A stretch of 49,182 bases of DNA from Bacillota bacterium (lineage in GTDB: Bacteria > Bacillota > Limnochordia > DTU087). The DNA lies in assembly GCA_012798695.1 (NCBI GenBank), contig JAAZMR010000127.1:1-49182 (forward strand). The letters are read 5' to 3'. Shown piece after piece: positions 1 to 49,182 of this stretch. Each line of letters opens with the position of its first letter. Within the stretch, counting starts at the first letter, position 1. The notes beneath the pieces are model-generated. The model was given only the letters and a program-made list of their open reading frames with translations. It was not told where the DNA came from and did not search any database. A program made the translations under genes and the position numbers.

Positions 1-40
1 CTGCCGGGGTAACCCGGTGGGAGAGTAGCTCGTTGCCAGA
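1..40 (+). rRNA. rrf: 5S ribosomal RNA, 3' end (partial)
   Basis: The first 40 bases match the typical 3' end of a bacterial 5S rRNA: a GC-rich helix followed by GGGAGAGTAG and a terminal GTTGCCAGA. The 5' part lies outside the window. A tRNA starts 12 bases later, as at the end of many Firmicutes rRNA operons. The call rests on a short stretch, so the exact 3' end is uncertain. Confidence 0.75.
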
Positions 41-51
41 GAACCTTTCGC

Positions 52-126
52 TCCTCGGTAGCTCAACGGTAGAGCACCCGGCTGTTAACCGGGTGGTTGT
101 TGGTTCGAATCCAACCCGGGGAGCCA
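52..126 (+). tRNA. tRNA-Asn (GTT)
   Basis: This is a complete cloverleaf with the CCA end encoded. The acceptor stem TCCTCGG pairs with CCGGGGA, with one G-T pair. The anticodon loop CTGTTAA carries GTT at 84-86, and the T arm contains GGTTCGAATCC. It lies just behind the 5S end and is probably co-transcribed with the rRNA operon. No terminator is visible before the next gene. Confidence 0.97.
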
Positions 127-161
127 TTATTTTGTCAATACCGGTTTGAGGAGAATGCGGA

Positions 162-734
162 ATGTGGGAACAGTTTTTAGCATCGTTATTGGTTGTCGCA
201 GCATCGGAGATGGGGGACAAGACGCAGCTGCTGGTATTAGCTTTTGCTGCCCAGTGCCCATTACCCGTCGTTATTAGTGGCGTTGCTTTGGGCTTACTGA
301 CTACCAATTTGATGGCAGCATTGCTCGGAACCGGAATAGGTATGGCTTTGCCCCTGGCCCACATTAAGCTGGCTGCAGGGGTACTTTTTTTGGCCTTTGC
401 TGCCTGGACCCTATGGGGTAATAGTGGAGAGTCAGAGGAGGAGAAAATCAGCGGGAGGTTGCAGTCGCCCTTGGCAATAGCTGGAGCGTTTTTTATGGCG
501 GAGCTGGGGGATAAGACGCAACTAGCTGCTCTAACTCTGGCGGCACGATACCAATCCTTTTGGCCAGTTTGGTTGGGTGCTAGCGCGGGAATGATGTTGG
601 CCATAGCACTGGCTATTGGCCTAGGGTATTTCGTAGGAAGAAAGATACCCGAATCAGCTCTTAAATGGGTCTCTGCTAGCATATTCGGGATTTTTGGGGT
701 AATAACTATCCTTACTGCACTAGGTGGGCTCTAA
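162..734 (+). CDS. GDT1/TMEM165 family (UPF0016) cation exporter
   Basis: This 190-aa polytopic membrane protein has the two inverted E-x-G-D-K-T repeats that define the GDT1/TMEM165 family: SEMGDKTQLL near residue 15 and AELGDKTQLA near residue 113. Each repeat is followed by hydrophobic helices, about six in all. Known members export Mn2+ or Ca2+ in exchange for protons; the two acidic motifs form the ion site. The ATG at 162 is preceded by GAGGAG. The gene lies 35 bases behind tRNA-Asn, so read-through from the rRNA operon is possible. Its 3' end overlaps the convergent regulator gene by 23 bases. The substrate ion cannot be told from sequence. Confidence 0.88.
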   Translation: MWEQFLASLLVVAASEMGDKTQLLVLAFAAQCPLPVVISGVALGLLTTNLMAALLGTGIGMALPLAHIKLAAGVLFLAFAAWTLWGNSGESEEEKISGRLQSPLAIAGAFFMAELGDKTQLAALTLAARYQSFWPVWLGASAGMMLAIALAIGLGYFVGRKIPESALKWVSASIFGIFGVITILTALGGL

Positions 735-2046
735 TCTGGATGCCTTTGAAGATGCTGACTGATTGATGCAGGAATGTAGTAGCCTGTTTAGTATCTCCCT
801 TTATCTGATATAACTCACCTAAGCGGGAGTAGACTTCTGCAAGCTGCAGCTGGGCCTCGCTATTTTCTAGACTCGCTGCGGCATCCATCAATGTGGTGAT
901 GGCTTCATCTATTTTTCCCTGAATGACGTACGCCTCGGCTAATAGCTGTCTGACAGCAGCCTGTCGGGTGCTATCGGTATATAACTGCAGAGCTTTATCT
1001 AGCATTACTTGAGCCTGTATGAGGCGCTCGGATGCTTCTGGCTGCCAGGTTAGGTATACTTCTGCTAACTCTTCATAAGCATGGGCTTCATGGGAAGCCA
1101 GTCCTGCAGCCTTAGCCTTCTTTGCTGCTTCCAGGAGCCGCTGTTCAGCCAAGGCAAACTGGTGTCGAGCCCGCTCAATCGACCCGAGATTGATCTTACA
1201 CTGGATCTGCATGTCCTCGTTCTCAATAGCTGCGTAAAAGTGCCATGCTCGAGTTGTAAATCGGCAGGCATCCTCCAGGGCCTCTCGGTGGAAATCAATG
1301 TAACCTAGAGCCATACAAATATCTCCGTACTTGTAGTAAGTCTGAGTAGATTGGGATTGCTCCAGAGCTGTTAGCAGGTTATGCCTGGCCTTGTCATACT
1401 GTTCAGATCGGGCGTAGGCAATACCAAGATTAGTCAATGTCATGGTACGCAGCCCAGGTAGCCGCTCCCAATGCCGCTCCGCTGCATCCAGAGCGTTCTC
1501 AAAAGACACGATGGAGGATTGGATATTTCCCTGATTCAATTGTAGGTCACCTAGTGAATTGTATGTGTAACTAAGCAGCTCCCAGTCTGTTGCCAGCTCT
1601 AGCTCGACTCCGGCCAATTCCAGCATTTGCTCAGCATTGGACGTCTGCCCCAGAGACCGATAGGCTTTGCCCAGGTGGAAGTATAGCTGTCCTCTACGGC
1701 TGCATTCGGTCTTGTCCGTCAATGATAAGGCTTCTTTGAAGTAGTTAATTGCATCTGTGATCTTGTCTTCCTGTTCCAAATGATGGGCCAGCAGCATGAG
1801 ATGGTCGATCTTGTCTGGATCCTGTGATGGGGGAGAATAATCTTCATCAAGGAAGTAACTAATGGGTTTTCCAAGTCGATTGGCGATGATGTGAAGGCTC
1901 TTCAGTGAAGGTCGAGCATGATTCTTTTCGATCTGACTAATAAAGCTCTTGGTGAACTCACCACCGGCCAGCTCTTGTTGGGTCATACCCATTTTCTTGC
2001 GCAGGGCACGGATCTTCTGACCAAGATGAGGAGAATCTGCCATCAT
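712..2046 (-). CDS. XRE-family HTH regulator with TPR repeats
   Basis: This 444-aa protein has an N-terminal HTH_3 domain (about residues 7-66; motifs IRALRKKMGMTQQELA and SQIEKNHARPS). About 360 residues of tetratricopeptide-like helices follow, for example YFHLGKAYRSLGQ and YNSLGDLQLNQGN. This layout resembles the RNPP regulators (PlcR, NprR, Rap-like), where the TPR part senses a peptide, but no cognate peptide gene is recognised. Two adjacent ATGs (2046, 2043) follow an AGGAGGT box; the second has the better spacing. A good sigma-A promoter lies upstream, back to back with that of the divergent small ORF. Function as a regulator is well supported; its ligand and targets are unknown. Confidence 0.85.
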   Translation of the reverse strand: MMADSPHLGQKIRALRKKMGMTQQELAGGEFTKSFISQIEKNHARPSLKSLHIIANRLGKPISYFLDEDYSPPSQDPDKIDHLMLLAHHLEQEDKITDAINYFKEALSLTDKTECSRRGQLYFHLGKAYRSLGQTSNAEQMLELAGVELELATDWELLSYTYNSLGDLQLNQGNIQSSIVSFENALDAAERHWERLPGLRTMTLTNLGIAYARSEQYDKARHNLLTALEQSQSTQTYYKYGDICMALGYIDFHREALEDACRFTTRAWHFYAAIENEDMQIQCKINLGSIERARHQFALAEQRLLEAAKKAKAAGLASHEAHAYEELAEVYLTWQPEASERLIQAQVMLDKALQLYTDSTRQAAVRQLLAEAYVIQGKIDEAITTLMDAAASLENSEAQLQLAEVYSRLGELYQIKGDTKQATTFLHQSVSIFKGIQIRAHLVQ

Positions 2047-2119
2047 AAAGACCTCCTAATGAGAACAAGGGGTAGGGAGAAATACGAATCCCCACCTGGG
2101 ATAGGATATTACATACTCT

Positions 2120-2148
2120 AATGTATCACAGCCTTACTGAACAGTCAA
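2120..2148 (-). promoter_or_regulatory. Sigma-A promoter of the HTH-TPR gene
   Basis: Read on the minus strand there is TTGACT (2143-2148), a 17-base spacer and TACATT (2120-2125). AGGAGGT and the start codon follow about 75 bases downstream. Confidence 0.65.
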
Positions 2149-2169
2149 CGCACATTAATCCACATAGAA

Positions 2170-2198
2170 TTGACAAAAAGTAAATCTTCCTATACACT
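2170..2198 (+). promoter_or_regulatory. Sigma-A promoter divergent from the HTH-TPR gene
   Basis: TTGACA (2170-2175), a 17-base spacer and TACACT (2193-2198) lead towards the small ORF at 2236. The -35 box is 21 bases from the oppositely oriented -35 of the regulator. A direct repeat CACAT (2151, 2161; exactly 10 bases apart) lies between the two -35 boxes and could be an operator. Confidence 0.6.
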
Positions 2199-2235
2199 AG
2201 GACTATAAATATTCAACTCGGGAGGGTCGGTGGGG

Positions 2236-2496
2236 GTGAACAGTGGCGGAAGTTCAGTTGAGCAAGGCGACGAAATTTATGCCGATGGGCAGATCATATC
2301 TCGCGCGGACCAGGTCAAGGGCGGGACAGTGAGGGATAGAGGGACGGACACCAGAGAAGAGCTGCGGGCATCTTATGCTTCTGGTGATGACGGAGTTGAC
2401 TTTCAATCTGAACCCGCCGTCACGTCCTATGCGACAGGTCTGCGGATTATACGGTCCCGTGAGCTGAACTTACCTGCAACAGATCCAGGGGACTGA
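2236..2496 (+). CDS. Hypothetical small acidic protein (86 aa)
   Basis: I do not recognise this protein. It is hydrophilic and rich in Asp, Glu, Gly, Ser and Arg, with no cysteine, no signal peptide and no membrane segment. GGAGGG at 2221-2226 gives good spacing to a GTG at 2236; an in-frame GTG at 2230 is too close to that box. It has its own near-consensus promoter and is divergent from the HTH-TPR regulator. A hairpin follows the stop codon. The promoter, ribosome site and ORF in register support a real gene. A role as partner or target of the regulator is only an inference from position. Confidence 0.5.
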   Translation: MNSGGSSVEQGDEIYADGQIISRADQVKGGTVRDRGTDTREELRASYASGDDGVDFQSEPAVTSYATGLRIIRSRELNLPATDPGD

Positions 2497-2503
2497 TGAA
2501 TCA

Positions 2504-2525
2504 AGGGCCTGATTACCGAGGCCCT
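2504..2525. other. Inverted repeat after the 86-aa ORF
   Basis: AGGGCCT (2504-2510) and AGGCCCT (2519-2525) form a perfect 7-bp stem with an 8-base loop, 7 bases after the stop. No T-run follows, so an intrinsic terminator is not well supported. From here to the gin start I see no other convincing feature. Confidence 0.4.
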
Positions 2526-2787
2526 GAGCTGTCCTAAGCAGCCTCTTCATGTGGTAGCAGAACCATGAACTTGGGATTTTGCATGTCATAGCCTGGCTAG
2601 TGAGCTGGGCTATAACTGTTTGTGGCGGAATCTGGGTTGAAGGAAAGCTCCCCAGTGTCTGCAGGCTGGAAGATGCAAAGGATTTGCGGTCCAGATGTTT
2701 AATAGGAGATAAGAAGGGGCGCCTTGCTGCAGATAATCGATGGGACGCACCGGTCAGAATCCCAATGAATATGCTGGGGAGAGGGCG

Positions 2788-3009
2788 GTGATCGAAATGG
2801 AGAGACAGATTTCACTTTCTTGTTGCATCATATGTAAGTCCCAATGTGTGAGCGGTATCTCCATTCTGGGCAAATGTATATGCCCACAATGCGAGGCGGC
2901 CTTGGTGGCGAGTAAGGCAACCAGCCCCGGTTATGATATATATGTGAGGAGTCTGCGCACCATCTGGCAGGGGGTTTCCTGGGAGAAGACAAGCCAGGCA
3001 GCTCACTAG
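2788..3009 (+). CDS. csfB: Gin (CsfB), anti-sigma-G factor
   Basis: This small protein of about 73 aa has the Gin pattern: CIIC, then GISILGKCICPQCEAAL, then YDIYVRSLRTIW. Two CxxC pairs form the zinc site. In Bacillus, Gin holds sigma-G (and sigma-E) inactive during sporulation. The GTG at 2788 lies 6 bases behind GGGGAG; an ATG at 2797 is the alternative start. Reading further upstream would add residues unlike the family. In B. subtilis csfB also stands just behind the rrnA operon and before yaaO-tmk, and the same order is seen here. It supports a spore-forming host. Confidence 0.8.
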   Translation: MIEMERQISLSCCIICKSQCVSGISILGKCICPQCEAALVASKATSPGYDIYVRSLRTIWQGVSWEKTSQAAH

Positions 3010-3049
3010 ATGATGCCTATCGGGGCCAGTAACCTTGGGAGGCAATCAT

Positions 3050-4570
3050 ATGCTCGGATCCGATTACCAACTAGATCAATCCAAAGCGCCTTTTCTGGAA
3101 GGATTGATCCAGTACAGTCTAGATGGGATCATACCTTTTCATACACCAGGACACAAACAAGGCCGGTCGCTAGATGCTGAGCTTCGGGAAGCACTGGGGG
3201 AGCTGCCTTTCTTTCTAGATGTCTCTGATGAGATATCTAGTCCTTCTCACGAAAATGATGCGGTTGCCGTCTTAAAGGAAGCTGAGGAGCTGGCGGCTGA
3301 TGCCTTCGGGGCAGACACAACTTTCTTTCTCCATAATGGCACAACAGCAGGAATTCAGGCCATGTTACTAGCAGTTCGTCAATGGGCCGCTCAGAAGCAA
3401 TTGGATCAAGGCTTCTCTCAGGAAGGAATCGGCGAGGTGCTCCTTCCCCGCAGTGTACATCGTTCAGTTTTTGGTGGCCTGATCTTGGCGGGCCTAACAC
3501 CCCGCTTTGTACAGGAAACATGGGACAAGGAGTGGAACATTCCACTGCCGCCTACTACGGCTGCCTGGCAGGAAGCTGTGTCACAAGCCGATAGAGTAGT
3601 GGCGTTTTTCGATACATATCCCAACTACTATGGCATTGGTGGTAGCCTAGATGAAGTCGCTAACCTAGCAGAGAAGCGGGATAGACCCTTGTTGGTAGAT
3701 GAGGCCCATGGAGTTCATTTTAGATTTCATCCCGATTTGCCTCCCACTGCATTGAGCCTTGGGGCTGCTGCTTCTGCCCAAAGTGCCCATAAGCTGTTGG
3801 GGGTGCTGACACAGGCTTCACTACTGCATACCAGTACAAAGGAGCTATCAGCGCTGATGCCTGCGATTCTCAGCATACTGCAGAGTACCAGCCCTTCCTT
3901 TCTGCTATATGCTTCTCTAGATGCTGGTCGTCGACAGATGGTACAAGAAGGGCACCGGCTTTGGCAGAGGGCATTGGAATTGGCGCAGGCTGCGAGGGAG
4001 AGCATCAATCGAATGCCGGGATTGCATTGCTTAGGTGAGGAGATACTGAGTAAGCCGGAGACTGGTTTCTGGGACCCTACCAGGCTCTTGGTGCGAGTTG
4101 ATTCCTTAGGATTAACCGGTTCTGAGGCGGAAGCATGGCTACGCCAAGCAGGGGTACAAGTGGAACTGGCCGGCCTGAACCATATCCTGGCCCTGATCAC
4201 TATTGGCGATGGGCCGGCTGAGGTGGGCAAGCTAGTGGAAGCCCTAAGAGGGCTGGCCTACACCCATCGCCACCAAGTACAAGGTAGGCGGGCCAAATTG
4301 CCAGAGCCACCTATGCCCAGCAAGATGCAATTATCGCCTAGGCAGGCGATATTATCTAGTTGGCGTGAAGTTGAAATGATCGGGGCAAAAGGCTGCACAG
4401 CAGCCAGCAGTTTGACGCCCTATCCTCCCGGGATTCCTGTGTTCGTACCAGGGGAGCAGATTACGGCTGAGAGCATTGATTTCCTGGAGGAGTGTCGGCA
4501 AAGAGGTATCGAGATCAGAGGTTGGGCAGATGCAAGGAGGGAGACAATCTGGGTGGTGGATACCGATTGA
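3050..4570 (+). CDS. Orn/Lys/Arg decarboxylase family PLP enzyme (YaaO-like)
   Basis: This 506-aa protein belongs to the fold-type I PLP-dependent Orn/Lys/Arg decarboxylase family. [10 protein letters not shown] lies near the N terminus, [12 protein letters not shown] is in the cofactor region, VDEAHGVHF carries the PLP-contacting Asp and His, and [13 protein letters not shown] holds the Schiff-base lysine. The family makes polyamines or their precursors such as cadaverine or agmatine; the substrate is not readable here. The ATG at 3050 follows TGGGAGG with 7-base spacing. Length fits the short Gram-positive type without the N-terminal wing domain. The stop overlaps the TTG start of the next gene, so the two are translationally coupled. 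Confidence 0.9.
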
Positions 4571-6123
4571 CTAAACAGAAGGAGATTGTAGATGACCTGG
4601 ACCGTTTACTGGAGGTATTGCCCCAGTTCGTGAGAGAAACCATCGAAAAGCAAGGGCAGTTTTCTGATCTAATCGAGATCGTAATGGATTTGGGTCGTCC
4701 TCCCGAAGCCCGTTATTCCGATAGATTCGTATATCTTTCTGATAGGGAGATTAGCAGAGAGCACATTGATACAGTCCTGAAGCGAGTCGGGGAATTCGGC
4801 TTGGATAATAGGGCGGGTATTGAGCGAACCCTGCACCGGATCTCCGCTATACGCAATCGTCAAGGCGACATTATTGGCTTGACCTGCCGAGTAGGGCGAG
4901 CCGTTTTCGGTACTATAGATATCATACGGGATGTTATCGAAAGTGGAGTGAGTATACTGCTCTTGGGTAGGCCGGGTGTAGGTAAGACCACAATGCTCCG
5001 GGAAGTAGCTCGAGTACTGGCTGATGAGTTTCTAAAGCGTGTGGTAATTGTGGATACGTCTAATGAGATCGCTGGGGATGGAGATATCCCCCATCCAGCC
5101 ATAGGGCGGGCTCGTCGGATGCAGGTGCCTCGACCGGCAGATCAGGCAGCTGTGATGATTGAAGCGGTAGAAAACCACATGCCTGAGGCCGTAGTGATTG
5201 ATGAGATTGGGACCGAAGCTGAAGCACAAGCGGCACGTACCATCGCTGAACGGGGTGTGCAGTTGATCGGGACCGCACATGGTATTACCTTGGACAACCT
5301 TGTTCTCAATCCTACATTGTCTGATCTCATCGGAGGGATTCAGGCTGTTACCCTAGGGGATGAGGAGGCCCGCCGCCGTGGCACACAAAAAACCGTGCTC
5401 GAACGGAAGGCTCCTCCGACATTTGAAGTGGTCATTGAGATCCAAACCAAACAGCGGCTGGCTATTCACCATGATGTAGCGAAGACAGTGGATCTGCTCT
5501 TGCGAGGCGTTCAACCCCGACCAGAGATACGGGAACGGTCGATGGCCGGAGACATACAGGTAATTCAGAAAAGCGATCTAGATGAGCTGGTAGATAGGGC
5601 CCAAAGGACTGTGCCTGGGGGAGTGGATGCAGGCCCCATTATGGTCCACTCAAGGATACCGAGGTCTATTCTAGTGTTTCCCTATGCCATTAGTCGCAAT
5701 CGTTTGGAGCGGGCTATTACTGAGACAGGGGCACCCATGCAGATCACGGAGGAGCTCGGGCAAGCAGATCTGGTGCTCACCCTTAAGGGTCAATATAGGA
5801 AAATGCCCAAGAGACTGCGGGAAGCAGAAGCAAGAGGGAAGCCGGTTTATCTATTGCGCAGTAATACAAAGGCACAGATCCAGGAATTTGTTACCGAATT
5901 GGCCCATGACGAAGAGACTCATGCTATGATGGAAGCCGAGAGGGGAGTCCATCAAGTACAGCTTTTCGCCAAACCAGTGGAGTTGTCGCCACAGAATGCT
6001 TATGTTCGTCGTCTGCAGCATCAGCTAGTGGAGAAGTATCATCTGCAGTCTACTAGTGTAGGAGATGAGCCCGAACGCAGAGTTAAGATCCTGCCGGTAG
6101 ATTTGTCCAGTGAAGAAAGGTGA
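4567..6123 (+). CDS. R3H-domain AAA ATPase (Ycf45-like)
   Basis: This 518-aa P-loop ATPase has the Walker A motif [17 protein letters not shown] (about residue 138) and the Walker B-like [16 protein letters not shown]. It resembles the SpoIIIAA-like and Ycf45 group. A linker and a C-terminal R3H-like single-stranded nucleic-acid-binding region follow ([19 protein letters not shown]). The TTG start overlaps the preceding stop (TTGA), and translation from it gives the usual family N terminus ([16 protein letters not shown]). B. subtilis has xpaC and yaaN between csfB and yaaO and nothing between yaaO and tmk. The biological role of this family is poorly known; nucleic-acid-dependent ATPase is an inference. 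Confidence 0.83.
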
Positions 6124-6127
6124 AGCA

Positions 6128-6778
6128 ATGCGAGGTGTGTTCATTACACTAGAAGGACCGGATGGGTCTGGAAAATCGACTCAAGCTGCTTTGTTAGCTG
6201 ATAGATTGCAGCAGAACGGTTGGCCCGTGCTCTTGACCCGTGAGCCGGGAGGCACAGCAGTTGGCCTGCAGTTGCGCAAAATACTGCTAGGTCCAGATAA
6301 TCAATTGGCAGTGATGACAGAAGTACTGCTCATGGCGGCTGATCGGGCTCAACATGTGGAAGAGGTAATTGGGCCAGCCCTGGAGAATAATATGATTGTG
6401 ATCTGTGATCGCTATGTTGATTCCAGCCTTGCATACCAAGGCTTCGGTTTACTGGGAGACATCAGTCAGGTAAAGGCCATTAATGAGGTAGCTATCCGAG
6501 GGCTCTGGCCTGACTTAACCATATTACTTGACGTACAACCAGCAGTTGGCCTCAGGCGGCATGGGTTGCACTCTGGCCGGGCCAAAGGCGTAGGTCTGGA
6601 TCGAATCGAGCAAAGGAATCTGGATTTCCACCAACGAGTACGTGATGGTTATCATCAATTGCAGAGTATGTACAAGGAACGATTTGCTTTGATTGATACT
6701 ACTCTATTAGAGATAGAAACGGTAGCCCAGCGATTATGGGAAATTGTGGTGCAACGGCTAGGGATCGAAATTCGCTAG
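6128..6778 (+). CDS. tmk: Thymidylate kinase
   Basis: This 216-aa kinase phosphorylates dTMP to dTDP with ATP. Visible motifs are the P-loop LEGPDGSGKSTQ (residues 7-18), the DR(Y) motif CDRYVDSSLAYQG and the LTREPGG substrate loop. The ATG at 6128 follows AAGGTGA. An upstream in-frame GTG at 6110 would overlap the previous gene and add six residues not expected for the family. It is followed by darA, yaaR and holB in the standard Firmicutes order. Confidence 0.96.
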   Translation: MRGVFITLEGPDGSGKSTQAALLADRLQQNGWPVLLTREPGGTAVGLQLRKILLGPDNQLAVMTEVLLMAADRAQHVEEVIGPALENNMIVICDRYVDSSLAYQGFGLLGDISQVKAINEVAIRGLWPDLTILLDVQPAVGLRRHGLHSGRAKGVGLDRIEQRNLDFHQRVRDGYHQLQSMYKERFALIDTTLLEIETVAQRLWEIVVQRLGIEIR

Positions 6779-6809
6779 TGTGAACTTACCCTAGAGGAGG
6801 GGAAAGACC

Positions 6810-7139
6810 ATGAAGTTGATCATCGCTATCGTGCAGGACCAAGATGTCAACCGGCTTTTGGAAAAACTCTTGGATAATGGCATAGGTGCGACTAAGCTGG
6901 CCAGCACCGGGGGCTTCTTAAAGGTGGGAAGTACAACACTCTTGATTGGAGTCGAAGACTCCCAGGTTGACGAGGTTATGGGATATCTGCGAGAAACCTG
7001 CAAAGCCCGAAAACAGCTTGTTACACCTCTAGCTGCTGTGGGCCGCTCGATTAGTGCTTTCATACCTCAGCCGGTGGAGGTAAAGGTGGGAGGGGCTACT
7101 GTCTTCATATTGGATGTAGAGCGGTTTGAGAAAGTGTAG
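6810..7139 (+). CDS. darA: Cyclic-di-AMP receptor DarA (PstA, YaaQ)
   Basis: This 109-aa PII-like protein has the conserved stretches ATKLASTGGFLKVG and TTLLIGVEDSQVDEV. Family members form trimers that bind cyclic di-AMP between subunits; the downstream effect is not settled. GAGGAGGGG precedes the ATG with good spacing. Length and position directly after tmk match B. subtilis yaaQ. It implies cyclic-di-AMP signalling in this organism. Confidence 0.93.
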   Translation: MKLIIAIVQDQDVNRLLEKLLDNGIGATKLASTGGFLKVGSTTLLIGVEDSQVDEVMGYLRETCKARKQLVTPLAAVGRSISAFIPQPVEVKVGGATVFILDVERFEKV

Positions 7140-7204
7140 CAGAACCAACACAGAGACTAAGGGAGTGGAAGCGCAGCCACCCTGGGGGTGGTTAGTGCCA
7201 CTAC

Positions 7205-7660
7205 ATGAAGATTCGGGCCAGGAAGGAAAGGTCACTGGGGCGAGAAATGCTGTCAGGGAAATCCACTGATGCAGCTCATGTATCAATTCGCCACTCGCCA
7301 TTCATGACAGCTCTACAGGAAACCATAAATGAGCGCGATCAAGATTCCTTGGCACATTCCTTTGCAGCCATTGATGAGGCGGCAGAGGCTTTACGCCGTT
7401 CAGTAACTTTACGTAATCTCAATAAATATAAAGAGCTTGTGCGGGAGTTTGTGCGTAAGCTCACCGCCAGTGCTTTTGCTGTCCGGCAAGAGGCAGGTTT
7501 TGATCGATTTGGTCATCGGCGCCTATATACCATTGTCACAGAGATCGATAGCCAACTAGAAGCACTTACCCGTGAGGTCATGATGACACAGGCAGATAAC
7601 ATCGATTTGGTCAGTCGCCTAGATGAAATAAGAGGTCTGCTCCTGGATATCTATAGTTAG
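7205..7660 (+). CDS. yaaR: YaaR family protein (DUF327)
   Basis: This 151-aa, mostly helical, soluble protein matches the DUF327/YaaR family, with conserved core YKELVREFVRKLTASAF and the tail DEIRGLLLDIYS. Its function is unknown. It stands between darA and holB as in other Firmicutes. The ATG at 7205 gives the usual MKI N terminus but has no clear Shine-Dalgarno box. Just upstream a small hairpin (CCACCC at 7177, GGGTGG at 7186) holds the only G-rich stretch. An ATG at 7247 is an alternative start. Confidence 0.85.
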   Translation: MKIRARKERSLGREMLSGKSTDAAHVSIRHSPFMTALQETINERDQDSLAHSFAAIDEAAEALRRSVTLRNLNKYKELVREFVRKLTASAFAVRQEAGFDRFGHRRLYTIVTEIDSQLEALTREVMMTQADNIDLVSRLDEIRGLLLDIYS

Positions 7661-7686
7661 AGTGAGCAGGAAGGGGACAAGCTAGC

Positions 7687-8718
7687 TTGAGAGGGTTTGA
7701 TAGTCTAATCGGCCAAGATGCCTTGGTCAAACGGTTGCGACAGGCCATAGAGAGTGGTCGAGTTGCCCACGCCTACTTGATTAGTGGTGCACCAGGTAGT
7801 GGTAAGAAAACCTTAGCTCTGGGCTTTGCGCAAGCTCTGTTTTGTCAACACCAACACGGCGATGCATGTGGAGAATGCCGCAATTGCAGGCGGATTGAGT
7901 CTCGCAATCATCCAGATGTGATTATCATAGAGCCTGAGTCCGACCGAATTCGGATTAACCAAATCCGAAGCTTTAGGGATAAATTCACCCTGCAAGCCTA
8001 TGAGGGTGGCTGGAAAATCGGGATTATTACCGATGCTGACGCGATGACAGAGGCAGCAGCCAATAGTCTGCTAAAAGTCCTAGAAGAACCTAGCGGACAG
8101 GCCGTAATTATGCTGCTTACCACCAGCTCTTCTGTGCTGCTGCCAACAATTGTATCGCGGTGTCAGACAATTCCAATGGCCCGTATTCCCCGCATTCGGA
8201 TAGCATCCTTTCTAGAAACTGAACACAATCTTCCCTCCGAGACGGCGATAGTTATCGCCGGCCTTGCTGATGGAAGGTTAGGACAAGCTATAGAGATGGC
8301 CAGTATAGATAACTTAGAATGGAAAGAGCGGGTACTGGCGATGGTTACTTGTAGAGAAGGGCGAGGCTTGGAAGCCTTGCGATTGGCGACCGCGTTGAGT
8401 GCTGAGCCCGAGGCCATAGAGTTCTGTCTAAGGGTTTTGACCTCATGGCTGCGAGATATGTTGTTAGTAAGCAGTGGCTGTCCGCAAGCAATGATCACTC
8501 ATCAAGATCGATATAGTGAATTGATAGTTGAAAGCAAGACTTGTGATGAATTTGTCGTCAGTCAGGCCATTATTCAAGTTGAGGACGCACGGCGGGCCTT
8601 GCAGGCGAATGCGAACCGGCGATTGACGTTAGATGCCTTGCTATACCAAATGGCTGACTTGACTTCTTTTTCCCCAGTGAGTGAGGTCTATAAATATGGT
8701 AAAAGTAGTAGGAGTTAG
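7687..8718 (+). CDS. holB: DNA polymerase III delta' subunit
   Basis: This 343-aa clamp-loader AAA+ subunit starts with FDSLIGQDALVKRLRQAI. It has the P-loop GAPGSGKKT, a zinc module (C-x8-CGECRNC), LLKVLEEP, and the SRCQ sensor motif. It works with DnaX and HolA to load the beta clamp. The start is a TTG at 7687 behind a GGAAGGGG box. The 3' end overlaps yaaT by 23 bases, so the two are probably coupled. Confidence 0.94.
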   Translation: MRGFDSLIGQDALVKRLRQAIESGRVAHAYLISGAPGSGKKTLALGFAQALFCQHQHGDACGECRNCRRIESRNHPDVIIIEPESDRIRINQIRSFRDKFTLQAYEGGWKIGIITDADAMTEAAANSLLKVLEEPSGQAVIMLLTTSSSVLLPTIVSRCQTIPMARIPRIRIASFLETEHNLPSETAIVIAGLADGRLGQAIEMASIDNLEWKERVLAMVTCREGRGLEALRLATALSAEPEAIEFCLRVLTSWLRDMLLVSSGCPQAMITHQDRYSELIVESKTCDEFVVSQAIIQVEDARRALQANANRRLTLDALLYQMADLTSFSPVSEVYKYGKSSRS

Positions 8719-9616
8719 ATTCAAGCAAGCGGGCAAGATTTATTACTTTGACCCTGGCGATATTGAGTTGAGTATTGGCGATGCCGTTATAGTAGAAACG
8801 GTAAGGGGAATTGAATATGGAGACATCGTAGTCCCCCCGAAAATCATCGACGAAGGTGATGTGGTTCAGCCACTCAAGCAAGTATTGCGAAGAGCCACAG
8901 AGGCGGACAGACAGACTATACAGGAGAATGCTGCGAAAGAGGCAGCGGCCTTTCAGATAGGACTAGAGAAAATCGAGAAACATGGCCTACCCATGAAATT
9001 GGTAGATGTAGAATATACCTTTGATAATAGCAAGGTGATTTTCTATTTTACAGCTGATGGGCGAGTGGATTTTCGTGAATTGGTTAAGGATCTGGCTAGT
9101 GTTTTTCGGACTCGCATCGAACTCCGGCAAATAGGTGTGAGAGACCAGGCCAAGATGTTAGGGGGTTTAGGCCCTTGTGGACGTTCGATGTGCTGTGCCA
9201 CTTTTCTCGGCGATTTTGAACCCGTCTCCATCAAAATGGCTAAGGAGCAGAACTTGTCACTTAACCCCAGCAAGATCTCTGGCATTTGCGGCAGGCTGAT
9301 GTGCTGCCTTAGGTTTGAGGTGGAGGCCTATAAAGCGGAAAAGGAAGAGACCGTTGGTGAAACGGATGAGGGTGCTGATGCCCAACCATCAGCAGAGGAG
9401 TCGGAAAGCCTGCTTACCCAGGAAGAAGAACGGGGAGATTCGCCTCCACCCCGACAAGATGGCAAATCTGACGCGGCTGAGTCCCCTTCTGATGGGAAGG
9501 GCTCCAGTGAAAAACCTCCGAAAGGTAATCGCAATCGTAAGAGACGCCATCGTCGACCTCGCAACCGGCCCAAGAAAGACCGGCAGAAGCACAGGCAAAG
9601 CCAAGACAAGAAATGA
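8696..9616 (+). CDS. ricT: PSP1-domain protein RicT (YaaT)
   Basis: This 306-aa protein has the PSP1 core (MVKVVGVRFKQAGKIYYFDPG) and a cysteine-rich part with LGGLGPCGRSMCC and SGICGRLMCCLRFE. In B. subtilis YaaT (RicT) is part of the RicAFT/Y complex, which carries iron-sulfur clusters and aids RNase Y-dependent RNA maturation and the sporulation phosphorelay. The ATG at 8696 gives the usual N terminus. The last 85 residues are an acidic linker followed by a strongly basic, Arg/Lys-rich tail absent from many homologues; it may bind RNA. Confidence 0.92.
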   Translation: MVKVVGVRFKQAGKIYYFDPGDIELSIGDAVIVETVRGIEYGDIVVPPKIIDEGDVVQPLKQVLRRATEADRQTIQENAAKEAAAFQIGLEKIEKHGLPMKLVDVEYTFDNSKVIFYFTADGRVDFRELVKDLASVFRTRIELRQIGVRDQAKMLGGLGPCGRSMCCATFLGDFEPVSIKMAKEQNLSLNPSKISGICGRLMCCLRFEVEAYKAEKEETVGETDEGADAQPSAEESESLLTQEEERGDSPPPRQDGKSDAAESPSDGKGSSEKPPKGNRNRKRRHRRPRNRPKKDRQKHRQSQDKK

Positions 9617-9630
9617 GGTAATCGCTATCT

Positions 9631-9903
9631 ATGGCTGACGAGGCATCACATCATGTCTATATCATCGAGTGTAATGATGGCACCCTTTATACCGGGTATG
9701 CACTGGATGTAAAACAAAGAGTAGAGGCTCATAACGCAGGTCATGGGGCGAAATACACCCGAGGGCGGCGCCCTGTGCGATTACTTTATTCAGAAGTCTA
9801 TGATGACAAGAGTGCTGCTTTACGACGTGAGCTAGAGATCAAAGCCAAACCCAGGGAGGCCAAGCTTCGTTTGATTCGTGAAAATGGCGAAGAGGATACT
9901 TGA
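9631..9903 (+). CDS. GIY-YIG domain protein (YazA/UPF0213)
   Basis: This 90-aa single-domain protein has HVYIIECNDGTLYTGYA, the GIY-YIG motif in its UPF0213 form, plus the conserved Arg (KQRVEAHNAGHGAKYT) and the final Glu (RRELEIKA). UPF0213 members are small nuclease-like proteins of unclear cellular role. In B. subtilis yazA also stands just before rsmI. Here yabA and the yabB methyltransferase gene, usually between yaaT and yazA, are absent. Confidence 0.9.
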   Translation: MADEASHHVYIIECNDGTLYTGYALDVKQRVEAHNAGHGAKYTRGRRPVRLLYSEVYDDKSAALRRELEIKAKPREAKLRLIRENGEEDT

Positions 9904-9920
9904 TAGCAGGGGAGAAGGTT

Positions 9921-10796
9921 GTGACACAGGAGATTGGAAAGCTTTTCATATGCGCCACGCCGATTGGTAACCTAGAAGACATTACACTACGGGCTCTACG
10001 AGTGCTACGAGAAGTGGATTTGATTGCGGCAGAAGATACCCGGAGGACTCGCCAACTGTTAACCCACTTTGATATCCATACCGCTTTGATCAGCTACCAT
10101 CAGCATAATGAGCTTTCGAGAATTCCGGAACTAATCCAGCGGCTGAAGGCGGGTCATGATATTGCGGTGGTCTCAGATGCTGGGACACCGGGCATCTCTG
10201 ATCCGGGACAGAAGCTAATCCAAGCTGCTATAGAGGAAAATCTGCCGGTTGTACCGATACCTGGGCCTAGTGCAGTAGTTACCGCACTTGTGGCCGCGGG
10301 TTTTGACACCGACGTTTTTGTATTTGGTGGGTTTATCCCCCGGAGTGGTCGTAGGAAACGGGAATTTATGGATAAGGTAAGAAGAGAGCATCGTACCACG
10401 GTACTCTATGAGAGCCCGCATCGTCTCCTCAACAGTCTGAAATTGTGTACTGATATCATGCCGGAGCGACCAATGGCAATCTGCCGGGAGCTAACGAAAG
10501 TGCATGAAGAGGTAGTGAGAGGTTACCCAAAAGCACTACTGGACCACTTTCAGGCAACCTCTCCTCGAGGTGAGTTCGTCCTAGTTCTATCTGCTGTCGA
10601 AGAAGGACAAGGGGAGATGGATGTAGTGAACGAGTGTGATGATCGCCCCATCGATGAGGCGGTGCTAGATCTCTTGGCTCAAGGATATAACAAGAAAACC
10701 GCCATCAAAATGGTGGCAGAAGAACGTGGCATCCCCAAGCGGGAAGTCTATGCAGCTGTCATAAACATTCCTGCTGTAAGACCTGGAGAATCTTAG
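9921..10796 (+). CDS. rsmI: 16S rRNA (cytidine-1402-2'-O)-methyltransferase
   Basis: This 291-aa SAM-dependent tetrapyrrole-methylase-fold enzyme contains LFICATPIGNLEDITLRAL, IAAEDTRRTRQLL, VSDAGTPGISDPG and VPIPGPSAV, all typical of RsmI. It 2'-O-methylates C1402 in the ribosomal P site. GGGGAG at 9909-9914 and GTG at 9921 give a proper start; translation from a TTG at 9900 would add seven unlikely residues. It converges on abrB with an 18-base gap. Confidence 0.95.
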   Translation: MTQEIGKLFICATPIGNLEDITLRALRVLREVDLIAAEDTRRTRQLLTHFDIHTALISYHQHNELSRIPELIQRLKAGHDIAVVSDAGTPGISDPGQKLIQAAIEENLPVVPIPGPSAVVTALVAAGFDTDVFVFGGFIPRSGRRKREFMDKVRREHRTTVLYESPHRLLNSLKLCTDIMPERPMAICRELTKVHEEVVRGYPKALLDHFQATSPRGEFVLVLSAVEEGQGEMDVVNECDDRPIDEAVLDLLAQGYNKKTAIKMVAEERGIPKREVYAAVINIPAVRPGES

Positions 10797-10814
10797 GTTT
10801 ATCCCAGTGATAGC

Positions 10815-11060
10815 TTATGATGCGTCGGATATTTGGGCTAAACAGTGGGAGCAAATGCTTTTGTCTTTAAAGGTAACGATATCTTTGCCACTGCCGCAAA
10901 ACACGCAGGCGGCTTCATATTTCCTCAAGATAATCTTGTCACCTTCGACGAAGATCTCCAGGGGATCCCGTCTACCAATCTGCAGTGTCCGGCGCAATTC
11001 AATGGGAATCACTATTCGACCTAGATCATCCATTTGCCGAACTATTCCGGTAGATTTCAT
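10815..11060 (-). CDS. abrB: AbrB-family transition-state regulator
   Basis: This 81-aa protein has the N-terminal AbrB/SpoVT DNA-binding fold: MKSTGIVRQMDDLGRIVIPI, then ELRRTLQI. The C-terminal 30 residues hold CVFC and CSHC pairs that could bind zinc, unlike the B. subtilis C-terminal domain but seen in clostridial homologues. The ATG at 11060 is 8 bases behind AGGAGG. A strong promoter (11109-11137) and two Spo0A-like boxes (11079-11095) lie upstream. AbrB represses stationary-phase genes during growth. The place between rsmI and metS is as in B. subtilis. Confidence 0.93.
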   Translation of the reverse strand: MKSTGIVRQMDDLGRIVIPIELRRTLQIGRRDPLEIFVEGDKIILRKYEAACVFCGSGKDIVTFKDKSICSHCLAQISDAS

Positions 11061-11078
11061 CTCCAAATCCTCCTTTGA

Positions 11079-11095
11079 TTCGACACGAATCGACA
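11079..11095 (-). promoter_or_regulatory. Tandem Spo0A-box-like sites in abrB leader
   Basis: On the minus strand TGTCGAA (11079-11085) matches the core 0A box exactly and TGTCGAT (11089-11095) matches six of seven. They are 10 bases apart on the same face of the helix and lie just downstream of the -10 box, where Spo0A~P represses abrB in B. subtilis. Binding is inferred. Confidence 0.55.
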
Positions 11096-11108
11096 TATTG
11101 TCAAGAAG

Positions 11109-11137
11109 AGTATACTGGGTTTAGGATGCTAAGTCAA
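11109..11137 (-). promoter_or_regulatory. Sigma-A promoter of abrB
   Basis: On the minus strand TTGACT (11132-11137), a 17-base spacer and TATACT (11109-11114) stand about 50 bases before the abrB start. Confidence 0.75.
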
Positions 11138-11182
11138 CCGTTTTTTGTAAAGACTTGATAGAACAGGCAGGAGTGATATTAG

Positions 11183-11956
11183 GTGGAATTGCGGATCATT
11201 GGTCAGCGCTCTCCTTATGCTGGCCCAGATGAGGCTACTGTGGGATACGTGCTCGAAGGGGAAAGTGGTCACCTGATTCTGGAATGTGGCAGTGGAGTTA
11301 CAGCCAAGTATCTTCACCAATATGATTTGGCGGACCTAGAGGGAGTGATGATCAGCCATCTACACCCTGATCACTTCGTTGACTTGTTCCCCCTAGGTTT
11401 TGCCATTAAGCATGCGCAAATGCAGGGAATAAGAAGCGCGCGGGTGCCCCTCTTCCTGCCTCCTGGTGGTGTTGATTTATTTAATGACGTACTGGGCTGG
11501 TTAGGTGATTTGAGCAATCACTATGCTGAGGTTTTTGTGTATGAAGAATATCATAGCGACTCCTCATTGGAAATCGGAGCCTGGAAGGTGCATTTTCATA
11601 GGGTTTATCATGGGATGAACTGTCACGGGGTGGTAGTTGAAGGCCCCCAAGGCCAGCGGTTAGGTTATACTGGGGATACCAAGATGGGTCCGCAGCTAGC
11701 TAGTTTCTTCAGAGGGAATGATGTGCTGTTGTGTGAAGCTACGGTGGAGTCAGAAGAGGAAGGTGCACGCACCGGGCATCTAACGGCTGAACAAGCAGGC
11801 ATATTGGCGGCTGACGCAGAGATCGATCATCTAGTGCTTACACACTTTTTGCCCGGAACAGATGAGAGAGAGAAACAACGTGCAGCAGCTCGGCATTTTA
11901 TGGGCAAAATTACAGTGGCCCAGGCGGGCCAAGTATATGCTGTGGAGAGGGAGTAG
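11183..11956 (+). CDS. Metallo-beta-lactamase fold hydrolase
   Basis: This 257-aa protein has the zinc motif ISHLHPDHFVDLFP (HxHxDH), a second His in VYHGMNCHGV, the Asp in YTGDTKMG and LTHFLPGT near the end. This is the RNase Z/YhfI-like branch of the superfamily. Substrate cannot be inferred; it is shorter than RNase Z and has no exosite arm, so a role in tRNA processing is not claimed. GTG at 11183 follows AGGAGTGA with 8-base spacing. It is divergent from abrB and interrupts the usual abrB-metS neighbourhood. Confidence 0.85.
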   Translation: MELRIIGQRSPYAGPDEATVGYVLEGESGHLILECGSGVTAKYLHQYDLADLEGVMISHLHPDHFVDLFPLGFAIKHAQMQGIRSARVPLFLPPGGVDLFNDVLGWLGDLSNHYAEVFVYEEYHSDSSLEIGAWKVHFHRVYHGMNCHGVVVEGPQGQRLGYTGDTKMGPQLASFFRGNDVLLCEATVESEEEGARTGHLTAEQAGILAADAEIDHLVLTHFLPGTDEREKQRAAARHFMGKITVAQAGQVYAVERE

Positions 11957-11992
11957 ACAGGCCTATTTCTATTTCTTTCTCCGGCCGCTATC

Positions 11993-12020
11993 TTGACAGG
12001 TCCAAAGATTATGATATAGT
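11993..12020 (+). promoter_or_regulatory. Promoter of the metS T-box transcript
   Basis: TTGACA (11993-11998), a 16-base spacer and TATAGT (12015-12020) precede the T-box leader by about 25 bases. Confidence 0.75.
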
Positions 12021-12044
12021 GGAGATCAAATTGATGATCTAAAG

Positions 12045-12375
12045 ACAGTGAATGGGAAGAGTAGTTGCCCAAATGGGTAGGCAGAGAGAGTCGGGTAAGG
12101 TGAAAGCCGATACTGCCCTGTGGTGATGAACATGGCCCAGGAGTCGCCATTCGAAAGACCCTTGGCATGCTGCCAGGGATTAGTAGGGTGAGCCGGGGAC
12201 CTTTGCCAAGGTGAGGCGCCCGTTATAGCGCCAGGGTATGCAGGCTTTTCCTTAAACAGATAGCTGAGTACCTGGTGAGGCCATTACTGTGAAGTAGTGG
12301 CGAAATATGGGTGGTACCGCGTGAGTATCTCTCGCCCCTGATAGTGATCAGGTGCGAGAGATTTTTGTTTTGAAG
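12045..12375 (+). promoter_or_regulatory. T-box riboswitch (Met specifier) upstream of metS
   Basis: This leader of about 330 bases has stem I (GTGAATGGGAAGAGTAG at the 5' end), a GAACATGG specifier segment with the Met codon ATG at 12132-12134, and the T-box sequence GGGTGGTACCGCG at 12309-12321. An intrinsic terminator follows. Uncharged tRNA-Met would pair with the T-box and stabilise the antiterminator, raising metS expression when methionyl-tRNA is low. Confidence 0.93.
12329..12370 (+). terminator. T-box leader terminator
   Basis: CTCTCGC (12329-12335) pairs with GCGAGAG (12354-12360), and CCTGAT (12337-12342) with ATCAGG (12347-12352). ATTTTTGTTTT follows. The helix is 13 bp with a single C-T mismatch. 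It is the OFF structure of the T-box. Confidence 0.9.
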
Positions 12376-12408
12376 AGAAGATTGTACGAAGGAGAGGAAG
12401 ATGCATCT

Positions 12409-14361
12409 ATGGGTAGCACAGAAAAATACTACATCACAACTCCCATTTACTACCCCAGTGACAGGCTGCACATCGGGCATGCCTATACAACTACTATTGC
12501 TGATTCCCTGGCCCGGTGGCATCGGTTCACGGGTAAAGATGTGCTGTTCTTAACAGGGTCCGACGAACACGGTCAGAAGATCGAGAGGGCAGCGGCATCT
12601 CTGGGGATTAGGCCTAAGGAATATGTTGACAAAATCGTAGGTACCTTCAAGGACCTGTGGCAGAAATACAATATTTCCTATGATGACTTTGTACGGACTA
12701 CTGACGAGCGCCATCATCGGGTTGTGCAGGAAGTCTTTCGGAGGATCTATGATAAGGGCGATATCTATAAGGGAGAGTACGAAGGCTGGTACTGCACACC
12801 TTGTGAAGCATTTTGGGTGGAAAACAAACTAGAAGATGGCAACTGTCCCGATTGTGGTCGGCAGGTTGAGCTGATTAAGGAGGAGAGCTATTTCTTCCGA
12901 CTTTCCAAGTATGCCGATCGTCTGCTCCAGCATATCGAGGAACATCCAGAATTCATTCAACCGGAAAGTCGCCGCAATGAAATGGTCAATTTCATCAAGA
13001 GCGGTCTGGAAGATCTCTGTGTGTCCCGGACAACCTTTGACTGGGGTATTCCTGTCCCCATTGATGACCAGCATGTCATTTATGTCTGGTTCGATGCCTT
13101 GACCAATTACTTGACTGGCGCTGGTTTTCTCCAAGACGATATTGCATTTACCAAGTATTGGCCAGCAGACTTGCATTTGGTGGGCAAGGAGATAATCAGG
13201 TTTCATACGATTATTTGGCCCATCACTCTCATGGCCTTGGATCTTCCGCTGCCCAAGACGATTTTCGGTCATGGGTGGCTGCTTTTCGACCATGACAAAA
13301 TGTCCAAATCGAAGGGGAATGTGGTAGACCCTGTGGAATTGGCGAATGAGTATGGTGTGGATGCTGTCAGACACTTTCTCTTGCGAGAAATCTCCTTTGG
13401 GCAAGATGGCAATTTCTCTCACAGGGCTCTGATTGAGAGGATCAATGCTGATCTAGCTAATGACCTGGGCAACTTGCTGCACCGCAGTGTGGCAATGATC
13501 ATTCGCTATCGGGATGGAGTTATTCCTCAGCCCCATGGGTTGACCGACTTGGAGCGTGATCTACAGCAGCTGGCAGGTTCCACAGCCAAAGATGTCGGCA
13601 GAACAATGGATGATCTGGAAGTAAATGCTGCCATATCCGCTATATGGCGATTGATAGCTCGGGCCAACAAATATGTTGATGAAGCGGAGCCTTGGGTTCT
13701 CAATAAGACAGAGCAAAATGATCGCCTAGATACTGTACTCTATCATCTAGCAGAGACCTTGAGGATCATTACTCTCTTGATTAAATCTTTCCTGCCTGAG
13801 ACGGGTGAGAAGATGTGGGTACAACTAGGAATAAGAAAAGAACTGGATTCCTGTTGCCTAGAAGATATCGCGTGGGGTGGGTTAGAGCCTGGTACCAAGG
13901 TAGTAAAAAGCGATCCCATTTTTCCCCGCATTGATCTGGAAGAGGTATTGACTAAATCCCAGGAAGGCTCTCATGAGGTTGAGGAAAAACAACAAGTCGG
14001 AGGTAACGAGATGGATCAGGCAAAAACCGTAGGTAAACCTCAAATATCGATTGAGGATTTCGCAAAATTGGATTTGAGAGTGGCCGAGATTACGGCTGCA
14101 GAACCAGTATCTGGAGCTGATCGACTGTTGAAGCTGCAAGTCACGATCGGTACGGAAAAGCGACAGATTGTGGCAGGTATTGCCCAACATTATGACCCAG
14201 AGAGCTTGGTGGGCAAGCATATCGTGGTTGTGGCTAATCTCAAACCAGCTAAACTAAGAGGCGAATTGTCTGAAGGGATGCTGCTGGCAGCATCAACAAC
14301 TGATAGCCTTGGGCTGATAACAATCGATAGGGACTTGCCTAGTGGAGCCCAGGTAAAATGA
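12409..14361 (+). CDS. metS: Methionyl-tRNA synthetase with C-terminal tRNA-binding domain
   Basis: This 650-aa class I synthetase charges tRNA-Met. Motifs are the HIGH box (RLHIGHAY), a zinc knuckle (CTPCEAFW...CPDCGR), the KMSKS loop (DKMSKSKGN) and the anticodon-binding helical domain. After a variable linker, a C-terminal EMAP II/Trbp111-like domain (FAKLDLRVAEITAAEPV onwards, about 110 aa) is fused. The ATG at 12409 is preceded by GGAGAGG; the in-frame GTG at 12352 sits inside the terminator and is not a start. Expression is controlled by the T-box. The stop overlaps the tatD start (ATGA). Confidence 0.97.
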   Translation: MGSTEKYYITTPIYYPSDRLHIGHAYTTTIADSLARWHRFTGKDVLFLTGSDEHGQKIERAAASLGIRPKEYVDKIVGTFKDLWQKYNISYDDFVRTTDERHHRVVQEVFRRIYDKGDIYKGEYEGWYCTPCEAFWVENKLEDGNCPDCGRQVELIKEESYFFRLSKYADRLLQHIEEHPEFIQPESRRNEMVNFIKSGLEDLCVSRTTFDWGIPVPIDDQHVIYVWFDALTNYLTGAGFLQDDIAFTKYWPADLHLVGKEIIRFHTIIWPITLMALDLPLPKTIFGHGWLLFDHDKMSKSKGNVVDPVELANEYGVDAVRHFLLREISFGQDGNFSHRALIERINADLANDLGNLLHRSVAMIIRYRDGVIPQPHGLTDLERDLQQLAGSTAKDVGRTMDDLEVNAAISAIWRLIARANKYVDEAEPWVLNKTEQNDRLDTVLYHLAETLRIITLLIKSFLPETGEKMWVQLGIRKELDSCCLEDIAWGGLEPGTKVVKSDPIFPRIDLEEVLTKSQEGSHEVEEKQQVGGNEMDQAKTVGKPQISIEDFAKLDLRVAEITAAEPVSGADRLLKLQVTIGTEKRQIVAGIAQHYDPESLVGKHIVVVANLKPAKLRGELSEGMLLAASTTDSLGLITIDRDLPSGAQVK

Positions 14362-15137
14362 TCAAGAGAGACAGCGTGGAGTTGATCGATACTCACTGTC
14401 ACCTCAATGACGAGCAATATGAGGATGTGGCTGCAGTTATTGAAAGGGCTTGGTCAGCAGGTTTGGTACAGTTGATCAATATAGGCTATGATGTAGATTC
14501 TTCTAAGAAAGCCATTGAACAAGCATCTATGTATCCATCTGTTAAGGCCACAGTGGGAATCCATCCCCATGATGCTGGCACGGCGACGGAGGCTGCTCTG
14601 GAAGAAATCGAGAGCCTGGCGACTGCAGAATCAGTGGTAGCCTTGGGGGAAATTGGGTTGGATTACTATTACGACAATTCGCCCCGGGAACTGCAGCGCA
14701 AGGCTTTTCGTCGACAAATGGCGTTGGCTAAGCAGCTGCAGTTGCCAGTGGTAATCCACAGCCGTAAAGCTACTAGAGACACTTTAGAGATCCTCAGGGA
14801 GTATGCTCCCTTGCAGGGGATTATGCACTGCTTCTCTGGCAGTCTCGAGACTGCCCAGATTTGTGTAGACCTTGGCCTCTATGTAGCTTTTGGGGGTGCC
14901 ATTACCTTTAAGAATGCTGCACGGCTGCGGGAGGTAGTCGCCAAGGTGCCTTTGGAGTACATTGTAGTAGAGACTGATTGTCCGTACCTCAGCCCTGAGC
15001 CCCTGCGGGGCAAGCGTAATGAACCGGCCAATCTCCAACTCATCCTAGCCAAACTAGCAGAGGTGAAGCAAGTTAGCTTGATAGACGCCGCCCGAGTTAC
15101 TACTTGCAATGCACGGACAGCATTTGGCTTGGATTAG
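14358..15137 (+). CDS. tatD: TatD-family metal-dependent hydrolase
   Basis: This 259-aa TIM-barrel hydrolase has DTHCHLND, ALGEIGLDYYY, VIHSRKA, MHCFSGS and VETDCPYLSPEP, the full set of metal ligands of TatD DNases (YabD in B. subtilis, downstream of metS there too). Known members are 3'-5' DNA exonucleases. The ATG overlaps the metS stop, so translation is coupled. A hairpin with arms GGGATG and CATCCC lies 15-40 bases after the stop. Confidence 0.94.
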   Translation: MIKRDSVELIDTHCHLNDEQYEDVAAVIERAWSAGLVQLINIGYDVDSSKKAIEQASMYPSVKATVGIHPHDAGTATEAALEEIESLATAESVVALGEIGLDYYYDNSPRELQRKAFRRQMALAKQLQLPVVIHSRKATRDTLEILREYAPLQGIMHCFSGSLETAQICVDLGLYVAFGGAITFKNAARLREVVAKVPLEYIVVETDCPYLSPEPLRGKRNEPANLQLILAKLAEVKQVSLIDAARVTTCNARTAFGLD

Positions 15138-15150
15138 TATCTGATCGGAG

Positions 15151-15178
15151 GGATGTGGTACCAAAAGTGCTGCATCCC
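15151..15178. terminator. Possible terminator between tatD and the chrA pair
   Basis: GGGATG (15151-15156) and CATCCC (15173-15178) form a stem after tatD, which converges here with the minus-strand chromate transporter gene. There is no strong T-run, so this is tentative. Confidence 0.35.
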
Positions 15179-15182
15179 CCTG

Positions 15183-15701
15183 CTAGTAACCCAGCAGAAT
15201 CCCGGCTAATCCACCCAAGAGAATCAGCAAGATCGGGTTAGAGTTGGTTTGAGTAATGAGTAAGAAGGTGGCGATGGCTAGGACGAGAGTTTTGAGATCA
15301 ATGACAGCTGAAGGTAATATGTACAGGCCAGCTGATACGATCAAGATGACCACTGCCACATGGATACCTGCCATAGCCCGTTTAGTGAGAGGGTGATCCT
15401 GGTATCGGGCAAGGAAATGGAAGAGTAGAAAGGTGAGTATGAGAGATGGTGAGATCACCGCAAGAGTAGCCACCGCACCTCCCAAGAGTCCAAAAAGGCG
15501 ATAGCCGACAAAGGTCGCAGTGTTTACTGCGATAGGACCCGGAGTCATCTCTGATATTGCCACCATATCGAGAAACTCCTTTAGATTGAGCCATCCCGGT
15601 TCCACCATTTCCCGCTGGAGTAACGGGATCATGGCATAGCCGCCTCCATAAGCCACACAGCCGATCTTGAAGAAAGTAGTATAGAGCCCCAACAAGTTCA
15701 T
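15183..15701 (-). CDS. chrA: Half-size chromate transporter (CHR), second subunit
   Basis: This 172-aa membrane protein is a single CHR domain with FFKIGCVAYGGGYAMIPLLQ and MTPGPIAVNTATFVGYR, followed by three to four hydrophobic helices. Short CHR proteins act in pairs with opposite topology, and a paralogue is encoded 74 bases upstream. The family includes chromate exporters; some members may carry other anions. Its operon partner upstream is a GntR regulator. Confidence 0.88.
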   Translation of the reverse strand: MNLLGLYTTFFKIGCVAYGGGYAMIPLLQREMVEPGWLNLKEFLDMVAISEMTPGPIAVNTATFVGYRLFGLLGGAVATLAVISPSLILTFLLFHFLARYQDHPLTKRAMAGIHVAVVILIVSAGLYILPSAVIDLKTLVLAIATFLLITQTNSNPILLILLGGLAGILLGY

Positions 15702-15775
15702 GTCGAGCGGCGCTAACAGGCCATTATTCGCCGCAGAGCCAAGCGCCTTGCCTCCCTTGCTTTAAGAAATTTCTG

Positions 15776-16363
15776 CTAATCAGCTAGTACAAGTCCGGCA
15801 ATTGCCGCCAATAGAACAATGGCTATAGGGTGAACTCTGAATAGAAACATGGTTACCAGGCCGCTGATCACGGCTATCCATTTCCATCTTTGATCTAGGG
15901 TCTGCCTGCCTATGCGAAGTGCCGTTGCCAGGATAAGGCCGACTACTACAGGGCGAACGCCTTGAAAGAAGTTGGATACCAACCGCGATTTGTGAAAACC
16001 GTCAAAAGCTGCGGCGATTACGGACATAACTAGAAAGGATGGCAGAGTGACACCGGCTGCCGCCAGTAATCCACCGGCCATACCTCGCATGCGATGTCCC
16101 GTAAATAGCGCCATGTTGATGGCCACAGCCCCAGGAATGAGTTGCACACTAGAGACACAGTCTAGGAATTCTGATGGCTGTATCCACCGTTGTCTCTGTA
16201 CGAGCTCTTGTTCGATCAGGGATATCATAGCAAAGCCCCCTCCGAATGTAAATGCCCCGATCTTGAAGAAAGTCCAGAAAACCGCCCATAAAGTTGGTGG
16301 CGAAGCTGGGATGGCATCCATCTGGTTTTTGTTACTGAAGCTCTTTTCTGCCAACGGTGTCAT
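15776..16363 (-). CDS. chrA: Half-size chromate transporter (CHR), first subunit
   Basis: This 195-aa single-CHR-domain membrane protein has FFKIGAFTFGGGFAMISLIE, LIPGAVAINMALFTGHR and several hydrophobic helices. It differs from the next gene mainly in an N-terminal extension of about 25 hydrophilic residues. The pair is the split form of the bidomain ChrA. The gene starts 47 bases after the GntR gene, so the regulator may control it. Confidence 0.88.
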   Translation of the reverse strand: MTPLAEKSFSNKNQMDAIPASPPTLWAVFWTFFKIGAFTFGGGFAMISLIEQELVQRQRWIQPSEFLDCVSSVQLIPGAVAINMALFTGHRMRGMAGGLLAAAGVTLPSFLVMSVIAAAFDGFHKSRLVSNFFQGVRPVVVGLILATALRIGRQTLDQRWKWIAVISGLVTMFLFRVHPIAIVLLAAIAGLVLAD

Positions 16364-16410
16364 CAGTAGTCCTCTTTCTAGGTTGGTTAGTGGCCACTCA
16401 AGCAGATCAC

Positions 16411-17130
16411 CTAACGCAGCTCTACCTTATAGCGGAAGCGATCTGCTCTAATAATGGAACGCCGAAACTCCACTGCTGTCGCGTCAGGTGCATAGGCAAT
16501 CCGTTCCACCAAGAATACCGGCATGTCACGGGGCAGCTGCAGATATGATGCCTCTTCTTTGGTTGCCGATACTGCTTGAAGGAACTCCTCCGCTCTGCTG
16601 ACATAGATCCCATATCTCGCTTCTAGATGATCATATAGGGCTTCCAGATGAGTCTCTTGTTCTAGGCCCGGACATATGGAACTAGGCAAATATGATGTCT
16701 CTAGCATGATCGGATGCTTGTCCAGGCAGCGTAGGCGGCGAACAATCACCACCGGGGTTGTGGTAGTGATGCATAAGTGTCTAGCTATAACTGGATCAGC
16801 ATTGGTCTTATCCAGATATAAGATTCGGGAAGAGACCTGGTGTGGTTCTTTACCAAAACTGCGGGCGAGGCTGTAAAAACGCAAAAGGTCTTGCTCGATC
16901 TTAGGCTGGGCCACTATACTCCCTTTGCCCTTGCGGGTATGGACTCTTCCTTCTCGCTGCAGCTCTGCTAAAGCGCGGCGCACAGTCGCTCGGCTCACCT
17001 TATATGCTTGGGCCAACTCATTTTCCGAAGGCAGAAGGTCCCCGACCTTCCAATCGCCTTGTAGAATCTGGTCCAAAAGGATAGTCTTGAGCTGATAGTA
17101 GAGGGGAATGGGGCTCACAGGATCGAGCAT
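16411..17130 (-). CDS. GntR-family regulator with UTRA domain
   Basis: This 239-aa protein has an N-terminal winged helix (PLYYQLKTILLDQILQGDWK, LPSENELAQAYKVSRATVRRAL, GRVHTRKGKG) and a C-terminal UTRA effector-binding domain of the HutC/YvoA type (ending YKVELR). The ligand is usually a sugar phosphate or small acid, not known here. It is followed closely by the two chrA-type genes and could regulate them or itself. A near-palindrome sits just upstream of its start. Confidence 0.88.
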   Translation of the reverse strand: MLDPVSPIPLYYQLKTILLDQILQGDWKVGDLLPSENELAQAYKVSRATVRRALAELQREGRVHTRKGKGSIVAQPKIEQDLLRFYSLARSFGKEPHQVSSRILYLDKTNADPVIARHLCITTTTPVVIVRRLRCLDKHPIMLETSYLPSSICPGLEQETHLEALYDHLEARYGIYVSRAEEFLQAVSATKEEASYLQLPRDMPVFLVERIAYAPDATAVEFRRSIIRADRFRYKVELR

Positions 17131-17153
17131 ACAATCACCTCATCATTGAGACC

Positions 17154-17171
17154 TGTACACATGTGCGTACA
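17154..17171. promoter_or_regulatory. Candidate GntR operator
   Basis: TGTACACATGTGCGTACA is palindromic at 14 of 18 positions and lies 24 bases upstream of the GntR start codon. GntR/UTRA proteins bind such short palindromes and often autoregulate. Tentative. Confidence 0.4.
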
Positions 17172-17239
17172 AGTCAAGCATATCCTCAGCTTAGCAAGAA
17201 TGGGTGCTCCTGTCAAGAGAAGCGTAAACCTGGCAGGCT

Positions 17240-17761
17240 TTAAAGATCATCTTCGTCAACGGCCAAAAACCCCCGCTGGTCTAAGACTTGACGGGCCGCT
17301 TCTAAATCTTCCTGGACGGCATATGCGACCGTATGCAGGTGCACACCATTGGTCAGTGAGGAAAGCAAAGTGGCTTCCTCATTAGCCAATTCCTTGAGAA
17401 AGCGCTTCACATCTTGCCTGGAGCTCATCATCAGGCACCCTCGCAGTTCTCCATACAGGGGGTGTTCTATTATCACATCTATTACTTCTAGCCCATAGTC
17501 CACCATTATGTTAAGCTCATCTTCTGTATCCTGTGGTCGATGTTTGACTGCCAAAACAGCTTGGTTCTTATGTCCTCCTTGGGGGAGCATGTAACCTTGA
17601 GGGGTGGCAATTATGCTGTTCCCCTTGGCCCGCAAGATGGCCACATCCTGTACGATCACCTGGCGACTGACACCCAGGTCTTTAGCCAGATCGGAACCAC
17701 TGACTGGGTTGACCTGACCAGACAGTATCTGCAGGATCATGCCTCGGCGTTCTTCACTCAT
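17240..17761 (-). CDS. niaR: NiaR (YrxA) niacin-responsive repressor
   Basis: This 173-aa protein has an HTH_11 domain (MILQILSGQVNPVSGSDLAK, VSRQVIVQDVAILRAKG) followed by the 3H domain with three conserved histidines (IEHPLYGELRG, GVHLHTVAYAV). NiaR represses NAD synthesis and niacin uptake when nicotinic acid is present. The ATG at 17761 follows GAGGTGATGA. It is the last gene of the nadB-nadC-nadA-niaR operon, 13 bases behind nadA, so it probably regulates its own operon. Confidence 0.92.
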   Translation of the reverse strand: MSEERRGMILQILSGQVNPVSGSDLAKDLGVSRQVIVQDVAILRAKGNSIIATPQGYMLPQGGHKNQAVLAVKHRPQDTEDELNIMVDYGLEVIDVIIEHPLYGELRGCLMMSSRQDVKRFLKELANEEATLLSSLTNGVHLHTVAYAVQEDLEAARQVLDQRGFLAVDEDDL

Positions 17762-17774
17762 ACATTCATCACCT

Positions 17775-18869
17775 CTAGCAACCAATATCCAGCATGCGCC
17801 CAATAGCCACCCGGGCCCATCTGGCTGATTCAGGCTTTACAGTTACCTGGTTCCTAATCTCGCCCTTGAGAATGCCTTCTAAGCACCATAGCAGGCTCTC
17901 AGGCGTGATTTTCATCATATCAGGGCAGGGCTCCACTGTTTCATCCAGTGAAAGAATTGTCTGGTCTCGATGTTGTATGGCCAGTCTTTTCACAAGGTTG
18001 ATCTCCGTACCTATACCCCAAGACGAACCAGGGGCAGAAGCCTGTACTTGGCTGATAATCGCCTCTGTAGAGCCATTGGCATCGGCTTCTGACACCGTAT
18101 GATAGGGGCATTCGGGGTGCACCATTATACGGATCCCGGGATGCTCCTGCCTCAAATGCCGGGCTTGGTCTGCTGTAAACTGCTGATGTATAGGGCAGTA
18201 GCCATTCCAGAGTATTAGCCTGGGGTTGTTTGAGCCCATTAGTTCATGCTGATACCGATCCCAGATAGCCATATCGTCCAGGCCAATATCTACCTGTACG
18301 CCAGTATTGCGGCCTAAGTGTTCATCGGGCAAGAAGAAGATTCGCTTGTCTTGCTCCAAAACCCACCGAAAAGCTTTTGCGGCACTAGAAGAAGTACAGG
18401 TTAGACCACCATTTTCTCCACAGAAAGCCTTTACATCCGCCGATGAATTGACATAGGTGATGGGAACGAACTCTTGGCGAAACCGGCTGTCTATCGTTTC
18501 CCAAGCTTCCCTGACCTGCTGGGCGGTGGCCATATCCGCCATCATACACCCTGCCTGAGGCGCTGGCAGCATGACAACTTGTGCAGGGGAAGTGACTATA
18601 TCAGCCGTTTCTGCCATGAACCTTACTCCCAGAAATACGATATACTGAGCCTCTTGGTTCTTCGCTGCTTGCCGTGCTAAGAGAAAGGAGTCTCCCCTTA
18701 GGTCAGCATAGTTAACCACATTTTCCGGTTGGTAGTGGTGACCTAGAATCAAGAGTCTAGTGCCCAGCTGGTCACGAATTTCCTGAATGCGGGAGCCAAA
18801 CTGATGATCTTTCAAGTTTGATGGGGATGAAGATAGCCGAGGGCCATTCACTGCTGCATTCAAAACCAT
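17775..18869 (-). CDS. nadA: Quinolinate synthase
   Basis: This 364-aa enzyme condenses iminoaspartate with dihydroxyacetone phosphate to quinolinate using a [4Fe-4S] cluster. Seen are LILGHHYQPENVVNYADLRGDS, the cluster cysteines in APQAGCMMAD, MVHPECPYH and EPCPDMMKI, and the FLPDEHLGRNTG substrate loop. The length fits the longer NadA type found in Bacillus. It lies 11 bases after nadC in the same operon. Confidence 0.95.
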   Translation of the reverse strand: MVLNAAVNGPRLSSSPSNLKDHQFGSRIQEIRDQLGTRLLILGHHYQPENVVNYADLRGDSFLLARQAAKNQEAQYIVFLGVRFMAETADIVTSPAQVVMLPAPQAGCMMADMATAQQVREAWETIDSRFRQEFVPITYVNSSADVKAFCGENGGLTCTSSSAAKAFRWVLEQDKRIFFLPDEHLGRNTGVQVDIGLDDMAIWDRYQHELMGSNNPRLILWNGYCPIHQQFTADQARHLRQEHPGIRIMVHPECPYHTVSEADANGSTEAIISQVQASAPGSSWGIGTEINLVKRLAIQHRDQTILSLDETVEPCPDMMKITPESLLWCLEGILKGEIRNQVTVKPESARWARVAIGRMLDIGC

Positions 18870-18880
18870 ACTGATTCTCC

Positions 18881-19708
18881 TTAATCCATTTTTATGTCTA
18901 AGCTAATATCCAAGGGAGGAGCGGAATGAGTGAGCCAGCCCAGGGAGACGACATCGACACCAGCAGCGGCTACGGTGGCTACTTGAGCGGGAGTTATGCC
19001 TCCAGATGCCTCGACTATGGCTTGATCTGCGATCACGGCCACCGCCTCTTTCATTGCTTGCGGCTCCATGTTATCCAACATGATTACATCGGCACCGGCT
19101 GCTAGTGCCTCCTTGACCTGACTTAAAGTTTCCACTTCCACTTCTACTTTTACCATGTGGCCCACATGAGCTCTCGCCAAGTCTATGGCTGTTGTAATAC
19201 CACCGGCTACTTCGATATGATTATCCTTGATAAGTACTGCATCATCAAGCCCAAAACGATGGTTCTTGCCGCCTCCCATGCGCACAGCATACTTTTCCAG
19301 TACCCTCAGACCAGGTGTTGTCTTGCGGGTATCAGTAATAGTCGTGCCGAAGGGTTCTGCGGCTTCGACTGCTGTATGTGTAGCAGTAGCAATTCCCGAT
19401 AGACGCTGTAGGAAATTCAGAGCTACTCGCTCGCCAGCCAAGATACTGCGCGCGTTACCGGCAATAGAGGCTATTACCTGTCCTTGTTCGATCTGCCCGC
19501 CATCGTCAAAGAATGGCTGGAAACGAATATCTGGGTCGATCAAATGAAATACTCTTTGGGCAATCTCTACTCCGGCCAAGATTCCGCTAGACTTGCTAAT
19601 CAGATCTGCTGTCACCGGCAGAGATGAGGGCGTGATGGCCTCGGTAGTTATGTCCCCTCTGCCAAGGTCTTCTTCCAAAGCTTGTCGTAGGATTTTGTCT
19701 ATCAACAT
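18881..19708 (-). CDS. nadC: Nicotinate-nucleotide pyrophosphorylase (carboxylating)
   Basis: This 275-aa enzyme converts quinolinate and PRPP to nicotinate mononucleotide. Key motifs are LEEDLGRGDITTEAI, ITDTRKTTPGLR, VRMGGGKNHRFGLDD and VEASGGI, which hold the PRPP and quinolinate ligands. The ATG at 19708 follows AGAGGTG with 6-base spacing; an earlier ATG at 19741 would overlap nadB. Confidence 0.95.
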   Translation of the reverse strand: MLIDKILRQALEEDLGRGDITTEAITPSSLPVTADLISKSSGILAGVEIAQRVFHLIDPDIRFQPFFDDGGQIEQGQVIASIAGNARSILAGERVALNFLQRLSGIATATHTAVEAAEPFGTTITDTRKTTPGLRVLEKYAVRMGGGKNHRFGLDDAVLIKDNHIEVAGGITTAIDLARAHVGHMVKVEVEVETLSQVKEALAAGADVIMLDNMEPQAMKEAVAVIADQAIVEASGGITPAQVATVAAAGVDVVSLGWLTHSAPPLDISLDIKMD

Positions 19709-19724
19709 ATGGGCACCTCTTTCA

Positions 19725-21254
19725 TTATCTAGACAAACCACTGGTCACTGCTGCCGGTTCTCGCTGAAGCGGAAAGTCGGAACGGTAGTGGCTGCCGCGG
19801 CTTTCTTGCCGGGCTAAGGCTGCCTCTGTTACCAGCTGAGCCACAGTGATCATATTGCCTAAAGCTATGTTCCCAGGGTCCAGCCGGAGCTTCCAGCTTT
19901 GCAGCTGGCTTAATGCTTCGCAAAGCCCTTGCTGAGAACGAATGATCCCTACTTTCTCCCACATCAGATCTCGCAATCCCTGGCAGATACCCATATCAGT
20001 CTTGGTTTGAAAACTGGCTGTGGTCGGACGGACTGCATGCATGTATGGCTTACCACTACTCTTGATGGGTACACTCCCAAGCATCTCTTTTATTGCCCTA
20101 CCTGTTCGATACCCAAAAACCAAGCCTTCTAGCAGAGAGTTACTGGCGAGGCGGTTGGCACCGTGGATACCGGTACAAGCCACCTCACCACAAGCATATA
20201 GGCCCGGCACATTAGTACGTCCGTCAAGATCAGTGGCTATACCTCCCATGATAAAATGGGCGGCTGGGGCAATCGGTATCATATCATCCGGTGGATTAAT
20301 CCCATTTTCTTGGCAAGCAGCATGAATAGTAGGAAAAATATGAGGGAAATCAGTTCCGATAGGGGTGGCATCGAGGAACACTTGGTGGCCTTGCTTTAGC
20401 TCAGCATAGACAGCTCTGGCCACAACATCACGAGGTGCGAGCTCGCCCCAGCGGTGGTGGCGGCACATGAATCGCTCACCTTGATCGTTGATTAGTAAGG
20501 CCCCTCTGCCTCGAACGGCTTCAGAAACTAATGTCATGGGGTTATCAGAGGTACATAACGCAGTAGGGTGAAACTGGACAAACTCCATACTATTTAACTG
20601 GGCTCCTGCTCGATAAGCTAAGGCAAATCCATCACCTGTGGCTGGAAGCGCATTAGTTGTATGAGCAAAGATTTGTCCACATCCTCCAGTGGCCAGTACC
20701 ACCGCCCCGGCCCTGATCACCACGAGGCTTTGTGACCGCCTATCAAAAGCGATCACACCAGTAATGCACTCTGCTTCCATCAGGAGATCTACAACGTATA
20801 TACCCTCGCGTATGACGATGCCAGATTCATTTCTTGCTCTTTGCATGAGGGTTTCGGCCAGCATTCGTCCGGATGTATCACCACCGGCGGAAATAACACG
20901 GGCGGTCGAGTGAGCCCCTTCCCTCTGTAGGAGGGGTTTGCCTTGAGCATCTTTGTCATAGGGGAAGCCCCAGTTCATGAGTTCCTTGACTCTTTCTAAG
21001 CCTTCTTGGACTAGGATTTCTACAGCTCTTACATTACATATTCCACATCCCGCCTGTAATGTATCGGCGAGATGGCTTTCCGGACTATCTTTCGGGCCGA
21101 TAGCAGCTGCTATGCCACCCTGTGCCAGTGGAGTACTGCCCGCGGGCAATTCCTCTTTGGTCAATAGCCATACAGTTCCGGACTTACACGCCTGTAAGGC
21201 ACAGGCCAAACCGGCGACACCTCCACCGACGACTATGTAATCCGTATATAACAT
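19725..21254 (-). CDS. nadB: L-aspartate oxidase
   Basis: This 509-aa flavoprotein oxidises L-aspartate to iminoaspartate, the first step of NAD synthesis. It has the FAD motif VVGGGVAGLACAL at the N terminus, the substrate loop with HSTARVISAGGDTSGR, and the HFIMGGIATDLDGRT and GLYACGEVACTGIHG segments. It uses fumarate as acceptor without oxygen in anaerobes. ATG at 21254 is preceded by GGGGTGAG. It heads the operon behind a sigma-A promoter. Confidence 0.95.
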   Translation of the reverse strand: MLYTDYIVVGGGVAGLACALQACKSGTVWLLTKEELPAGSTPLAQGGIAAAIGPKDSPESHLADTLQAGCGICNVRAVEILVQEGLERVKELMNWGFPYDKDAQGKPLLQREGAHSTARVISAGGDTSGRMLAETLMQRARNESGIVIREGIYVVDLLMEAECITGVIAFDRRSQSLVVIRAGAVVLATGGCGQIFAHTTNALPATGDGFALAYRAGAQLNSMEFVQFHPTALCTSDNPMTLVSEAVRGRGALLINDQGERFMCRHHRWGELAPRDVVARAVYAELKQGHQVFLDATPIGTDFPHIFPTIHAACQENGINPPDDMIPIAPAAHFIMGGIATDLDGRTNVPGLYACGEVACTGIHGANRLASNSLLEGLVFGYRTGRAIKEMLGSVPIKSSGKPYMHAVRPTTASFQTKTDMGICQGLRDLMWEKVGIIRSQQGLCEALSQLQSWKLRLDPGNIALGNMITVAQLVTEAALARQESRGSHYRSDFPLQREPAAVTSGLSR

Positions 21255-21308
21255 CAAGACTCACCCCAACTTCCTCTCGTCCTCGACTTCAGATGGTCTA
21301 TCTACTTC

Positions 21309-21337
21309 ATTATCTGTATATGCACCTGTCTTGTCAA
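21309..21337 (-). promoter_or_regulatory. Promoter of the nadBCA-niaR operon with possible NiaR operator
   Basis: On the minus strand TTGACA (21332-21337), 17 bases and GATAAT (21309-21314). The spacer contains AGACAGGTGCA, a plausible half-site region for NiaR, which is encoded at the end of the operon. The operator is an inference. Confidence 0.65.
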
Positions 21338-21451
21338 CAGAGGAAATGATTCTATGCGAATCTGCAGTTGGTGTAGAGTCTTAGGAAGCGCGGGCAGGGA
21401 AGTGGTGCATGACTGCTTCGGTCTACCTTCATATCTTCCAGTACCTGGTCA

Positions 21452-22198
21452 TCATTTGAGACCAACGTAAACATACATGTTTATGCTGTAGAAATATCCA
21501 TCACCGGATGCAAGTTGTTGGATATCTGCAAGAAACCTTGTATAGTCATCTTCACTGATCATATTTCTCTTCACCAGTGAACCGAAATCCTGAATCCTTT
21601 GGTAGCCATAAAATGGTTCACTATATTCGGTGTTGGTTAGCACATAGGTTTCTATCCGACCATTCCTGAACAAACCGCTTTGCTGAAAGGTTCTCCACAG
21701 CCTCCGCCCCATCCACGCGTCTATGTCAGACATCCACTCTTGCTTCCAATCACTAAAGGTATGGACTATTCGCCTCACGAGCTCCTTATCTTCTCCGTCA
21801 ATTAGCTGGGAATCCCAGTCAAAGTGAGCGAAGATAGCTTGCCCATTGGGTTTGAGAACCCGATGCACTTCTGCAATCAATGATTGCTTATCGGTAATAC
21901 ACTCTAGGACATTGTTTGATAGAACAACATCAAAGGAATTGCCTGCAAAACCCAGCTTACCCTCGATGTTGTCGTGTGTGAACTTCATTCTTGGATCAGA
22001 ATGATATTGGCTCTTTGCCCTCAAAATCGAGTTCTCCATTGAGTCAATACCGTATAGCAATGAATCCTCGTCAACGATCTGGGCTATTCGACCAAGATCG
22101 TACCCTGTGCCACATCCCAAATCTAGAACACTCATCGCTGGTTTCACGTCTATAAGGGAGTATATGAACTCCCGCATCTTCACATTATTTAGATCCAT
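21452..22198 (-). CDS. Class I SAM-dependent methyltransferase
   Basis: This 248-aa protein has the methyltransferase motif I VLDLGCGTGYDLGRIAQI, then the acidic ligand of SAM (LYGIDSMENS), a motif II/III region (VVLSNNVLECI) and VHRVLKPNGQAIFAHFDWDS. This is the Methyltransf_11/25 type. The last 100 residues form a helical cap, probably for substrate choice. Substrate is unknown, and no neighbour suggests one. Confidence 0.8.
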   Translation of the reverse strand: MDLNNVKMREFIYSLIDVKPAMSVLDLGCGTGYDLGRIAQIVDEDSLLYGIDSMENSILRAKSQYHSDPRMKFTHDNIEGKLGFAGNSFDVVLSNNVLECITDKQSLIAEVHRVLKPNGQAIFAHFDWDSQLIDGEDKELVRRIVHTFSDWKQEWMSDIDAWMGRRLWRTFQQSGLFRNGRIETYVLTNTEYSEPFYGYQRIQDFGSLVKRNMISEDDYTRFLADIQQLASGDGYFYSINMYVYVGLK

Positions 22199-22410
22199 AA
22201 TGCTACTCCTTCCTCAAAGACCACAGCAGGGTACTTCTCCCAACTTTGCATTTGTGATGATCCTCGTTATTTGGTGATGCCATCGACTCTACTGAGCCTA
22301 CTGGGCAGGATAAACTCCTTTCCATTCGTCACGGAACGTCTGAATTCGGCCATTTCTCTGCTCTCCCTCTCCTCTCATCTCCTCGGAAATAGAAAAGACG
22401 CTGCTTGCGC

Positions 22411-22439
22411 TTGATTTCCGCAAAAAATCCGGGTATAAT
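22411..22439 (+). promoter_or_regulatory. Promoter of the tRNA-Gly/tRNA-Thr pair
   Basis: TTGATT (22411-22416), 17 bases and TATAAT (22434-22439) stand 11 bases before tRNA-Gly. The 210 bases between the methyltransferase start and this promoter hold nothing else I can recognise. Confidence 0.8.
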
Positions 22440-22450
22440 AAAAGACACAA

Positions 22451-22525
22451 GCGGATGTGGCCTAGTGGTATGGCATCGGCTTCCCAAGCCGAGGATCGCG
22501 GGTTCGAATCCCGTCATCCGCTCCA
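22451..22525 (+). tRNA. tRNA-Gly (CCC)
   Basis: The acceptor stem GCGGATG pairs with CATCCGC. The anticodon loop TTCCCAA gives CCC at 22483-22485. The T loop is TTCGAAT and CCA is encoded. Confidence 0.97.
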
Positions 22526-22532
22526 TTTTATT

Positions 22533-22608
22533 GCCGGCGTAGCTCAATCGGCAGAGCGACGCATTCGTAATGCGTAGGTTAGCGGTTCAATTCCGCTCGC
22601 CGGCTCCA
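22533..22608 (+). tRNA. tRNA-Thr (CGT)
   Basis: The acceptor stem GCCGGCG pairs with CGCCGGC. The anticodon loop TTCGTAA gives CGT at 22566-22568. CCA is encoded. It lies 7 bases behind tRNA-Gly and shares its transcript. Confidence 0.97.
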
Positions 22609-22611
22609 AGT

Positions 22612-22650
22612 AACTCCGCAACCAGGGCGTAATGCAGGTGCGGAGTTTTG
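22612..22650 (+). terminator. Terminator of the tRNA-Gly/Thr transcript
   Basis: AACTCCGCA (22612-22620) pairs with TGCGGAGTT (22639-22647), followed by TTG. The 9-bp stem stands directly after tRNA-Thr. Confidence 0.75.
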
Positions 22651-22700
22651 TGATCGCTGCTATCTTGCCCTATTACTGGATGGCGGGCTAGAATAACGAG

Positions 22701-22732
22701 AAAGCCCCACCGGAATCGTCCGATGGGGCTTT
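22701..22732 (-). terminator. Terminator of tRNA-Val
   Basis: AAAGCCCCA (22701-22709) and TGGGGCTTT (22724-22732) form a 9-bp stem with built-in A and T tracts, so it can act in both directions. It ends the leftward tRNA-Val transcript. Confidence 0.75.
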
Positions 22733-22737
22733 AGCTA

Positions 22738-22814
22738 TGGTGGTCGCATCTGGACTCGAACCAGAGGCCTCCACGATGTGAGCGTGGCGCTCTAACCGAC
22801 TGAGCTATGCGACC
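22738..22814 (-). tRNA. tRNA-Val (CAC)
   Basis: On the minus strand the acceptor stem GGTCGCA pairs with TGCGACC. The anticodon loop CTCACAT gives CAC (plus-strand 22778-22780). The T arm is CTCTGGTTCGAGTCCAGA and CCA is encoded. Confidence 0.97.
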
Positions 22815-22833
22815 TCATCACTTTTGTATTCCC

Positions 22834-22862
22834 ATTATATCGCGATCGCTTTGCTATGTAAA
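22834..22862 (-). promoter_or_regulatory. Promoter of tRNA-Val
   Basis: On the minus strand TTTACA (22857-22862), 17 bases and TATAAT (22834-22839), 19 bases before the tRNA. Confidence 0.78.
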
Positions 22863-22870
22863 GAGGGAGT

Positions 22871-22902
22871 TTGCTGATGCTCTTTCGAAAGAGCATCAGC
22901 AA
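22871..22902. terminator. Perfect 32-base palindrome after mscS
   Basis: Arms of 14 bp (TTGCTGATGCTCTT and its complement) enclose a TCGA centre, giving a UUCG-like tetraloop hairpin. It stands just after the mscS stop on the minus strand and before the tRNA-Val promoter. It probably terminates mscS, although no long T-run follows. Confidence 0.55.
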
Positions 22903-22910
22903 GATAGTGG

Positions 22911-23735
22911 CTATATACTGGTGTCGCCCTTAATATGCACATCCATTTGGGCAAATGGAATTTCGATGCCAGCTTGATCGAAGGCGGTTTTCGCCCTCTC
23001 CAATATATCAAAACGCACTGGCCAATAATTACTACGGTTAACCCAGACGCGCACAAAATAGTTCAAACCATGGTCTCCATACTCGCCGATCACAATCTGA
23101 GGTGCCGGATCTGGCAGTACAAAGGGATTACCTTGGATAACCTGGCCAAGTACCTCCTTGACTTTATCTATGTCATTGTCAAAACTGGCACTGAATACCA
23201 GATCTAGACGGCGAGTGGCATTGGTGGAGTAGTTGATAGCACTGGTATTAGAAAGCTGTGCATTGGGAATGATGACTCGCCGGTTATCAGGGGTGCGCAG
23301 ATAGGTATGAAAGATCTGAATCTGTTCAACGGTCCCTGAGTACCCTGCTGCTTCTATAAAATCGCCAACCTTAAAAGGTCGTAATGCCATGATCAGCACG
23401 CCTCCAGCGAGGTTGGCTAAGCTGCCCTGTAATGCTAAGCCCACAGCTAATCCGGCGGAGGCCAACAATGCGATGACTGAGGCCATTTCCACACCGAGCA
23501 TAGAGGCGATGATAATACCAAGAATTACATATAAGCTGAGACGAATAGCGGGGATAAGAAATGTGTGTAAAGATTCGTCAACATGATGCTTATCCATTGA
23601 GCCCCCTACGACATTTACTAGGTATTGCACAAGGCGTTTCCCAACAATAAGAACAACGATCGACCAAAGCAGTTTCCATCCTGAAGCAAGAACCAGGGCA
23701 TATAGATTCTGCAGTTCGCTTCCATCCAGGTTCAT
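22911..23735 (-). CDS. mscS: Small-conductance mechanosensitive channel
   Basis: This 274-aa MscS channel has three N-terminal membrane helices. Its pore helix is nearly identical to the family type (GLAVGLALQGSLANLAGGV, RPFKVGDFI), followed by the beta domain (VIIPNAQLSNTSAINYS) and the C-terminal cage. It opens under membrane tension to release solutes at hypo-osmotic shock. The ATG at 23735 has GGAGAGG about 10 bases upstream. The frame stays open upstream to 23930, but those residues look unlike any MscS N terminus. Confidence 0.93.
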   Translation of the reverse strand: MNLDGSELQNLYALVLASGWKLLWSIVVLIVGKRLVQYLVNVVGGSMDKHHVDESLHTFLIPAIRLSLYVILGIIIASMLGVEMASVIALLASAGLAVGLALQGSLANLAGGVLIMALRPFKVGDFIEAAGYSGTVEQIQIFHTYLRTPDNRRVIIPNAQLSNTSAINYSTNATRRLDLVFSASFDNDIDKVKEVLGQVIQGNPFVLPDPAPQIVIGEYGDHGLNYFVRVWVNRSNYWPVRFDILERAKTAFDQAGIEIPFAQMDVHIKGDTSI

Positions 23736-24148
23736 CTTCCCATCCCTCTCCATATGAATCCAAACAGCTTGTATCTCCTGGTACACCATCCAGTGATCTA
23801 ATGTGCAGGTATCCCCCTTCTTGGGCAAAGTATCTGTTGTACCTTCTTTGCATAATCTTATGCACCTGTCATGTCCCCATAATACCCAAAAATTACCGGT
23901 GGTGCTGCTGTATACCCCATGTGTAACCAAGACATATTAGAGGCAGAGGTCGGCAATGTCTTTCGGCCCTGATTCGAAACTCAAGTAGTTCGAGCCACTA
24001 TACCCGCATACGCCTTTCTGCCGGTAGGTGGCAGGCTCGCCCAGAGTCTATCAGCCCCAAGACCCCTTGCTGGCCTCTATGATTTTTGTTCGCCACTGGT
24101 ATTGCATATCATTGAGAGGAGACAACTAGTGATGGAGGTAGAACTGGA
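23736..24148. other. Intergenic region, divergent mscS and DUF421 genes
   Basis: These 413 bases hold the start regions of the two divergent genes. A perfect palindrome GCATAATCTTATGC at 23850-23863 could be an operator. I find no convincing gene or consensus promoter. Confidence 0.4.
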
Positions 24149-24859
24149 TTGAGCCTAGGTGTGTCTATGACCAGGACATTGATTTTCTATGCAGTCTTGC
24201 TGTTACTGCTGCGGATCATGGGCAAGCGGGAAATCGGGTCTCTTTCTCCTTTTGATCTGGTAGTCACCATCATGATCGCAGAGCTAGCAGCATTACCTAT
24301 GGAAAACCCCGAGATCAGCTTATTGGATGCTCTTATACCTATCTTAACTTTGACGGTGGCAGAGATTACAGTTTCTTATGCTACCTTGAAAAGTGAAACT
24401 GTACGGCTCTTGCTTACCGGTACTCCCAGCATTATAATTCGGGGTGGTGAGATTATCGAAAGTGAAATGCGCCGGGTGCGATATAATCTAGGTGATCTCA
24501 TGTTGCAGTTGCGCCTTAAGGGTGTAAGCAATATTGCCGATGTCGAGGTGGCAATTCTGGAAACCAATGGTGAGCTCAGTGTGATCCTTAAGTCCCAGCA
24601 GCGTCCCTTGGTACCAGCCGATCTTGGTATAGAAACTGAATACGAAGGTTTGCCGCTGATCCTTGTAGTTGATGGAGTCGTCAACGAGTTTAACTTAAAA
24701 CAGGCCGATCTGGATCACGAGTGGCTAACCTCCCGTTTGCAGGAACGGGGCATTGAGTCTGTAGAAGAAGTCTTGTTGGCCAGCCTAGATACTGTGGGGA
24801 GCCTATTTGTACAGAGGAAAAACCGGTCTAGGAGGAAGAAACGTGCGGACATACTATGA
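24149..24859 (+). CDS. DUF421 (YetF-like) membrane protein
   Basis: This 236-aa protein has three N-terminal membrane helices with RIMGKREIGSLSPFDLVVTI, the DUF421 signature, followed by a cytosolic domain (VRLLLTGTPSIIIRGGEI and LMLQLRLKGVSNIADVEVA). YetF-type proteins occur in many Firmicutes; some paralogues act in spores, but the biochemical role is unknown. The TTG at 24149 lies 8 bases behind GGAGGT; GTG 24161 and ATG 24167 are alternatives. Its 3' end overlaps the next gene by 17 bases and contains that gene's ribosome site. Confidence 0.85.
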   Translation: MSLGVSMTRTLIFYAVLLLLLRIMGKREIGSLSPFDLVVTIMIAELAALPMENPEISLLDALIPILTLTVAEITVSYATLKSETVRLLLTGTPSIIIRGGEIIESEMRRVRYNLGDLMLQLRLKGVSNIADVEVAILETNGELSVILKSQQRPLVPADLGIETEYEGLPLILVVDGVVNEFNLKQADLDHEWLTSRLQERGIESVEEVLLASLDTVGSLFVQRKNRSRRKKRADIL

Positions 24860-26282
24860 TGTGATTATTATCGGTGCCGGGCCTGCCGGCATTTTTGCCG
24901 CTATGGAACTGACTCGCAACAGGGCCGAACTGTCAATACTGCTGGTGGATAAGGGCAGATCTCTAGATCAGCGAATCTGTCCAGCTCGTGCAACAGGCTT
25001 CTGCCGTTCCTGTGATCCGTGTGCTATTACCAGTGGCTTTTCCGGAGGTGGGGCCTTCAGTGATGGTAAACTGAGTCTAGCTCCTGCTGTGGGTGGTAGG
25101 CTTACCGATTACCTTCCAGAGAATACAGTTCAGGGGTTGATTGACTATGTGGATGGTATTTATCAGGAGTTTGGGGCTCCTGATGTGATTTACGGTCTCA
25201 ATGAACGAGCGGTGGAAGATATCATGTATGAAGCCTCCAAGTATGATATACAGCTGATACCTTGTCCTGTGCGGCACTTGGGCACCGATGAATCTTTGCT
25301 TGTGCTGGAAGAAATGTATAAGTATCTCATATCCCGAGCTAACTTTGAATTTATGGAATTGACCACGGTACTGAAGGTCACTGTAGAGGCAGAGAGAGTG
25401 ACGGGGGTATGGTTGCAGCGCAAGGGAGAAGAACCTATTGAAGTAGGGGCGAAATACGTAATCGCAGCCCCAGGCAGAGGTGGTGCGGGTTGGCTGCTGG
25501 ACGAAAGCCGCCGACTAAATCTCAAGACAGAGAATAACGAGGTAGATATTGGTGTACGAGTGGAAGTGCCTAATGCCATTATGGATCACTTGACTCGAGA
25601 CTTGTATGAAGCTAAACTAGTATACTATTCTGACACGTTCGATAACCGCGTTCGTACCTTTTGCATGAATCCCGGAGGCGTAGTGTCGGAGGAGCGGTAT
25701 GAAGGAGATCTCGCTGTAGTTAATGGACACAGTTATAGTGGTCCTCATTTGAGAACCCGCAATACGAATTTTGCTTTGTTAGTATCTACTAGGTTCACAG
25801 AGCCCTTCAATGAACCGATTGAGTATGGCAAGTATATCGCCCGGTTGGCGAATATGTTGACTGGAAGCGGGGTAATGGTACAGCGTCTAGGTGATCTCTT
25901 GAAAGGTCGGCGGACTGACCGAGATCGATTAAAGAAGTCTACCACTATCCCGACCTTGGCTAGTGCTGTCCCAGGGGATCTCAGCTATGCCTTACCACAC
26001 CGTTACCTGATGTCTATTGTAGAGACACTAAGAGCGTTGGAAAATATCATCCCAGGGATTTATTCCCGCAATACGCTACTCTATGGGGTTGAGGTCAAGT
26101 TCTATTCAGCCAAGGTAGATGTCCAGCCAAACATGAAAACTGAGATAGAGCACCTGTATACCATTGGTGATGGAGCCGGTATCACTCGGGGTCTAATTCA
26201 AGCCTCCGCTAGTGGTGTCATAGCGGCTCGGGATATTTTGGAATTATCTCTGCCTGTGGGGCGAGAGAAACTGCTCAGTTAG
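24843..26282 (+). CDS. FAD-dependent dehydrogenase (COG2509)
   Basis: This 479-aa flavoprotein has the dinucleotide motif YYDVIIIGAGPAGIFAAME, a cysteine-containing loop (CPARATGFCRSCDPCAI), FSGGGAFSDGKL and a C-terminal FAD segment (YTIGDGAGITRGLIQAS). This is the COG2509 group of predicted dehydrogenases related to HI0933/GidA-type proteins; substrate unknown. The GTG at 24843 is 7 bases behind AGGAGG, which lies inside the DUF421 gene. Confidence 0.86.
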   Translation: MRTYYDVIIIGAGPAGIFAAMELTRNRAELSILLVDKGRSLDQRICPARATGFCRSCDPCAITSGFSGGGAFSDGKLSLAPAVGGRLTDYLPENTVQGLIDYVDGIYQEFGAPDVIYGLNERAVEDIMYEASKYDIQLIPCPVRHLGTDESLLVLEEMYKYLISRANFEFMELTTVLKVTVEAERVTGVWLQRKGEEPIEVGAKYVIAAPGRGGAGWLLDESRRLNLKTENNEVDIGVRVEVPNAIMDHLTRDLYEAKLVYYSDTFDNRVRTFCMNPGGVVSEERYEGDLAVVNGHSYSGPHLRTRNTNFALLVSTRFTEPFNEPIEYGKYIARLANMLTGSGVMVQRLGDLLKGRRTDRDRLKKSTTIPTLASAVPGDLSYALPHRYLMSIVETLRALENIIPGIYSRNTLLYGVEVKFYSAKVDVQPNMKTEIEHLYTIGDGAGITRGLIQASASGVIAARDILELSLPVGREKLLS

Positions 26283-26382
26283 GCCTGGTGTGACCAGCCA
26301 GTCGGCTACTGTACAAGCCGATCCCCAGATGAACCAATGCGATAACTAGAATCGGTTGCAGCATAATTTGGCCCCCAGGGTA

Positions 26383-26411
26383 TTGAAAAGTAACTGCTCT
26401 TCTGCTATAAT
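26383..26411 (+). promoter_or_regulatory. Promoter of tRNA-Arg
   Basis: TTGAAA (26383-26388), 17 bases and a consensus TATAAT (26406-26411), 24 bases before the tRNA. Confidence 0.8.
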
Positions 26412-26435
26412 TACAAAGCAGCCTATTGAGCACAG

Positions 26436-26511
26436 GCGCCTATAGCTCAGCGGATGAGAGCACCGGCCTCCGGAGCCGGGAGCGCAGGTTCGAGTCCTGC
26501 TAGGCGCACCA
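26436..26511 (+). tRNA. tRNA-Arg (CCG)
   Basis: The acceptor stem GCGCCTA pairs with TAGGCGC. The anticodon loop CTCCGGA gives CCG at 26470-26472. CCA is encoded. It stands alone with its own promoter and terminator. Confidence 0.97.
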
Positions 26512-26518
26512 GGCTGGG

Positions 26519-26544
26519 GCCACCGGATTTGCCGGTGGCTTTTT
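26519..26544 (+). terminator. Terminator of tRNA-Arg
   Basis: GCCACCGG (26519-26526) pairs with CCGGTGGC (26532-26539), followed by TTTTT. Confidence 0.9.
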
Positions 26545-26655
26545 GGCATTGTTCTTGGGCTATGCATGGGATGTAATCAGGTATAATAGGCTAATAGAGG
26601 TTAGTTTATCTGGTCGCAAAAGAACGCCATAAGGCAGCAGCAGGAGCGGTGCAGA

Positions 26656-27243
26656 ATGGCAATTCTTGATTGGCTTCGTCATCTAACAGGTGTGCTCAAT
26701 CCGACCAATCTCCTAATATTGGCAGGTATTGAATCGATTTTCTTTCCTATTCCGCCTGACACGATGCTAATACCTCTGGTATTGCTTGACCCCCAAAGAG
26801 GCCTGCTTTTTGCCGGGCTGACCACAGTAGGTTCAGTTGTGGGTGCGATCATCGGCTATTTACTGGGTCGTTGGGGAGGTAGACCCCTGTTAGAGAAGCT
26901 AGTATCCCGAGACAAGCTGGAACAGGTAGAAACCCTATATCACCGATATGATTTCTGGGCCATTGGCATTGCTGGTTTTACTCCTATTCCTTACAAGGTT
27001 TTTACGATCTCTGCAGGAGCATTTCAGTTACGGTTAAGAACCTTTATTCTGGCATCTATGCTTAGCCGAAGCACACGATTCTTCGCAGAAGCCATCTTGG
27101 TCATGCTCTATGGTCAAGGGGTAGTTGGATTTATTGAACGATATTTCAACCTTTTGACTATAGCGGTGGTAGCTGTTATAGCAGTAGTTTGGTTAAGCTG
27201 GTACGGGTGGCGCTATTGGAGTGAGGAGAAACGGGAGGAATAG
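26656..27243 (+). CDS. DedA/VTT-domain membrane protein (YqaA-like)
   Basis: This 195-aa polytopic protein belongs to the DedA/SNARE-associated (VTT) family. It shows ESIFFPIPPDTMLIPL with the conserved acidic residue, GYLLGRWGGRP, and the Arg-containing motif ASMLSRSTRFFAEA. DedA proteins are flippases or transporters for phospholipid-type carriers; the exact substrate is unknown. The ATG at 26656 follows GGAGCGG. It stands alone. Confidence 0.86.
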   Translation: MAILDWLRHLTGVLNPTNLLILAGIESIFFPIPPDTMLIPLVLLDPQRGLLFAGLTTVGSVVGAIIGYLLGRWGGRPLLEKLVSRDKLEQVETLYHRYDFWAIGIAGFTPIPYKVFTISAGAFQLRLRTFILASMLSRSTRFFAEAILVMLYGQGVVGFIERYFNLLTIAVVAVIAVVWLSWYGWRYWSEEKREE

Positions 27244-27341
27244 CTATTTGGATGACGAAGAGACAAATGAAGGCAAGATGACAGCCTTTCTGATGATCAT
27301 GCTGGCTGAGCAATGGACAAACATGATAGGGAGGTCAACAT

Positions 27342-28316
27342 ATGCAAATCGGTGTCTTTACAGTCTTGTTTGGACAACTGCCTTTTGAAGAAGCTTTGGA
27401 CAAGATCAAGAGCTATGGTTTGAACGCAGTAGAAATCGGATGTGGCGGATTTCCAGGAAATGCTCACTGCGATCCGGTAGAGCTACTCGCTGATGAGCGC
27501 AAATTGAAGGATTGGAAGAAAGCTTTAGATGATCGGGGCATGTTCATAAGTTGTCTCAGTGTCCATGGCAATCCCCTTCACCCCCAGAAGGATGTCGCCC
27601 AGAAGTTTCATGAGGAGTGGCGGAACACTGTCCTCTTGGCAGAGAAACTGGGCATCGAAATCGTGACAGGTTTCTCAGGTTGCCCCGGTGATCAGGAAAG
27701 TGCCAAATACCCCAACTGGGTGACCTGTGCTTGGCCTACCGATTTTCTAAAAATCCTAGAGTGGCAGTGGGAAGAGAAGCTGATCCCTTACTGGCAGAAA
27801 GAAAGCAAGTTTGCCGCGGATCACGGAGTCAATAAGATCGCGTTTGAAATGCACCCAGGTTTCTCCGTCTATAACCCATATACGCTGCTCAAACTCAGAG
27901 ATGCTGTAGGACCGTCTATTGGGGCGAATTTCGATCCTAGCCATCTTTTCTGGCAGGGAATCGATCCGGTCAAGGCCATTCGATATTTAGGTGAAAAAGA
28001 CGCTATGTTCCATTTCCACGCCAAGGATACAGCTATCGATTCTTGGAATGGGCCCATAAACGGCAACCTAGATATCATTCCATATACAGAGTTGTCTAAG
28101 CGATCCTGGTTGTTCAGATCGGTTGGATATGGCCACGGCTACAAGGTGTGGAAGGACATGGTGAGTACTCTTAGGCTCGTAGGTTATGATTATGTCCTTA
28201 GCATTGAGCACGAGGATGCCCTTGCGTCAATAGAGGAAGGTTTCTCCAAAGCAGTGGAGTTTCTGAAAGAAGTAGTACTAGAGGAACAGCTGGGAGAGGC
28301 TTGGTGGACTGATTAA
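27342..28316 (+). CDS. Sugar phosphate isomerase/epimerase (TIM barrel)
   Basis: This 324-aa AP_endonuc_2/IolE-like TIM barrel has metal ligands visible as FEMHPGFS, ANFDPSHLFWQG, FHFHAKDT and LSIEHEDAL. Many members are isomerases or dehydratases of inositol or keto sugars; the substrate is unknown. GGGAGG stands 7 bases before the ATG. No sugar transporter or kinase is adjacent; the gene is followed by a strong terminator and seems to be a single-gene unit. Confidence 0.85.
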   Translation: MQIGVFTVLFGQLPFEEALDKIKSYGLNAVEIGCGGFPGNAHCDPVELLADERKLKDWKKALDDRGMFISCLSVHGNPLHPQKDVAQKFHEEWRNTVLLAEKLGIEIVTGFSGCPGDQESAKYPNWVTCAWPTDFLKILEWQWEEKLIPYWQKESKFAADHGVNKIAFEMHPGFSVYNPYTLLKLRDAVGPSIGANFDPSHLFWQGIDPVKAIRYLGEKDAMFHFHAKDTAIDSWNGPINGNLDIIPYTELSKRSWLFRSVGYGHGYKVWKDMVSTLRLVGYDYVLSIEHEDALASIEEGFSKAVEFLKEVVLEEQLGEAWWTD

Positions 28317-28368
28317 CGCCAAAGAGCTGGCTCGTTAAGTTCGCTTTTGGTATAGAGCAGAGATTACG

Positions 28369-28402
28369 ATCAGCGGAGAGCCTACTCCGCTGATTTCTGT
28401 TT
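28369..28402 (+). terminator. Terminator of the sugar isomerase gene
   Basis: ATCAGCGGAG (28369-28378) pairs perfectly with CTCCGCTGAT (28385-28394), followed by TTCTGTTT. Confidence 0.85.
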
Positions 28403-28520
28403 CCTCCCAAATGAAGCACTCCCCAACATGCCTCCAAGTGTTATACTATAGCCAATAAACCTTTTTTCCCCGAGCTTTTTTCCTTTAGGAGGTACGCAAC
28501 CTGAGAATTTGGAATAGCTA

Positions 28521-28533
28521 ATGACAGTGTCAT
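28521..28533. promoter_or_regulatory. Candidate operator before the nfnA-like gene
   Basis: ATGACAGTGTCAT is a perfect 5-bp inverted repeat around a 3-base centre, 23 bases before the GTG start. It could be a regulator site for the operon; no regulator is adjacent. Confidence 0.3.
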
Positions 28534-28555
28534 GAGGATACAGGAGGAACAATGA

Positions 28556-29413
28556 GTGTACACGATTTTGCGAAAAGATAATGTCGCCCCCAATGTAGAT
28601 AGATACGTTATAGCGGCACCAGATGTAGCAGCTAAGGCCCAACCAGGACAATTCGTAGTATTGCGTCTCCATGAGCAAGGAGAACGGATTCCTATAAGTA
28701 TTTCTGACTGGAATCGCGATGCCGGAACCATCACTTTGATAGTTCAAGTGGTTGGCCATACAACCCAGCAAATGGCTGCTATGGAGATCGGGGATAGTAT
28801 CCTTGATCTGTTGGGTCCCTTAGGGAAACCAGCAGTTATTGAACCGATGGGGACAATCGCTTGTGTAGCAGGTGGGGTGGCAACCGCTATAATATACCCC
28901 GAGGCTAGGCAGCATCGGAAAGTAGGCAACCGGGTGCTTACTTTGGTGGGAGTCCGCAATCAGGACCATTTGTTTTACCAAGAGGAACTAGCGGCCATAA
29001 GTGACCGAGTCTTGGTAGCGACCGATGATGGCAGCTATGGACATAAAGGATTTGTGACTGATTTGCTGCAACAGGTAATCGATGATGGTATACATCTCGA
29101 TCAAGTGATTGCCATCGGTCCTATTCCGATGATGCAGGCAGTGGCAGAGCTGACCAAAAGATATGAGATCAAGACAGTGGTTAGTCTAAATCCCATCATG
29201 ATGGATGGAACGGGCATGTGTGGCGCCTGTCGGGTGCGGGTTGGAGATGAGATTAAGTTTTGCTGTACGGATGGGCCGGAATTTGATGGACATTTGGTAG
29301 ATTTCACGTCCCTTTTGCGCCGGTCTCGATTGTATGAGAGGTTGGAGTACGAGGCAAGTTTGCCTGTGAAAGAGAGGGAAGGGAAGGGGTGTGATGGCCG
29401 GTGTCACGAGTAG
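28556..29413 (+). CDS. Sulfide dehydrogenase/NfnA-like FAD subunit
   Basis: This 285-aa ferredoxin-NADP reductase-type protein has an FAD-binding barrel (QPGQFVVLRLHEQGERIPI), an NAD(P)-binding domain, and a C-terminal cluster motif MDGTGMCGACRVRVGDEIKF with a further CC and DGPEFDGHLVDF. This matches the small subunit of NfnAB/SudBA, which couples NADH, NADPH and ferredoxin. GTG at 28556 is 8 bases behind AGGAGG. It overlaps the partner subunit gene by 13 bases. Whether it is a true bifurcating Nfn or a sulfide/glutamate-type enzyme cannot be settled from sequence. Confidence 0.85.
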   Translation: MYTILRKDNVAPNVDRYVIAAPDVAAKAQPGQFVVLRLHEQGERIPISISDWNRDAGTITLIVQVVGHTTQQMAAMEIGDSILDLLGPLGKPAVIEPMGTIACVAGGVATAIIYPEARQHRKVGNRVLTLVGVRNQDHLFYQEELAAISDRVLVATDDGSYGHKGFVTDLLQQVIDDGIHLDQVIAIGPIPMMQAVAELTKRYEIKTVVSLNPIMMDGTGMCGACRVRVGDEIKFCCTDGPEFDGHLVDFTSLLRRSRLYERLEYEASLPVKEREGKGCDGRCHE

Positions 29414-30843
29414 GGGTTTATCACGAAGGAGTAAGTTCCAGCAAATCGCGGCTGCAGCGGGTACCGATACCGGTTAGGGCCCCGGAAGATAGAGTAAAAG
29501 GCTTTTCGGAAGTGATCTTAGGGTATTCACCGGAAATGGCCCGTCGGGAAGCTGCCCGTTGTTTGCAATGCCGCCAGCATCCTTGTATAAAGGGTTGTCC
29601 GGTGGGTATCAATATCCCCGGTTTTCTAGATGCACTAGCAGCTGGAGATTTTGCCGGGGCTTTGACAATTATTCGCCAGGACAACACTCTGCCGGCGGTG
29701 TGTGGTAGAGTCTGTCCTCAGGAAATACAATGTGAGAGTCAGTGTGTATTGGGTCGTAAGGGTGAGCCGGTGGCTATCGGCAATCTGGAACGATTCGCAG
29801 CTGATTGGGAGAGAGAGCATCGTACTCAGGTACAGCCAATGAGAACCGTAGAGAGGAAAGGTAAGGTGGCGGTGGTGGGCTCAGGTCCAGCAGGGCTGAC
29901 GGCCGCTGCAGAACTAGGTCGCCTCGGGTATGAAGTAACTATCTTCGAAGCACTACATACTCCTGGAGGGGTGTTGTCTTACGGGATTCCCGAATTTCGG
30001 CTACCTAAGGCCATTCTAGCCGATGAGTTTATCTCGATCATGCAGATGGGAGTAGAGATCAGGACCAATGTGCTAATTGGTCGCACTCTTACTATTGATG
30101 ATCTATTCGCAAAGGGATTTCAAGCAGCATTCCTAGGAACCGGAGCTGGATTGCCGCAATTTCTCGGCATACCAGGCGAGGGCTTGAACGGTGTATATGC
30201 TGCTAACGAGTTTTTGACACGGGTGAACCTGATGAAGGCCTATCTGTATCCTCAGGTAGATACCCCTTTATACCTAGGGAAACACGTGGTTGTGGTGGGA
30301 GGAGGCAACACAGCCATGGATGCGGCGCGTACTGCCATCCGCGTAGGCAGTGAAGTAACAATAGTTTACCGGCGGTCTCGCGAAGATCTCCCCGCCCGAA
30401 AAGCAGAGATTCAACACGCTGAAGAGGAAGGTGTGCAGTTTCAGTTCCTCTCCAGCCCTGTTCGTCTCAGAGGGGACAGCCAGGGATGGGTGGAAGCCGT
30501 AGAGTGTGTCAAGATGGCACAGGGCAAGGATTGTGACAATGGCCGCCAGAGCTTGCAGCCGATAGCCGGTTCTGAGCAATGGCTAAGAGCGGAATCGGTA
30601 ATCATCGCCATCGGCCAGAGCCCCAATCCCATTATATCTCAGACGACCCCGGGCCTAAGAGTCGGAGCCCATGGAGTTATTGACATCGAATCGGGGACAT
30701 TCAAGACCAGTAGAGAAGGAGTTTTCGCTGCGGGGGATGTAATTAGTGGTGGTGCTACGGTAATTGAAGCTATGGGAGGCGGGAAACAAGCGGCTCGGGC
30801 CATAGATCATTACTTGCAGCACTTAGACCGCAAGGATTGGTAG
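29401..30843 (+). CDS. NfnB/GltA-like NADPH-dependent flavoprotein subunit
   Basis: This 480-aa glutamate-synthase small-subunit-type flavoprotein has an N-terminal [4Fe-4S] part ([39 protein letters not shown]). The FAD motif [18 protein letters not shown] and the NADPH motif [19 protein letters not shown] follow, and [12 protein letters not shown] stands near the end. It pairs with the preceding subunit as NfnB/SudA. There is no large GltB-type synthase subunit nearby, which argues against glutamate synthase. The GTG start overlaps the upstream gene. Confidence 0.88.
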
Positions 30844-30896
30844 AAGATGAGTTTAGATTGCAGAGAACACCAGAGAGACCTATCCAGGGGGGATTG

Positions 30897-31748
30897 ATGT
30901 TGGGGGCCCAAATCATCGATGGTAAAGCGATAGCTGCTGATATTCGGCGAGAGCTAAAGGCAGAAATCAATGAACTGCGAAAACAGGACATAGTTCCAGG
31001 ATTGACTGTAGTTCTGGTTGGAGATGATCCAGCTTCTCAGACCTATGTGCGTTCCAAGCAACGGGCATGTGCGGAAGTTGGAATCCGTTCGGAGGTAAAA
31101 GCGCTTGCCAAGGATGTTTCACAAGCCAAACTTATAGCCCTGATTGAAGAGTTAAACAGCGATCCCGAGGTTAATGGAATCTTGGTTCAATTGCCTTTAC
31201 CGGCTCATATTGACTCAGATGTAGTATTGCGAGTGATTGACCCAGCTAAGGATGTTGATGGGTTTCATCCAGTTAATGTGGGAAGTCTATGGACAGGGCT
31301 AGCCGGGCAAGGTTTTGTGCCTTGTACTCCTTCGGGAATTATGGAATTATTGCACCGCACAGGGATTCAACCAGAAGGCTTGAACGCTGTAGTTATTGGC
31401 AGAAGCAATATCGTGGGGAAACCCATGGCCGGCCTCTTGCTGCAGAGTAATGCGACTGTCACAATCTGTCATTCCCGTACCCAGGGGTTAGAGGAGCATT
31501 GTCGTCAGGCTGATATTCTTGTGGTAGCCATAGGGCGGGCTCGTTTCATCCAACGGGATTGGGTTAAGCCAGGTGCCGTAGTTATTGATGTAGGGATGAA
31601 CCGTGTCGATGGTGTTCTATGTGGAGATGTAGATGAATCAGTCCGACAAGTGGCAGGCTATATCACACCTGTTCCCGGTGGAGTGGGGCCGATGACCATT
31701 GCCCAGCTACTGCGTAACACGGTGATTGCCGCCCAAAGGACTTTGTGA
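30897..31748 (+). CDS. folD: Methylenetetrahydrofolate dehydrogenase/cyclohydrolase
   Basis: This 283-aa bifunctional enzyme interconverts methylene-, methenyl- and 10-formyl-tetrahydrofolate using NADP. Seen are [30 protein letters not shown] with the catalytic Lys, [24 protein letters not shown] and [17 protein letters not shown]. The ATG at 30897 follows GGGGGGATTG. Its place in one run with NfnAB-like genes and corrinoid proteins suggests a link of C1 folate flux with NADPH supply. Confidence 0.95.
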
Positions 31749-31806
31749 TTCCATAGAATGGATCGCCGGATGTGTTAACATATGAGCCCAGAAACGGAGT
31801 GGGAAC

Positions 31807-33732
31807 ATGATGCGAGTGACATTCATATGGCAGGAGCAAAGTGGGGATAGCTGGCAACAAAGGCAGAAGCAAGTTACCACCACCGGTGATAAGACAGTAC
31901 TGGGCCTTGCCCGGGAAGCGGATGTCAAAATCGATGCCACCTGTGGAGGGCGGGGGCGTTGTGGACGCTGTAAAGTACTCATATGCGGGCCACTGAACGA
32001 AGTTTCCGAGAGCGAAAAGCAGCTCTTGGCCAAGGAAGAGCTAGCCGGAGGTGTAAGGCTGGCATGTTATGCTCGACCAAAGGGAGATATCCAGGTAGAG
32101 ATACCTACCAGCAAGACGGAGCTGGTACAGATACTCACAGAGGGTACTGACCAGACGGTGCCGGTAGAGCCAGATATTACTAAGCGATATCTGGTTGTGG
32201 AGAAACCGCAGCTAGAGACACCGGCCGGCGATCGAGAACGTTTGCTGGCGGCTCTCCATAAGTCGGGGCAGCCCGCTGGCAAAATCCCCGTGAGAGTCAT
32301 GACGGATCTGCCCGAGGTTCTCCGCAGACGAGACCATAAGGTGACCGTCACCTGTTGGCAGGATCACATAGTTGCTGTTGAAAGTGGCGATACTACCGAT
32401 GAATTATATGGCCTAGCCATTGATATAGGCACCACAACGGTTGTCGGTGGATTGGTGGACTTACGGCAAGGCAAAGAACTAGCCGTGGCCGCCCGCCTCA
32501 ATGGCCAAGCTGCCTACGGAGCCGATGTGATTTCCAGGGTGGAATATGCATCTAATGGAGCTGCTCAGCTGAGACGTTTGCAGCAAGCGGTAGTGGACAC
32601 GCTGAATGGGATTGTGGCAGATTTAGAGAAGAAGACTGGAGTTTCGCCTGGGAGAATCAGTCGGGTAGTTTTGGTCGGTAATACTTGTATGCAGCACCTT
32701 GCCTTGGGGATTTCACCCACCTATATTGCTCGCTCACCATATACCCCTGCCTTTAGTCAGCGGATTGACGTCATCGCTGCACAATTGCGTTTGGACGTAC
32801 ATCCCGAGGCAGTAGTCACGTTCTTGCCAAATGTAGCCGGATTTGTAGGTGCTGATACAATCGGAGTTGTCTTAGCTACTGGGTTAGCAAAGCAGTCTCG
32901 CCGGGTGGTTATGATCGACATCGGTACCAATGGTGAGCTGGTAATGTCCTATGAGGGAAAGATGGTTTCCTGTTCCACTGCGGCAGGCCCGGCCTTTGAA
33001 GGAGCGCAGATCAGTAGCGGCATGCGGGCTGGTGAAGGTGCAATTGAATTTGTGGAAATCGATCAAGATATGGATAGCTTGGTAATCGGCGGCACGCGGC
33101 CCAGGGGGATATGTGGTTCGGGGCTGATTGATTTGGTGGCGGAGCTGCTGCGAGTAGGCATCATCGATCAGACAGGTAGGCTGCAGGATGCTGCGGAAGT
33201 GGACGGGTTATCGCCACAGCTGCTAGACCGTATAAGGCCCGGTGAGATGGGCAATGAATTCGTGGTGGCATGGGCTGATGCAACAGCTGATGGTCAAGAC
33301 ATCGTACTAACACAAAAAGACATCAGGGAATTGCAGCTCGCCAAAGGGGCTATTCGTGCAGGCACCAAGATTCTGCAAAAGATGTTGGGTATCGAGGATG
33401 ACGACATCGATGAGCTCCTGCTAGCAGGTGCCTTTGGTAATTACATTCGCAAGGAAAGTGCTATGGGAATGGGCCTTTTACCCACTATTCCTTTGGATAG
33501 AATTCGTTCAGTGGGGAATGCAGCGCGGGTAGGTGCCCGCCTTTGCCTAATCTCTCAGGCCAGTCTCGAGGAAGCAAGTCGCGTAGCATCAGAGATCGAA
33601 TATGTGGAGCTATCTGGCCGGCCGGATTTTCAGGAAGCTTTCATGGATGCCATGTTATTTCCTCCCAACACACTGAGTTCGCAAGATAGTACCGAAATTG
33701 ACAAAAAGGTACCAAGGGATCAGGCAGTGTGA
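31807..33732 (+). CDS. RACo-like corrinoid protein activator (DUF4445)
   Basis: This 641-aa protein has an N-terminal [2Fe-2S] ferredoxin domain with Cys 46, 52, 55 and 87 (ATCGGRGRCGRCKV, LACYARP). A linker is followed by an ASKHA-fold C-terminal part with GLAIDIGTTTVVGGLVDL, VMIDIGTNGELVMS and LLLAGAFGNYIRKES. RACo/RamA-type proteins reduce inactive Co(II) corrinoid to Co(I) using ATP. The gene for a corrinoid protein follows 63 bases downstream and is the probable client. The pair is likely to be in the folD operon. Confidence 0.9.
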   Translation: MMRVTFIWQEQSGDSWQQRQKQVTTTGDKTVLGLAREADVKIDATCGGRGRCGRCKVLICGPLNEVSESEKQLLAKEELAGGVRLACYARPKGDIQVEIPTSKTELVQILTEGTDQTVPVEPDITKRYLVVEKPQLETPAGDRERLLAALHKSGQPAGKIPVRVMTDLPEVLRRRDHKVTVTCWQDHIVAVESGDTTDELYGLAIDIGTTTVVGGLVDLRQGKELAVAARLNGQAAYGADVISRVEYASNGAAQLRRLQQAVVDTLNGIVADLEKKTGVSPGRISRVVLVGNTCMQHLALGISPTYIARSPYTPAFSQRIDVIAAQLRLDVHPEAVVTFLPNVAGFVGADTIGVVLATGLAKQSRRVVMIDIGTNGELVMSYEGKMVSCSTAAGPAFEGAQISSGMRAGEGAIEFVEIDQDMDSLVIGGTRPRGICGSGLIDLVAELLRVGIIDQTGRLQDAAEVDGLSPQLLDRIRPGEMGNEFVVAWADATADGQDIVLTQKDIRELQLAKGAIRAGTKILQKMLGIEDDDIDELLLAGAFGNYIRKESAMGMGLLPTIPLDRIRSVGNAARVGARLCLISQASLEEASRVASEIEYVELSGRPDFQEAFMDAMLFPPNTLSSQDSTEIDKKVPRDQAV

Positions 33733-33795
33733 AGCACAAAGTGTATAAGGAGCGCCAATCGAAGCCATACTGATTAGATGTGAGGAGGAAGGTAC

Positions 33796-34437
33796 ATGGC
33801 AGTTCTACAGGAAATGGCAGATGCCTTAGTGGTCGGCAATGCTAACAAAGTAAAGGAATTGACTGAAAAGGCCTTGGCCGAGGGGATTACTCCCGGCAAC
33901 ATCATAAAGGAAGGCCTCGTGCCGGGAATGGCCGTTGTAGGCGAACGTTTCAAGAAGAACGAGATATATGTTCCCGAGGTCCTAATCGCAGCTCGAGCTA
34001 TGCAGGCTGGTCTTTCCATAGTTAAACCCTTACTGAGTGAAGCAGAGGCTGCCGAGAGATTGGGTACAGTCTGTATTGGAACAGTGAAGGGCGATCTCCA
34101 TGACATCGGGAAAAATCTGGTAGCCATGATGCTGGAGGGTGCCGGTTTTGAGGTAATTGATCTAGGTGTGGATGTGGCTGCAGAGAAGTTTGTAGAGGCT
34201 GTTAAGGAACATAATGCTACACATGTGGCACTTTCCGCTCTGTTGACCACTACCATGGTGACTATGAAAGAGACAATCGAAGCCTTAGCTGATGCCGGTC
34301 TTAGAGATAGTGTGAAGGTTATGGTGGGTGGAGCGCCGGTGACCCAGAGCTTCGCGGATGATATCGGAGCAGATGGTTATGCCCCTGATTCCGGTACCGC
34401 TGTTGATGTAGCAAAACGGCTCATTGGGGTTGCCTGA
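33796..34437 (+). CDS. Methyltransferase corrinoid protein (MtbC/MttC family)
   Basis: This 213-aa protein has an N-terminal B12-binding-2 helical cap (residues 1-85) and a Rossmann-type B12-binding domain. The latter contains GTVKGDLHDIGKNLVAMML with the cobalt-ligating His, VALSALLTTTMVTMK and MVGGAPVTQ. It carries methyl groups between a substrate methyltransferase and an acceptor. No MttB, MtaB or MtrH gene lies in the window, so its substrate is unknown. AGGAGG precedes the ATG. A terminator follows. Confidence 0.94.
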   Translation: MAVLQEMADALVVGNANKVKELTEKALAEGITPGNIIKEGLVPGMAVVGERFKKNEIYVPEVLIAARAMQAGLSIVKPLLSEAEAAERLGTVCIGTVKGDLHDIGKNLVAMMLEGAGFEVIDLGVDVAAEKFVEAVKEHNATHVALSALLTTTMVTMKETIEALADAGLRDSVKVMVGGAPVTQSFADDIGADGYAPDSGTAVDVAKRLIGVA

Positions 34438-34472
34438 TACTACCTCTTTGCATATTTTAGTGCTTAACAGAC

Positions 34473-34511
34473 AAGGCTGCAGCTTCGAGGTAAAGGCTGC
34501 GGCCTTTTTTT
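34473..34511 (+). terminator. Terminator after the corrinoid protein gene
   Basis: AAGGCTGCAG (34473-34482) pairs with CTGCGGCCTT (34497-34506) with one G-T pair, followed by TTTTT. It separates the C1 operon from the acyl-CoA dehydrogenase unit. Confidence 0.9.
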
Positions 34512-34597
34512 GGTAGGCAGGATTCTAATGATCTGCGGCGAAATCAAAACAAGTTAGGACCAGCTCATATAAGTATGTACTAAGGGAGGGACGATCT

Positions 34598-35758
34598 GTG
34601 GATTATTTCCTGACTGAGGAGCAGCAAATGATCAAAGAACTAGCTGCCCGGATCGCCGATGAGAGGATTAAGCCAGTGGCCGGAGAGCTAGATGAGAAGG
34701 AAGAGTTCCCATGGGACCTTATGAAGGTCTTAGCCGACTCTGATCTCTTCGCTGTCTGGGTTCCAGAAGAGTACGGCGGGTTAGGTGGCGGTGTCTTTGA
34801 GCAGGCATTGGTGGTAGAAGAGCTATCCCGAGCATGCAGCGGTGTGGCTGTAAGCTATGCTGCTAGTGGCTTAGGCAGTTTTCCTATTCTCATGTATGGT
34901 TCTGAAGAACAGAAAAAGCGCTATATGCCCGAAATCGCAGGTGGTAAGCGTCTGGCGGCCTTTGCTTTGACCGAGGCCAATGCGGGTAGTGATGTGTCAG
35001 CAATCGCTACAACAGCCACCCGGGATGGGGACGAGTATGTGCTGAATGGTACCAAGCAATGGATCACGAATGGCGGAGAAGCCGATATTTATACAGTGAT
35101 CGCGGTTACCGACAAGACCAAGGGACCTAGGGGAGCGAGTGCCTTTGTCGTAGAGAAAGGTACACCGGGTTTGAGCTTCGGCAAAAAAGAAAAGAAACTG
35201 GGCATCAGGGCATCGGCTACTCGTGAAGTTATCCTAGAGGATTGCCGTATTCCCGCGGATAATCTGCTGGGGCGGGAAGGCTTGGGATTTGTTATAGCTA
35301 TGAAGACCTTTGACAAGACGCGTCCGGGGATTGGAGCTCAAGCCCTCGGGATTGCTCAAGGGGCCCTCGATGCAGCTGTGCAATATGCTCGCCAACGAGA
35401 GCAGTTCGGTCAGCCCATTAGTTCTTTTCAGGGGATACAGTTCATGCTGGCTGATATGGCAACTCAGATCGAGGCAGCTAGGGCGTTGGTCTATTCTGTA
35501 GCAAAGCTGGTCGATAGTGGTGCTAGGGATGTATCCAAGGCGTCAGCTATGGCCAAGCTTTTCGCCTCCGATATGTGCATGAAAGTGACTGTTGATGCGG
35601 TGCAGATTCTTGGGGGATATGGATACATGCGGGAGTATCCGGTGGAAAAAATGATGCGTGATGCCAAGATCACTCAGATCTATGAGGGTACGAATCAGAT
35701 TCAGCGCAATATCATTGCTCTGGAATTGATCAAGGAAGCCGCCCGTCAAGGTAAGTAA
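34598..35758 (+). CDS. Acyl-CoA dehydrogenase (butyryl-CoA dehydrogenase-like)
   Basis: This 386-aa FAD enzyme has ALTEANAGSDVSAI, QWITNGGEADIYTVIAV, YARQREQFGQPISSFQG and the C-terminal IYEGTNQIQRNIIALEL with the catalytic Glu. Chain-length specificity cannot be read off. It is followed by its electron-transfer flavoprotein genes 20 bases downstream, so it probably forms a Bcd-EtfAB-type complex. GTG at 34598 follows GGGAGGG. No thiolase, crotonase or 3-hydroxyacyl-CoA dehydrogenase gene is in the window. Confidence 0.93.
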   Translation: MDYFLTEEQQMIKELAARIADERIKPVAGELDEKEEFPWDLMKVLADSDLFAVWVPEEYGGLGGGVFEQALVVEELSRACSGVAVSYAASGLGSFPILMYGSEEQKKRYMPEIAGGKRLAAFALTEANAGSDVSAIATTATRDGDEYVLNGTKQWITNGGEADIYTVIAVTDKTKGPRGASAFVVEKGTPGLSFGKKEKKLGIRASATREVILEDCRIPADNLLGREGLGFVIAMKTFDKTRPGIGAQALGIAQGALDAAVQYARQREQFGQPISSFQGIQFMLADMATQIEAARALVYSVAKLVDSGARDVSKASAMAKLFASDMCMKVTVDAVQILGGYGYMREYPVEKMMRDAKITQIYEGTNQIQRNIIALELIKEAARQGK

Positions 35759-35778
35759 TAAAGGGGAGAAGGTACCAT

Positions 35779-36555
35779 ATGCATATTGTTGTTTGTATCA
35801 AACAGGTACCCGATCCAAGCCAGGCCCGGATTGATCGGGATACTGGCCTGGTGATCCGGGAAGGTGTAGATAAAATCACCAATCCCTTTGACCTTTATGC
35901 GTTGGAAGAAGCGTTGCGGTTAAGGGAATCTGAAGGTGGACAGGTGACTGCCTTATCCATGGGGCCACCGGCTGCAGCCGAAGCGCTCCGTGATGCAATT
36001 GCCATGGGAGTCGATAATGGGGTCCTGCTCAGTGATAGGCAATTCGCTGGTGCCGATACCTTAGCGACCTCCTATACTTTGGCACAGGCCATTGGCAAAC
36101 TCGACGATGTAAAGCTGATCATCTGTGGTAAGCAGGCAGCGGATGGAGATACAGCACAGGTGGGTCCGGGATTAGCCGCCAATCTAGAGATTCCTCATGT
36201 CACCCAGGTAAGAAAGATTGATCAGATCACACCAGACTTGCTTGTAGTGGAAAGGCTGACAGACACCGGTTACGAAGTTGTTGAGGTGGGGCTACCGGCT
36301 GTTATTACAGTCGTTAAGGAAATCAATGAACCGCGGCTACCGGGTTTGCGGGGTATGATGCGAGCCAAAAAAGCTGAGATCCCGGTATGGGGACCGGAGG
36401 ATATTGAAGCACAGGAAGAGCGTATTGGCTTAAAAGGTTCGCCTACACAGGTGTGGCGTACTTTTGAACCAGAGAGACATCGTCAAGGCGATATGTTAAC
36501 AGGAACAGCTAGTGAACAGGCAGCCGCTCTCTGGGATCGGCTTCGCTCGCTCTAG
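35779..36555 (+). CDS. etfB: Electron transfer flavoprotein beta subunit
   Basis: This 258-aa subunit has VCIKQVPDPSQARID, INPFDLYALEEAL-type region (TNPFDLYALEEALRLRE) and CGKQAADGDTAQVGP. It accepts electrons for, or from, the adjacent acyl-CoA dehydrogenase. The NPFDLYALE stretch with GVDK before it is typical of anaerobe Etfs that bifurcate with NADH. It sits between the dehydrogenase and etfA genes, with 39 bases to etfA. Confidence 0.93.
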   Translation: MHIVVCIKQVPDPSQARIDRDTGLVIREGVDKITNPFDLYALEEALRLRESEGGQVTALSMGPPAAAEALRDAIAMGVDNGVLLSDRQFAGADTLATSYTLAQAIGKLDDVKLIICGKQAADGDTAQVGPGLAANLEIPHVTQVRKIDQITPDLLVVERLTDTGYEVVEVGLPAVITVVKEINEPRLPGLRGMMRAKKAEIPVWGPEDIEAQEERIGLKGSPTQVWRTFEPERHRQGDMLTGTASEQAAALWDRLRSL

Positions 36556-36594
36556 ATATTCCTACGAGGAAAGTGTATCAGGAGGAACGAGAGT

Positions 36595-37800
36595 ATGGAG
36601 ATCAGAGTTCGAACCGAGGATTGCACAATCTGTGGGGCTTGTGTGGAGGACTGCCCTTTTGGGGCTATCATTCTGGGGGAAGAGGGCCCAGAGTTTGATG
36701 AGAGCTGTACCCTATGCGGCGCATGTGTGGAAACTTGCCCCACAAACGCCATTCATATGGTAGGAGACGAAAAGACAGAACCATTGAGCCAGCAAACGGA
36801 GTCACAGAATAATCAAGGCAAGGGGGGAGTATGGGTATTTGCAGAACAGCGAGAAGGCCAGTTAGCTAGCGTAGTTCTGGAACTCCTCGGTGAAGGCAAA
36901 AACATTGCTTCCCAGCTGGGAGAGCCTTTAGCTTGTATATTACTGGGTGATCAAGTAGAGCACCTTGCCGAAGAGCTGATGGAGTTCGGGGCAGACCTGG
37001 TCTATCTGGCTGCAGCGCCGGAGCTAAGCAGTTATCGAGACGATCTATATTCAGAGGCACTTGCACACATAGTACAGACGTATCAGCCATCGATTCTGTT
37101 GATCGGGGGAACTGCCCATGGTCGTTCTCTGGCACCAAGGGTAGCAACCAGCCTAAGAACTGGGCTTACCGCGGATTGTACGGGTTTTGCCCTAGATGAA
37201 GACGGTAATTTACTGCAAACCCGCCCTGCCTTTGGGGGCAACTTGATGGCTACCATTCGATGTCCCCACCACAGGCCGCAGATGGCAACAGTGCGTCCTA
37301 AAGTTTTCCAGCCATCCAGTAGGCATCCAGGTCGGAGAGGAGAGGTCATCAGGGTGGATTTGCCTGCCTTGCACCCTTGGGCCCGTATCCTGAAAGTCGC
37401 TAATGAAAGCACTATGGGGCCCAACCTGAGTGAGGCCGACATAGTGGTCTCCGGTGGTCGGGGATTGGGCAACTCTGAGAATTTCCGCTTGGTCGAAGAA
37501 TTGGCCGAAGCTTTGGGTGGAGCGGTAGGTGCATCCCGAGCCGTAGTCGACGCGGGTTGGGTAAGCTATCCCCATCAGGTCGGGCAGACCGGCCGCACCG
37601 TGGCACCCAAACTTTATATTGCTTGTGGAATTAGTGGTGCCATCCAGCATCTGGTGGGCATGCAATCTGCGGACATAATCGTGGCCATTAACAGGGACCC
37701 AGATGCCCCGATTTTCAGTGTGGCTACATACGGCATAGTGGGGGAAGTAGAGGCAGTGATCCCTGCTTTGATTCGGGAAATAAAAAACGATAGGTCTTAG
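36595..37800 (+). CDS. etfA: Electron transfer flavoprotein alpha subunit with ferredoxin domain
   Basis: This 401-aa protein is a fusion. Residues 1-60 form a two-cluster ferredoxin ([32 protein letters not shown]), and residues 75-401 are EtfA with the FAD domain ([61 protein letters not shown]). Such fusions occur in anaerobes where the Etf exchanges electrons with ferredoxin, as in acetogenic caffeyl-CoA-type systems. AGGAGG precedes the ATG. It converges with the membrane gene on the other strand. Confidence 0.94.
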
Positions 37801-37840
37801 ACAATACCGACAAGGCTTTTGGAGGGTGTTTCATGGGTCT

Positions 37841-39094
37841 TCAATAAGCACTTAGCTCAGAATGCAGGTAATCAGCGAAGGCTGCCGCCTCCTGTTTGAG
37901 CCTGGTTGTGGGGGGGATGACTAGGGCTAGGCGCTGTCGCCAAAGATGATCAGGCCAAAGGGGAATCCATGATCCCATGAGTGGTTCCGCAAAACCAGTC
38001 GATTCTGTAGAGTTGTCTCTTGCAGCATCGCTGCCCCAACTAGTAGACAACTGCTCGGCTAGTTCAGCAGGTACAAGCATAAGATCCGGTGTTTTGCCTG
38101 TGAGGAATGCACCATAGATCTCCAGCGCGAAATCTCCGGCCTGGTTGCAACCTTGGACCATGGGCCTGCCATCATCCGTATTGGCCAGAGTATTGTAAGC
38201 TGTAACTAGGTTCTGCAATAGAGCATCCTCAGGTTCTAATGCCTGGTACCAAAAGACTAGGCCGGGTGGCTCCGGGGTGATAGCTGTGTCGGGGCGAGAG
38301 ACCCTGTTTAGGTATTGCCAGAGAGCTGATCCGACGAAAAGGCAGCCGATCACTAGAGGAATGGCCCAATGGCGTATCCAATGATCAGCGAAAGGGGAGC
38401 CTAGTGTCAAGGATTCTTGCTGTAGCTCGCTATCTTCTAGGCTGGGTATTGGGGGAGTATCGTTAGCCATATCGTCCCAGCGGCGCTTACGCTCGATCAG
38501 GGCCGTTTTCTTTATTTCTAGATAAGCACGGTGCTCGTAGAGCCAGTCACTGGCCCGAGGTTCGCTTTCTTGTTCTAGTTGTGCCCAATAGTCGAAAGTA
38601 ACCAGGTGCCGTAAGAAGATGATCAACAGCTGCCACCAGATCTCGCCTAATAGCCAGACAGATACTACTCCCAAAAAGGGGCCAAAAGTGAGAATCGATG
38701 GCTTAAGGAAGATGGCCAAAATCACCGGCATTACCGGCACGAGAGCTATGAATGCTGCGAGGCGACCACGGCCGTATCGCCGCTCACCCCACTGCGCCAA
38801 GTGGGCAGCGATTGGAGACAGTAGGGTGCAGATCGCGATAAAGGGGAGCCAGGGCACCATGGCCCCGAGAACAATGGAGACTCGTTGGGACAGCGCCCCT
38901 TCCTGCATGATCATGGCCGCAATGCTCCATAGGCTGATGGCTGAGAGCAGAGGTATTTCTCCAGCGAGCAATCCTGCTATAGCTAGAGTTTTTGCATCGG
39001 TCTTGGTTAAGAGCGTGGTTTCGATCCACTTATGACAGTGTTTTAGCTTATTATTGGGTGGCTCTTTGGTATTGTGATCTATGGCTATATACAC
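37841..39094 (-). CDS. Membrane protein with solute-binding-protein-like C-terminal domain
   Basis: I do not recognise this 417-aa protein as a whole. Four hydrophobic helices lie at about residues 36-63, 72-98, 111-130 and 135-162, followed by a charged loop (170-235) and a fifth helix (241-262). Residues 278-417 look like pieces of an extracellular solute-binding protein: GLVFWYQALEPEDALLQNLV near the start, DLMLVPAELAEQL, then VIPPTTRLKQEAAAFADYLH at the end. The domain is about half the usual length, so the central part is missing. The start (GTG 39094) is uncertain: GAGAGG abuts it. No ABC permease or ATPase is adjacent. Confidence 0.6.
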   Translation of the reverse strand: MYIAIDHNTKEPPNNKLKHCHKWIETTLLTKTDAKTLAIAGLLAGEIPLLSAISLWSIAAMIMQEGALSQRVSIVLGAMVPWLPFIAICTLLSPIAAHLAQWGERRYGRGRLAAFIALVPVMPVILAIFLKPSILTFGPFLGVVSVWLLGEIWWQLLIIFLRHLVTFDYWAQLEQESEPRASDWLYEHRAYLEIKKTALIERKRRWDDMANDTPPIPSLEDSELQQESLTLGSPFADHWIRHWAIPLVIGCLFVGSALWQYLNRVSRPDTAITPEPPGLVFWYQALEPEDALLQNLVTAYNTLANTDDGRPMVQGCNQAGDFALEIYGAFLTGKTPDLMLVPAELAEQLSTSWGSDAARDNSTESTGFAEPLMGSWIPLWPDHLWRQRLALVIPPTTRLKQEAAAFADYLHSELSAY

Positions 39095-39487
39095 CTCTCT
39101 TTAGAAAAGAGAGCCAGAGAGCATACGAATACTCTCTGGCTGCAATCAGACTGCCCGTCAGCTTTGAGTGCTATGTGGGTGGCGTGCATTGTCAGGGCTG
39201 GTTTCGTTTTCCCCTTGCTTTTGGCTTTACCTGTTGGGACAATCGCTGCACCTCAGGGTCAGTCAGTGGTTCACCAACTTCGTATTGAGTCATCTGCTGG
39301 GTATTTTGATGAGGCTGTTGGGAAGCCTGTTGATCTTGACGCTTTCGGCGTTTGGATTTGGCCAAGTGGTGGTGCCTCCTCTACTGGTTTTGGGCTCACT
39401 TCAAGGTGGCCCAAGCATATTATCCCAGTGTATCTGGAACACCATACTGGTAGAGTGACACTCTTTTGGTTGATCATGGAGGTAGAG
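39095..39487. other. Intergenic region between membrane gene and nfo
   Basis: These 393 bases hold short overlapping frames on both strands with no recognisable product. The frame of nfo is open upstream, but residues before the ATG at 39488 do not resemble Nfo. The only clear structure is the hairpin at 39112-39141. Confidence 0.4.
39112..39141 (-). terminator. Hairpin in the leader of the membrane gene (possible attenuator)
   Basis: AGCCAGAGAG (39112-39121) pairs perfectly with CTCTCTGGCT (39132-39141) over a 10-base loop. Read on the minus strand it is followed by TCTTTTCT and then the gene's GAGAGG and start codon. It could be a leader terminator or an mRNA stabiliser. Confidence 0.5.
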
Positions 39488-40333
39488 ATGATTATTGGTG
39501 CTCATTTATCAATAGCGAAGGGAATGCCTGCTGCTGTTGAGCAGCTAAAAGCTATAGCAGGCAATGCTTTCCAGTTTTTTACCCGCAATCCCCGCGGAGG
39601 TAGGGCTCGGGATATTCTGGCAAGGGAGGTCCAAGAATTTAAGCAACTCCGAGAAGCTGCAGGTGTTAAATGTGTAGTTGGCCACATGCCTTATACGATC
39701 AATTTGGCGACTAATCGGCCAGATATCTATACCTTCGGGAAGACTACGTTACTGGCAGATCTGCAGCGTTTTGATCAGACCGGAGTTGACTATCTGGTGT
39801 TGCATCCAGGGAGCCATCTCGGGGATGGAAGTGAGATGGGGATCAGACGCATCGTCGAGGCCCTTACATATGTCCTCGAGGGATATCAGGGGGGCAATAT
39901 CGCGTTACTATTGGAGACAATGTCAGGGCAAGGTACGGAGATCGGTGGAGACCTAGCAGAATTGGAGGAGGTCTTTGCGAGGCTGGGTTGGCCTGAGCAG
40001 ATAGGGGTATGTCTAGATACCTGCCACCTGCTGGCGGCAGGTCACGATCTAACCAGCATAGAAGGTCTAGACCAATTGGTGGAAAGGCTAGATGATGGTC
40101 TTGGCCTAGAACGGGTCAAGCTGGTACACTTAAATGACTCCAAGAAAGAGCGGGGCAGTCATGCTGACCGCCATGCAAATATCGGCCAGGGCACTCTAGG
40201 GATAGAGGGGATTGTTAAGATAATCAATCATCCCGCCTTGAGAAATCTGCCTTTTGTTCTGGAGACGCCGGTAAATAACTACCTGGAGTATGGAACGGAG
40301 ATCGAGCTGGTGCGGCAGCTGCGGACTCGCTAG
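39488..40333 (+). CDS. nfo: Endonuclease IV (AP endonuclease)
   Basis: This 281-aa TIM-barrel enzyme cuts DNA 5' to abasic sites. It contains IGAHLSIAKG, HPGSHLGDG, LLETMSGQGTEIG, CLDTCHLLAAGHD and LNDSKKERGSHADRHANIGQG, the full tri-zinc ligand set. The ATG at 39488 lies behind GGAGGT; the longer in-frame extension lacks family similarity. It is not linked in function to the cobalamin genes behind it. Confidence 0.96.
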   Translation: MIIGAHLSIAKGMPAAVEQLKAIAGNAFQFFTRNPRGGRARDILAREVQEFKQLREAAGVKCVVGHMPYTINLATNRPDIYTFGKTTLLADLQRFDQTGVDYLVLHPGSHLGDGSEMGIRRIVEALTYVLEGYQGGNIALLLETMSGQGTEIGGDLAELEEVFARLGWPEQIGVCLDTCHLLAAGHDLTSIEGLDQLVERLDDGLGLERVKLVHLNDSKKERGSHADRHANIGQGTLGIEGIVKIINHPALRNLPFVLETPVNNYLEYGTEIELVRQLRTR

Positions 40334-40371
40334 AGCCCGTGTGTAGATGTACCGACTTGCTGAATCGGGAG

Positions 40372-40377
40372 TATAAT
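40372..40377 (+). promoter_or_regulatory. Candidate -10 box for the cobalamin operon
   Basis: A consensus TATAAT lies 36 bases after nfo and about 120 bases before the riboswitch. No good -35 is present at 17 bases, so this is only a candidate. Confidence 0.4.
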
Positions 40378-40498
40378 TAGGGGCTAGGATATAAGTGGAA
40401 TCTTAGCAGGATTTGAGCATGCAGCGCCGAAGAAGTCCTAGAGAATGCTAGGCAATATCGGTGGTCGCTTAGACCACTACCATGAAAAATGAATAGTG

Positions 40499-40690
40499 TA
40501 CCTCAGGTGCCCCCATATCAGGGGAGAATAGGGAAGTTGGGCGAGCCTTTGGGCTCGTAACCACGCGGTCGCGCCACTGTCGCTGGGGAATGACCAATAC
40601 TCACTCGCTGCTCGCGGGGAAGGGTATGGTGAGATGATGAACCGGTAGCCAGGAGACCTGCCTGAGGATTGAACCAGTAACCTTCGCGGA
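40499..40690 (+). promoter_or_regulatory. Cobalamin riboswitch
   Basis: The leader has the B12 box AGCCAGGAGACCTGCCTG (40647-40664), the conserved GCGCCACTGTCGCTGGGAA-like segment near 40571, and a 5' part with AGGTGCCCCCA and GAATAGGGAA. It controls the operon starting with btuF: adenosylcobalamin binding should favour the terminator downstream. Between nfo and the aptamer there is an extra hairpin GGTGGTC/GACCACT (40460-40477). Confidence 0.95.
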
Positions 40691-40752
40691 AAGGGGACGG
40701 TACACGCAGACTTGGCTTGATGCCATAGTGCGCATCACGCCAAGTGAATTAG

Positions 40753-40782
40753 TCCTCTCACCTTACTGGTAGAGGATTTTTT
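40753..40782 (+). terminator. Riboswitch expression-platform terminator
   Basis: TCCTCT (40753-40758) pairs with AGAGGA (40771-40776), followed by TTTTTT. An upstream arm ACTTGGC/GCCAAGT (40710-40744) may be the competing structure. The first gene starts 43 bases later. Confidence 0.85.
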
Positions 40783-40824
40783 GATCCTATAATACCCAAG
40801 ACAAACCTAAGAGAGGTGATTCAC

Positions 40825-41748
40825 ATGCAGTTTCAGCGGATTTCAGCTTCAAGAATTCTCTTACTCATGGCCGTGATTATGTTTCTGGTTCTGCCAGGGC
40901 CTACTTTAGCCCAAGATAGCCCAGGGACAGGTTTCCCAGTAGTTGTTATTGATGGATTGGGGCGGGAAATATCAATAAGAAAGCCTCCCCAGAGAATCGT
41001 TTCTCTCACTCCCAGTGTTACGGAAAATCTATTCGCTCTCGGCCTGGATGAGCAGATAGTTGGGGTGAGCAACTATAGTGATTATCCAGCAGCGGCCCAG
41101 AGCAAACCAGTAGTCGGAGATGCCTTTCAGCTGAACTATGAGGCAATTCTGCTCTTGGAACCGGATCTGATCATTGGTGATGCCCAATTGGTCAAAAACT
41201 ATATGGTCAAGTTAGAAGAGCTGGGATTACCTGTCTTGGCCATTAACCCCGCCAACCTACAGGAAGTAATGGACTCCATGCTGCTTTTGGGACAGGCAAC
41301 CGGTGCCATTAGTGCAGCCACTCGGGTAACAGCCGAGATGCAAGAGCAAGTTCACTATGTACAGACAGCTATTCAAGATCTTCCCCAAAAGGCTAGACCA
41401 TTGGTTTTCGTCGAAGTGTGGGATGAGCCCCTGATGACGTGTGGCCCTGGTAGTTTCATGCAGGAGCTCATAGAATTAGCCGGTGGACACAATCTTGCCG
41501 CTGATGCCGGTGGTGCCTGGATCGAATACAGCAGCGAATTGGTAGTGGAAAGAGACCCAGATGTAATTCTGTTGACCAGGCCCTATAGGGATGAACTAAT
41601 GGCTAGAAGTGCATGGCAGGGAATCAGTGCAGTAAAAGAGGGTCGGGTGGTAGAGGTAGATTCTGATCCGTTCGTGCGGACGACCCCCAGACTAGCTGAT
41701 GCTTTGGTAGATCTGGCGGCGATTTTGCATCCCGAGAAATTTCAGTAA
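40825..41748 (+). CDS. btuF: Cobalamin-type ABC transporter substrate-binding protein (BtuF-like)
   Basis: This 307-aa PF01497 protein has a signal peptide (LLLMAVIMFLVLPGPTLAQ), then RIVSLTPSVTENLFALGL, VGVSNYSDYP and EPDLIIGD. The riboswitch in front makes a corrinoid the likely ligand, although iron-siderophore proteins share the fold. Unusually for a Gram-positive binding protein, the signal peptide has no lipobox cysteine, so the protein would be released or periplasmic. ATG at 40825 follows GAGAGGTG. Confidence 0.9.
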   Translation: MQFQRISASRILLLMAVIMFLVLPGPTLAQDSPGTGFPVVVIDGLGREISIRKPPQRIVSLTPSVTENLFALGLDEQIVGVSNYSDYPAAAQSKPVVGDAFQLNYEAILLLEPDLIIGDAQLVKNYMVKLEELGLPVLAINPANLQEVMDSMLLLGQATGAISAATRVTAEMQEQVHYVQTAIQDLPQKARPLVFVEVWDEPLMTCGPGSFMQELIELAGGHNLAADAGGAWIEYSSELVVERDPDVILLTRPYRDELMARSAWQGISAVKEGRVVEVDSDPFVRTTPRLADALVDLAAILHPEKFQ

Positions 41749-41763
41749 AGTGGTGTTTTACTC

Positions 41764-42558
41764 ATGGCCAAGCAACTGGTTGTTGGAAATCTAAGTTTTG
41801 GCTACGATATACGTCCAATTATGCAGGATATAAGCTTCACGGTCTCATCCGGGGAAATGCTGGGGATCATAGGCCCTAATGGGTCGGGAAAAACCACGCT
41901 GCTGAAGCTGATCAGCCAGCTCCTTGTGCCGGATGAGGGGAGAGTTCTGATTGATGGGGAAGATACCAGCCTGTGGTCCCATCGCACCTTGGCAAGAACT
42001 ATGGCTGTAGTGCCTCAAGAAACCCAGATCAGGTTTGATTTTACTGTAGAAGAAATCGTGGAAATGGGGCGGAGCCCCTACCTAGGCCGTTTTCAGGCCA
42101 TGACTAAGCATGATCGGGAGATTGTGGTTGAAGCCATGCGAGCTACGAGTGTCCTGCCTCTGGCAAAGCGATCGATCATGGAGTTGTCTGGAGGGGAAAG
42201 ACAGCGGGTGATTGTGGCTAGGGCGCTTGCCCAAGAACCCCAGGTGCTATTGCTGGATGAACCTACAGCTTCCTTAGATATTAATCACGAAGTAGAGATC
42301 TTTGAACTACTGAGGACGCTGACCATCCAGGAAGGATTAGTGAGTATCGCTGTTTTGCATGATCTCAATCTGGCTGCCGAGTATTGTGATCGTTTGCTCT
42401 TGCTCTCTCAAGGCCGAGTGGCGGCAGAGGGGTTTGCTGAAGAGGTGCTGACCGAGGAGATCATCTCATCGGTTTATGGGATAGATGTGGTTGTGTACAA
42501 GAATCTCGTGACCGGGCGGCCCCAGATCCAGGCCCTGGCCCCCAGTTTGAATAGGTAA
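41764..42558 (+). CDS. btuD: Cobalamin-type ABC transporter ATP-binding protein (BtuD-like)
   Basis: This 264-aa ATPase of the FecE/BtuD type has Walker A IGPNGSGKTTLLKL, signature LSGGERQRVIVARAL, Walker B VLLLDEPTASLD and the switch His in LHDLNLAAEYCD. It starts 15 bases after btuF. A BtuC/FecCD permease gene, normally between the two, is absent here. Confidence 0.93.
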   Translation: MAKQLVVGNLSFGYDIRPIMQDISFTVSSGEMLGIIGPNGSGKTTLLKLISQLLVPDEGRVLIDGEDTSLWSHRTLARTMAVVPQETQIRFDFTVEEIVEMGRSPYLGRFQAMTKHDREIVVEAMRATSVLPLAKRSIMELSGGERQRVIVARALAQEPQVLLLDEPTASLDINHEVEIFELLRTLTIQEGLVSIAVLHDLNLAAEYCDRLLLLSQGRVAAEGFAEEVLTEEIISSVYGIDVVVYKNLVTGRPQIQALAPSLNR

Positions 42559-42596
42559 ATAGATAGGCAAACAAGCAGTTAATCTAGGAGAGGGGG

Positions 42597-42636
42597 GAGC
42601 TAGTATCGGCTCTCCAGGAGTCGGATACTAGTGCTC
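42597..42636 (+). promoter_or_regulatory. Hairpin at the start of the second btuF gene
   Basis: GAGCTAGTATC (42597-42607) pairs with GATACTAGTGCTC (42624-42636) in an 11-bp helix with a 2-base bulge. The 16-base loop exposes AGGAG (42616-42620), and the TTG start comes two bases after the stem. This would place the ribosome site in the loop and may control translation. Confidence 0.55.
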
Positions 42637-42638
42637 GA

Positions 42639-43541
42639 TTGAAAAAGACCAAGATTGCCTTAATCGCTATAATGATTGTGCTTGCTTTTTCGACTTTGAT
42701 CTATGCTGCTGAGCAAGGATTGACGGTCACCGATCAGGTGGGTAGAACCGTGAACCTTGAGACAATACCGGTTCGCATTGTCTCCTTGGCCCCTGGCAAT
42801 ACTGAGATTCTCTATGCTTTGGGCTTGGCAGACCATATTGTCGGGGTATCCTCTTACTGTGATTATCCCCCAGCAGCCCTTGGTAAGGCGAAAACCGGTG
42901 GGTTTTCGGAAGTCAGCATAGAGAGCGTAGTGGCTCTAGAGCCAGATGTAGTTTTTGCTACAGGTGGAGTACAGGATGAGGTAGCTAAGCAACTCACTCA
43001 GTTGGGAGTAAAGGTGGTTGTCCTCGATGCTTGCAGCCTTGCTGACGTGTTGGCCGCGATCAAGTTAGTGGGAGTGGTCACTGGCCGCACAGAGGCAGCC
43101 GAGAAGATAGTATTACAGCTACAAGAGCACATTAGAGCGATCAAAGCAGTAGTTCAACCATGGGCTAAGGATACACCGCGCAAAGTATTTTATGAAGTAT
43201 GGTATGACCCACCGATTAGTGTCGGCCCCGGTTCGTTTATACATGACCTGATTGAGATGGCCGGTGGCATCAATCTCATGGCGGACAGTGGCAACCCCTA
43301 TCCTGTAGCAAATCTGGAGGAGATCATTGATGCAGATCCAGATGTGATTATCTATGCTCATGGTGCCATGTCCACGGCTCAGGTTGCAGAAAGAGATGGT
43401 TGGCGGCAGATGGAGGCAGTACGCACAGGACGTATAGTACAGATAGAAGATGAGAATATCCTGGTCCGCCCCGGCCCTCGCATAGTTGACGGCCTAGAGG
43501 CTTTGGCAAAGGCCATTTATCCGGAGGCATTCACTCAATGA
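42639..43541 (+). CDS. Second BtuF-like substrate-binding protein
   Basis: This 300-aa protein has a signal peptide (KKTKIALIAIMIVLAFSTLIYAA) and the PF01497 fold: RIVSLAPGNTEILYALGL, VGVSSYCDYPPAA, LEPDVVFATG. It is a paralogue of the first BtuF at similar length. No lipobox cysteine is present. The start is a TTG (42639) because it gives the basic N terminus of the signal peptide; the linear distance from AGGAG is 18 bases, bridged by the hairpin. It may bind a different corrinoid such as cobinamide. Its stop overlaps the cobU start (ATGA). Confidence 0.88.
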   Translation: MKKTKIALIAIMIVLAFSTLIYAAEQGLTVTDQVGRTVNLETIPVRIVSLAPGNTEILYALGLADHIVGVSSYCDYPPAALGKAKTGGFSEVSIESVVALEPDVVFATGGVQDEVAKQLTQLGVKVVVLDACSLADVLAAIKLVGVVTGRTEAAEKIVLQLQEHIRAIKAVVQPWAKDTPRKVFYEVWYDPPISVGPGSFIHDLIEMAGGINLMADSGNPYPVANLEEIIDADPDVIIYAHGAMSTAQVAERDGWRQMEAVRTGRIVQIEDENILVRPGPRIVDGLEALAKAIYPEAFTQ

Positions 43542-44119
43542 ACTCACATCAACTGATTCTTGTTACCGGTGGTGTGCGTAGTGGCAAGAGCCGTCTAGCC
43601 GAGGCTATGGCACTGGCAATAGGTGGTCCTGCAGCCTATATTGCTACCAGCAGGATAGAAGATGAAGAAATGTTGGAACGGGTCAGCAGGCACCAGGAGA
43701 GACGGCCCGCAGATTGGGTTACCATTGACGCCCCGTGGGATCTCGCCGAAGCTCTGCGGAAGCTGCCTGCAGGCACTCGAACAGTGATTATTGACTGCCT
43801 GGGGGTCTTTGTCAGCAACCTTCTGCTTAAATATGCTGGCAGCAATGACCCCACACAGCTGGAAGTAGAGAAACAGGTCCTGGATACTGTCTCATCATTT
43901 TTGCAGGCTCAAGCGGCAGCATCGGTGACGACCATTGTGGTGACCAATGAAACGGGTTTGGGGGTTGTTCCACCTTCTGCCCTAGGGCGGGCCTTCCGTG
44001 ACTATCTGGGCTGGGCTAATCAGATGGTGGCTGCGGCAGCTGACCGGGTGTATTTGGTGGTAGCGGGTATTCCACTACTGATCAAAAATGGCCAAGAGTC
44101 GGCTCTACCGCTCGTCTAG
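43538..44119 (+). CDS. cobU: Adenosylcobinamide kinase/guanylyltransferase
   Basis: This 193-aa enzyme phosphorylates adenosylcobinamide and adds GMP. It has the P-loop TGGVRSGKSRLAE, ATSRIEDEEMLERVSRHQERRP with the catalytic His, IDCLGVFVSNLL and VTNETGLGVVPPSALGR. Translation is coupled to the second btuF. Together with cbiB and cobS it builds the nucleotide loop of cobalamin. Confidence 0.95.
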   Translation: MNSHQLILVTGGVRSGKSRLAEAMALAIGGPAAYIATSRIEDEEMLERVSRHQERRPADWVTIDAPWDLAEALRKLPAGTRTVIIDCLGVFVSNLLLKYAGSNDPTQLEVEKQVLDTVSSFLQAQAAASVTTIVVTNETGLGVVPPSALGRAFRDYLGWANQMVAAAADRVYLVVAGIPLLIKNGQESALPLV

Positions 44120-44189
44120 CTTAGGCTGTTTCAATAAGGGATAAGAGCTGCTCTTCTGGAGTCGTTCATTACCGGGGGGAATTAGATTG

Positions 44190-45092
44190 ATGGTTAGTTT
44201 GCAGGGCAAATGCCTGATGGTCCAAGGTGTAGCATCCGGTGTGGGCAAGAGCCTGCTGGCTGCTGCCTTGTGCCGGATCTTGGTCCAAGATGGATTGCGG
44301 GTAGCACCTTTCAAGGCATGGAACATGGCGCTTAACTCCTATATCACAGCTGATGGTCGAGAGATTGGTTGGGCTCAGGGGATCCAGGCTGAGGCCGCCG
44401 GGATCCTCGCCACCGGTCACATGAATCCTTTCCTCCTTAAACCGTGTGGCAGGGGCCGAACTCAGATCATCATCAGTGGGAAGCCTGAGCAAGGTGGTTA
44501 TTCGGAAGATATCGAGGGCCTACTACCAGACGGGCCTTGGCCGGTGATCACCCAGTCACTGGACCACTTACGACAGCGATATGATGTGATCATCATTGAA
44601 GGCGCGGGCAGCCCTGCAGAAATAAACCTGAAGGATAGGGACTTGGCCAACATGGGTGTAGCCCGTTTGGCTGGAGCCCCTGTCCTTCTGATAGCTGATA
44701 TCGATCAGGGCGGTGCTCTTGCTGCCTTGGTCGGAACCTGTGAGCTGCTGGATACAGTAGAAAACCAGCATATTGCTGGTTTTGTGATCAATAAGTTCCG
44801 GGGTGATTTTGACATCTTGGTACCTGGGCTTGAAGCGATCGAGGCAATGACAGGCAAGCCTATTTTGGGAGTCATTCCATATGTACCAGGCCTATCCTTG
44901 GGAGAAGAGGACTCCATGGGGTTACCCGAGATGAGTACAGCTAGGACGGCACAGCCATTACTTCAACCAGATCAGAGGTCTGATCTACTAGACGCTGAAG
45001 AGCGGGACGAACACTTAGATAGATGGGCCGCGGCTGTACGAGCTAGCTTAGATATGGATCAGATATACCAGCTGCTAGAAAGAGGTATCTGA
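44190..45092 (+). CDS. Short CobQ-like amidoligase lacking the glutaminase domain (copy 1)
   Basis: This 300-aa protein matches the N-terminal ATP-binding half of cobyric acid synthase. It has LMVQGVASGVGKSLLAAALCRI, APFKAWNMALNSYITADGRE, IIIEGAGSPAEINLKDRDLANMG, LIADIDQGGALAALVGT and NKFRGDFDILVPGL. After the IPYVPGLSL segment about 220 residues of GATase domain expected in CobQ (about 500 aa) are missing. The last 30 residues (DRWAAAVRASLDMDQIYQLL) look like the CobQ C-terminal helix. The canonical FKSQNM is FKAWNM here. ATG at 44190 follows GGGGGG. Amidation from free ammonia, or with a separate glutaminase, are both possible. Confidence 0.85.
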   Translation: MVSLQGKCLMVQGVASGVGKSLLAAALCRILVQDGLRVAPFKAWNMALNSYITADGREIGWAQGIQAEAAGILATGHMNPFLLKPCGRGRTQIIISGKPEQGGYSEDIEGLLPDGPWPVITQSLDHLRQRYDVIIIEGAGSPAEINLKDRDLANMGVARLAGAPVLLIADIDQGGALAALVGTCELLDTVENQHIAGFVINKFRGDFDILVPGLEAIEAMTGKPILGVIPYVPGLSLGEEDSMGLPEMSTARTAQPLLQPDQRSDLLDAEERDEHLDRWAAAVRASLDMDQIYQLLERGI

Positions 45093-45102
45093 GGAGGAAA
45101 AG

Positions 45103-45966
45103 ATGACTCCTATGGGACGGACTTTGATGGTTCAAGGATGTGCATCTAGTGTAGGGAAGAGCCTGATTACGGCTGCTCTTTGCCGGATTCTGGCCCAAGA
45201 TGGTTGGCAGGTGGCTCCCTTCAAGGCTCAGAATATGGGTTCAAGATCTCTTACCGTGGGAGGAAAGGAGATCAGCGCCGTTCAGGCTATGCAAGCTCAG
45301 GCCGCGGGAGTGCCTCCCTGTCCGGAGATGAACCCGATACTGCAAAAACCCATCACCGATACTGTAGCCGAAGTGATTGTTATGGGCGAATCTATAGGGA
45401 AGCTGTCAGTCAAAGAATACTTTCATTTCAAGCGAACCCAAGGCAAGGCCATCGTGGCCGACGCATTACAGCGATTAAGGCGACGGTTTGACATTATCAT
45501 GCTTGAGGGTGGCGGCAGTCCGGCTGAAATCAATTTGAGGGAGCATGATCTAGTGAATATGGGTGCTGCAAATCTAGCCGATGCACCTGTGCTTCTAGTT
45601 GGTGATATTGATCGGGGCGGAGTGTTTGCCTATATTACTGGTACCATGTTGTTGCTCACTACAGAGGAGAGAAACCGGATTAAAGCAGTAGTGATCAACA
45701 AGTTTAGGGGTGAGATTTCCTTACTGGAACCGGGGCTTTTGATGTTGGAGGAAAAGATCAGACGGCCGATTTTAGGGGTTATTCCTCATATAAGTGATCT
45801 TTGCCTGCCTCAAGCAGAGGAATTGCATGTCACTAATGGGGGCCAAATCAAGTCCACAGAAGCATCTTATCAGGACACATATGATCGACTGGCCCAGATC
45901 GTAAGAGAATCTATTTCTATGGATTTACTATATGAAATAGTCGGTTTGCCATCGGGCCGAACATGA
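45103..45966 (+). CDS. Short CobQ-like amidoligase lacking the glutaminase domain (copy 2)
   Basis: This 287-aa paralogue of the preceding gene starts 10 bases after it behind AGGAGG. It has LMVQGCASSVGKSLITAALCRI, APFKAQNMGSRSLTVGGKE, IMLEGGGSPAEINLREHDLVNMG, LVGDIDRGGVFAYITGT and NKFRGEISLLEPGL. The C-terminal tail is YDRLAQIVRESISMDLLYEIV, again a CobQ-type terminal helix without the GATase domain. This copy keeps the KEYFHFK region lost in copy 1 but has lost the ALNS motif that copy 1 keeps. The two may form a heteromer. Product and substrate are inferred only. Confidence 0.85.
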   Translation: MTPMGRTLMVQGCASSVGKSLITAALCRILAQDGWQVAPFKAQNMGSRSLTVGGKEISAVQAMQAQAAGVPPCPEMNPILQKPITDTVAEVIVMGESIGKLSVKEYFHFKRTQGKAIVADALQRLRRRFDIIMLEGGGSPAEINLREHDLVNMGAANLADAPVLLVGDIDRGGVFAYITGTMLLLTTEERNRIKAVVINKFRGEISLLEPGLLMLEEKIRRPILGVIPHISDLCLPQAEELHVTNGGQIKSTEASYQDTYDRLAQIVRESISMDLLYEIVGLPSGRT

Positions 45967-46030
45967 TGTTCTGAAAATCTCAAAGTGAGAGGTAACCCCG
46001 AAGGTTGCGGTCTTAGCTGGGGATACGGGA

Positions 46031-46996
46031 GTGTGGGATGTGTTGATACCAGGCCAACCTATGCAAGCAGTAATGGCCTTCGTTGTTGACCTTTTATTTG
46101 GGGATCCGAGTTTTGTGACCCATCCGGTAATTTTAATGGGTAAGTTGATCAGTTGGGGCGAAGGTTTTCTCTGGCATGACGACCAGGATGCTCAAGGGCA
46201 AAAATTGGCCGGAACCCTACTGGTTCTAGGGGTTGTCGGTATTGCGTTTGGGGTAGGGTATGCTTTATTGCTGATGGCTGCCCATATCCACGGGGTGCTG
46301 GCACATTTGCTTTCTATCTGGCTGATTTCTACCACCATTGCTGCTAAAGGGCTCTGGACAGAGGCTGGCCAGATTCAACACTGGCTTCAACAAGATAATC
46401 TAGCAGAAGCGCGCAAAGCAGTGGGCAGAATTGTCGGACGAGATACCGCCCAGCTCGATACAGCCGGTGTGATTCGGGCGACCGTAGAGTCAGTGGCTGA
46501 GAATACGGTCGATGCGGTTATCGCACCACTGTTCTATGCCCTGTTGGCGGGAGCCCCACTGGCCCTGGCCTACCGCGCGGTCAATACTCTGGACTCTATG
46601 GTTGGATATAAGAATGAGCGGTACCGGGATTTTGGCTGGGCGGCAGCCCGGGTAGATGATATTGTCAACTACATTCCTGCCCGCCTGACTGGATTATTGA
46701 TGACCGTTAGCGCAGCTTTTTTGAGTCTGGATGCTAAAAACTGCTGGTTAATCCTTTGCCGCGATAGCAGCAAGCACCCTAGTCCCAACTCAGGACTACC
46801 GGAAGCTGCGGTGGCGGGGGCGCTGCAAATACAGCTTGGGGGGGAAAGCAGCTATCAGGGAACAGTGTCTTTCCGGCCTTACTTAGGCAACCCAGGTAAC
46901 GCGCTCATCCCCAACCATATCAATCAAACTCGCTGGTTAATGGTGATGAGCGGCATTTTGGCAATCCTGGCTGGATCGATCATCTGGGTCGTTTAG
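46031..46996 (+). CDS. cbiB: Adenosylcobinamide-phosphate synthase
   Basis: This 321-aa membrane protein joins adenosylcobyric acid to aminopropanol phosphate. It shows VVDLLFGDPSFVTHPVILMGK, ATVESVAENTVDAVIAPLFY, NTLDSMVGYKNERYRDFGWAAARVDD and several membrane helices. The start is GTG 46031 after GGGGATACGGGA, a weak ribosome site. Cobyric acid, the product expected from CobQ, is its substrate, which ties it to the genes upstream. Confidence 0.92.
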   Translation: MWDVLIPGQPMQAVMAFVVDLLFGDPSFVTHPVILMGKLISWGEGFLWHDDQDAQGQKLAGTLLVLGVVGIAFGVGYALLLMAAHIHGVLAHLLSIWLISTTIAAKGLWTEAGQIQHWLQQDNLAEARKAVGRIVGRDTAQLDTAGVIRATVESVAENTVDAVIAPLFYALLAGAPLALAYRAVNTLDSMVGYKNERYRDFGWAAARVDDIVNYIPARLTGLLMTVSAAFLSLDAKNCWLILCRDSSKHPSPNSGLPEAAVAGALQIQLGGESSYQGTVSFRPYLGNPGNALIPNHINQTRWLMVMSGILAILAGSIIWVV

Positions 46997-47095
46997 GGTG
47001 AATCTGGGACACACGCATATTGAAGCCGACGGCTTTTGGGTTGGAAGTGTGGTATCCCAGTCAAATACTGCTCTAGGTTTTGGGAGGAGAGGCAC

Positions 47096-47638
47096 GTGGC
47101 GGTGGCAAATAGGCATTTGGATTTGGGGCTTGTGCAAGTATATACAGGTAATGGTAAGGGGAAGACTACAGCAGCTTTGGGACAGGCCCTACGGGCCATC
47201 GGGCGTGGGTTGACAGTCTATATGGCACAGTTTATCAAAGGTCAAGAAACGGGGGAGCTCCTAGCCGTAGAGCGATTGGCCCCGGACTTTACCATTCGCC
47301 AATTTGGTTCCGGTAAGTTCATCGTACAGCGGGAACCCAGCCAAGATGAGCGAGATCTGGCCAGAACCGGTTGGTTGGAGATTGTCAAAGTGGTTGATGA
47401 TGGTCAACATGACATTGTTATTCTAGATGAGATCAGCCATGCCATCCGAGTAGGCCTGATTGAGCTCGAACAGGTCTTGCAGCTAATTGCCCAGCGCCCT
47501 CGAGGTGTGGAGATCATCCTTACAGGGCGCAGTATGCCCAGAGAATTGCTGGAGGCAGCCGATCTTGTGACTGATATGGTGGCGATAAAACACCCCTACG
47601 ACCAAGGTATACAGGTACGAAAGGGGATTGAGTTTTGA
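47096..47638 (+). CDS. cobO: Cob(I)yrinic acid a,c-diamide adenosyltransferase
   Basis: This 180-aa CobO/BtuR-type protein adenosylates Co(I) corrinoids using ATP. It has the P-loop VYTGNGKGKTTAALG, YMAQFIKGQETGEL, VILDEISHAI and ILTGRSMPRELLEAADLVTDM. The GTG at 47096 follows GGGAGGAGAGG. The frame is open upstream, but residues before the GTG are unlike the family. It overlaps cobS at the stop (TTGA). Confidence 0.94.
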   Translation: MAVANRHLDLGLVQVYTGNGKGKTTAALGQALRAIGRGLTVYMAQFIKGQETGELLAVERLAPDFTIRQFGSGKFIVQREPSQDERDLARTGWLEIVKVVDDGQHDIVILDEISHAIRVGLIELEQVLQLIAQRPRGVEIILTGRSMPRELLEAADLVTDMVAIKHPYDQGIQVRKGIEF

Positions 47639-48390
47639 CCATGGAGTTTATTTGGGCATTGCAGTTCCTCACACGGTTGCCGGTATTTACCCGAGCTCAG
47701 CGAGAGACCACCGCTGAGGATCTAGCTCGCTGTATGGCCGCTTTCCCGCTAGTAGGAGCTTTTCTTGGGTTAATATTGGTGGGTACCCATTGGGTAACAG
47801 CTCAGGTTTTCCCTTCAACCGTATCGGCAGTGCTGCTGATCGCAACACTGGTACTTCTCACTGGCAATTTGCACTGGGATGGCTGGATGGATACTGCCGA
47901 TGGTTTACTGTCCGGGCATAGCGGGGAGCGAGCTCTAGACATCATGAAAGACAGTCGGGTTGGCGCTAACGCAGTGATCTGGGGCTGCCTGGGACTGCTG
48001 ACTGAGTATGTTCTACTCAATCGCCTACTAGCCTTGCCCACTTTTGAGAAGAATGCCTGGCTGGTAGCGATCTTGGCTTGGAGTCGATGGAATGCTGTTA
48101 TCGGTACATATATATTTCCCTACGCTAGGAAGACAGGAGGCACGGCTAAGGCCTTTACAGCTGGGATTTCTGCTAGAGAAGTGACTATCTCAACCGTGAT
48201 CGCTATGGCAGTCAGTCTGCCGGTTCTGGGATGGAAGACTCTAGAATTGTTGGGTGGCAATCTGATCATAGTACTGGCCTTGGGTAAGGTGGCAGAAAGG
48301 CGCCTAGGAGGCGTCACTGGTGACGTATTAGGTGCTGTGATCATAGCCGGTGAACTCATCGGCTTACTCATCGGTGGAGGGTGGCTGTGA
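47635..48390 (+). CDS. cobS: Adenosylcobinamide-GDP ribazoletransferase
   Basis: This 251-aa membrane enzyme joins adenosylcobinamide-GDP to alpha-ribazole phosphate, the last step of cobalamin assembly. It contains ALQFLTRLPVFTR, LHWDGWMDTADGLLSGHSGERAL, IMKDSRVGANAVIWG and membrane helices. The start is TTG 47635, coupled to the cobO stop, or ATG 47641. CobT, which makes the ribazole phosphate, is not in the window. Confidence 0.94.
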   Translation: MTMEFIWALQFLTRLPVFTRAQRETTAEDLARCMAAFPLVGAFLGLILVGTHWVTAQVFPSTVSAVLLIATLVLLTGNLHWDGWMDTADGLLSGHSGERALDIMKDSRVGANAVIWGCLGLLTEYVLLNRLLALPTFEKNAWLVAILAWSRWNAVIGTYIFPYARKTGGTAKAFTAGISAREVTISTVIAMAVSLPVLGWKTLELLGGNLIIVLALGKVAERRLGGVTGDVLGAVIIAGELIGLLIGGGWL

Positions 48391-49182
48391 CATTTGAGCA
48401 GACTGTCATACCGAAGCGGGGGACTGCTTGGGCACCCGGAGCGTGTGGCGAATTGGTAGAGGGGCTCATAGGGGACCAGGCCTTCCTGGTTAGCTGCCCC
48501 ATTAATCTATATAGCAAAGCTAAGGTATGTCTTTATCCGTCGGGGCACGGGCAGGGGACTCAATTCCAGAATAGCGACACTCGCTGGCCTAAAGCCCGCC
48601 AGGCGATTGCAGCGGCTCTCGAGGCCTGGGAGGAAGATGCTTGGGCAGTGGATTTGGAGATTGAATCATCCATCCCTCTTGGGAAGGGAATGGGCAGCAG
48701 TACGGCGGATATCGGGGCGGCTCTAGCGGCCACTGCTTTGGCCTTAGGGCGGGTCCCCAATCCAGTGGAAATTACTCAGTTTGCTGTTAGGACTGAACCT
48801 ACCGATAGTACTATTTTCCCGGAGCTGACTATCGTTGACCACATACAGGGCAGTATACTTAGCGGTATAGGCAAACCACCTCCTTTACAGGTAATGGTCT
48901 TCGATTGGGGAGGCGAGATCAGCTCCGATAATTGGTACCAGGACAATTCCCCATTCCTACCAATAGTAAGAGAGCAAGGCCCCCTCATCGCACGGGCTCT
49001 GGAGATGATCCGACAAGGAGTGAGGTGGGGAGACGGAAATATGATCGCGCAAGGGGCTACTCTCAGTGCTTTGCTGCATCAAGCGATTTTGCATAAGCAG
49101 GAACTAGGCAGTGTGGCCAGATATGCACGTGAGCAGGGTGCTTATGGAGTGACCATAGCGCATAGTGGCACAGTGGCAGGAA
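48387..49182 (+). CDS. pduX: PduX-like L-threonine kinase (GHMP kinase), partial
   Basis: The first 265 residues run to the window end without a stop. The protein has the N-terminal APGACGELVEGLIGDQAFLV and the GHMP phosphate loop SSIPLGKGMGSSTADIGAAL. PduX makes L-threonine phosphate, which CobD decarboxylates to the aminopropanol phosphate used by CbiB. The GTG overlaps the cobS stop (GTGA). A CobD-type decarboxylase is expected downstream. Confidence 0.87.
   Translation, partial: MTFEQTVIPKRGTAWAPGACGELVEGLIGDQAFLVSCPINLYSKAKVCLYPSGHGQGTQFQNSDTRWPKARQAIAAALEAWEEDAWAVDLEIESSIPLGKGMGSSTADIGAALAATALALGRVPNPVEITQFAVRTEPTDSTIFPELTIVDHIQGSILSGIGKPPPLQVMVFDWGGEISSDNWYQDNSPFLPIVREQGPLIARALEMIRQGVRWGDGNMIAQGATLSALLHQAILHKQELGSVARYAREQGAYGVTIAHSGTVAG

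Follow-up and report, generated by a model that had tools for sequence, protein, structure and literature searches.

The window, i.e., the whole stretch of 49,182 nucleotides that was analyzed, carries two tandem CobQ-like genes on the plus strand, which we designated QA and QB. QA (44190..45092; 300 aa) starts with the ATG at 44190 and its stop codon ends at 45092, and QB (45103..45966; 287 aa) starts with the ATG at 45103 and stops at 45964-45966, with a gap of 10 nt between the two genes. The products, predicted to be GATase-less paralogues A and B of cobyric acid synthase, contain the motifs APFKAWNM and APFKAQNM and the P-loops GVASGVGKS and GCASSVGKS, respectively. A ribosome site, AGGAGG, was read directly at 45092..45097 (plus strand), just 5' of the QB ATG, and a G-run is located at 44174-44179 upstream of the QA start.

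The pair is located between cobU (cobinamide kinase/guanylyltransferase; 43538..44119) and cbiB (adenosylcobinamide-phosphate synthase; 46031..46996), which is followed by cobO/btuR (corrinoid adenosyltransferase; 47036..47638) and cobS (cobalamin synthase; 47635..48390), all on the plus strand and assigned by domain and family profile matches. These four genes adjoining the pair provide the late corrinoid operon context that characterizes CobQ/CbiP. Next comes a conserved neighbour on the plus strand, a GHMP kinase gene (48381..49182, extending past the window end) that matched PF00288 and, judging from the operon, probably encodes a PduX-like L-threonine kinase. Upstream of cobU, a corrinoid uptake set at 40816..43541 (plus strand), named from the sequences and conserved in synteny with the pair, encodes a BtuF-like binding protein, a BtuD-like ATPase and a second, different BtuF-like binding protein. 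The single ATPase gene lies between the two binding protein genes, with no permease gene between them; the far end of the operon in a relative (G004) encodes a BtuC-like permease (L070 3263-4342). Farther upstream, the window contains genes for a ferredoxin-type corrinoid activator-like protein (31807-33732) and a corrinoid-binding protein (33796-34437), both named from their sequences, and therefore the organism does use corrinoids. The initial annotation had described two tandem CobQ-like reading frames, with proper stops, inside a salvage operon, and both points held, the latter as a late corrinoid (salvage) context.

The assembly that contains the window is a draft MAG of 2.68 Mb in 130 contigs, rated 100% complete. 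The QA-QB pair, in the same order and with similar lengths, was also present in three other genera of the family, making four syntenic genera in total. The order btuF-btuD-btuF-cobU-QA-QB-cbiB-cobO-cobS-kinase was found on one contig in G004 and in pieces in G001 and G006, and the pair itself is split across two contigs in G001. Within the family, the dN values for QA and QB were 0.14–0.24, the dS values ranged from 0.84 to saturation, and the dN/dS ratio was about 0.1–0.2 in the pairs for which dS could be estimated. The pair is under purifying selection. Because the same pair, order and lengths recur in three other genera with this dN/dS ratio, a frameshift or assembly error was rejected, in agreement with the earlier argument against a sequencing error.

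QA and QB scored 339 and 328 bits, respectively, against the NCBIfam model of cobyric acid synthase, PRK00784 (cut-off, 273), and the alignments cover only model positions 1–243 of 480. The scores against TIGR00313 were 291 and 275 bits, under the cut-off of 310, and those against the CbiA/CobB models were at most 41 bits, far from the cut-off of 254 for that family. Pfam detected the CbiA/AAA_26 nucleotide-binding domain only, and a GATase_3 domain with the nucleophile Cys was not found in QA or QB by Pfam or by the genome-wide search. As first noticed, both genes are devoid of the glutaminase domain. The C-terminal tails of full-length CobQ proteins were then made into a profile, against which QA (44.2 bits) and QB (43.9 bits) were the top two among 33 short proteins, while the best of several hundred shuffled tails scored 9.5 bits. 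The AlphaFold model of QA (mean pLDDT 88, pTM 0.89) has confident helices at residues 269–286 and 289–298, behind a disordered segment of residues 242–262, where the GATase domain would sit. This linker (pLDDT <50, and alignment) corresponds to 44913..44975, and the kept CobQ tail of QA (residues 269–298; tail profile and AlphaFold) to 44994..45083; in QB, the kept C-terminal helix (residues 256–280; alignment and tail profile) corresponds to 45868..45942, all on the plus strand. The tail profile scores, together with the linker and helices of the model, place the excision of the GATase domain after the amidoligase half and before the terminal helix, as had been proposed from the sequence alone. 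The nearest solved folds were dethiobiotin synthetases, which are ligases without a glutaminase; a solved CobQ structure was not found by sequence search.

The catalytic-half residues that are invariant in full-length CobQ (P-loop GK, PFK, EGxGSPxE, N-F and others) are also invariant in the short CobQs, and QA and QB of the window both keep GKS and these residues. On the other hand, four positions in the NMALNS and GRAQ motifs, conserved in full-length CobQ, are relaxed in the short forms, and this relaxation would be consistent with the loss of a coupling to the glutaminase. QA and QB differ from each other in otherwise conserved motifs (AWNM and GWAQ versus AQNM and SAVQ). As amidoligases, QA and QB are CobQ proteins, and it is at the GATase domain that they depart from the glutamine-hydrolysing enzyme of that name. 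There is no need to invoke an entirely new activity of corrinoid modification, as also suggested initially, because the two genes do not leave the CobQ family and keep its conserved residues. QA as a replacement for CbiA was rejected as well; it scores as CobQ only, and QA-type genes also occur in genomes having CbiA.

In the whole-genome search, GATase_3 was not found in the assembly of the window, and all 14 control genomes were positive. It was not found in three relatives with the pair (G001, G004 and G006) either. By the same token, a stand-alone GATase_3 subunit of the MurT/GatD type was not found in the window's genome, and a GATase_3 subunit acting in trans was rejected for it. The initial annotation had considered a two-part amidase with a free-standing GATase_3, and this enzyme is unsupported because no GATase_3 was found in the genome or in the three pair-bearing relatives. 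The stand-alone GATase_3 proteins that we read in other short-CobQ genomes are located beside MurT (GatD), some of them without the Cys, and an archaeal match is PdxT beside PdxS. CbiA was not found in the window's genome: the other matches to the CbiA domain (PF01656) that we read were ParA/MinD/Mrp-like or SRP-type, and a sub-cut-off match on contig C16 is inside PyrG, so that a GATase-less CbiA elsewhere in the genome was rejected. None of 16 genomes of the class yielded CbiC, which marks corrin-ring synthesis. Because CbiA and CbiC were not found, the operon is assigned to a late or salvage pathway.

GATase-less CobQ is not restricted to this family. Of 398 genomes drawn evenly from the Bacillota phylum, 220 had CobQ (counted at E <1e-40), and 15 of the 220 (~7%) had only short forms of ~270–320 aa. 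Named genomes with short CobQ include a Halanaerobiaceae MAG (with a tandem pair), Fermentithermobacillaceae, Defluviitaleaceae and two Nitrosopumilales/Thaumarchaeota MAGs (L184 and L187), whose GATase-less CobQ has 279–280 aa and whose CbiA retains the glutaminase Cys. A single short CobQ is present in G025, Defluviitaleaceae and Nitrosopumilales. The data are mostly MAGs, and the comparison set was picked from searches, not at random. A survey of the pair in other genomes had been proposed at the outset; besides the synteny described above, it revealed that the loss is recurrent and tends to accompany other glutaminase losses.

The sister family f3 (G012, G017 and G021), which belongs to the same class, has the same tandem CobQ pair at full length. 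The nucleophile motif in active relatives is GICGGYQMLG, and the corresponding sequences in f3 are GIGSGFIMLG, GMGRGFVMLG and GIGRGLIILG for QA (three genomes) and GIGEGYAMLA or GIGEGHAMLA for QB (read in two genomes and cut off in the third), i.e., the Cys is changed to Gly. CbiA of G021 in this family has YAEDGG in place of YAECGG. G053 has a short QA and a full-length QB on another contig, and a pair with the intact Cys was found in the more distant MAG L148, Natroniella, Frackibacter and Halanaerobium. From these motifs and lengths, the CobQ forms make a series, apparently active, dead and excised. It follows from this series that the gene was duplicated before the domain was lost, and the CobQ tree has QA and QB on separate branches as old paralogues. 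In the tree of the amidoligase half, the short or dead CobQ forms need approximately 16 changes of state (16 by parsimony), at least 8 of which are forced by well-supported (starred) branches. Short CobQs have close full-length sisters (G028 for G025, G276 for G166/G346 and G337 for G381), and loss is therefore the simplest direction; the counts alone cannot separate gain from loss. In G346 and G166 (L220 and L221), the second short CobQ has lost the Lys of Walker A (GAGTS) as well as a large part of EGAGSPAEINL, and is probably a pseudoenzyme partner.

The window's genome has three class I GATase matches, compared with 7–10 in the controls: PyrG with the Cys, a PuuD-like hydrolase with the Cys, and the GMP synthase GuaA. 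This GuaA (L286:1465-2838, contig C17; 458 aa) has a shortened GATase half with LALGSGLH versus the active LGICYGMQ, and no nucleophile Cys; the GATase remnant of GuaA from G381 is even shorter. The nucleophile Cys of GuaA was lost in 10 of the 14 GATase-less-CobQ genomes with a readable GuaA GATase region and in 0 of the 8 controls (Fisher p = 0.0017), in a comparison that was made after the first cases had been seen and that treats related genomes as independent, 4 of the 10 losses coming from the window's own family. The phylogenetically independent pairs number only three, too few for significance, and are concordant or tied, never opposed. The CbiA Cys was lost in G021, G166, G173, G353 and G381, and kept in G455, G334, G419, G112 and two archaea. 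In G005 of the window's family, a genome without CobQ, a CbiA-like protein (L046) has YGEGGG for YGECGG, and its close relatives keep the Cys. GatD beside MurT is without the nucleophile Cys in G264 (AIGLGFQ; L242), G398 (GIGLGFQ; L241) and G334 (AVGLGFQ; L257), and TrpG/PabA lost it in G166, G228 and G346. Among the Ntn-type enzymes, Cys is changed to Ser in AsnB (G346 and G228), GlmS (G264) and PurF (G025 and G263), at loci L322, L323, L326, L329 and L338.

PyrG and PurF of the window's genome keep the nucleophile Cys, and therefore glutamine use is not abolished there. GuaA and/or CbiA are intact despite a short CobQ in G148, G263, G408 and G455, as is CbiA in the two archaea. CarA also lost its nucleophile in controls with full-length active CobQ (G028 and G354, and second copies in G106 and G369; L417, L418, L407 and L408), and this loss was rejected as an unspecific marker. 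The trend of glutaminase decay, as read from these motifs, is real but partial, and is not confined to the short-CobQ genomes.

Because the recurrent domain loss often accompanies other glutaminase damage, microbes with GATase-less CobQ probably form amides from free ammonia. We consider it likely that QA and QB represent cobyric acid synthases that lost the glutaminase domain and work with free ammonia, and the ammonia-dependent amidase of the initial annotation is thus supported as the best reading of the sequences. In the P-loop amidoligase half, ATP would activate the side-chain carboxylates of a corrinoid resembling (adenosyl)cobyrinic acid a,c-diamide, and dissolved NH3 would stand in for the ammonia released from glutamine by full-length CobQ. 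The two old paralogues would either split the four amidations or form a heterodimer; we infer this division of labour, as well as the use of ammonia and the substrate. Full-length amidotransferases can generally use ammonia in vitro (PMC3376133), and for the a,c-diamide synthase either glutamine or ammonia is given as the donor (PMC8123684). The domain loss is accompanied by a broader, partial decay of glutaminase function (GuaA, CbiA, GatD, TrpG and AsnB/GlmS/PurF in various genomes), and in the best reading QA and QB would be part of an incomplete shift in which free ammonia takes over from glutamine. In its widest form, to which we give slightly better than even chances, several Bacillota lineages, some from ammonia-rich anaerobic settings, would be abandoning glutamine enzyme by enzyme, with the glutaminases of CobQ, CbiA, GuaA, GatD and TrpG (class I) and of AsnB, GlmS and PurF (Ntn) excised or deprived of the nucleophile and the amidations running on free ammonia; the tandem CobQ pair would be the end stage, reached via a dead-domain intermediate. 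Biogas reactors are ammonia-rich. Relatives bear MAG names of a biogas-reactor series (PMC7038595).

Two further readings concern the division of labour. QA and QB may function only as a heterodimer, with catalysis confined to one subunit and a structural or substrate-holding role for the other. This arrangement is compatible with the use of ammonia, and we hold it tentatively, at somewhat less than even chances. The conserved tandem order, the age of the paralogues and their differences in otherwise conserved motifs point to it, as does the loss of the P-loop Lys (GAGTS) in the second gene of G166/G346. Dethiobiotin synthetase, the nearest solved fold, is also a dimer. CobQ itself has been described as dimeric (PMC8123684). 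However, a single short CobQ seems enough in G025, Defluviitaleaceae and Nitrosopumilales, and both copies in the window keep GKS and the invariant residues. A structural partner is therefore favoured in G166/G346, where the Lys is lost, whereas the window copies both look catalytic. The second reading, also possible but a little short of an even chance, is that each of the two enzymes has its own target carboxylates among b, d, e and g, or that the pair restores amides on corrinoids that are damaged or have been partly hydrolysed, during salvage, instead of being part of a pathway from cobyrinic acid. The fact that CbiA and CbiC were not found, the corrinoid uptake genes in the operon and the divergence of the putative substrate motifs are consistent with this, although canonical CobQ makes all four amidations alone (PMC8123684).

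It is unlikely that QA and QB work with a separate glutaminase of another fold (an amidase, nitrilase or class I GATase), with glutamine remaining the donor. Two-subunit amidotransferases are common (PMC3376133, Table 1), and the window's genome retains the PuuD-like class I hydrolase and PyrG, both with the Cys. However, GATase_3 was not found in this genome, the stand-alone GATase_3 proteins that were read in other short-CobQ genomes are GatD or PdxT, the f3 intermediates keep a dead GATase in cis, and GuaA, CbiA and GatD decay in parallel. Decaying pseudogenes or an assembly or frameshift artefact, which the missing domain and a draft MAG in 130 contigs could bring to mind, are extremely improbable and for practical purposes already refuted by the same architecture in four genera, the purifying selection, the intact catalytic motifs, the proper starts and stops and the absence of a GATase_3 remnant anywhere in the genome.

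CobQ is by definition regarded as a glutamine-hydrolysing enzyme, and free ammonia is usually considered too scarce in cells to be a source of amide nitrogen. The natural series of active, dead and excised CobQ, repeated many times, offers a direct handle on the purpose of the glutaminase domain and on when it is dispensable. If the parallel decay in GuaA, CbiA, GatD and other enzymes can be taken at face value, some organisms have replaced glutamine by free ammonia as the source of amide nitrogen; the label 'glutamine-hydrolyzing' would then be wrong for many genes, and this pattern of glutaminase loss would be a genomic marker of high-ammonia life. The short enzymes also suggest compact ammonia-driven amidases for B12 work.

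No description of a GATase-less CobQ was found in searches of open-licence PubMed Central. QA and QB share with CobQ/CbiP (EC 6.3.5.10; PRK00784, TIGR00313) the amidoligase half, the P-loop, the EGAGSPAEINL motif, the C-terminal helix and the cob operon context, and differ from it in that both are without GATase_3 and are tandem diverged paralogues. In MurT/GatD, the lipid II isoglutaminyl synthase, a CobQ-type GATase_3 is a separate subunit of an ATP-dependent amidase, whereas the window's genome is without such a subunit, and MurT is a Mur ligase. Vertebrate carbamoyl-phosphate synthetase I is ammonia-dependent and has lost the glutaminase Cys; it retains the dead domain, as do CobQ and CbiA of f3, but is one eukaryotic enzyme, whereas several enzymes and a domain excision are concerned here. 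Dethiobiotin synthetase BioD, the closest solved fold, is an ATP-dependent ligase without a glutaminase like QA and QB, but its substrates are a diamine and CO2 instead of a corrinoid. A functional parallel may be the single-domain NAD synthetase NadE, which uses only ammonia and has no glutaminase partner, in contrast to the glutamine-dependent two-domain NADS (PMC3376133). As in QA and QB, a synthetase domain stands without a glutaminase and the genome search for a partner was negative (for GATase_3 only, in the case of QA and QB). Table 1 of that paper contains no glutaminase-free GuaA, PyrG, AsnB, PurL, TrpDE, CarAB or GatABC, and CobQ is absent from it (PMC3376133). NadE is an unrelated enzyme whose ammonia form was argued to be ancestral (PMC3376133), whereas the full-length relatives point to loss in CobQ. 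By analogy, QA and QB probably work like single-domain NadE.
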